Source: an uncultured Flavobacteriaceae bacterium (lineage in GTDB: Bacteria > Bacteroidota > Bacteroidia > Flavobacteriales > Flavobacteriaceae). Taken from it: 32,574 nucleotides of DNA. Location of the stretch: positions 1-32,574 of the forward strand of contig CALKEO010000045.1 in assembly GCA_938088195.1 (NCBI GenBank), given 5' to 3'. Of this stretch, positions 1-32,574 are shown piece by piece. The position numbers and the translations under genes are program-made. Numbering within the stretch: the stretch's first letter is position 1; the number at the start of each line of letters is the position of its first letter. The notes beneath the pieces are model-generated. The model saw only the letters and a program-made list of their open reading frames with translations. It had not been told where the DNA came from and made no database searches.

Positions 1-1545
1 ATCATTTTTATTTCTGTAAAAACCAAGATCGTTTTGTGTGTAGTTTGCATCCACACCATTCCAACTAAGAGCGTATCTATAATTTCCTGTTAATTCCTCA
101 ATATTAATAGATCCTCTAAACCCTTTTGTACTAGAAAAAGTTGGCGAATCACTTCTGTATACAATACTTTTAACATTAAATTTTTTTTTGTTATCAAAAA
201 GATCCATTACAAACGCACTGTTGTTGGCGTTTTCAAAATCTTTTGTCGATCTCATTACACTTGTATTTAAAAATGAAATAGAGGAATGCTCATTAGCGAC
301 TTGCTGAGTTAAAGATAAAATATTGTAATTAGTAAGTGGAGCAATTTTTTGACTTCTAATTTCATTTGTTTTGGAATTTTTTATTCTTACATAGGCATTG
401 TTAGTGATAGAATTTATGATTCCAATACTAAGTCCAGAATCAGTCGTTCCAGTAATTTTTATAGAATTTAATAGGTCAGGTTTTCCATCGTAGTTTAAAA
501 TTTCTTCATCATTTTGTAAATAATCGTCTTCATCAAAACTAATTTCATCACCTATTCTTCTACTGTAGAAAAAATTTCCAGCTCTAAATGATTGACCATC
601 AGCTTTGTTAAATAAAGATGCTCCCTCGGTAAAAAAAGCTCGATTCTCATCAAATTGTTGTTCAAAGGGTGTTAAATTTAATTCTTTATCATCAAAAGTT
701 ACTTGACCAAAATCAGGAATTAAAGTAGCATCTAATGTAAAGCTGTTACTTATTCCGTATTTAAGATCCATTCCAGCTGAATAGTTGTTTGTTGGACGAT
801 TACCCTTTTTAAAATCAACTGAAGATTGAGCATATGGATAAAAAAACAGTCTCAGTGGTGGGGTAATGTTTTTAATATCATTGGTAATTCCCATGGATTC
901 AGGATACTTTGCGTTTACTTGATCAACAAAATTCCAGGTATAAACTTCACCAAATTCAACAATTTTACGACCAAAATTAATTCCCCATTTTTGAATTTCT
1001 TTCGAGGGAAAACGCAAAGCACTGTAAGGTATTCTCATTTCCATACTCCATCCATCCTCAATTATAGATGCTTTTGATTCAAAAACCGTATCAAAATTTT
1101 GATCTTCATCTTTCATTAGACCAGAGGTATATCGATCTCCTAAAGTTCCCGCACTAGTTATTTGAAAACTTTGGTAATTAATATTGTCATCATAAGTATT
1201 TATCGAAATAAAAAATGTTTCAGCATTGACCTCCCAAACATCATCTCTTTGACTGAACTCAATTGGTACATCTTTTGGGTTATTGAAAATACCAGCAACG
1301 TAAACAGAACTGTCGTCGTAACCAACATAAACAAAACTTTCATAACCACTTTTTTCAGAGGAACCATTATTCGGCATCCATCTTTCAAAATTTGAAGCTG
1401 GAGTTAAATTGTCCCATTGTTTATCATCTACAATTCCGTCGATTTTTGGCGGGGAACTAAATCTTTTAATGTTAATAGTTTTTCTTTCTTGAGCAGAACC
1501 AAAAACTAAAAAAAATAGAAATAAAAAATTTAAAACGTAATTCAT
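1..1545 (-). CDS. DUF5916 domain-containing protein, CBM9-like N-terminus (3' truncated by window edge)
   Basis: Reading the minus strand from the ATG at 1545 gives 515 codons with no stop before the window edge, so the C-terminus is missing. Residues 1-18 form a signal peptide (hydrophobic core rich in F and L, then GSA before Q19), which predicts export. Residues about 28-210 resemble the carbohydrate-binding family 9-like domain (PPKIDGIVDDKQWD; later GWSMEMRIPYSALRF). Around residues 275-310 is the DUF5916 signature, with IPDFGQV, then NLTPFE, then ENRAFFTEG. In the family this precedes a predicted outer-membrane beta-barrel, so I infer an envelope protein; substrate and role are unknown. 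A TAnnTTTG box lies upstream. The gene is divergent from msrA and looks intact as far as it can be read. Confidence 0.88.
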   Translation of the reverse strand, partial: MNYVLNFLFLFFLVFGSAQERKTINIKRFSSPPKIDGIVDDKQWDNLTPASNFERWMPNNGSSEKSGYESFVYVGYDDSSVYVAGIFNNPKDVPIEFSQRDDVWEVNAETFFISINTYDDNINYQSFQITSAGTLGDRYTSGLMKDEDQNFDTVFESKASIIEDGWSMEMRIPYSALRFPSKEIQKWGINFGRKIVEFGEVYTWNFVDQVNAKYPESMGITNDIKNITPPLRLFFYPYAQSSVDFKKGNRPTNNYSAGMDLKYGISNSFTLDATLIPDFGQVTFDDKELNLTPFEQQFDENRAFFTEGASLFNKADGQSFRAGNFFYSRRIGDEISFDEDDYLQNDEEILNYDGKPDLLNSIKITGTTDSGLSIGIINSITNNAYVRIKNSKTNEIRSQKIAPLTNYNILSLTQQVANEHSSISFLNTSVMRSTKDFENANNSAFVMDLFDNKKKFNVKSIVYRSDSPTFSSTKGFRGSINIEELTGNYRYALSWNGVDANYTQNDLGFYRNKND

Positions 1546-1569
1546 TAAAGTTGTTACTATATAATATTA

Positions 1570-1577
1570 CAAAAATA
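1570..1577 (-). promoter_or_regulatory. -7 promoter box (TATTTTTG) of the DUF5916 gene
   Basis: Minus-strand TATTTTTG matches the Bacteroidota sigma-factor consensus TAnnTTTG and would start transcription about 20 nt before the ATG at 1545. A TTTG sits upstream, but the spacer is only 15 nt, shorter than the usual 17-20, so the -33 element is uncertain. No equivalent box is apparent for msrA on the other strand of this 114-bp gap. Confidence 0.5.
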
Positions 1578-1659
1578 GTTAGATTAGATAAACAAATTAA
1601 GGTTTAATAATGCAAAAATTATTTTTTCTATTTACAGAATTTATTAGCCATTTTATTAA

Positions 1660-2190
1660 ATGAAAAAAAACATAATATTAGGTGGAGGGTGTTTTTGGTG
1701 TACAGAAGCAATTTTTAAAAGAACTAAGGGTGTCGAAAAAGTAGTGCCTGGATATATCGGAGGAAACACATTAAATCCAACTTACAAGGAGATTTGTACG
1801 GGTCTTACAGGTCATGCTGAAGTAATAAGTATAGATTATAATACCAATTTAATCGATTTAAGAAATATTTTAGAAATTTTTTTTTCGACACATGATCCCA
1901 CAACTTTAAATAGACAAGGCAATGATGTTGGTACTCAATATAGATCGTCAATATTTACCAACGATAAGGAAGAAATTAAATTAATTTCGGATTTAATTAT
2001 AAGTTTAGATAAGTCCCACGAGTTTAATAATAAAATAGTAACATCTATTGAAAATAAAACTACTTTTTATGTAGCTGAAAATTATCATCACAATTATTAT
2101 GAAAATAATAAAAATATTCCTTATTGTTCAATAGTAATATCACCTAAAGTAGAAAAATTTAAAAAAAATAACAGTAAGTTTTTGAATTAG
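1660..2190 (+). CDS. msrA: Peptide-methionine (S)-S-oxide reductase MsrA
   Basis: MsrA reduces methionine-S-sulfoxide in proteins and free methionine, normally recycled by thioredoxin. The catalytic GCFWC motif is at residues 10-14, with nucleophile C11 and a glutamate (E16) just after it. Also present are the family segments GYIGG (residues 31-35), HAEV in place of the common YAEV, FFSTHDPTTLNRQGNDVGTQYRS, and AENYHHNYY near the C-terminus, where most relatives have YHQ. At 176 residues it is a stand-alone MsrA without a fused MsrB domain. There is no signal peptide, so it should be cytoplasmic. The ATG lies only a few codons before the first conserved strand, which supports the start. It is convergent with the DUF6787 gene, with one base between the stop codons. 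Confidence 0.95.
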   Translation: MKKNIILGGGCFWCTEAIFKRTKGVEKVVPGYIGGNTLNPTYKEICTGLTGHAEVISIDYNTNLIDLRNILEIFFSTHDPTTLNRQGNDVGTQYRSSIFTNDKEEIKLISDLIISLDKSHEFNNKIVTSIENKTTFYVAENYHHNYYENNKNIPYCSIVISPKVEKFKKNNSKFLN

Positions 2191-2191
2191 A

Positions 2192-2545
2192 TCAGTTCTT
2201 AAACAATATCCCAAAACTCAACCACTTCATCATTTTTTTTGACATTTTAATGGAAAGATTAAAAAAGAATTTAAAAACGAATTTATCTTTTTTAAATGTT
2301 AAAATACTCACTATTGCGCCAAACATAAATCCAAACCATATTAACAAAATTTGGTAAACAGGAAATATAATTAAAAGTCTTAATGGCCAATAAATTAAAG
2401 CTGGTAGGTTATCAATAGGTAAAAGTGCTACAATAGGTCCTGAGACTTTTGCTGCAACACTTCCTGTTACCCCAAAAACAATAAATACTATTATTATTTG
2501 GAATGGAGATGATATGCCCCATTTTTCTTTTAATTTTTGAAGCAT
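2192..2545 (-). CDS. DUF6787 family small membrane protein
   Basis: This 117-residue protein opens with LKEKWGISSPFQIIIVFIVFGVTG, the typical start of the DUF6787 family in Flavobacteria. It has two clear hydrophobic segments, about residues 16-42 and 52-82, the second containing the family-like stretch YWPLRLLIIFPVYQILL. A basic tail follows (KKDK, KMSKKMMK). It is predicted to be an inner-membrane protein of unknown function. It starts 3 bases after the serA stop and is therefore very likely cotranscribed with serC and serA. The family name is recalled from its pattern and from this recurrent neighbourhood; no reaction can be proposed. Confidence 0.75.
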   Translation of the reverse strand: MLQKLKEKWGISSPFQIIIVFIVFGVTGSVAAKVSGPIVALLPIDNLPALIYWPLRLLIIFPVYQILLIWFGFMFGAIVSILTFKKDKFVFKFFFNLSIKMSKKMMKWLSFGILFKN

Positions 2546-2548
2546 GTG

Positions 2549-3502
2549 TTATTTCAAAATATTAGAAATTTGATCAGCTAATTCTTTTCCAATTCTGTCT
2601 TGAGCTTCGTTTGTTGCTGCACCAATGTGAGGGGTTAATGAAATATTAGGATGCATTAATAGCTTAATTTCAGGCTTTGGTTCATTTTCAAAGGTGTCTA
2701 AACCAGCAAAAGAAACTTTTCCAGATTCTAATGCAGATACAAGTTCTACTTCATTAATTACGCCTCCTCTAGCAGCGTTAACTATACCTACACCATTTTT
2801 CATCAATTCAAATTCTTTTTTATCAATAACATACTGATTTTGAGCTGGTACATGAAGACTAATAAAATCAGATTTTTTTAATAATTCATCAAGTGGTGAA
2901 ATTTTAATTTCAAAATCTATAGAATTTCCTCCCATGAAATTTAAAGTAATTTTAGTTTCCTTTAAAAACTTGTCATAAGCTAAAACGTTCATTCCAATAC
3001 CAAGAGCAATTTTTGCAGTTTCTCTACCAATTCTACCAAAACCAATGATTCCAATTGTTTTACCTCTTAGTTCAACTCCTTTTGCGTAGGTTTTTTTAAG
3101 TTTCTTAAAATTACTATCTCCTTGTAATGGCATATTTCTATTGGATTCGTGTAAAAAACGAACACCACCATATAAATGAGCAAATACTAGCTCAGCAACA
3201 GAGGATGAAGAAGCTGCAGGCGTATTTATAACACTCAAGCCCTTACTGCGGGCGTATTCAACATCAATATTATCCATTCCAACACCTCCTCTTCCAATTA
3301 TTTTTAAACTAGGGCACTGGTCAATTAAATCTTTTCTAACTGTTGTGGCGCTTCTAACAAGAAGAACAGCAATATTTTCAGTTTGAATATGATTAATTAG
3401 TTGTTCTTGGGCTACAGTAATTGTAGAAATATTAAATCCAGCTTTTTCCAAAGCATCTTTTCCGCTTTGTGAAATACCATCATTTGCCAATATATTTATC
3501 AT
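2549..3502 (-). CDS. serA: D-3-phosphoglycerate dehydrogenase (short SerA, D-2-hydroxyacid dehydrogenase family)
   Basis: A cytoplasmic NAD-dependent dehydrogenase predicted to oxidise 3-phosphoglycerate in the first step of serine synthesis. The Rossmann motif GIIGFGRIG is at residues 151-159. The catalytic set of the family is visible: R245 in NAARGG, E274 in FENEP and H292 in TPHIGAA. RGGVGMDNID (71-80) fits the substrate-binding region. At 317 residues it lacks the C-terminal ACT and intervening domains of the long SerA type, so serine feedback through ACT is not expected. Its position 11 bases after serC is the main reason for choosing SerA over another 2-hydroxyacid dehydrogenase. It is followed after 3 bases by the DUF6787 gene. 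Confidence 0.9.
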   Translation of the reverse strand: MINILANDGISQSGKDALEKAGFNISTITVAQEQLINHIQTENIAVLLVRSATTVRKDLIDQCPSLKIIGRGGVGMDNIDVEYARSKGLSVINTPAASSSSVAELVFAHLYGGVRFLHESNRNMPLQGDSNFKKLKKTYAKGVELRGKTIGIIGFGRIGRETAKIALGIGMNVLAYDKFLKETKITLNFMGGNSIDFEIKISPLDELLKKSDFISLHVPAQNQYVIDKKEFELMKNGVGIVNAARGGVINEVELVSALESGKVSFAGLDTFENEPKPEIKLLMHPNISLTPHIGAATNEAQDRIGKELADQISNILK

Positions 3503-3513
3503 TAATTTAAATT

Positions 3514-4578
3514 TTAAACATTATTTTTTAATTCTTTCATAACCTCAACTAAGACATTTACTGATGAAATGTCCATAGCATTATATATGGATGCCCGATA
3601 GCCTCCAACAGATCGGTGACCATTAACTCCGCTAATATTAGCATTTTTACACATCTTGTCGAATTGTTCTTTGTGTTGATTGTTTTTAAGATTAAAAGTT
3701 GCATTCATACAACTTCTATCCTCAATAGAAGCAAAACCTTCAAATAATTCATTGGAGTCAATTTCATTGTAAATTAAGTTTGATTTTTTTGAGTTTTTTT
3801 CTTCAATAGAACTTATGCCACCATTTTCTTTTAACCACTGTAAAGTAAGCATTGAAGTGTATACAGCAAAAACAGGAGGGGTATTAAACATGCTATCCTT
3901 ATCGATATGAACTCTGTAATCAAGCATTGAAGGAATTTGTCTATCAACCTTTCCAAGAATATCCTCTTTTACAACAACTAGGGTTGTTCCTGCTGGACCC
4001 ATGTTTTTTTGAGCACCTGCATAAATTAAATCAAATTTTGAAAAATCAATATTTGTTGAAAATATATCTGAGCTCATATCAGCAATTAGTGGTACGTTTG
4101 TAGTTGGAAGGGCCTTTATTTGAGTTCCGAAAATTGTATTATTTGTTGTTAAATGTACGTAATCGAGATTTTGATCAATATCGAAGCCTTTAGGAATGTA
4201 ATTAAAGTTTTTATCTTTTGAAGAGGCTAGTTCAACAACTTCTCCAAATAATTTAGCTTCTTTAATGGCTTTTGTAGACCATGAACCAGTATTTAGATAG
4301 CCAGCTTTATTTTGCAATAAATTATAAGCAGTCATTAAAAACTGAAGACTCGCTCCACCCTGAAGGAAAAGCGCTTTGTATCCTTTATTTTCGAGGTTTA
4401 ATAACTCTAATGCTAAACTAGTGGCATGATCCATTATTTCAACGAAATCTTTACTTCTATGGGAAATTTCTATTAATGAAAGTCCGCTATTATTTATGTT
4501 AAGAATGGCATCTGAGGCTTTTTTAATTACTTCTTCAGGAAGAATGCTAGGGCCTGCGCTAAAATTGTGTATTTTCAT
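3514..4578 (-). CDS. serC: Phosphoserine aminotransferase SerC
   Basis: A PLP-dependent transaminase converting 3-phosphohydroxypyruvate and glutamate to phosphoserine, the second step of serine synthesis; the same fold can also act in pyridoxal phosphate synthesis. The N-terminus NFSAGPSILPEEV is diagnostic. FLQGGAS (71-77) and TGSWS (97-101) form the cofactor and phosphate pocket, and the Schiff-base lysine is K191 in YAGAQKNMGPAG. HRSVGGYRAS near the C-terminus carries the conserved substrate-binding His-Arg. The length of 354 residues is normal. It leads the serC-serA-DUF6787 unit, 71 bases after the acyl-CoA reductase stop. That gap holds only an imperfect -7 candidate (TTAATTTG at 4606-4599), so read-through from the upstream gene is possible. 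Confidence 0.95.
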   Translation of the reverse strand: MKIHNFSAGPSILPEEVIKKASDAILNINNSGLSLIEISHRSKDFVEIMDHATSLALELLNLENKGYKALFLQGGASLQFLMTAYNLLQNKAGYLNTGSWSTKAIKEAKLFGEVVELASSKDKNFNYIPKGFDIDQNLDYVHLTTNNTIFGTQIKALPTTNVPLIADMSSDIFSTNIDFSKFDLIYAGAQKNMGPAGTTLVVVKEDILGKVDRQIPSMLDYRVHIDKDSMFNTPPVFAVYTSMLTLQWLKENGGISSIEEKNSKKSNLIYNEIDSNELFEGFASIEDRSCMNATFNLKNNQHKEQFDKMCKNANISGVNGHRSVGGYRASIYNAMDISSVNVLVEVMKELKNNV

Positions 4579-4649
4579 TATTGTTTTTTAAAAAAGTGCA
4601 AATTAATCAAATGATAGAAATTATTTCATAATATTTAAATAAGATATCA

Positions 4650-5696
4650 TCAGATTTTTAACAAAAAATCTAAAGTATCAATATTGTCTGCGTAATTGTT
4701 AATTTTTGGATTTTGACTTAACCCAAAGTTAATAGAATTTGAAATATTTAAATTACTTACAACACATTGCAAAGAATCTTTTAAACTATTGATTTTTTTT
4801 TGTAACTCTGAAATCGAATTATAATTTTCATAAAACAAACAAGCAATAGGCGAACCTAGTTTATCATCCTCTTTAATCATAAGAAACCCATTTTCTATAA
4901 ATTTTTGTTCACTCATTAAATAAACTGCCTTGTTGTAATCGTAATTGTTAGCATATTTGTTATGATTGATAATATCACGAAAGTCATAGATGGCATTAAA
5001 TAACAAATCAAAGTTGTAGTTTTTTGGAACAAAAATTTTAGAAACACTTCTACAACCCATTCCGAAGTAATTAAAAATGTCTTTTCCAAGATTCTTTAAA
5101 TCTCTTTCAGATTCGTTTCCGTCTAAAATGGCGATGGAGTGTCTGTTTTTCCTAAGAAGTCTTGGGTAGTTTTTAAAGTAATATTCAAAATGTTTAAATG
5201 AACTATTACTTCCTGTTGCAATTACACCATGAAAGTTTTTTAGTGGTTTTTCAACAAATTTTATTTTGTTTTTAAAACCTGGCAATAATGATTCGATAAA
5301 ATCTACAATTAAAGGGATTAATATTTTGTCATCAGACGATAGTTTGATTAAACAATTGTAATTTAATAACATAGCACACAAAAAATCGTGGAATCCAACC
5401 AGAGGAAGATTTCCAGCCATAATAATTGCGACAGTTTTGTCAGAGCAATCTTTTATTTCATATTGTTTTGTCCATAAAATTATATTGTTTTCACAAAGTT
5501 CTTTGCTCCAATGGTTTAAAGCTAAAAAGATGTAGTCTTTGGTAAACCAATTGTTGAATTGGTGGGCTAAGATGATTTGTTTTTCAAACTTTTTAATCCA
5601 AAAATCATAACTAGAATCTTTCTTTGATTTACAAAGGCTCTCCAAAAGTTTTCCTAATTGACTCAGTGCGTTTATTCTTTTATCTAATGTGTTCAC
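4650..5696 (-). CDS. LuxC-like acyl-CoA reductase
   Basis: The protein belongs to the LuxC/acyl-CoA reductase family (aldehyde-dehydrogenase superfamily). Visible motifs are IIMAGNLPLVGFHDF, GVIATGSNSSFKHFEYY, RKNRHSIAILDGNE and the active-site FGMGCRS, whose cysteine is C215 from the start chosen here. The expected chemistry is NADPH-dependent reduction of an acyl thioester through an acyl-enzyme; the real substrate is not known. The longest frame opens with TTG at 5738, but that codon lies inside a TAGATTTG promoter box and adds 14 residues unlike the family. The GTG at 5696 gives MNTLDKRINALSQLG, a typical family start, 348 residues long. There is no in-frame ATG nearby. It lies directly upstream of serC on the same strand and is divergent from the ferredoxin. 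Confidence 0.82.
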   Translation of the reverse strand: MNTLDKRINALSQLGKLLESLCKSKKDSSYDFWIKKFEKQIILAHQFNNWFTKDYIFLALNHWSKELCENNIILWTKQYEIKDCSDKTVAIIMAGNLPLVGFHDFLCAMLLNYNCLIKLSSDDKILIPLIVDFIESLLPGFKNKIKFVEKPLKNFHGVIATGSNSSFKHFEYYFKNYPRLLRKNRHSIAILDGNESERDLKNLGKDIFNYFGMGCRSVSKIFVPKNYNFDLLFNAIYDFRDIINHNKYANNYDYNKAVYLMSEQKFIENGFLMIKEDDKLGSPIACLFYENYNSISELQKKINSLKDSLQCVVSNLNISNSINFGLSQNPKINNYADNIDTLDFLLKI

Positions 5697-5700
5697 TAAA

Positions 5701-5731
5701 TTTGTTAAGAATTTTAATTCAATTACTTTTG
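5701..5731 (+). promoter_or_regulatory. Promoter of the ferredoxin-ychF operon (TTTG-N19-TACTTTTG)
   Basis: TTTG at 5701-5704, a 19-nt spacer and TACTTTTG at 5724-5731 match the full Bacteroidota housekeeping consensus. Transcription would begin near 5735-5738, about 27-30 nt before the ferredoxin ATG at 5765. The element overlaps the apparent TTG-initiated 5' end of the divergent acyl-CoA reductase frame, which argues that this region is regulatory and not coding. Confidence 0.75.
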
Positions 5732-5735
5732 CATA

Positions 5736-5743
5736 CAAATCTA
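5736..5743 (-). promoter_or_regulatory. -7 promoter box (TAGATTTG) of the acyl-CoA reductase gene
   Basis: Minus-strand TAGATTTG matches TAnnTTTG exactly. Initiation a few bases downstream, near 5731, leaves a leader of about 35 nt to the GTG start at 5696. No good TTTG is seen at the -33 position. It lies only 4 bp from the -7 box of the opposing ferredoxin promoter, so the two promoters overlap. Confidence 0.55.
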
Positions 5744-5764
5744 TAGAAAGAAACTGTAATTACC

Positions 5765-6118
5765 ATGGCTATTAAAATTACTGATGAGTGTATAAATTGT
5801 GGAGCTTGTGAGCCTGAATGCCCCAACACAGCTATATATGAAGCTTCTTATGAATGGAAGTATTCAGATGGAACAAGTTTACTTGGAGACATTAAACTTC
5901 CTAATGGAAAGATAGCCAATGCCGATAAGGAGCAAGAACCTGTTTCCGATGAATTTTATTTTATTGCTACAGATAAGTGTACAGAATGTGTAGGTTTTCA
6001 TGAGGAACCTCAATGTGCCGCAGTATGCCCAGTAGATTGTTGCGTACCTGACGAAGACAATGTCGAGACGGAAGATTTCCTTAAAGGAAAACAAAAATTT
6101 ATGCACCCTGAAAATTAA
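5765..6118 (+). CDS. 4Fe-4S dicluster ferredoxin (YfhL-like)
   Basis: A 117-residue soluble electron carrier with two iron-sulfur binding motifs. The first is [12 protein letters not shown] (C9, C12, C15, C19). The second is [22 protein letters not shown] (key cysteines 72, 75, 84, 88 and 92/93), with the eight-residue CX8C spacing of YfhL-type and Allochromatium-type ferredoxins. An acidic 45-residue insert separates the motifs. No signal peptide is present, so it is cytoplasmic. Its redox partner is unknown. In Flavobacteria it usually sits beside the acyl-CoA reductase and serC, as here. It has its own promoter and is followed after 3 bases by ychF. Confidence 0.92.
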
Positions 6119-6121
6119 TAT

Positions 6122-7213
6122 ATGAAAGCTGGAATAGTTGGTCTTCCTAACGTTGGTAAATCCACACTTTTTAATTGTTTGTCTAATGCAAAAGCTCAAA
6201 GTGCAAATTTTCCTTTTTGTACCATTGAACCTAATATTGGCATAATCAATGTGCCTGATAAAAGACTTGAAAAATTAGAAATACTTGTAAATCCTGAAAA
6301 AGTCATCCCAGCAACTGTGGAAATAGTTGATATTGCAGGTTTAGTTAAAGGGGCTAGTAAAGGGGAGGGGTTGGGTAATCAGTTTTTAGCAAATATTAGA
6401 GAAACGGATGCTATTTTACATGTTTTAAGATGTTTTGATGATGATAACATAGTTCATGTTGAGGGTTCGGTAAATCCAGTAAGAGACAAAGAAATAATTG
6501 ATCTTGAGTTACAGCTGAAAGATTTAGAAACAGTAGAAAAAAAGTTAGATAAAATTAAAAGGTTAGTTAAAACTGGTAATAAAGACGCCATTAAGGAATC
6601 AAATATTTTAAATAAAATTATAAATCATTTACATAGTTTTAACCCTGTTAGAGGTCTTGATTTTTCAAATGAAGAAAAAGATTACGTTGATACAATTCAA
6701 CTTATAACAAGTAAACCAGTTTTATATGTTTGTAATGTTGATGAATCATCTGCTATTAATGGAAATAAACACGTCGATGATTTAAAAGCTTCTTTAGAAA
6801 ACGAGAATGCAGAAGTGATGATTTTAGCAGTTGGCACTGAAGCAGATATAAATGAGTTAGATAGTTATGAAGATAGGCAAGCCTTTCTTTTAGATATTGG
6901 CCTTTCAGAACCTGGATCAACTAAACTTATAAAAAAAGCTTACGATTTGTTAAATCTCCAGACTTATTTTACTGCTGGAGTCAAAGAGGTTAGGGCGTGG
7001 ACAATAAACAAAGGCATGACCGCACCAAAAGCAGCTGGAGTGATACACACTGATTTTGAAAAAGGCTTTATAAGAGCAGAAGTTATTTCATATAATAATT
7101 ACATTAAATATGGTAGTGAATCTAAAGTCCGTGATGCAGGAAAGTTAAATATTGAGGGCAAGGACTATATTTTATTAGACGGGGATATAATGCATTTTAG
7201 ATTTAATGTTTAA
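6122..7213 (+). CDS. ychF: Redox-regulated ribosome-associated ATPase/GTPase YchF
   Basis: YchF is an Obg-family P-loop protein that binds ribosomes and prefers ATP over GTP in characterised members. The Walker A motif GLPNVGKST is at residues 7-15, and VDIAGLVKGASKGEGLGNQFL carries the switch II region with the family's typical KGEGLGN. The G4-like element NVDE lies near residue 206, and SEPGSTKLIKKAYDLLNLQTYFT begins the C-terminal part. The TGS-like domain ends with DYILLDGDIMHFRFNV, a near-universal YchF terminus. The length of 363 residues is standard. It is cotranscribed with the ferredoxin. Confidence 0.96.
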   Translation: MKAGIVGLPNVGKSTLFNCLSNAKAQSANFPFCTIEPNIGIINVPDKRLEKLEILVNPEKVIPATVEIVDIAGLVKGASKGEGLGNQFLANIRETDAILHVLRCFDDDNIVHVEGSVNPVRDKEIIDLELQLKDLETVEKKLDKIKRLVKTGNKDAIKESNILNKIINHLHSFNPVRGLDFSNEEKDYVDTIQLITSKPVLYVCNVDESSAINGNKHVDDLKASLENENAEVMILAVGTEADINELDSYEDRQAFLLDIGLSEPGSTKLIKKAYDLLNLQTYFTAGVKEVRAWTINKGMTAPKAAGVIHTDFEKGFIRAEVISYNNYIKYGSESKVRDAGKLNIEGKDYILLDGDIMHFRFNV

Positions 7214-7313
7214 AAAAGATTTCAACAACCTCTGAAACATATTGTTAATTAATTTTTAATTACATCATATTATATTTTTTATTGATATACTATATTAGCT
7301 ACTATACTGATAA

Positions 7314-9167
7314 ATGGCTATTTCATCAAACTATACTGAGGATAATATTAGATCTCTTGATTGGAAAGAGCATATTAGAATGCGTCCTGGAATGTCCATT
7401 GGTAAACTTGGAGATGGTTCATCTCCTGACGATGGGATTTATATTTTATTAAAAGAAATTCTTGATAATTCTATTGATGAATTTGTCATGGGTGCCGGAA
7501 AAACAATTGAAATTTCAATTTCCGACAGAGGTGTTTCAGTTCGTGATTATGGTAGAGGAATTCCACTAGGAAAAGTTGTAGATGTTGTTTCAAAAATGAA
7601 TACCGGAGGAAAGTACGATACTAGAGCTTTTAAAAAATCTGTTGGACTTAATGGTGTTGGTACAAAAGCAGTAAATGCTTTGTCTTCGATTTTTAAAGTT
7701 GAATCTTGCAGAGAAGGTAAATTAAAATCCGTTGTCTTTGAAAAAGGAAATCTTGTTGATGATTTTCCTGAAGAAGAAACATCTAGAAGAAAAGGAACAA
7801 AAATTTCATTTTACCCAGATAATATAATTTTTAAAAATTATAAATACAGAGCAGAGTATGTTTCTAAAATGCTTAAGTACTATGTTTATTTAAACCCTGG
7901 GTTGACTATAGTTTTTAATGGAGATAAGTATTCTTCTGACAATGGTTTAAAAGATCTTCTTGAAGACAATAATGATATTGAAAAACTACTTTACCCTATA
8001 ATTCACTTAAAAGGAAATGATATTGAAGTTGCTTTAACACACAGCCGTGTGCAGTACAGCGAAGAGTATTATTCTTTTGTCAATGGTCAACACACAACTC
8101 AGGGAGGTACTCATCAGTCAGCTTTTAGAGAATCAATTGTAAAAACAATCAGAGATTTTTATGGAAAACAATATGATTCATCTGATATAAGAAAATCTAT
8201 AATAGCTGCAATAAGTATAAAGGTTATGGAGCCTGTCTTTGAGTCACAGACTAAAACTAAATTAGGTTCAACCGAAATGGGTGGAAAGTTGCCAACCGTA
8301 AGATCATATATCAATGAATTTATAGGTAAGTATTTAGATAATTATTTACATAAAAATCCTGAAATATCTGAAAAAATTCTGAAGAAAATTGTTCAAGCTG
8401 AAAAAGAAAGAAAAGAACTTTCAGGAATTAGAAAACTAGCAAGAGAAAGAGCTAAAAAATCTAGTCTTCACAATAAAAAATTAAGGGATTGTAGGGTACA
8501 TTTAAATGATATGAGTAAAGAAAACAGGTTGGATTCTACACTTTTTATCACAGAGGGTGATTCTGCAAGTGGTTCAATTACGAAATCAAGAAATGTTAAT
8601 ACCCAAGCAGTATTTAGTTTAAGAGGAAAGCCATTGAACTGTTATTCGATGAGTAAAAAAATTGTTTATCAAAATGAAGAATTTAATTTGTTACAAGCAG
8701 CTCTTAACATTGAGGAAAGTATCGAATATTTAAGATATAATAATATTGTAATTGCAACAGATGCAGACGTGGACGGAATGCATATTAGGTTATTGTTAAT
8801 TACGTTTTTTTTACAATTTTTTCCTGAACTAATAAAAGAAGGACATTTGTTTATTCTGCAAACGCCTCTTTTTAGAGTTAGAAACAAAAAAGAAACGATT
8901 TATTGTTATTCTGAAAAAGAAAGAATAGCTGCAGTTGAAAAACTAGGTAGTAAACCTGAAATAACTAGATTTAAAGGATTGGGTGAAATATCTCCTAATG
9001 AATTTAAACATTTTATAGGTGAAAATATTCGTTTAGATCCTGTTATGCTAGATGAGAATTTTACTATTGAAGATTTGTTGTCATTTTACATGGGAAAAAA
9101 CACACCGGATAGACAAAAATTTATAATTGATAATCTTAAAGTTGAATTGGACAGAATAGAAACATAA
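7314..9167 (+). CDS. parE: DNA topoisomerase IV subunit B
   Basis: This is the ATPase subunit of the type IIA topoisomerase that decatenates daughter chromosomes. The GHKL ATPase motifs are [10 protein letters not shown] (catalytic E48, Mg-binding N52), DYGRGIP and [14 protein letters not shown]. The TOPRIM domain shows TEGDSASGS near residues 413-421 and DADVDG at 483-488, followed by [14 protein letters not shown]. At 617 residues it has the short ParE architecture without the GyrB insert, and its immediate neighbour is parC. The preceding 100 bp (7214-7313) is AT-rich and has only an imperfect -7 candidate (TATATTTT at 7271), so the promoter is not clear. ParC starts on the base after the stop. 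Confidence 0.93.
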
Positions 9168-11792
9168 ATGAAGAATTTGATAAATTCAGATAATATGGAC
9201 GAAGAGAATTTAGGAGATTCTTTAATTAGGGTTTCAGGAATGTATAAGGACTGGTTTTTAGATTACGCCTCCTACGTAATTCTTGAACGTGCTGTTCCGT
9301 CTATTGAAGATGGGTTTAAGCCAGTTCAAAGAAGGATTCTTCATTCAATGAAAGATTTAGATGATGGACGCTTTAATAAGGTTGCTAACATTGTAGGTCA
9401 TACAATGCAGTATCATCCTCACGGCGATGCAAGTATTGCTGATGCAATGGTTCAAATTGGTCAAAAAGAGTTATTGATTGAAACTCAGGGTAACTGGGGA
9501 AATATATTAACTGGAGATAGATCAGCTGCATCAAGGTATATAGAGGCAAGGTTATCTAAATTTGCTCTAGAAGTAGTTTTTAGCCCTAAAATTACTCAAT
9601 GGCAAGCATCTTACGATGGTAGAAGAAAAGAACCTATTAATTTACCAGCAAAGTTTCCTTTATTACTTGTTCAAGGTGGTGAAGGTATTGCTGTTGGTTT
9701 ATCAACAAAAATTTTACCTCATAATTTTGTAGAACTAATAGACGCCTCAATAAAGTGTTTAAAAGGGCAAAAGTTTGTTATTTACCCTGATTTTCCAACT
9801 TCTGGGATAGTTGATGTTACAAATTATAACGATGGTTTAAGAGGTGGTCGAATAAAGGTTAGAGCGAGAATTAATCAATTAAATAAAAATACTCTTGTTA
9901 TAAATGAAATTCCATTTTCAACAACTACATCTTCACTTATAGAATCAATTTTAAAAGCAAATGACAATGGCAAGATTAAAATCAAAAAAATTGAAGATAA
10001 TACTGCAAATGATGTTGAAGTTTTGGTTCATTTACCCACTGGAGTTTCTCCAGATAAGACAATAGATGGACTATTTGCATTTACATCATGCGAAACATCC
10101 ATTTCTCCTCTAGGTTGCGTTATCGAGGATAACAAGCCTTTATTTATAGGAGTTTCAGAAATCTTAAAAAAATCTACCGAGCATACAAAAGAGTTGCTTA
10201 GGTTAGAGCTGGAGTTTAAAAAAAGTGATTTAGAAAACCAGTGGCATTACGCGTCTTTGGAAAGAATTTTTATTGAAAATAGAATTTATCGAGATATTGA
10301 GGATGTTGAAACTTGGGATGGTGTAATTAAAGCAATTTTTGAGGGACTTACTCCCTTTGTTAAAAAATTAAAACGTGACATTGTTGAGGAAGATATTGTC
10401 AGGCTAACAGAAATCAAAATTAAAAGGATTTCGAAATTTGATATAGATAAAGCTCAGTTAAAGATAGAATCTATTGAGGAGGAATTAAAACAGATAAATT
10501 ATCATCTTAATAATTTAACTGAATTTGCTATTCAATTTTTTAAAAACCTGAAGTTGGTTTACGGAAAAGACAAAAAAAGAAAAACTGAAATTAGAATATT
10601 TGAAGATGTTGATGCTAAAAAAGTAGTCGTTAAAAACTCAAAGCTTTATGTTAATAGAGAAGAGGGTTTTGTTGGAACATCAATTAGAAGAGATGAGTTT
10701 GTTGAAGAGTGTTCAGATATTGATGATATTATAGTATTTACCGAAGAGGGTAAAATGATGGTGAGCAAGGTTGATTCAAAAAAGTTTATTGCCAAAAATA
10801 TAAATCACGTGGCTGTTTTTAAGAAAAAAGATTCCAGAACGGTTTACAATATGATTTACAGGGATGGGAAAAAAGGAACGTCTTTCATAAAAAGATTTAG
10901 TGTTACCGGGGTAACAAGAGATAAAATGTATGATTTAACAAGAGGTTCAGAGGGGTCTAAGGTGTTGTATTTTTCTGCAAATCCTAATGGTGAGGCTGAA
11001 ATTGTAAATATTATTTTAAGACAATCAGGGTCAATCAAAAAATTAAAATGGGAATTAGATTTCGCTGACCTAGAGATAAAAGGTAGAGCTTCTAAAGGGA
11101 ATATAGTTACTAAATATTCAGTAAATAAAATTGAATTCAAAGAAAAGGGATTGTCTACTTTAAAACCAAGGAAAATATGGTTTGACGAAACCGTACAACG
11201 ACTCAATACTGACGAAAGAGGCGAGTTGTTAGGAGAGTTCAAAAGTGATGACACTTTGCTTATAATCAAGCAAAATGGAACTCTTAAAATAATTAAACCT
11301 GACTTGAATATGCATTTTCCAGATGATATGATTATTTTGGAAAAATGGATTCCAGAAAAACCTCTTTCTGCTATTTATTTTGATGGCAGTAAAGAAAGGT
11401 ATTACATTAAGCGTTTTCTAGCCTCATTTTCCAAGACAGATCAGCAGTTTATTCCACTTGGGAATAAAAATCAATTAGAAATTATTTCAGCTGACTGGAA
11501 ACCTGTTATTGAAATAAGTTTCTCCAAAACATCCAAGGGGCAAAAAGACAATATAATTCAAAATATTGAAGAATTAATTTCTGTAAAAGGAATTAAAGCT
11601 ATAGGAAATCAGCTTACTTCATTAAAAGTTAAAAACATAAATTTACTAGAATCTATTCCGTACACTCCACCTGAAAAAGTAACCCTAATGGAACTTGAAG
11701 TAAACGTTGAGGAAAGTATAGTTCGAGAAACAGATTTAAATACTGATAAACCATCAAATAATAATCAAGGTCAAACGGAATTAGATTTTTAA
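9168..11792 (+). CDS. parC: DNA topoisomerase IV subunit A
   Basis: This is the DNA-cleaving subunit partnering with ParE. The winged-helix region contains DGFKPVQRRILHSM and YHPHGDASIADAMVQ. The catalytic tyrosine is Y124 in AASRYIEARLSKFA, next to QGNWGN. The C-terminal half carries poorly conserved beta-pinwheel repeats without a GyrA-type box that I can recognise. The length of 874 residues fits Bacteroidota ParC. The positions equivalent to E. coli ParC Ser80 and Glu84 are A87 and D91. The ATG directly follows the parE stop; an internal ATG at codon 10 is also possible. The last codon lies 7 bases from the convergent lipoprotein gene, with no hairpin terminator evident. Confidence 0.93.
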   Translation: MKNLINSDNMDEENLGDSLIRVSGMYKDWFLDYASYVILERAVPSIEDGFKPVQRRILHSMKDLDDGRFNKVANIVGHTMQYHPHGDASIADAMVQIGQKELLIETQGNWGNILTGDRSAASRYIEARLSKFALEVVFSPKITQWQASYDGRRKEPINLPAKFPLLLVQGGEGIAVGLSTKILPHNFVELIDASIKCLKGQKFVIYPDFPTSGIVDVTNYNDGLRGGRIKVRARINQLNKNTLVINEIPFSTTTSSLIESILKANDNGKIKIKKIEDNTANDVEVLVHLPTGVSPDKTIDGLFAFTSCETSISPLGCVIEDNKPLFIGVSEILKKSTEHTKELLRLELEFKKSDLENQWHYASLERIFIENRIYRDIEDVETWDGVIKAIFEGLTPFVKKLKRDIVEEDIVRLTEIKIKRISKFDIDKAQLKIESIEEELKQINYHLNNLTEFAIQFFKNLKLVYGKDKKRKTEIRIFEDVDAKKVVVKNSKLYVNREEGFVGTSIRRDEFVEECSDIDDIIVFTEEGKMMVSKVDSKKFIAKNINHVAVFKKKDSRTVYNMIYRDGKKGTSFIKRFSVTGVTRDKMYDLTRGSEGSKVLYFSANPNGEAEIVNIILRQSGSIKKLKWELDFADLEIKGRASKGNIVTKYSVNKIEFKEKGLSTLKPRKIWFDETVQRLNTDERGELLGEFKSDDTLLIIKQNGTLKIIKPDLNMHFPDDMIILEKWIPEKPLSAIYFDGSKERYYIKRFLASFSKTDQQFIPLGNKNQLEIISADWKPVIEISFSKTSKGQKDNIIQNIEELISVKGIKAIGNQLTSLKVKNINLLESIPYTPPEKVTLMELEVNVEESIVRETDLNTDKPSNNNQGQTELDF

Positions 11793-11799
11793 AAAATTT

Positions 11800-12201
11800 T
11801 TAATCAGTAATTTTTTCTAATGGTTTGTTGTTGATTTTTTTTGCCCTCCCTCTTTTTTTGTTTACTATATCACCAACATATGAGTACTCAAACGTATACT
11901 CATCCAAAGAGGTGCTTAGAATCTTCATTTGAATCGATTTTTCTTCTGATAAGTTTTTTGGATTAATTTTCTTTAAAATACACTCACAGTCTGAAACCCA
12001 AGTTACATAAGAGGAATCAATTGTATTGTTGAAATAGTCAACTTCAATATCATTAGTTCTCGTAAAGTAAGTTTTAAGAGATTTTCCGTTGGAAGATGTC
12101 GATTCAAATTCAAATGTACCGGTTTGAAATTGTAGACAATTCCTTTCTTGTTGATAGCAAGAAAAAAACAAAAAACACAAGGTTAAATAGTATTTTTTCA
12201 T
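11800..12201 (-). CDS. Small putative lipoprotein (family often mislabelled 'DNA topoisomerase IV')
   Basis: From the ATG at 12201 the 133-residue product begins MKKYYLTLCFLFFSC, a lipoprotein signal with lipobox FFSC and lipidated C15. The longer frame starting at 12249 would bury this signal, so I reject it. The mature part, with NC, TGTFEFES, SYVTWVSDCECILKKINPKN, MKILSTS and YTFEYSYVGD, resembles a short beta-rich lipoprotein family found beside parC in Flavobacteria. Databases often call that family DNA topoisomerase IV because of its position; there is nothing topoisomerase-like in it. The function is unknown and the location should be the periplasmic side of a membrane. It lies 13 bases after the XRE regulator gene. 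Confidence 0.8.
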   Translation of the reverse strand: MKKYYLTLCFLFFSCYQQERNCLQFQTGTFEFESTSSNGKSLKTYFTRTNDIEVDYFNNTIDSSYVTWVSDCECILKKINPKNLSEEKSIQMKILSTSLDEYTFEYSYVGDIVNKKRGRAKKINNKPLEKITD

Positions 12202-12204
12202 ATA

Positions 12205-12212
12205 CAAAGGTA
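12205..12212 (-). promoter_or_regulatory. Possible -7 box (TACCTTTG) of the lipoprotein gene
   Basis: Minus-strand TACCTTTG is an exact TAnnTTTG match ending only 3 nt before the ATG at 12201. If used, transcription would begin at or next to the start codon, giving a leaderless message. It lies at the 3' end of the XRE gene region, and the upstream -33 sequence is poor (TTTC), so it may be fortuitous. Confidence 0.35.
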
Positions 12213-12214
12213 AT

Positions 12215-12565
12215 TTAATTTTGAAATACCTTGAAAGAGTTATCTTCATAAAAAAGAATAATTTCTTTTATGTTTTTTTTAGATTTATGATTCACAGGAC
12301 TTTCTGATCTATCAGATTTGAGTAGGGAAGAGACGTTATTTGAGTGTATCGAATCGTTGTTTAATATTCCTTTTACAAGCCAATCTATTGAAATGTTTTC
12401 AAAAGAATCTGATATTTTTATTAAAAAATCTAAGCTTGGTTTATTTCTCCCGCTTAATACATGAGAAACGCTAGATCTTTGAACTCCTATTTTTTTAGCA
12501 AATTGGGACGCTGAAAGATCGTTAGATTCTAAAATATACAATAATCTTTTATTGAAATTTTCCAT
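12215..12565 (-). CDS. XRE-family helix-turn-helix transcriptional regulator
   Basis: A 116-residue DNA-binding protein. Residues 5-62 form a Cro/CI-type helix-turn-helix: NKRLLYILESNDLSASQFAKKIGV, then the recognition helix QRSSVSHVLSGRNKPSLDFLIKI. A low-complexity polar linker (about 70-97) leads to a conserved short tail, KEIILFYEDNSFKVFQ, which recurs in this Flavobacteria family and may mediate dimerisation or ligand sensing. The targets are unknown. Its own start codon overlaps one of three TACAnnTGTA palindromes in the adjoining divergent region, which suggests autoregulation and control of the neighbouring M14 gene. It is probably cotranscribed with the downstream lipoprotein. Confidence 0.88.
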   Translation of the reverse strand: MENFNKRLLYILESNDLSASQFAKKIGVQRSSVSHVLSGRNKPSLDFLIKISDSFENISIDWLVKGILNNDSIHSNNVSSLLKSDRSESPVNHKSKKNIKEIILFYEDNSFKVFQN

Positions 12566-12586
12566 GTATACATTTGTAAAATTAAT
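12565..12586. repeat. 22-bp direct repeat, copy 1, with TACATTTGTA core
   Basis: This copy begins TGTATACATTTGTAAAAT and differs at two of 22 positions from the copy at 12703-12724. It contains the palindromic core TACAnnTGTA at 12569-12578 and overlaps the XRE start codon and leader, where a bound repressor would block transcription or early elongation. Confidence 0.6.
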
Positions 12587-12602
12587 AAAATATTTTAAGA
12601 AT

Positions 12603-12610
12603 CAAAGTTA
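12603..12610 (-). promoter_or_regulatory. -7 promoter box (TAACTTTG) of the XRE regulator gene
   Basis: Minus-strand TAACTTTG matches TAnnTTTG. It predicts a start near 12598 and a leader of about 33 nt that contains operator-like repeat copy 1. No convincing TTTG is found 17-20 nt upstream. Confidence 0.5.
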
Positions 12611-12702
12611 ATATTAAGTATTAAATTAAAATAAATCTTTACTTTAATTAATACAGTTTAAAATACTTAAAAACAATAAGTTAACTATTTTATTATAAAT
12701 TT

Positions 12703-12724
12703 TGTATACAATTGTAATATTAAT
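12703..12724. repeat. 22-bp direct repeat, copy 2, with TACAATTGTA core
   Basis: The second copy begins TGTATACAATTGTAATAT and matches copy 1 at 20 of 22 positions. Its core TACAATTGTA (12707-12716) is a perfect palindrome, as is the overlapping TTGTATACAA (12702-12711). It lies mid-way in the divergent region, about 95 bp upstream of the XRE -7 box and 60 bp upstream of the M14 -7 box. Confidence 0.6.
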
Positions 12725-12755
12725 TATTTTTTTAATGTATTTTTTTATTTAAAAA

Positions 12756-12769
12756 TTTACATATGTAAA
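12756..12769. promoter_or_regulatory. 14-bp perfect palindrome with TACATATGTA core, putative operator
   Basis: TTTACATATGTAAA is a perfect 14-bp inverted repeat and the third instance of the TACAnnTGTA core in this 238-bp region. It covers the expected -33 region of the M14 promoter (-7 box at 12782), a position suited to repression. Probable binder: the divergent XRE regulator, by inference only. Confidence 0.55.
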
Positions 12770-12781
12770 TAATTCTATCAT

Positions 12782-12789
12782 TAAATTTG
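12782..12789 (+). promoter_or_regulatory. -7 promoter box (TAAATTTG) of the M14 peptidase gene
   Basis: TAAATTTG matches TAnnTTTG and places the transcript start near 12794, about 10 nt before the ATG at 12804. The -33 position is occupied by the palindrome centred at 12762-12763 and offers only TTTA, which would suit a weak or regulated promoter. Confidence 0.55.
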
Positions 12790-12803
12790 TACATATTTAT
12801 TTA

Positions 12804-13901
12804 ATGAAAGATTTTAATTTTTATGATAATTTTAAAGTAAAGTCCTTAAATGGTAGATATATAACTAATGACTCTATTTATAAATTACACAAAGTACACA
12901 ATTATTCGATCCTTGGTTATAGTGTTGATAATAAACCTATTTATTACTTTAGGGTGGGTTCTGGAAAGAAAAAGATTTTGATTTGGTCACAAATGCACGG
13001 AAATGAATCAACTTCAACTAAAGCTCTTTATGATGCCCTTTCGTATTTTTCTAAAATTGATCATAATTCTTTATCTCATCTCTCTCTTCATATAATACCA
13101 ATTTTGAACCCAGATGGAGCTCTTGTTTATTCAAGGGAAAATTATAACAATGTAGATCTCAATAGAGATGCTCTTTTATTAACTCAAAAGGAGAGTGTTC
13201 TATTGAGAGATTTATACAAAGTAATTAAACCACATTATTGTTTTAATCTTCATGATCAAAGAAGTATATACTCTGTCTCAAACACAAAAAATCCTTCTAT
13301 ATTATCTTTTCTTTCACCATCTGCTGATTCTAAAAAGTCTGAAACTAAGTCAAGAATAATTAGTATGAAAATTATAGCTTCAATGAGTAAAAAATTATCA
13401 ACTATTATACCCGATTGTTTTTCAAGATATAACGATGATTATAATGAAAATTGTGTAGGAGATACTTTTCAATCACTTGGCACTCCAACTATACTTTTTG
13501 AATCAGGTCATTATCAAAACGATTACCAAAGAGAAAATACAAGAAAGTACATGTGTTTTGCACTAATTTCATCTCTATTTTCAATTGCTTTTGATGATTT
13601 CACAAAATTTAATCACGAAGATTATTATTTGATTCCTAAAAACACATCTTATTTGACAGACGTATTTTTAAGAAATGTTAAAGTTAAGCAAGATGGAAAA
13701 TATTTCACAACAAATATTTCTATTATGTATAGGGAGTTTCTTAACAATATTTCAAATCAAATAGAATTTGAACCTTACATTGACAAAAAAGGAGATTTGG
13801 AAAATATGTTTGGTCACAATGACATTGACTTCAGTAATGTTAGTAAACGTTTTGATTTAAATATGAATCCTGTAAACGATTTGATATCTAGGGTAGATTA
13901 A
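12804..13901 (+). CDS. M14-family zinc metallopeptidase (carboxypeptidase-like)
   Basis: The zinc-binding pattern is H65-x-x-E68 in MHGNEST with the third ligand probably H150 in NLHDQRS. NPDGALVYSRENYNNVDLNRD (residues 102-122) contains the substrate-carboxylate arginine R121 of the M14 family, and E233 in TILFESGHY is the likely catalytic glutamate. The 365-residue protein has no signal peptide, which suggests an intracellular peptidase or amidase; a role in peptide or murein-peptide turnover is possible but not shown. The C-terminal 100 residues match no domain I recognise. It is divergent from the XRE regulator across a region with operator-like palindromes and precedes the Lrp-type regulator. 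Confidence 0.87.
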   Translation: MKDFNFYDNFKVKSLNGRYITNDSIYKLHKVHNYSILGYSVDNKPIYYFRVGSGKKKILIWSQMHGNESTSTKALYDALSYFSKIDHNSLSHLSLHIIPILNPDGALVYSRENYNNVDLNRDALLLTQKESVLLRDLYKVIKPHYCFNLHDQRSIYSVSNTKNPSILSFLSPSADSKKSETKSRIISMKIIASMSKKLSTIIPDCFSRYNDDYNENCVGDTFQSLGTPTILFESGHYQNDYQRENTRKYMCFALISSLFSIAFDDFTKFNHEDYYLIPKNTSYLTDVFLRNVKVKQDGKYFTTNISIMYREFLNNISNQIEFEPYIDKKGDLENMFGHNDIDFSNVSKRFDLNMNPVNDLISRVD

Positions 13902-13947
13902 TTACGAATAATTCAATAAAATTTAAATTTATTTGAAATTTATTCAA

Positions 13948-13955
13948 TACATTTG
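13948..13955 (+). promoter_or_regulatory. -7 promoter box (TACATTTG) of the Lrp/AsnC gene
   Basis: TACATTTG matches TAnnTTTG, 27 nt before the ATG at 13983, predicting a leader of about 22 nt. A nearby TTTG at 13932-13935 is only 12 nt upstream, too close for a normal -33 element. The box lies in the 81-bp gap after the M14 gene, so the Lrp gene can be transcribed on its own. Confidence 0.5.
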
Positions 13956-13982
13956 CATTTTCATAATTTATAAATCAATATA

Positions 13983-14462
13983 ATGAGTAAAATTAAATTA
14001 GATGAAATTGATCACCAAATATTAGATCTTTTAATTGATAACACAAGAACCGCTTTTACTGATATAGCCAAAAAACTATTAATTTCTGCTGGTACTGTTC
14101 ATGTTAGAGTAAAAAAAATGGAAGATGCTGGAATTATTAAAGGATCATCCTTAACTTTAGATTACAAAAAGTTAGGTTATACTTTTATAGCATATATTGG
14201 AATATTTTTAGAAAAAACTCATCAAACAAAGTTTGTATTAAAAAATTTAGAGGCTGTCCCCTTTGTTACAGTTGCTCACATCACAACTGGAAAATTTAAT
14301 ATTTTTTGTAAAGTACGCGCAAAAAGTACTGACCATGCAAAACAAATTATTTTTGATATTGATGATATTGATGGTGTATCAAGAACTGAAACTATGATTT
14401 CCTTAGAGGAAAGCATAAATGATAAAAAACGTTTGATGCACAGAATTTTTAATGAACTTTAA
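13983..14462 (+). CDS. Lrp/AsnC-family transcriptional regulator
   Basis: A 159-residue feast/famine regulator. The N-terminal helix-turn-helix spans about residues 5-55 (DEIDHQILDLLIDNTRTAFTDIAKKL, then SAGTVHVRVKKMEDAGIIKG), followed by the linker strand TLDYKKLGYTF. The C-terminal RAM ligand-binding domain occupies about 65-150 (YIGIFLEKT, VTVAHITTGKFNIFCKVRAKS, then DGVSRTETMISLEES). Members form octamers and usually respond to an amino acid; the ligand cannot be read from the sequence. The gene ends 15 bases before the ppc start, in the same reading frame, so it may be transcribed with ppc. Confidence 0.92.
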   Translation: MSKIKLDEIDHQILDLLIDNTRTAFTDIAKKLLISAGTVHVRVKKMEDAGIIKGSSLTLDYKKLGYTFIAYIGIFLEKTHQTKFVLKNLEAVPFVTVAHITTGKFNIFCKVRAKSTDHAKQIIFDIDDIDGVSRTETMISLEESINDKKRLMHRIFNEL

Positions 14463-14477
14463 ACATTATCCATCTCT

Positions 14478-17066
14478 GTGAGAAAGCTTACCAAAAAAGA
14501 AAGGTTTAAAGATAAAGTTCTTTCCAAGTTTCAAGTTTATAATAGTATTTTTTCAACTCTTCCTTATGAAAGTATTTCAAATACTGGTGTAATGTTACCT
14601 CTGTTTGAGAAGATCTGTATTGAGGGATATGAAAAAAACAATAATCCTTCCCAAATAGTTGATTATTTTTTTAGTACCTATTTAAACGAAAATAGTGAAA
14701 ATGAAAAAATTGATTTACTCTTTCAGTTTATACAATATATTGAAAGACAAGTAGTGTTATTTGATGCAGTTGAAGATGCGGCATTTTCAAAAATTAATAA
14801 TTTAGATGGTATAGGAACTTTAAGAAGTTTAAAAGAAGAAGTTGAATCTAAAAATAAAAAGAAAGAATTTAAAAAATACTTATCTAAATTTAAGGTAAGG
14901 CCGGTGCTAACAGCCCACCCAACTCAGTTCTATCCTGGTTCAGTTTTAGGTATCATTACGGATTTAACTAAGGCAGTCAAGGATAATGATTTAGTTGAAA
15001 TTAAAACATTACTGTCACAATTAGGAAAAACACCATTTTTTAAAAACAAAAAACCATCTCCTTATGATGAAGCAGTAAGTTTAACATGGTATTTAGAAAA
15101 CGTATTTTATAATTCCATAAGTAATATTTACAAATACATTAGATCAAATATTTTTGATGGAAAAGAATTTAATAACGATATCATAAATTTAGGTTTTTGG
15201 CCTGGAGGTGATAGAGATGGGAACCCATTTGTAACCACTGAAATTACTTTAGAGACTGCAAATAAGTTAAGGAGTGACATTATAAAAAATTATTACAGAG
15301 ATATAAGGAAGTTAAGAAGAAGATTAACTTTTAAAAACATAGAATCGATAATAATTGATCTTGAAAGTAGACTATACTCTAGCATTACGGAGTTTAATGA
15401 CAAGCCAAAAATTAGTTTAAAGGATTTAAAAAAACAATTATACAGAGTAAGAGAGGTTTTAATATCAGAACATAAATCTTTATTCCTTGATCAATTGGAT
15501 GATTTAATTAATAAAGTAAATATTTTTGGATACCATTTTGCAAGTTTGGATATCAGACAAGATTCTAGAATACATAGTCAAGCGTTTGAAAGTATTTTTA
15601 AAATTGCACAAAAAAGTATAATACCTAAAATTAAAGTTGATTACAGCAAACTAAGTAATGAAGAAAAAATTAAAATTCTTTCTAAATTAAAAGGGAATAT
15701 AACTTTAGATTCTTTTAGTGAAAAAGATTTAGCTGTTCCAATTTTAGGCTCTATTAGAGCTATGAAAACTATTCAAAATTCCAATGGGGAAATGGGTTCT
15801 AATAGGTATATAATAAGTAATAATCAATCTGCTGTAAATATTCTTGAAGTTTTTACAATGTTTAAGTTAAGTGACTGGAACACTCCTTCCGTTGATATAG
15901 TTCCATTGTTTGAAACAGTTTCTGACCTCAAAGTTGCAGCTATTGTAATGGAATCTGTTTACAACAATACTTTATACAGAAAGCATTTGAATTCAAGAGG
16001 AGATCAACAAACCATAATGTTAGGTTTTTCTGATGGAACTAAGGATGGTGGTTATTTAATGGCTAATTGGAGTATTTTGAAAGCTAAAGAATCTCTAACA
16101 TCTATTTCTAGAAAATACGGTATTAAAGCTGTGTTTTTTGACGGAAGAGGAGGTCCTCCAGCCAGGGGAGGAGGAAATACACATCAATTTTATGCTTCTA
16201 TGGGAACTTTTGTGGAATCTGATGAAATTCAATTAACAGTACAAGGCCAAACTATAAGTTCAAATTTTGGAACTATAGATTCTTGTCAATATAATCTTGA
16301 ACAATTGCTTAGTGCTGGCATTCAAAATAGGGTACTGAATCTTGATTCAAATGACTCTAAAAAAGAAGATAAGTCTATTTTAGATAATTTAGCTAAAATT
16401 AGCTATAAAGCTTACACTGATTTTAAAAATCATCCAAAATTTGTGCCATACCTTGAACATATGAGTACTATAAGGTATTATGCAAAAACTAATATTGGAA
16501 GTAGACCATCCAAAAGAGGAAAATCTGATGATAAATTTGATTTTAGTTCACTTAGAGCTATTCCTTTTGTTGGAAGTTGGAGTCAATTAAAGCAAAATGT
16601 TCCTGGTTTTTTTGGAGTTGGCACAGCACTTAAGTATTATCACGATAAGAACAAGTTTTTTGAATTAAAAAAACTTTACCAAAGATCAGCTTTCTTTAGA
16701 ACTCTTATTTCAAATAGTATGATGAGTTTAACAAAATCTTTTTTCAAATTGACTGCTTACATGAAAGAAGATCCTGAATTTGGTGAATTTTGGACACTTA
16801 TTTACGATGAGTATAAGTTATCAAAATCATTAATCTTAAAATTATCTGGTTATAAAATATTAATGGAAAATGAGCCAGCCAATAAAGATTCAATTCAAAC
16901 AAGAGAAAAGATTGTATTACCCTTGATAACAATTCAACAATATGCATTAAGAAAAATTAAAGCAATTGAAAGAGGAGAAATTAATAAAAGTGAATTAAAA
17001 ACTTACGAAAAAATGGTCACCAGATCTCTCTTCGGAAATATTAATGCTAGTAGAAATTCAGCTTAA
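14478..17066 (+). CDS. ppc: Phosphoenolpyruvate carboxylase
   Basis: It carboxylates phosphoenolpyruvate to oxaloacetate, an anaplerotic step. Catalytic motifs are TAHPT (residues 145-149), WPGGDRDGNPFVT (241-253), LGFSDGTKDGGY (515-526) and the mobile-loop motif FFDGRGGPPARGGG (553-566), where the Bacteroidota-type PPA replaces the TVG of E. coli. RAIPFVGSWSQ lies in the C-terminal part and the chain ends NASRNSA, close to the NTG tail of the E. coli enzyme. At 862 residues it is full length. The start is a GTG: no ATG occurs between the preceding in-frame stop and conserved sequence (KKERFKDKVLSKF). Its stop abuts the convergent aroB stop. Confidence 0.95.
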   Translation: MRKLTKKERFKDKVLSKFQVYNSIFSTLPYESISNTGVMLPLFEKICIEGYEKNNNPSQIVDYFFSTYLNENSENEKIDLLFQFIQYIERQVVLFDAVEDAAFSKINNLDGIGTLRSLKEEVESKNKKKEFKKYLSKFKVRPVLTAHPTQFYPGSVLGIITDLTKAVKDNDLVEIKTLLSQLGKTPFFKNKKPSPYDEAVSLTWYLENVFYNSISNIYKYIRSNIFDGKEFNNDIINLGFWPGGDRDGNPFVTTEITLETANKLRSDIIKNYYRDIRKLRRRLTFKNIESIIIDLESRLYSSITEFNDKPKISLKDLKKQLYRVREVLISEHKSLFLDQLDDLINKVNIFGYHFASLDIRQDSRIHSQAFESIFKIAQKSIIPKIKVDYSKLSNEEKIKILSKLKGNITLDSFSEKDLAVPILGSIRAMKTIQNSNGEMGSNRYIISNNQSAVNILEVFTMFKLSDWNTPSVDIVPLFETVSDLKVAAIVMESVYNNTLYRKHLNSRGDQQTIMLGFSDGTKDGGYLMANWSILKAKESLTSISRKYGIKAVFFDGRGGPPARGGGNTHQFYASMGTFVESDEIQLTVQGQTISSNFGTIDSCQYNLEQLLSAGIQNRVLNLDSNDSKKEDKSILDNLAKISYKAYTDFKNHPKFVPYLEHMSTIRYYAKTNIGSRPSKRGKSDDKFDFSSLRAIPFVGSWSQLKQNVPGFFGVGTALKYYHDKNKFFELKKLYQRSAFFRTLISNSMMSLTKSFFKLTAYMKEDPEFGEFWTLIYDEYKLSKSLILKLSGYKILMENEPANKDSIQTREKIVLPLITIQQYALRKIKAIERGEINKSELKTYEKMVTRSLFGNINASRNSA

Positions 17067-18125
17067 TTATAGAGAGTAATATTTAAAAGCTTTAAGTATT
17101 AAATTGTTGTCAACCTCTATATCGTATACTGGTTTGCCAATATCCTTAATTAAAACAAAATTGATTTTTCCGTGACTATTTTTTTTGTCATGAACTAAGA
17201 GCTTCGTAATCTTATCAATATCATTTTTATCAAATAATACCTTGTTGTAAATACTCAATATATGAGATTTTATATTATTTAATTTTTTAGATGAAAAACC
17301 AAATAATTTACTTGAAATATGTGAAGCTAATACAATGCCAATTGCAATAGCTTCTCCATGTAAAAGTCTGTTTTTAGATTTTAAAAAATAGGATTCAATT
17401 GCATGACCCAATGTATGTCCAAAATTTAGAGCTTTTCTCTCCTTATTTTCCTTTTTATCTAATAAAACAATTTCGTTTTTAATCTTAATTGAATTTCTTA
17501 TAGTCTGAAGGTTTTTAAAATCTATACTGGTATTTGCTGAAATTAATTTATTGAAGATTTTAGAGGAAGAAATTATAGAATGCTTGAAAATTTCAGCATA
17601 TCCACTAATTAGCTCATTCTCATTTAATGTATCTAAATAAAGGGTATCTACAATAACCATTTTTGGATCATAAAATGTTCCGATTTGATTTTTTAAAACT
17701 CCTAAATCTATTCCTGTCTTGCCGCCAACAGATGCATCTACCATTGATAGTAGAGTAGTTGGAATATTAATGTAATCTATTCCTCTTTTAAAAGTACTAG
17801 CTATAAATCCACCCATATCTCCCACAACCCCACCTCCTAAATTGAGAATTAAACTTTTTCTGTCTCCACTTAGCTCGGATAATTTGTCCCATAACTGAGC
17901 ACAGGATTTTATGTTTTTATTTTTTTCACCTGGTTTTGAAAGAATTTTGTTAAAATTAAATTTTTGAATTTGTTTTAAAAAAACCTCTAAACAATATTTC
18001 TGAGTATTGTCATCTAAATGAATAAAGATTTGAGAATAATTGTTTGCTTTGATAAATAAACTAAGCTCTGTATATCCACTTGAACTAAAATAAATTGAGT
18101 AATTTTTTGATTTAATTTCTTTCAT
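17067..18125 (-). CDS. aroB: 3-dehydroquinate synthase
   Basis: The second shikimate-pathway enzyme, NAD- and metal-dependent, converting DAHP to 3-dehydroquinate. From the ATG at 18125 the 352-residue product begins MKEIKSKNYSIYF, the usual family start. The longer frame from 18155 adds ten residues that overlap the probable promoter. Diagnostic motifs are LGGGVVGDMGGF near residues 96-107, IPTTLLSMVDASVGGKTGID near 121-140, SGYAEIFKH, NFGHTLGHAIE and LHGEAIAIG. Expected metal ligands are E178, H241 and H256. It is tail to tail with ppc with no intervening base, and divergent from proline dehydrogenase. Confidence 0.94.
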   Translation of the reverse strand: MKEIKSKNYSIYFSSSGYTELSLFIKANNYSQIFIHLDDNTQKYCLEVFLKQIQKFNFNKILSKPGEKNKNIKSCAQLWDKLSELSGDRKSLILNLGGGVVGDMGGFIASTFKRGIDYINIPTTLLSMVDASVGGKTGIDLGVLKNQIGTFYDPKMVIVDTLYLDTLNENELISGYAEIFKHSIISSSKIFNKLISANTSIDFKNLQTIRNSIKIKNEIVLLDKKENKERKALNFGHTLGHAIESYFLKSKNRLLHGEAIAIGIVLASHISSKLFGFSSKKLNNIKSHILSIYNKVLFDKNDIDKITKLLVHDKKNSHGKINFVLIKDIGKPVYDIEVDNNLILKAFKYYSL

Positions 18126-18204
18126 TAAAATACATGATATTTTACAAAATAACATCTTTTTTTATTAAAAAACCATGTAAATTAGTATTATAAATTTAAA
18201 GTAA
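18126..18204. promoter_or_regulatory. Divergent aroB / proline dehydrogenase promoter region
   Basis: This 79-bp gap holds imperfect -7 boxes for both genes. For aroB, TTATTTTG reads on the minus strand from 18152 to 18145 (7 of 8 to TAnnTTTG), about 20 nt before the ATG at 18125. For proline dehydrogenase, TAAATTTA is at 18191-18198 (7 of 8), 6 nt before the TTG start, which implies a very short leader. No clear -33 TTTG is seen for either. Confidence 0.35.
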
Positions 18205-19389
18205 TTGGATTCAATATTTAGTAATACTAAAGAAGCATTTTCCTTAAAAACAAATTTTCAGCTTCATAGAGCTAAATTTTTATTTAAAATCATACAAAAC
18301 AAGTTTCTTGTAAGATTAGGCACAACGTTTACCAATTTTTCTTTAAAATTCAGACTTCCAGTAACCTCAATCATAAAATTTAGTGTTTTCAATCATTTTT
18401 GTGGAGGGATTTCTGAAAAAGATTGTGAACCTGTTATCACTAAAATGTATAAAAGAAATGTTCATTCAGTGTTAGATTTCTCAACAGAAGCATTTAATAG
18501 CGAAGAACAATTTGATGATTGTTATAAAAAAAAGATATCGATAATTAATTTTATTAAATCTAGAACTGAAATCCCATTTGCTGTTTTTAAACCGACTTGT
18601 TTGGGAAGAATTGATTTATTTAAAAAAGTATCCTCAAAGGTCCAATTAAACTTTTTAGAAAACGAGGAATGGAATAGGGTTGTTAAAAGATTTCAAGGTA
18701 TCTGTCAAAAAGCTTTTGAGAATAATATTAAAATTTTGATTGATGCTGAGGAAACATTTGTACAAAATGCAATTGATGATTTAGCAATTAAGATGATGCT
18801 GATTTACAATAAAAATAATCCAATAGTTTACAATACTGTTCAAATGTATAGATGGGATCGTTTAGATTATATGAAAGATTTGTTAAAAAATAAAGGAATT
18901 GTTTTTGGATTTAAATTGGTTAGGGGTGCTTATATGGAAAAGGAACGTGAATACGCATCCCTAATGAATATCAAATCTCCTATTTGTTTGGACAAATCTT
19001 CTACTGATATAAATTTTGATAAAGGATTGGATTTTATTTTTAATAATATTGATAAAGTAAGTCTTGTTTGTGGTTCTCATAATGAGCACTCAACATTAAA
19101 AATTATGAAAAAAATGTCTGAACTTGGTATTTCTAAAAACGATGAAAAGGTTTGGTTTGGGCAATTGTATGGAATGAGTGATAACATTACTTTTAATTTA
19201 TCAAAAGTTGGATATAATGTTTTTAAAATACTTCCATTTGGTCCAGTTAGAAATCTAATGCCCTATTTAATAAGAAGAGCTGAGGAGAATTCATCAGTTA
19301 AAGGTCAGACAGGCAGGGAATTACAGTTAATAGTTACGGAAATAAACAGAAGAAAATTAAAAAAAATATTTATAAATAAAGATTCTTAA
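18205..19389 (+). CDS. Proline dehydrogenase family protein (PutA-like, monofunctional)
   Basis: An FAD-dependent oxidation of proline to pyrroline-5-carboxylate is expected. The TIM-barrel shows FVQNAIDDLAIKMM, YNTVQMYRWDRLDYM, FGFKLVRGAYMEKERE (flavin-contacting core), VCGSHNEHS, FGQLYGMSD and the C-terminal LPFGPVRNLMPYLIRRAEENSS, where the RRAEEN segment carries the substrate-carboxylate arginines. The 394-residue protein lacks the pyrroline-5-carboxylate dehydrogenase half of PutA. The start is TTG at 18205: the resulting MDSIFSNTKEAFSLKTN aligns with the usual opening of Flavobacteria homologues, and no ATG is available. Its last 20 bases overlap the convergent DUF4258 gene. Confidence 0.88.
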   Translation: MDSIFSNTKEAFSLKTNFQLHRAKFLFKIIQNKFLVRLGTTFTNFSLKFRLPVTSIIKFSVFNHFCGGISEKDCEPVITKMYKRNVHSVLDFSTEAFNSEEQFDDCYKKKISIINFIKSRTEIPFAVFKPTCLGRIDLFKKVSSKVQLNFLENEEWNRVVKRFQGICQKAFENNIKILIDAEETFVQNAIDDLAIKMMLIYNKNNPIVYNTVQMYRWDRLDYMKDLLKNKGIVFGFKLVRGAYMEKEREYASLMNIKSPICLDKSSTDINFDKGLDFIFNNIDKVSLVCGSHNEHSTLKIMKKMSELGISKNDEKVWFGQLYGMSDNITFNLSKVGYNVFKILPFGPVRNLMPYLIRRAEENSSVKGQTGRELQLIVTEINRRKLKKIFINKDS

Positions 19390-19720
19390 TGGTTGCTTTT
19401 CTAGAACAATTTTCAATTTTATAATATAATTTATCTTCTTGGTTTTTGCTTTCGACTATATAAATCTTACAGGAATCTAATTCAACATTACTCTTTGAAA
19501 AATCAACTTTGAAATTATTAATAATATTGGTTTTTTTGATTTTAGATGAGTCGTTAATTGAAACAAAAATCCATTCTTTTTTTTGAATGTCAGCTAACAC
19601 TCTTTTGTTTGGGGAATAATTAAAAGTTGCCTCTTTTTTGTTCATAAAAAAAAATAAAAAAATTAAACCAATTGTAAATCCAAAAAAATAAAAAAGTAAT
19701 CGCTTATATAAACTCATCAT
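19370..19720 (-). CDS. DUF4258-type single-pass membrane protein
   Basis: A 116-residue protein with one N-terminal membrane segment (about residues 7-26, LLFYFFGFTIGLIFLFFFMN) and a soluble C-terminal part with YSPNKRVLADIQKKEWIF and, later, VDFSKSNVELDSCKIYIVE and ENCSRKATI. The pattern resembles the DUF4258 proteins that Flavobacteria carry in this position; the function is unknown. The ATG overlaps the tsaE stop by four bases (ATGA), so translation is probably coupled to tsaE. The 3' end overlaps the proline dehydrogenase gene by 20 bases on the opposite strand. Confidence 0.75.
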   Translation of the reverse strand: MMSLYKRLLFYFFGFTIGLIFLFFFMNKKEATFNYSPNKRVLADIQKKEWIFVSINDSSKIKKTNIINNFKVDFSKSNVELDSCKIYIVESKNQEDKLYYKIENCSRKATIKNLYL

Positions 19721-20133
19721 ATGTGATTGGTTATGGTTATTCTTCTTTTGAAATCATTTAGATAACTTATCTCTACAAGCGAATGATCTATTTTATAATA
19801 ATTAAGTAAAACTTCAGGCCATTCAATGATAATTATATTGTTTGTTTCAAAATAATCCATGATTCCAAGATCATCTACTTCATTTTTACTTTCCAAACGA
19901 AATAAATCCATATGAAAAATAGAATTGCCTTTGTCAGTTAAGTATTCATTAATTAAACTGTAGGTAGGACTATTTACATTATCCTTAATTTTCAATCCCA
20001 AACAAATTTCTTTAACTAATGTTGTCTTTCCAGCCCCAACTATTCCTTTAATGAAATAATTTTTCGATTGACAATTTTTGATTACAAAATCACTTGCTTT
20101 ATTTAAATCATTTTTAGTATATATAAAATCCAT
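19717..20133 (-). CDS. tsaE: tRNA threonylcarbamoyladenosine biosynthesis ATPase TsaE
   Basis: TsaE is the P-loop ATPase that works with TsaB, TsaC and TsaD in forming the t6A37 modification of ANN-decoding tRNAs. The Walker A motif GIVGAGKTT spans residues 30-38, with isoleucine-valine where most relatives have xLG. SPTYSLINEY, FHMDLFRL and the late IIEWPE are diagnostic. The length of 138 residues is standard. It starts one base after the porX stop and overlaps the DUF4258 gene, so all three form an operon driven by the porX promoter. Confidence 0.94.
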   Translation of the reverse strand: MDFIYTKNDLNKASDFVIKNCQSKNYFIKGIVGAGKTTLVKEICLGLKIKDNVNSPTYSLINEYLTDKGNSIFHMDLFRLESKNEVDDLGIMDYFETNNIIIIEWPEVLLNYYKIDHSLVEISYLNDFKRRITITNHI

Positions 20134-20134
20134 A

Positions 20135-21673
20135 TTATTTCGGATCTATTACAATAAACGGAACTAACATTTCTTCCATCGATATTCCACCATGCTGATA
20201 AGTGTTTTTAAACATATTTACGTAGTTGTTATAATTGTTTGAATATACAAAGTAAGTTTTCTCTTTCGCAAAAATATAACAACTTGATAAGTAATTAGAT
20301 GGAAGTAAAAAATCAGAGGGTTCCTTTAAACTTAATGCTTCTTTTTTTGTTGAGTGAATTTGTTTTGATGTTTTATATCTTAAATTATTAGAAATTTCTT
20401 TATCGCCAGAAACCAAAGCAGGTTTCTCAACACTAATAGTACCATGATCCGATGTTAAAATTATTTTAAAACTTAAAGTTTTAGCTTTTTTTATTATATC
20501 ATTTAGTTTAGAGTTATTGTACCATCCTTTTGTGAGCTCCCTGTAAGCTTTATCGCTCGAAGCTAATTCTTTGATGAATTTAACATCTTTTTTGGCGTGT
20601 GAAATCATATCAACAAAATTGTATACAAGTACAGTTAAATCATTTTTCTTGTGATTGTTTAAATTATTTAAGAATAATTCACCATCTTTTGAATTAGAGA
20701 TTTTATGATATTTAAAATTATTTTTTAAACCTAATCTTATAAACTGCTTATTTAGTAATTCACTTTCAAATTTATTCTTTCCATCCTCATTAGTTTCGTT
20801 AATCCAATACATTGAATGAGCATTGCTAATTTCCAGTGGACTTAATCCCGCAAAAATTGAATTTCTTGCATATTGAGTTGTGGTTGGTAGTATACTAGGA
20901 TAAATTAAATCAGTTTTGATATGACAATTTTCAATTACATACGGTTCGATTGACTTCCACTGATCAAACCTTAAATTATCAATTAAAATCATTAAAGTTG
21001 AATGGTTTTTTGATAATTCTGGTACTATTTTTTTTTTAAATAAATTAATTGAGGAAAGGTAATTACTAGTATGAATTAAATCTTTATAATTTTTTTCAAT
21101 GAAATTTGAATATAATTTATTAGCTTGTTTTTTTTGAGATAAAAGAATTTCATAAATATCTTGTTCGCCAATTTCACACAATTCCAATTCCCAAAAAGTA
21201 AGAGTTTTATAAACATCTATCCATTCTTCAATTGTTTCTGAATAATTAATTTTATTGTTTAAGTCCAAAAATATTTTTTGATAATTAGAAATGGTTTTGC
21301 TGCTAATTATTTCTTTTTTTCTAAAAATTTTAGTTAAACTCATTAATATTTGATTCGGATTTAGAGGTTTAACTAAATAGTCACTTATTTTTAATCCTAT
21401 AGCATCTTCTACTGTGTCATTATCATAATTTTGAGAAATCATTAATAATGGAATATTTGAATGATGTGTTCGAATTATTTCTATTGTCTCAGTGCCTGAT
21501 AAGCCTGGCATATTTTGATCTAATAGTATTGCATCATATGAGTTTTTTGAAATAATATCTAATCCCTCAAGTCCACTTTTACATGTTGTTGTTTTGTATC
21601 CTTTTTTTTCTAAAAAAAGGATATGAGACTTGAAATGGTCAATTTCATCATCAATCCACAAAATATTTTTCAT
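20135..21673 (-). CDS. porX: PorX: response regulator with PglZ domain
   Basis: PorX is the response regulator of the PorXY system that controls type IX secretion and gliding or virulence genes in Bacteroidota. Residues 1-118 form a CheY-like receiver (IDDEID at 7-12, phospho-acceptor D52 in LLDQNMPG, conserved K102 in VKPLNP). After a helical linker the PglZ/alkaline-phosphatase-like domain begins near residue 225: LIDNLRFDQW contains metal ligand D232, LPTTTQYARNS holds the nucleophilic threonine region (264-266), and SDHGTISV carries further metal ligands. Published P. gingivalis PorX hydrolyses cyclic oligonucleotides with zinc. At 512 residues it is full length. It leads the porX-tsaE-DUF4258 operon; no PorY kinase gene is in the window. 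Confidence 0.93.
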   Translation of the reverse strand: MKNILWIDDEIDHFKSHILFLEKKGYKTTTCKSGLEGLDIISKNSYDAILLDQNMPGLSGTETIEIIRTHHSNIPLLMISQNYDNDTVEDAIGLKISDYLVKPLNPNQILMSLTKIFRKKEIISSKTISNYQKIFLDLNNKINYSETIEEWIDVYKTLTFWELELCEIGEQDIYEILLSQKKQANKLYSNFIEKNYKDLIHTSNYLSSINLFKKKIVPELSKNHSTLMILIDNLRFDQWKSIEPYVIENCHIKTDLIYPSILPTTTQYARNSIFAGLSPLEISNAHSMYWINETNEDGKNKFESELLNKQFIRLGLKNNFKYHKISNSKDGELFLNNLNNHKKNDLTVLVYNFVDMISHAKKDVKFIKELASSDKAYRELTKGWYNNSKLNDIIKKAKTLSFKIILTSDHGTISVEKPALVSGDKEISNNLRYKTSKQIHSTKKEALSLKEPSDFLLPSNYLSSCYIFAKEKTYFVYSNNYNNYVNMFKNTYQHGGISMEEMLVPFIVIDPK

Positions 21674-21690
21674 TAAAATATATATAGACT

Positions 21691-21720
21691 CAAATTTAAT
21701 TAATTATAAATTCTAACAAA
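21691..21720 (-). promoter_or_regulatory. Promoter of the porX operon (TTTG-N18-TAAATTTG)
   Basis: On the minus strand TTTG (21720-21717), an 18-nt spacer and TAAATTTG (21698-21691) give a complete Bacteroidota promoter. Transcription should begin near 21686, about 13 nt before the porX ATG at 21673. With the ferredoxin promoter this is the best two-part match in the window. Confidence 0.7.
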
Positions 21721-21761
21721 TATTATTTTTAATATTAAAAATCTAATTAATTCATTTTTCA

Positions 21762-21769
21762 TACTTTTG
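21762..21769 (+). promoter_or_regulatory. -7 promoter box (TACTTTTG) of the lpxD operon, nearly leaderless
   Basis: TACTTTTG matches TAnnTTTG and ends 5 nt before the lpxD ATG at 21775, so the transcript would start at or within two or three bases of the start codon. No TTTG is found at the expected -33 position. Confidence 0.55.
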
Positions 21770-21774
21770 CGTCG

Positions 21775-22800
21775 ATGAAATTAACTGCAATTACAATTGC
21801 TAAGATGTTAAATGGAATTGTTGAGGGAGATGACTCCGTTTATATTAACAAACTTTCAAAGATTGAAAGTGGCGTAAAAAATTCCTTATCTTTTTTAGGA
21901 AACCCCAAATACATTAATTATTTATATTCATCTAATTCATCTATTATTATTGTTGATAAAAAACTGCAATTAGAAAAATCTATAAAATCTACCCTAATTA
22001 GGGTTGACGATCCAAATGAATCGTTTTCTAAGCTATTAGATCACTTTGGTGAAAGTGAAACAATATTAAAGGGAATTGATAAAAATTCTCATATTGACAA
22101 AAGCGCTTCTTTTCACGATGATTTGTTTTTTGGAGCATTTTCAGTTTGCAAATCAAAATCGAAAATTGGAAAGAATGTAAAGATTTACTCACAAGTTTAC
22201 ATTGGAGAGAATGTTTCGGTTGGTGATAATACCATAATTTATCCTGGTGTTAAGCTCTATCCCAATTCAATTATTGGAAAGAATTGTATTATACATTCAG
22301 GAACTGTTATTGGCTCGGATGGTTTTGGCTTTAATTTGGATAATCAGGGTCGGCAAATTAAAGTAAGTCATAATGGCAATGTATTAATTGAAGATGATGT
22401 CGAAATTGGGTCTAACTGTTCTATTGATAAAGCTACACTAGGTTCTACCACTTTAAAAAAAGGAGTTAAATTAGATAATTTAATACAAGTTGCTCATAAT
22501 GTTGTAATTGGAGAAAATACGGTAATAGCTTCATGTGTTGGTATTGCCGGATCAACTTCAATTGGAAAAAATTGTATGATTGGTGGACAAGCTGGAATAG
22601 CTGGTCATTTGACGATCGGAGATCAGGTAATGATTCAAGCTCAATCAGGTGTTTACAAAAGCATTAAATCAAATTCCTCAGTAATGGGAAGTCCTGCAAT
22701 AAAATACATAGATTTTAATAAAGCCTATGTTTATTTTAGAAATTTACCATCGATAATGAAATCAGTTCAAAAGCTTTTAAAAAATAATAAAGATGCCTAA
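21775..22800 (+). CDS. lpxD: UDP-3-O-acylglucosamine N-acyltransferase
   Basis: It transfers a hydroxyacyl chain from acyl-carrier protein to the 2-amino group of the UDP-3-O-acyl-glucosamine intermediate, the third step of lipid A synthesis. Residues 1-100 form the uridine-binding domain (MKLTAITIAKMLNG, SLSFLGNPKY). From about 105 a left-handed beta-helix of hexapeptide repeats follows (IGKNVKIYSQVYIGENVSVG and more), ending in a helical tail. The catalytic histidine is H241 in LIQVAHNVVIG, and SDGFGF (181-186) is diagnostic. The length of 341 residues is normal. It opens the operon, and its last 8 bases overlap the lpxC/fabZ start. Confidence 0.95.
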   Translation: MKLTAITIAKMLNGIVEGDDSVYINKLSKIESGVKNSLSFLGNPKYINYLYSSNSSIIIVDKKLQLEKSIKSTLIRVDDPNESFSKLLDHFGESETILKGIDKNSHIDKSASFHDDLFFGAFSVCKSKSKIGKNVKIYSQVYIGENVSVGDNTIIYPGVKLYPNSIIGKNCIIHSGTVIGSDGFGFNLDNQGRQIKVSHNGNVLIEDDVEIGSNCSIDKATLGSTTLKKGVKLDNLIQVAHNVVIGENTVIASCVGIAGSTSIGKNCMIGGQAGIAGHLTIGDQVMIQAQSGVYKSIKSNSSVMGSPAIKYIDFNKAYVYFRNLPSIMKSVQKLLKNNKDA

Positions 22801-24187
22801 TCAACATACTATTTCAAAACCAGTCTCTTTAAAGGGTGTAGGTATTCATACTGGTCAAGAAGTTAATTTAACATTTAAACCAACCAAAGAAAATCAAGGT
22901 TATGTTTTTTGCAGGGTTGATCTTCCTGAAAAACCTTTGATTGAAGCAAGTATTAATTTTGTTGTTAATACCGATAGAGGAACTAACTTAGATAAGAATG
23001 GTATTAAGATTAGAACTTCAGAGCATGTCTTGGCCGCACTTGTTGGTATGGGAATAGACAATATTTTAATTGAGCTTGATGCTCCAGAACCACCTATAAT
23101 GGACGGATCATCAAAATACTTCGTGGAAGCTTTAAAAAAAGCTGGTATAAAAAAGCAAGATGCAGTTAGAGAGGAATATGTTGTAAAAGAACCTATTTCA
23201 TATTACGACGAAGATAGTGGAAGTGATATTACTGTTATTCCATCTGAAAATTATGAAGTTACTGCTATGGTCGACTTTGGAACAAAAATTTTGGGCACAC
23301 AAAATGCCACAATGAAAAATATTTCTCAATTTAATGACGAATTTTCTAATGCGAGGACCTTTAGTTTTCTACACGAAATAGAAATGCTTTTAGATAATGG
23401 ATTAATTAAAGGAGGAGATTTAAATAATGCTATTGTTTATGTAGATAAAGAGTTGTCTAATGAAACCATGCTTAAACTAAAAAAAGCTTTCAATAAAGAA
23501 AAACTTTCAGTCCAGTCAAACGGTATTCTAGATAATTTAAAATTACATTACCCCAATGAGGCTGCAAGGCATAAACTTTTAGATGTAATTGGTGATTTAG
23601 CTCTTCTTGGTATAAGAATTAAGGGGAAAGTTATTGCTAATAAACCAGGACATTACGTCAATACCATGTTTGCTAAACATTTGAGTTCAATTATAAAAAG
23701 TGAAAAGAGAAATTTAGCTCCAAAAATTGATTGGTCGAAACCCCCTGTTATGGATGTAAATCAAATCAAAAATATTATACCTCACAGACCTCCATTTTTA
23801 TTTCTTGATAAAATTTTAGAAATTTCAAAAGATCACATTATTGGTTTAAAAAATGTCACTATGAATGAAGAGTTTTTTAATGGACATTTTCCTGGAAAAC
23901 CAATTATGCCAGGTGTTCTTCAAATTGAAGCAATGGCTCAAGCTGGTGGAGTATTGATTTTAAACACAGTACCAGACCCTAAAAATTATTTAACTTTCTT
24001 TGCTAAAATTGATAATGCAAAATTTAAAACACCTGTTGTCCCCGGAGATACATTAATTTTTAAATGTCAATTGTTGTCTCCACTGAGAAGAGGTATTTGT
24101 CACATGAAAGCACAAGCTTTCGTTGATGGCAAGTTAACTAGTGAAGCCGAATTAATGGCTAAAATTATTAAAAAAGTAGATTCATAA
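22793..24187 (+). CDS. lpxC/fabZ: Bifunctional LpxC deacetylase / FabZ dehydratase
   Basis: This natural fusion is typical of Bacteroidota. Residues 1-300 are LpxC, the zinc-dependent deacetylase of the committed lipid A step: E77-H78 in TSEHVLAAL, zinc ligands H260 and D264 in AARHKLLDVIGD, and the base H287 in KPGHYVN. After a short linker, residues about 318-464 are FabZ, the (3R)-hydroxyacyl-ACP dehydratase: PHRPPFLFLDKI, active-site H365 in NGHFPGKPIMPG and E379 in LQIEAMAQAGG. The fusion joins two enzymes competing for the hydroxyacyl-ACP pool. It overlaps lpxD by 8 bases and lpxA by one (TAATG), indicating tight translational coupling. Confidence 0.96.
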   Translation: MPNQHTISKPVSLKGVGIHTGQEVNLTFKPTKENQGYVFCRVDLPEKPLIEASINFVVNTDRGTNLDKNGIKIRTSEHVLAALVGMGIDNILIELDAPEPPIMDGSSKYFVEALKKAGIKKQDAVREEYVVKEPISYYDEDSGSDITVIPSENYEVTAMVDFGTKILGTQNATMKNISQFNDEFSNARTFSFLHEIEMLLDNGLIKGGDLNNAIVYVDKELSNETMLKLKKAFNKEKLSVQSNGILDNLKLHYPNEAARHKLLDVIGDLALLGIRIKGKVIANKPGHYVNTMFAKHLSSIIKSEKRNLAPKIDWSKPPVMDVNQIKNIIPHRPPFLFLDKILEISKDHIIGLKNVTMNEEFFNGHFPGKPIMPGVLQIEAMAQAGGVLILNTVPDPKNYLTFFAKIDNAKFKTPVVPGDTLIFKCQLLSPLRRGICHMKAQAFVDGKLTSEAELMAKIIKKVDS

Positions 24188-24969
24188 TGTATCAACCGTT
24201 ATCATTTATTCATCCTGGAGCAAAAATTGCAAAAAACGTTGTAGTTGAGCCTTTTTCATCAATAGACAACAATGTTATAATTGGTCAAGGAACTTGGATT
24301 GGATCCAACGTAACTATAATGAGTGGTGCTAGAATTGGAAAAAATTGTTCTATTTTCCCAGGATCTGTAATTTCAGCTGTTCCTCAAGATTTAAAATTTA
24401 ATGGAGAAGACACCACAGCTGTTATAGGGGATAATACTACATTGAGAGAGTGTGTAACTATAAACAGAGGAACCAGCGACAGAAATAAAACTGTTATTGG
24501 AAAGGACTGTTTAATTATGGCTTATTCTCACATAGCACATGATTGTTTAATAGGAAATAATTGTATTTTTTCAAATAATTCAACTCTGGCTGGTCACGTT
24601 ACTGTTGGTAGTCACGTAATTTTAGCTGGAATGGTAGCTGTTCATCAGTTTTGTTCAATTGGAAATCATGCTTTTGTTGCTGGAGGATCTTTGGTAAGAA
24701 AAGATGTCCCTCCCTTTGTTAAGGCAGCGAGGGAGCCTATTTCTTACGTTGGTATTAATTCCGTTGGATTGAGAAGAAGAGGTTTTAGTAGTAAAGTCAT
24801 AATGGACATACAATCTATATACAGAACTTTATACCAAAAAAAATATAATAATACCCAGGCAGTAAAAATTATTGAAGGTGAAATGGAGGCTACAAAAGAA
24901 AGAGACGAAATAATACAGTTTATTCAAAACTCTCAAAGAGGAATAATGAAAGGATATTTTCAAAATTAA
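24187..24969 (+). CDS. lpxA: UDP-N-acetylglucosamine O-acyltransferase
   Basis: It catalyses the first, reversible acylation in lipid A synthesis, loading a hydroxyacyl chain on the 3-OH of UDP-GlcNAc. The chain is a left-handed beta-helix of hexapeptide repeats up to about residue 190, with catalytic H118 in YSHIAHDCLIGNN, and CVTINRGT and VVAVHQF-type elements (MVAVHQFCSIG). RRRGFS begins the C-terminal helical part of the family. The 260-residue length matches. It overlaps the preceding stop by one base, and efp begins 3 bases after its stop. Confidence 0.96.
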   Translation: MYQPLSFIHPGAKIAKNVVVEPFSSIDNNVIIGQGTWIGSNVTIMSGARIGKNCSIFPGSVISAVPQDLKFNGEDTTAVIGDNTTLRECVTINRGTSDRNKTVIGKDCLIMAYSHIAHDCLIGNNCIFSNNSTLAGHVTVGSHVILAGMVAVHQFCSIGNHAFVAGGSLVRKDVPPFVKAAREPISYVGINSVGLRRRGFSSKVIMDIQSIYRTLYQKKYNNTQAVKIIEGEMEATKERDEIIQFIQNSQRGIMKGYFQN

Positions 24970-24972
24970 ATT

Positions 24973-25539
24973 ATGGCTTCATCATCAGATATTAGAAAAG
25001 GACTATGTATTCATTATAATAATGATATTTACAAAATCATAGAGTTTTTACATGTTAAACCTGGAAAAGGACCTGCTTTTGTTAGAACTAAATTAAAAAG
25101 TGTAACTAATGGTAAGGTTGTAGATAATACTTTTTCTGCTGGTCATAAAATTGATGAAGTTAGAGTTGAAACTAAAAGATTCCAATTTTTATATAAAGAA
25201 GCTCAAACATATCATTTTATGAATGTTGATGATTATAATCAAATTACTATTGAAGAAAATTTACTTGATTCTTGTGAGTTTTTAAAGGAAGGTGAGATAG
25301 TTACTGTTCTTACAAATACAGAGGATGGCTCAAGTCTTTCTGTTGAAATGCCTCAAAGTGTAAGTTTAGAAATAACAGAAACTGAACCAGGCTTAAAAGG
25401 AAATACTGCCACTAATGCAACTAAGCCAGCTATTTTAGAAACTGGTGCAAAAATTAATGTACCACTGTTTATTAATGAAGGAGATACAATTAAAATTGAT
25501 CCTGAAAAAGGATCTTATATAGAAAGAGTAAAAAATTAA
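24973..25539 (+). CDS. efp: Translation elongation factor P
   Basis: EF-P relieves ribosome stalling at polyproline stretches. The three beta-barrel domains are recognisable: residues 1-63 KOW-like (SDIRKGLCI, LHVKPGKGPAFVRTKLK), then FLYKEAQTYHFMN in domain II, and domain III with PQSVSLEITETEPGLKGNTATNATKPA and TGAKINVPLFINEGDTIKID. The tip lysine is K32 in KPGKGPAF; whether it is modified cannot be told and no modification gene is in the window. Its place after lpxA in a lipid A operon is common in this phylum. The length of 188 residues is standard. Confidence 0.96.
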   Translation: MASSSDIRKGLCIHYNNDIYKIIEFLHVKPGKGPAFVRTKLKSVTNGKVVDNTFSAGHKIDEVRVETKRFQFLYKEAQTYHFMNVDDYNQITIEENLLDSCEFLKEGEIVTVLTNTEDGSSLSVEMPQSVSLEITETEPGLKGNTATNATKPAILETGAKINVPLFINEGDTIKIDPEKGSYIERVKN

Positions 25540-25548
25540 TATAAATAT

Positions 25549-26421
25549 ATGAGCATTTTAGTAGACAAGAATTCCAGAATTGTTGTACAAGGTTTTACAG
25601 GTGGTGAAGGTACTTTTCATTCAGAACAAATGATATCTTATGGAACCAATATTGTTGGCGGAGTAACACCCGGAAAAGGTGGTCAAACTCATTTGGATAA
25701 ACCTGTTTTTAATACTGTATCTGAGGCTGTTTCTAGTGTTAATGCTAACACCTCAATAATTTTTGTTCCAGCAGGTTTTGCTGCTGATGCAATTATGGAG
25801 TCTGCAGAATCGGGAATAAAAACAATAATAGCAATTACTGAAGGAATTCCTGTTTCTGATATGACAAAAGTTAATCAATTTTTAAAAGATAAAGACTGTA
25901 CTTTGATTGGTCCTAATTGTCCCGGAATTATAACACCAGATGAGGCCAAAGTTGGTATTATGCCTGGTTTTGTATTTAAAAAAGGGAAAGTTGGTTTGGT
26001 TTCAAAATCAGGAACCCTTACTTATGAAGCAGCAGATCAAGTAGTTAAACAAGGTTTTGGAATTTCAACTGCTATTGGTATTGGTGGTGATCCAATTATA
26101 GGAACCACTACTAAAGATGCAATTAAATTATTTATGGAAGATTCTGAAACGGAATGTGTTGTGATGATTGGAGAAATTGGAGGACAGTTAGAAACAGATG
26201 CTGCCCTTTGGGTCAAAGAAAATGGAAATAAGAAACCAATTGTTGGTTTTATAGCTGGAGAAACAGCGCCAAAAGGAAGAACAATGGGTCATGCTGGAGC
26301 AATAGTTGGTGGTACAGATGACACTGCAGAAGCTAAGAAAAAAGTTATGAAAAAATGTGGAATTCATGTAGTGGATTCACCTGCAGAAATTGGAAAGAAA
26401 GTAGCGGAGGTTCTTCAATAA
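25549..26421 (+). CDS. sucD: Succinate-CoA ligase subunit alpha
   Basis: This is the CoA-binding subunit of succinyl-CoA synthetase in the citric-acid cycle. The N-terminal Rossmann CoA-binding domain shows VVQGFTGGEGTFHSEQ (a CoA-pocket motif) and VTPGKGGQTH. The phosphohistidine is H247 in GRTMGHAGAIVGG. IGPNCPGIITP and VSKSGTLTYEA are further family signatures. At 290 residues it is complete. The beta subunit gene sucC is not in the window, so the two subunits are encoded apart. It follows efp by 9 bases and precedes fabG. Confidence 0.95.
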   Translation: MSILVDKNSRIVVQGFTGGEGTFHSEQMISYGTNIVGGVTPGKGGQTHLDKPVFNTVSEAVSSVNANTSIIFVPAGFAADAIMESAESGIKTIIAITEGIPVSDMTKVNQFLKDKDCTLIGPNCPGIITPDEAKVGIMPGFVFKKGKVGLVSKSGTLTYEAADQVVKQGFGISTAIGIGGDPIIGTTTKDAIKLFMEDSETECVVMIGEIGGQLETDAALWVKENGNKKPIVGFIAGETAPKGRTMGHAGAIVGGTDDTAEAKKKVMKKCGIHVVDSPAEIGKKVAEVLQ

Positions 26422-26425
26422 TTCT

Positions 26426-26433
26426 TAATTTTG
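26426..26433 (+). promoter_or_regulatory. Possible internal -7 box (TAATTTTG) before fabG
   Basis: TAATTTTG matches TAnnTTTG inside the 33-bp sucD-fabG gap and would give a leader of about 17 nt. No -33 TTTG accompanies it, so it may be chance in AT-rich DNA or a weak internal promoter. Confidence 0.3.
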
Positions 26434-26454
26434 AATATATTTTAAATTATTAAA

Positions 26455-27201
26455 ATGGGTTTATTAAAAGGGAAAACAGTAATTATTACTGGTGCTAGCA
26501 GAGGAATTGGAAAAGGCATTGCAATAACTCTTGCTGAAAACGGTGCAAATATTGCTTTTACTTACAGTCAGTCTGTAGAATCTGCCGATAAATTAGTGAA
26601 TGAAATAAAAGACTTAGGTGTAATATGTAAAGCTTATAAAAGCAATGCAGCAAGTTATGATGAATCACAAATTTTAGTAGAAAGTATTTTAAAAGATTTT
26701 GAAACCTTTGATGTTTTAATTAATAACGCGGGAATAACTAGGGACAATCTTTTGATGAGAATGAGTGAAGATGATTTTGATAAAGTAATTGAAATAAATT
26801 TGAAATCGGTTTTCAATATGGTCAAAGCTTGTCAGAGAGTTTTTTTAAAAAAACATTCAGGTAGTATTATAAATATAAGTTCAATAGTTGGAATTAAAGG
26901 GAATGCAGGCCAGTCTAATTACGCAGCTTCTAAAGCTGGAATTATAGGATTTTCTAAATCTATTGCTTTAGAGTTAGGCTCTAGAAATATTAGATCAAAT
27001 GTGGTAGCACCTGGTTTCATTCAAACCGAGATGACTGATCAATTAAGTGAAGAAATTGTAAATAAATGGATTGAAGGAATTCCATTAAAAAGAGGAGGAA
27101 AAACTAAAGATGTTGCAAATCTTTGCTTATTTTTGTCATCAGATCTTTCTAGTTTTATAACTGGTCAGGTCATAAATGTCGATGGCGGCATGTTAACATA
27201 A
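26455..27201 (+). CDS. fabG: 3-oxoacyl-[acyl-carrier-protein] reductase
   Basis: A short-chain dehydrogenase that reduces 3-oxoacyl-ACP with NADPH in fatty acid elongation. GASRGIG (13-19) binds the cofactor, NNAGITRDNLLMRM (90-103) is characteristic of FabG, and the catalytic set is N115, S143 (ISSIVG), Y156 and K160 in NYAASKAG. The C-terminal VINVDGGMLT is the standard FabG ending. At 248 residues it is typical. Context supports fatty-acid or hydroxyacyl supply for lipid A; other short-chain dehydrogenase substrates cannot be strictly excluded. Confidence 0.93.
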   Translation: MGLLKGKTVIITGASRGIGKGIAITLAENGANIAFTYSQSVESADKLVNEIKDLGVICKAYKSNAASYDESQILVESILKDFETFDVLINNAGITRDNLLMRMSEDDFDKVIEINLKSVFNMVKACQRVFLKKHSGSIINISSIVGIKGNAGQSNYAASKAGIIGFSKSIALELGSRNIRSNVVAPGFIQTEMTDQLSEEIVNKWIEGIPLKRGGKTKDVANLCLFLSSDLSSFITGQVINVDGGMLT

Positions 27202-27220
27202 TAAATTAAAAATTAAAAAA

Positions 27221-28039
27221 ATGGATAAATTAAGTAAAGTTGGATTGCCAGTTGTTATAATGGTAATGTTTGGTTTCATTATACTTATGAAATCAGCTGT
27301 AAATATTGGTTACGGAGAAGCTGGTGTGTTATTTAAAACATTTGGAGGTGGAGTTGTAACTGACGAAGCTCCCCTTGGTGAAGGTTTTCATATTATTGCT
27401 CCTTGGAACAAAGTTTATTTATACAACGTTAAGCAACAAGAAGTTTTTGAAAGCCAAATGCAAGTACTTTCTTCAAATGGTCTAGAGATTTCATTAGATG
27501 TTTCTGTTTTATATCAACCCAAAGCAGATGAATTAGGTTTATTGCATCAAACCAAAGGTTCTAACTACCTTGATATAGTTATTGTTCCAAATATTAGAGC
27601 TGTAGCAAGAAGTGTAGTTGGAAGATATACACCTGAACAATTGTATTCAACTAAAAGAGACGCTATTGAAAGTGAAATTTATGATGAGTTAAAAAAAGGG
27701 GTTGAAGCGCAACATGTTCAAATTAATGATGTTTTAGTAAGAGATGTCACTTTACCCAACACAATTAAACAAGCAATTGAAAGAAAGCTAAGTCAAGAGC
27801 AAATGTCTCTTGAGTATGAGTTTAAGCTTGAGTCTGCTAGAAAAGAAGCTGAAAAGGTTAGAATTGATGCTCAAGGAAAAGCTGATGCAAACAGAATATT
27901 GAACTCATCATTAACTACAAATATTTTAAGAGATAAAGGAATTGAGGCTACAACAAAATTATCTGAGTCTCCTAATGCCAAGGTAATTGTAATTGGTAGC
28001 GGAAAAGATGGTTTGCCAATAATTTTAGGAAATCAATAA
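27221..28039 (+). CDS. Prohibitin-family (SPFH/band 7) membrane protein
   Basis: Residues 8-24 form a single N-terminal membrane anchor. The SPFH/band-7 domain follows, about 28-200: GEAGVLFKTFGGGV, GFHIIAPWNKVYLYNVKQQE, VSVLYQPKADEL, VVGRYTPEQLYSTKRDAIE and VLVRDVTLPNTIKQAIERKLSQEQ. Residues about 195-235 form a charged coiled coil (EYEFKLESARKEAEKVRIDAQGKADANRIL), as in prohibitins. It probably assembles into large rings on the cytoplasmic membrane acting as a scaffold or protease modulator; partners are not visible. It is the last gene before the his leader region. Confidence 0.9.
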   Translation: MDKLSKVGLPVVIMVMFGFIILMKSAVNIGYGEAGVLFKTFGGGVVTDEAPLGEGFHIIAPWNKVYLYNVKQQEVFESQMQVLSSNGLEISLDVSVLYQPKADELGLLHQTKGSNYLDIVIVPNIRAVARSVVGRYTPEQLYSTKRDAIESEIYDELKKGVEAQHVQINDVLVRDVTLPNTIKQAIERKLSQEQMSLEYEFKLESARKEAEKVRIDAQGKADANRILNSSLTTNILRDKGIEATTKLSESPNAKVIVIGSGKDGLPIILGNQ

Positions 28040-28073
28040 ATTTTTTATAATATTTGTGTTTTAATTATTTACA

Positions 28074-28130
28074 ATGAAATTTAACCGTAACAACCATCAT
28101 CATTTAAATATCCTCAAACGAGCGATGTGA
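28074..28130 (+). CDS. hisL: Histidine operon leader peptide
   Basis: An 18-codon frame, MKFNRNNHHHLNILKRAM, ending in TGA, has three consecutive His codons (28095-28103). It stands between the prohibitin gene and hisG and is followed by an intrinsic terminator. Ribosome stalling at the His codons would report charged tRNA-His. The stop lies just after a segment that can pair with the terminator stem. It is too short for routine gene calling. A weak -7 candidate (AATATTTG, 28049-28056) precedes it. Confidence 0.87.
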   Translation: MKFNRNNHHHLNILKRAM

Positions 28131-28187
28131 TGATATTGTTATATTATTATATAAGCCCGTTTGTTAATTCAAACGGGTTTTTTTTTT
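28096..28187 (+). promoter_or_regulatory. his operon transcription attenuator (alternative RNA pairings)
   Basis: Four pairings can be read. The His codons (28096-28102) pair perfectly over 7 bp with 28128-28134. Segment 28115-28123 (CAAACGAGC) pairs at 8 of 9 positions with 28155-28163, the 5' arm of the terminator, forming an antiterminator. That same 5' arm pairs with 28170-28177 to form the terminator. A ribosome stalled at the His codons leaves 28115-28123 free, favouring read-through into hisG; a ribosome reaching the stop covers it, favouring termination. Confidence 0.8.
28153..28187 (+). terminator. Intrinsic terminator in the his leader (attenuator)
   Basis: CCCGTTTG (28156-28163), a 6-nt loop TTAATT and CAAACGGG (28170-28177) form a perfect 8-bp stem, extendable by G-U and A-U pairs, followed by ten T residues (28178-28187). 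It is the only strong factor-independent terminator I see in the window, and it lies 15 nt before the hisG ATG. Confidence 0.92.
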
Positions 28188-28202
28188 AATAAAATTTAAT
28201 AA

Positions 28203-29060
28203 ATGAAAAAACTTAAAATCGCAATTCAAAAATCAGGAAGATTAAATACAGATTCTTTAAATCTTTTAAATAAGTGCGGCATTAAAATAGACAACTACAA
28301 GGATCAACTAAAAGCATCAGCAAGAAATTTTCCTGTTGAAGTTTATTTTTTAAGAAATAGTGATATTCCGAAATATATCGATGACGGAGTAGTAGATCTT
28401 GCTATAATCGGAGAAAATTTACTTATTGAAAAGAATTTTGATATTGATATTATTGAAAATCTCGGTTTTTCAAAATGCAAAGTTTCTATTGCTGTTCCAA
28501 AAGATGTGGAGTTTGATTCTATTTCTTATTTAAATAATTTAAAAATAGCAACATCTTACCCAAATACACTTAAAAAGTTTTTAAAGAAAAATAATATTAA
28601 AGCAGACATTCATGTAATAAATGGTTCAGTAGAAATAGCTCCAAATATTGGACTTTCTGACGCTATTTGTGATATAGTTTCGAGCGGAAGCACACTCTAC
28701 AAAAACAATTTAAAAGAAGTTTTTATTATCCATGAATCACAAGCTGTTTTAGCTGGAAATAAACAAGTTTTAGAATCAAACAAATATTTGCTTGATAAGC
28801 TTTTGTTTAGAATCAGAGCTGTTTTAAAAGCTAAAGAATCTAAATATATACTTTTGAATGCTCCAAATAATAAAATAAACGCTATTTCAGAGATACTTCC
28901 TGTTTTAAAAAGTCCAACTGTTCTTCCATTAAATAAAGAGGGTTGGAGCTCATTACATTCTGTGATAAATGAAAATACCTTTTGGGAGGTGATCGATAAA
29001 ATTAAAGAAGCAGGTGCTGAGGATATACTAGTGTGTCCAATTGAAAAAATGGTTTTATAA
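28203..29060 (+). CDS. hisG: ATP phosphoribosyltransferase (long form)
   Basis: It catalyses the first step of histidine synthesis, joining ATP and PRPP. LKIAIQKSGRLNTDSLNLLNKCGI is the usual opening, DLAIIGENLL and KIATSYPNT belong to the catalytic periplasmic-binding-protein-like domains, and DAICDIVSSGSTLYKNNLKE contains the PRPP-binding loop (ISDLVSTGxTL-like). Residues about 213-285 are the C-terminal domain that binds histidine for feedback inhibition (LLNAPNNKINAISEILP, PTVLPLNKEGWSSLHSV). At 285 residues it is the long form, which does not need HisZ. The gene sits behind the leader attenuator and overlaps hisD by one base (TAATG). Confidence 0.95.
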   Translation: MKKLKIAIQKSGRLNTDSLNLLNKCGIKIDNYKDQLKASARNFPVEVYFLRNSDIPKYIDDGVVDLAIIGENLLIEKNFDIDIIENLGFSKCKVSIAVPKDVEFDSISYLNNLKIATSYPNTLKKFLKKNNIKADIHVINGSVEIAPNIGLSDAICDIVSSGSTLYKNNLKEVFIIHESQAVLAGNKQVLESNKYLLDKLLFRIRAVLKAKESKYILLNAPNNKINAISEILPVLKSPTVLPLNKEGWSSLHSVINENTFWEVIDKIKEAGAEDILVCPIEKMVL

Positions 29061-30346
29061 TGAATAAAATATTTAATCCAGATAAAAACAATTGGTCATC
29101 ACTTCAAAAAAGACCCACAAACCGTCTTGATGCTGTAAAAAACATTGTTGATGAAATTTTTACTAATGTTGAATTAGAGGGTGATAAGGCTCTGATTAAT
29201 TACACTAATAAATTTGATAAGGTTGATTTAAATAATCTTATAATAAGCGATAAAACAATTAATAATTCTGAAAATTATATCAGTAAAGATTTAAAAGAAT
29301 CCATAGATATTGCTTTTAAAAACATCTACAAATTTCATAAAAATCAGATTTTTAATTCTAATAAAATTGAAACTACGCCTGGGGTATACTGTTGGCAAGA
29401 AAAAAGAGCTATTGAAAATGTTGGTTTATATATTCCTGGGGGAACAGCCCCTTTGTTCTCTTCAGTCTTAATGTTAGCAATTCCTGCAATGATTGCCAAT
29501 TGTGAAAATATTGTCCTTTGTTCTCCTCCAAATGACAAAGGAGAACTTCATCCAGCAATACTATATTGTGCTAAACTTTGTAAAGTAAATAAAGTTATTT
29601 GTGTTGGTGGAGCTCAATCAATAGCTGCCATGAGTATTGGTACAGAGTCTGTTCCTAAGGTTAATAAGATATTTGGACCAGGAAATCAATATGTTACTTA
29701 TGCAAAATTAAAAGCTATAAACTTTAATAGTGCAATTGATATGCCTGCAGGACCAAGTGAATTATTAGTTTTGGCTGATAAAAACGCTAATCCTAACTAC
29801 ATTGCTTCAGATTTGTTGTCTCAAGCAGAACATGGTCCTGATAGTCAAGTGATTTTTGTGAGTCTTTCAAAATCTTTAATTTATGATGTTGAAAAATGTA
29901 TCAATAATCAAATAGAAAATTTAGAAAGAAAGAATTTTATAAATAAATCAATATCAAATTCAAAACTTATATTTTTTGATGATAAAAAAGAGGCAGTTGA
30001 ATTTATTAATCAGTATGCACCAGAACATTACATAATTAATGTAGAAAATGAATCATTTTTCATTGATAATATAATTAGTGCTGGATCTGTATTTATTGGA
30101 AATTACACGCCTGAAAGTGCAGGCGATTATGCCTCTGGAACTAATCATACGCTTCCAACTAATGGAAATGCTAAACAATATAGTGGCGTTACTTTAGATA
30201 GTTTTTTAAAAACTATAACATTTCAAAAAATTTCAAAAGACGGTTTATTGAATATTTCTAAAACTATTGAAGTTATGGCTCAAGCTGAAGGATTGCAAGC
30301 TCATAAAAATGCCGTATCAATTAGGGTTAAAGATTTAAATAATTAA
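29060..30346 (+). CDS. hisD: Histidinol dehydrogenase
   Basis: It performs the last two oxidations from histidinol to histidine with NAD and zinc. Motifs are GLYIPGGTAPLFSSVLM, GGAQSIAAMSIGT, FGPGNQYVTYAK, DMPAGPSELLVLAD, LLSQAEHGPDSQ (zinc ligands Q and H), and the catalytic E322-H323 in YAPEHYI, then GNYTPESAGDYASGTNHTLPT. The length of 428 residues is standard. It follows hisG with a one-base overlap and is followed after one base by hisC. Confidence 0.96.
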   Translation: MNKIFNPDKNNWSSLQKRPTNRLDAVKNIVDEIFTNVELEGDKALINYTNKFDKVDLNNLIISDKTINNSENYISKDLKESIDIAFKNIYKFHKNQIFNSNKIETTPGVYCWQEKRAIENVGLYIPGGTAPLFSSVLMLAIPAMIANCENIVLCSPPNDKGELHPAILYCAKLCKVNKVICVGGAQSIAAMSIGTESVPKVNKIFGPGNQYVTYAKLKAINFNSAIDMPAGPSELLVLADKNANPNYIASDLLSQAEHGPDSQVIFVSLSKSLIYDVEKCINNQIENLERKNFINKSISNSKLIFFDDKKEAVEFINQYAPEHYIINVENESFFIDNIISAGSVFIGNYTPESAGDYASGTNHTLPTNGNAKQYSGVTLDSFLKTITFQKISKDGLLNISKTIEVMAQAEGLQAHKNAVSIRVKDLNN

Positions 30347-30347
30347 T

Positions 30348-31385
30348 ATGAATATAGATTCTTTAGTTAGAAATAATGTAAAAAACATGTCCTCTTATTC
30401 TTCAGCAAGAGATGATTTTAAGAACGATTATGACAATAAATTGATTTATTTAGATGCAAATGAATCTCCTTTTGACAATGGAATTAATAGGTATCCTAAT
30501 AATAATCATATTAAACTTAAAAAGGTAGTTTCTAATATTAAAAACGTAAATATAAATGAAGTTGTATTTGGCAATGGAACTGATGAAATTTTAGATTTAA
30601 TAGTTAGAGTTTTTTGTAATCCTAACAAGGATCAAATCATTACTCTTCCGCCAACTTACGGAATGTACGATGTTATTGCAAAAACCAATGGAGTGGAGAA
30701 CATTGAGATTCCATTAACGAGTGATTTTTCAATTAACAAAAATGAAATATTAAAATTAAGTTCATCTAAGATCAAAGTTTTATTTTTATGTTCACCCAAT
30801 AACCCGACAGGAAATTCATTTGATACAAATGATTTAAATGACTTAATTAAAGGCTTTAAAGGAATTGTTGTAGTTGATGAAGCTTACATAGATTTTTCTT
30901 CTCAAGAGTCTTTAATTAGCTTAATAAATGATAATAATAATTTGATAATAACTCAAACTATGTCCAAAGCTTTTGGGATGGCAGGAGCTAGATTAGGTAT
31001 GGGATTTTCTAATGAAAAAATTATTTATTATTTAAACAAAATTAAACCACCATACAATTTAAATGTACTTACAGAAAGAAAAGCTTTGGATGAGTTGAAT
31101 AAAATCGATAAGATTAAAAAGAATATTGCTTTAATTTTAAATGAAAAAAAGTTATTGATATCCTGTCTAGAAAAACTTGATTTTGTTGAAAAGATACACG
31201 AATCTGATGCAAATTTTCTTCTTGTCAAAGTTGATAATGCTGATTTAAGATATGATCAGTTATTGAAGAAGGGTGTTGTTGTTAGAAACAGATCAAATCA
31301 ACCATTATGTCAAAACTGTTTACGAATTACAATTGGAACAAAAAATGACAATAATAGTTTAATTAAAACGCTTAATGAATTATGA
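30348..31385 (+). CDS. hisC: Histidinol-phosphate aminotransferase
   Basis: A PLP-dependent class I/II aminotransferase converting imidazole-acetol phosphate to histidinol phosphate. DANESPF (36-42) and NRYPNN fit the substrate end, FGNGTDEILDL (74-84) and the NNPTG motif (151-155) bind cofactor, VVDEAYIDF contributes the PLP-binding Asp and Tyr, and K207 in TMSKAFGMAGARLGMG is the Schiff-base lysine. RITIGTKNDN near the end holds the carboxylate-binding arginine. At 345 residues it is complete. Its stop overlaps the hisB start by four bases (ATGA). Confidence 0.94.
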   Translation: MNIDSLVRNNVKNMSSYSSARDDFKNDYDNKLIYLDANESPFDNGINRYPNNNHIKLKKVVSNIKNVNINEVVFGNGTDEILDLIVRVFCNPNKDQIITLPPTYGMYDVIAKTNGVENIEIPLTSDFSINKNEILKLSSSKIKVLFLCSPNNPTGNSFDTNDLNDLIKGFKGIVVVDEAYIDFSSQESLISLINDNNNLIITQTMSKAFGMAGARLGMGFSNEKIIYYLNKIKPPYNLNVLTERKALDELNKIDKIKKNIALILNEKKLLISCLEKLDFVEKIHESDANFLLVKVDNADLRYDQLLKKGVVVRNRSNQPLCQNCLRITIGTKNDNNSLIKTLNEL

Positions 31386-32494
31386 AAAAAATTCTATTTA
31401 TTGATAGAGATGGAACTTTAGTTGAAGAACCCAAGTCTGATAAACAATTAGATAGTTTTGATAAACTATCTTTTTTCCCTGGAGTATTTAAATATCTAAA
31501 TAAAATATGTGAAGAGTTGGATTTTAAACTGGTTATGGTTACAAATCAAGACGGCTTAGGGACAGACTCTTTTCCCGAGGAAACCTTTTGGCCTGTTCAA
31601 AATTTTATTATTAATTCATTTAAAAATGAAGATGTTAGTTTTTTTAAAACTCACATTGACAAAAGCTTTGAAAATCAGAACTCAAATTACAGAAAACCAA
31701 GGACTGGAATGCTTACAGAATATATTGAAGATGTTAATATTGATATGCAGAACTCTTTTGTTATTGGAGATAGGGAATCGGACATGCAATTGGCTAAAAA
31801 CTTGAACTGTTCTGGGATTCTTTACAACGGAACAAAACTTAACGATTCATTAAATGAAGTTGTAAAGCTTAAGACAAATTCTTGGAAATCAGTTTATGAG
31901 TATTTGAGCGGGTTAAACAGGTATTCTATTTTTAAAAGGAAAACTAAAGAAACAAATATTGAAATTGCACTTGATCTTGATGGCACAGGCAAAAGTAATA
32001 TAGATACTGGTCTCTCTTTTTTTGATCATATGCTTGATCAGCTTTCTAGACACTCACTTGTAGATTTAAATATTAAAGTTAATGGTGATTTAAATGTCGA
32101 TGAACATCACACCGTAGAGGATACTGCTATAGCTCTTGGGGAATCTTTCTCCTTTCTTTTAGGTAAAAAAATAGGTATTGAAAGATACGCTTTTACTTTA
32201 CCGATGGACGACTGCTTAGCTCAAGTAGCAATAGATTTTGGAGGAAGAAGTTGGTTGGTATGGGATGCTGAGTTTAAAAGAGAAAGAATTGGGGATTTGC
32301 CTACTGAAATGTTTTATCATTTTTTTAAATCATTTTGTGATGGAGCTAAGCTAAATGCCAATATAAAAGTTGAAGGAAAAAATGAACATCATAAAATTGA
32401 ATCCATTTTTAAGGCTTTTGCCAAGTGTATTAAAACAGCAATTTCAAAAAATAAAGATAAATTAATATTACCCTCAACTAAAGGAGTTTTGTAA
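31382..32494 (+). CDS. hisB: Bifunctional histidinol-phosphatase / imidazoleglycerol-phosphate dehydratase
   Basis: Residues 1-165 are the HAD phosphatase domain: FIDRDGTLVEEP with nucleophile D8 and acid/base D10, VTNQDGLGTDSFPEE, RKPRTGM and IGDRESDMQLAKNL. Residues about 180-370 are the dehydratase with its two metal-binding repeats, DEHHTVED (240-247) and the later EHHKIES. The zinc-binding cysteines found in the E. coli phosphatase loop (CPH...CDCRKP) are absent here: the equivalent stretch is THIDKSFENQNSNYRKP. It overlaps hisC by four bases and hisH by one (TAATG). Confidence 0.95.
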   Translation: MKKILFIDRDGTLVEEPKSDKQLDSFDKLSFFPGVFKYLNKICEELDFKLVMVTNQDGLGTDSFPEETFWPVQNFIINSFKNEDVSFFKTHIDKSFENQNSNYRKPRTGMLTEYIEDVNIDMQNSFVIGDRESDMQLAKNLNCSGILYNGTKLNDSLNEVVKLKTNSWKSVYEYLSGLNRYSIFKRKTKETNIEIALDLDGTGKSNIDTGLSFFDHMLDQLSRHSLVDLNIKVNGDLNVDEHHTVEDTAIALGESFSFLLGKKIGIERYAFTLPMDDCLAQVAIDFGGRSWLVWDAEFKRERIGDLPTEMFYHFFKSFCDGAKLNANIKVEGKNEHHKIESIFKAFAKCIKTAISKNKDKLILPSTKGVL

Positions 32495-32574
32495 TGAAAA
32501 TAGCTATAATTGATTATGGTGCTGGAAATACTCAAAGTGTTAAGTATGCTTTGAAAAGACTTGGTTGTAATGGG
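32494..32574 (+). CDS. hisH: Imidazole glycerol phosphate synthase subunit HisH (5' part only)
   Basis: Only 27 codons are in the window: MKIAIIDYGAGNTQSV and then KYALKRLGCNG. The opening IIDYGAGN is diagnostic of HisH, the glutaminase subunit supplying ammonia to HisF. The catalytic cysteine lies beyond the edge. The start overlaps the hisB stop (TAATG), continuing the operon; hisA, hisF and hisI probably follow outside the window. Confidence 0.9.
   Translation, partial: MKIAIIDYGAGNTQSVKYALKRLGCNG

Follow-up and report, generated by a model that had tools for sequence, protein, structure and literature searches.

A candidate histidine-sensing attenuator with nested pairings upstream of hisG in Flavobacteriaceae and related bacteria

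Upstream of hisG in an uncultured Flavobacteriaceae bacterium lies a locus that we interpret, with a probability of roughly 0.87, as a ribosome-mediated, histidine-sensing transcription attenuator of the his operon. It occupies the 163 bases between a Band_7-family gene (27221-28039) and hisG, both on the same strand, within the 32,574-nucleotide stretch of DNA that was analysed as a whole (hereafter the window). The hallmarks of a leader-peptide attenuator are found here together: a run of codons for the amino acid that the operon produces, an intrinsic terminator, and a covarying antiterminator that excludes the terminator. Judged from the sequences, the attenuator is real and old in the class, because related bacteria retain the same design. 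By its anatomy it appears histidine-specific, and it can be described as a nested variant of leader-peptide attenuation.

Results

Genomic context

The source assembly measures 1.53 Mb and is 80% complete. From hisG onwards, the genes encode HisG, histidinol dehydrogenase (hisD), a class I/II aminotransferase and IGPD, an order that reaches the end of the window. HisG is 94% identical to that of 'Cryomorphaceae bacterium BACL29', and its closest named records are flavobacterial MAGs. HisG is present in 13 of the 22 genomes of the genus (in G001 as a remote match only) and in 166 of the 199 genomes of the family. The nine genus genomes that lack a HisG match, one of them 93% complete, point either to genome incompleteness or to histidine auxotrophy. 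A search of viral contigs for a relative of HisG returned none. Elsewhere in the window (20138-21673, reverse strand), a protein combines a response-regulator receiver with a PglZ domain, a combination reminiscent of PorX, a type IX secretion regulator in Bacteroidetes.

Architecture of the leader

The features of the leader region are compiled in Table 1. The terminator consists of eight Watson-Crick pairs (CCCGTTTG/CAAACGGG), and its stem grows to 11 pairs when 28153-28163 is joined with 28170-28180. A first-pass annotation of the same DNA had described an 18-codon leader with three adjacent His codons (28074-28130), a perfect 8-bp terminator stem followed by ten Ts, and a pairing of 28115-28123 with 28155-28163 at eight of nine positions; all three descriptions proved accurate, the single miss in the last being an A.C mismatch. 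It had also proposed that the His codons pair over 7 bp with 28128-28134. In the full-length fold this pairing is present and longer, joining 28096-28103 with 28127-28134 (8 bp) and 28087-28093 with 28136-28142 (7 bp). A hairpin between 28125-28136 and 28141-28152, with 12 pairs including three G-U, had been missed; it is nested inside the antiterminator.

Table 1. Features of the hisG leader region (window coordinates)
Feature	Coordinates	Strand	Remarks
-7-like promoter box TATAATATTTG (putative)	28046..28056	+	near the Bacteroidetes TAnnTTTG box
Leader peptide ORF MKFNRNNHHHLNILKRAM*	28074..28130	+	ATG 28074, TGA 28128-28130, 18 codons
Three adjacent His codons (putative control codons)	28095..28103	+	
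Segment 1	28087..28103	+	pairing potential with 28127-28142, 8 + 7 bp
Segment 2, antiterminator strand CAAACGAGC	28115..28123	+	mimics terminator 3' arm; A.C mismatch at 28121
Segment 3	28125..28136	+	5' half of nested hairpin; includes the stop codon; competitor of the segment 1 pairing
Segment 4	28141..28152	+	3' half of nested hairpin; 12 pairs with 28125-28136
Segment 5, terminator 5' arm	28153..28163	+	28155-28163 (GCCCGTTTG) partners segment 2 in the antiterminated form
Segment 6, terminator 3' arm	28170..28180	+	
Ten-T run	28178..28187	+	first three Ts able to pair in the stem
hisG	28203..29060	+	first gene of the predicted regulated operon

Conservation of the His leader in relatives

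We collected 104 regions upstream of hisG, comprising 89 of the family's 166 (the window included), 11 more from the genus and four further named records, of which 102 were usable after L023 and L028 had been dropped at contig ends. Duplicates (L005-L009, L011-L013) and poor HisG matches (L031, L017, L018) were dropped, as were L120 (wrong-side DNA), L016 (without a leader), and L015 and L097 (another arm motif). An ORF with at least two His in eight codons was found in 101 of the 102 upstream regions, compared with 15.9% of 510 shuffled sequences. At least three His in eight codons occurred in 97 of 102, against 1.2% of the 510 shuffles and one of 102 antisense strands, and at least four in 60 of 102. 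The His-codon runs that the first-pass annotation had expected in related leaders are thus widespread. The sole exception among the 102 is Blattabacterium cuenoti (L016), in which the ORF scan finds no His leader, possibly reflecting loss of the sensor. This insect endosymbiont has kept hisG, preceded by a hairpin whose tail is T-rich. A CCCGTTTG-type arm is carried by 99 of the 101 leaders, and these 99 were analysed jointly.

A promoter-like box precedes many of them. An exact TAnnTTTG, the consensus given in a passage of PMC9723704, lies between -45 and -8 relative to the leader start in 37 of the 99 leaders, compared with a mean of 4.2 and a maximum of 11 in mononucleotide shuffles. The box of the window is outside these 37, having one extra base between TA and TTTG; from its position, transcription would start near 28061, leaving a 5' UTR of about 13 nt. 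Only a few bases separate the -7-like box from the leader ATG in some relatives (GATATTTGCACCCATG in L034), so that some leader mRNAs may be nearly leaderless.

The antiterminator strand covaries with the terminator arm and is read in three frames

The typical antiterminator strand of the 99 leaders is CTCAAGCGAG, set against the arm CCCGTTTGAG. Ten pairs in 99 leaders give standard pairs in 827 of 990 cells versus 814.8 ± 2.9 in 500 shuffles, and changes on both sides in 15 cells versus 4.8 ± 1.9; each count was reached by 0 of the 500 shuffles, which, like the permutations described below, leave the relatedness among leaders in place. Compensatory change between 28115-28123 and 28155-28163, on which the first-pass annotation had staked its proposal, is therefore seen (15 both-side changes versus 4.8). 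Covariation was counted on anchored blocks because the MAFFT alignment A1 (74 of 90 listed leaders) misplaces the strand of the window's genus by two columns; A1 served only for the covariance model R1. The strand of L057 was placed by hand for the covariation count, and L104, whose strand is doubtful, was retained both there and in the masked folds.

The strand falls in frames 0, 2 and 1 in 81, 13 and 5 of the 99 leaders, respectively, four rows being doubtful, overlapping the stop or post-stop, and it is mostly translated as ...QAR/QAS, ...LKRVM and ...NEL/SEL. Since it is read in three frames, it is the RNA and not the peptide that is conserved. Position 9 of the strand (window 28121) forms an A.C mismatch in 91 of 99 leaders regardless of frame, and a standard pair in three. 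In all 99 leaders the antiterminator forms a weaker duplex than the terminator, by a mean of 6.4 kcal/mol with the terminator given three more bases, and the conserved mismatch may set the balance between the two. Moreover, an A at strand position 6 is found in all 11 leaders with TT in place of a GAG-type extension after the arm, the window included, compared with six of the other 88. The strength of the switch thus seems to be balanced at this position, too.

Duplex energies of cognate segments

Cognate duplex energies were compared with those of permuted partners in 60 leaders dereplicated from 98, with L104 left out. The cognate antiterminator:arm duplex gave a z of -5.1. The His-codon segment with the first 15 nt after the stop gave -5.5, a value reached by 0 of 2000 permutations, and the first with the second part of the post-stop region (segments 3:4, tested as two halves that overlap by two bases) gave -3.7, reached by 1 of 2000. 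Eight control pairings fell between -1.6 and +2.4. On average, the cognate partner ranked at 0.41 for the antiterminator (ties counted against), 0.62 for the His codons and 0.62 for segments 3:4; the cognate effect is therefore an average one, and modest. In an earlier version with 97 leaders (without L104 and L057), the cognate partner was better than the non-cognate mean in 69 for the antiterminator and in 65 for the His codons.

Ribosome position and modelled folding states

To model the folding states, we masked a ribosome footprint and ended the RNA just past the terminator 5' arm. The footprint, its size taken from general background, extended 17 nt upstream and 12 nt downstream of the A-site codon's first base. 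Pairing sums in the folds were divided by 8, and values can exceed 1. With the first His codon in the A site, the antiterminator strand is clear of the ribosome in 99 of 99 leaders; with the ribosome on the stop codon, it lies within the footprint in 97 of 99. In the masked folds, the antiterminator exceeded 0.5 in 97 of 99 leaders for a ribosome at the first His, in 92 at the last His and in none at the stop. Without a ribosome the figure was 36 of 99, and with the start codon occupied it was 59 of 99. Trimming the footprint by 3 nt at both ends gave counts (of 99) of 96 at the first His, 95 at the last His and 0 at the stop; extending it by 3 nt at both ends gave 97, 62 and 0. The first-His and stop outcomes are thus stable over three footprint sizes, and the last-His outcome falls to 62 with the larger one.

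In these models, a His-stalled ribosome frees the antiterminator strand and a ribosome at the stop hides it. The proposal of the first-pass annotation that the ribosome itself covers or exposes the strand agrees with where the strand lies, within the footprint of the stop-codon ribosome in those 97 leaders. In silico, the position of the ribosome, on the control codons or at the stop, would decide between antiterminator and terminator. In full-length equilibrium folds, the terminator exceeded 0.5 in 95 of 99 leaders even with a ribosome at the first His, and antitermination would therefore have to be kinetic, decided during transcription.

Occurrence beyond the family

At E≤0.01, with weak matches included, the covariance model R1, built from 74 leaders, matches 121 of the order's 246 genomes. 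Among the matches listed, we inspected 41 regions, five of them in the window's family: 31 stand before hisG with a His leader and 10 are without hisG. The 31 are not an independent test, because R1 itself models His codons. In the window's own genome, R1 has one strong match, the window itself (90.8 bits), the next reaching 26.8 bits. Nine other matches with loci in that genome were rejected: one is the antisense strand of the window, and eight, assessed by eye and by their ORFs, did not look like leaders.

Independently of the model, at least three His in eight codons were found in 36 of 40 sampled hisG upstream regions from other orders of the class, a count without a shuffled control of its own; the 40 were taken from 61 such genomes with a HisG match. 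An ungapped terminator scan retained 60 distant leaders, 28 at order level and 32 at class level (31 of the 40, plus L015). At order level, 29 of the 31 leaders had entered the scan. Ten of 70 rows were lost, four class rows without a leader and five class rows plus one order row without a terminator in the ungapped scan; a bulged hairpin is visible by eye in L214 and L215. Half of the 32 class-level leaders use another arm. Of the 32 arms, 16 have GGCTT[AG]CC and three are of CCGTTTG type; GGTAAGTC and GGTAGGCC exemplify the antiterminator strands at class level.

We located the best complement of the arm in each of the 60 distant leaders. The footprint of the stop-codon ribosome covers it completely in 45, versus 21.9 expected under uniform placement, and partly in 11; in four it falls outside. 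For 35 of the 60 the complement is better than 95% of shuffles, and 29 of these lie inside the footprint versus 12.5 expected; the other 25 are not better. In 23 of the 60, best complement and stop codon overlap, with p≤0.05 in 15 of the 23. We tentatively consider, at slightly less than even odds, that a his attenuator with four mutually exclusive pairings (His codons with the post-stop segment, the post-stop hairpin, the antiterminator and the terminator) extends across the class, its antiterminator sliding around the stop codon in any frame under the finishing ribosome and kept weaker by a preserved mismatch.

One R1 match without hisG, in a genome of the same family (G389; L241, G389:C29:18500-22800, reverse strand), reveals tandem leaders, MKTNSNIIIISIIIRSFE and MKTNMNIIIISIIIRSFE. 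Each has 18 codons, seven of them Ile, and its own terminator, and the genes that follow encode a branched-chain transaminase and a dihydroxy-acid dehydratase (NCBIfam), in the order ilvE-ilvD. In both leaders, the strand that pairs with the arm at 12 positions spans the stop codon, starting 4 nt upstream of its first base and ending 11 nt downstream of that base. The same attenuator plan may thus serve other amino acids, such as isoleucine, here in doubled form, as judged from one case without a control. L003 and L004 were set aside, their match being to the hisG start region and not to the terminator.

Discussion

The response of the attenuator to histidine in the cell would follow from the competition between these segments. 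With plentiful charged His-tRNA, the ribosome would reach the stop codon and its footprint would cover segments 2 and 3; the terminator 5' arm would then pair with the 3' arm, and RNA polymerase would halt at the T run before hisG. When His-tRNA is scarce, the ribosome would stall on the His codons and leave segments 2 and 3 exposed. The hairpin of segments 3 and 4 would place segment 2 beside segment 5, which segment 2 would capture before segment 6 exists, and transcription would continue. In the resting form without a ribosome, the least certain step of this model, pairing between the His codons and segment 3 may enclose segment 2 in a loop and so favour termination.

This last step is where another reading departs from ours. 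Segments 2, 5 and 6 together with the 3:4 hairpin might suffice, ribosome position alone would decide, and the pairing of the His codons with 28127-28142 would be an accident of AT-rich CAT/ATG repeats. We give this simpler attenuator a substantial chance, though one clearly below even. It draws on the prefix folds without a ribosome, which favour the antiterminator in the window (0.87, whereas the full-length fold has the His-codon pairing) and in five of nine other leaders of the genus (L010 not counted). An accidental pairing is at odds with the cognate z of -5.5 for the His codons and segment 3, reached by no permutation in the 60 leaders, while the His segment with four other segments gave only -1.6 to +1.1. 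The His-codon pairing of the first-pass annotation thus has statistical support, but it does not dominate without a ribosome in the window and those five relatives.

Readings without a histidine-sensing leader fare far worse. The hairpin sits between two genes on the same strand, and it might be a plain terminator of the upstream Band_7 gene next to a chance ORF, with hisG transcribed from its own downstream promoter; but 97 of 102 upstream regions carry His runs, 37 of 99 leaders are preceded by the promoter-like box (versus 4.2) and the antiterminator covaries, all of which makes this extremely improbable. A different sensor acting on the same terminator, be it a T-box, a riboswitch or an RNA-binding protein, would be in keeping with a structured region between the stop codon and the terminator, but it leaves the His run unexplained. 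At gathering score, no Rfam family, including those of T-boxes and riboswitches, matched in the window, and none matched in 12 further loci. Only sub-threshold matches occur in 28000-28260 (16 at E≤10), among them Thr_leader (25.3 of 55 bits) and Trp_leader (15.5 of 41); His_leader RF00514 is not one of the 16. We regard a different sensor as very improbable and retain the histidine-sensing attenuator.

The his leader of enterobacteria, represented in Rfam by His_leader RF00514, carries a run of His codons on which the ribosome stalls, and competing antiterminator and terminator structures before hisG, laid out as successive segments after the control codons. The locus described here shares the His run and the competing structures with that system. 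Unlike in the enterobacterial layout, a single antiterminator strand lies in the last codons of the leader and a second hairpin is enclosed. The first-pass annotation had called the arrangement more compact than that of enterobacteria; the layout does differ, but the principle is the same. A comparative-genomics study by Vitreschak et al. in 2004 reportedly lists candidate amino-acid attenuators, and its abstract is said to name Bacteroidetes/Chlorobi.

In passages of a study on F. psychrophilum, structured 5' elements common to other Flavobacteriaceae, hisG included, are reported without Rfam hits, together with strong clues for leader-peptide attenuation 5' of amino-acid biosynthesis operons (PMC9723704). 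For hisG, the accessible portions of its main text give neither a leader sequence nor a mechanism or map of pairings. The Bacteroid-trp motif RF01692 is presented in part of another paper as a likely cis-regulatory motif of Bacteroidetes (PMC2864571); its name points to trp genes, and it has no match in the window. A passage from 2010 states that, to its authors' knowledge, leader-peptide systems had been shown only in Proteobacteria and Actinobacteria, to which Firmicutes were added (PMC2965389). The accessible portions of PMC4833913 and PMC7366714 describe no his attenuator in Bacteroidetes. Among the best matches listed in our literature searches, which covered titles and the starts of abstracts and included few subscription papers, there was no pairing map of such an attenuator.

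The hisG element as such was thus already known; what is new, as far as our searches show, is the pairing map, together with a strand that slides irrespective of frame and the footprint rule. For a large bacterial group, they offer a map of the pairings behind amino-acid control and a rule that can be tested. The sliding antiterminator strand amounts to a natural experiment, indicating that selection acts on coverage by the ribosome and not on the sequence of the peptide.
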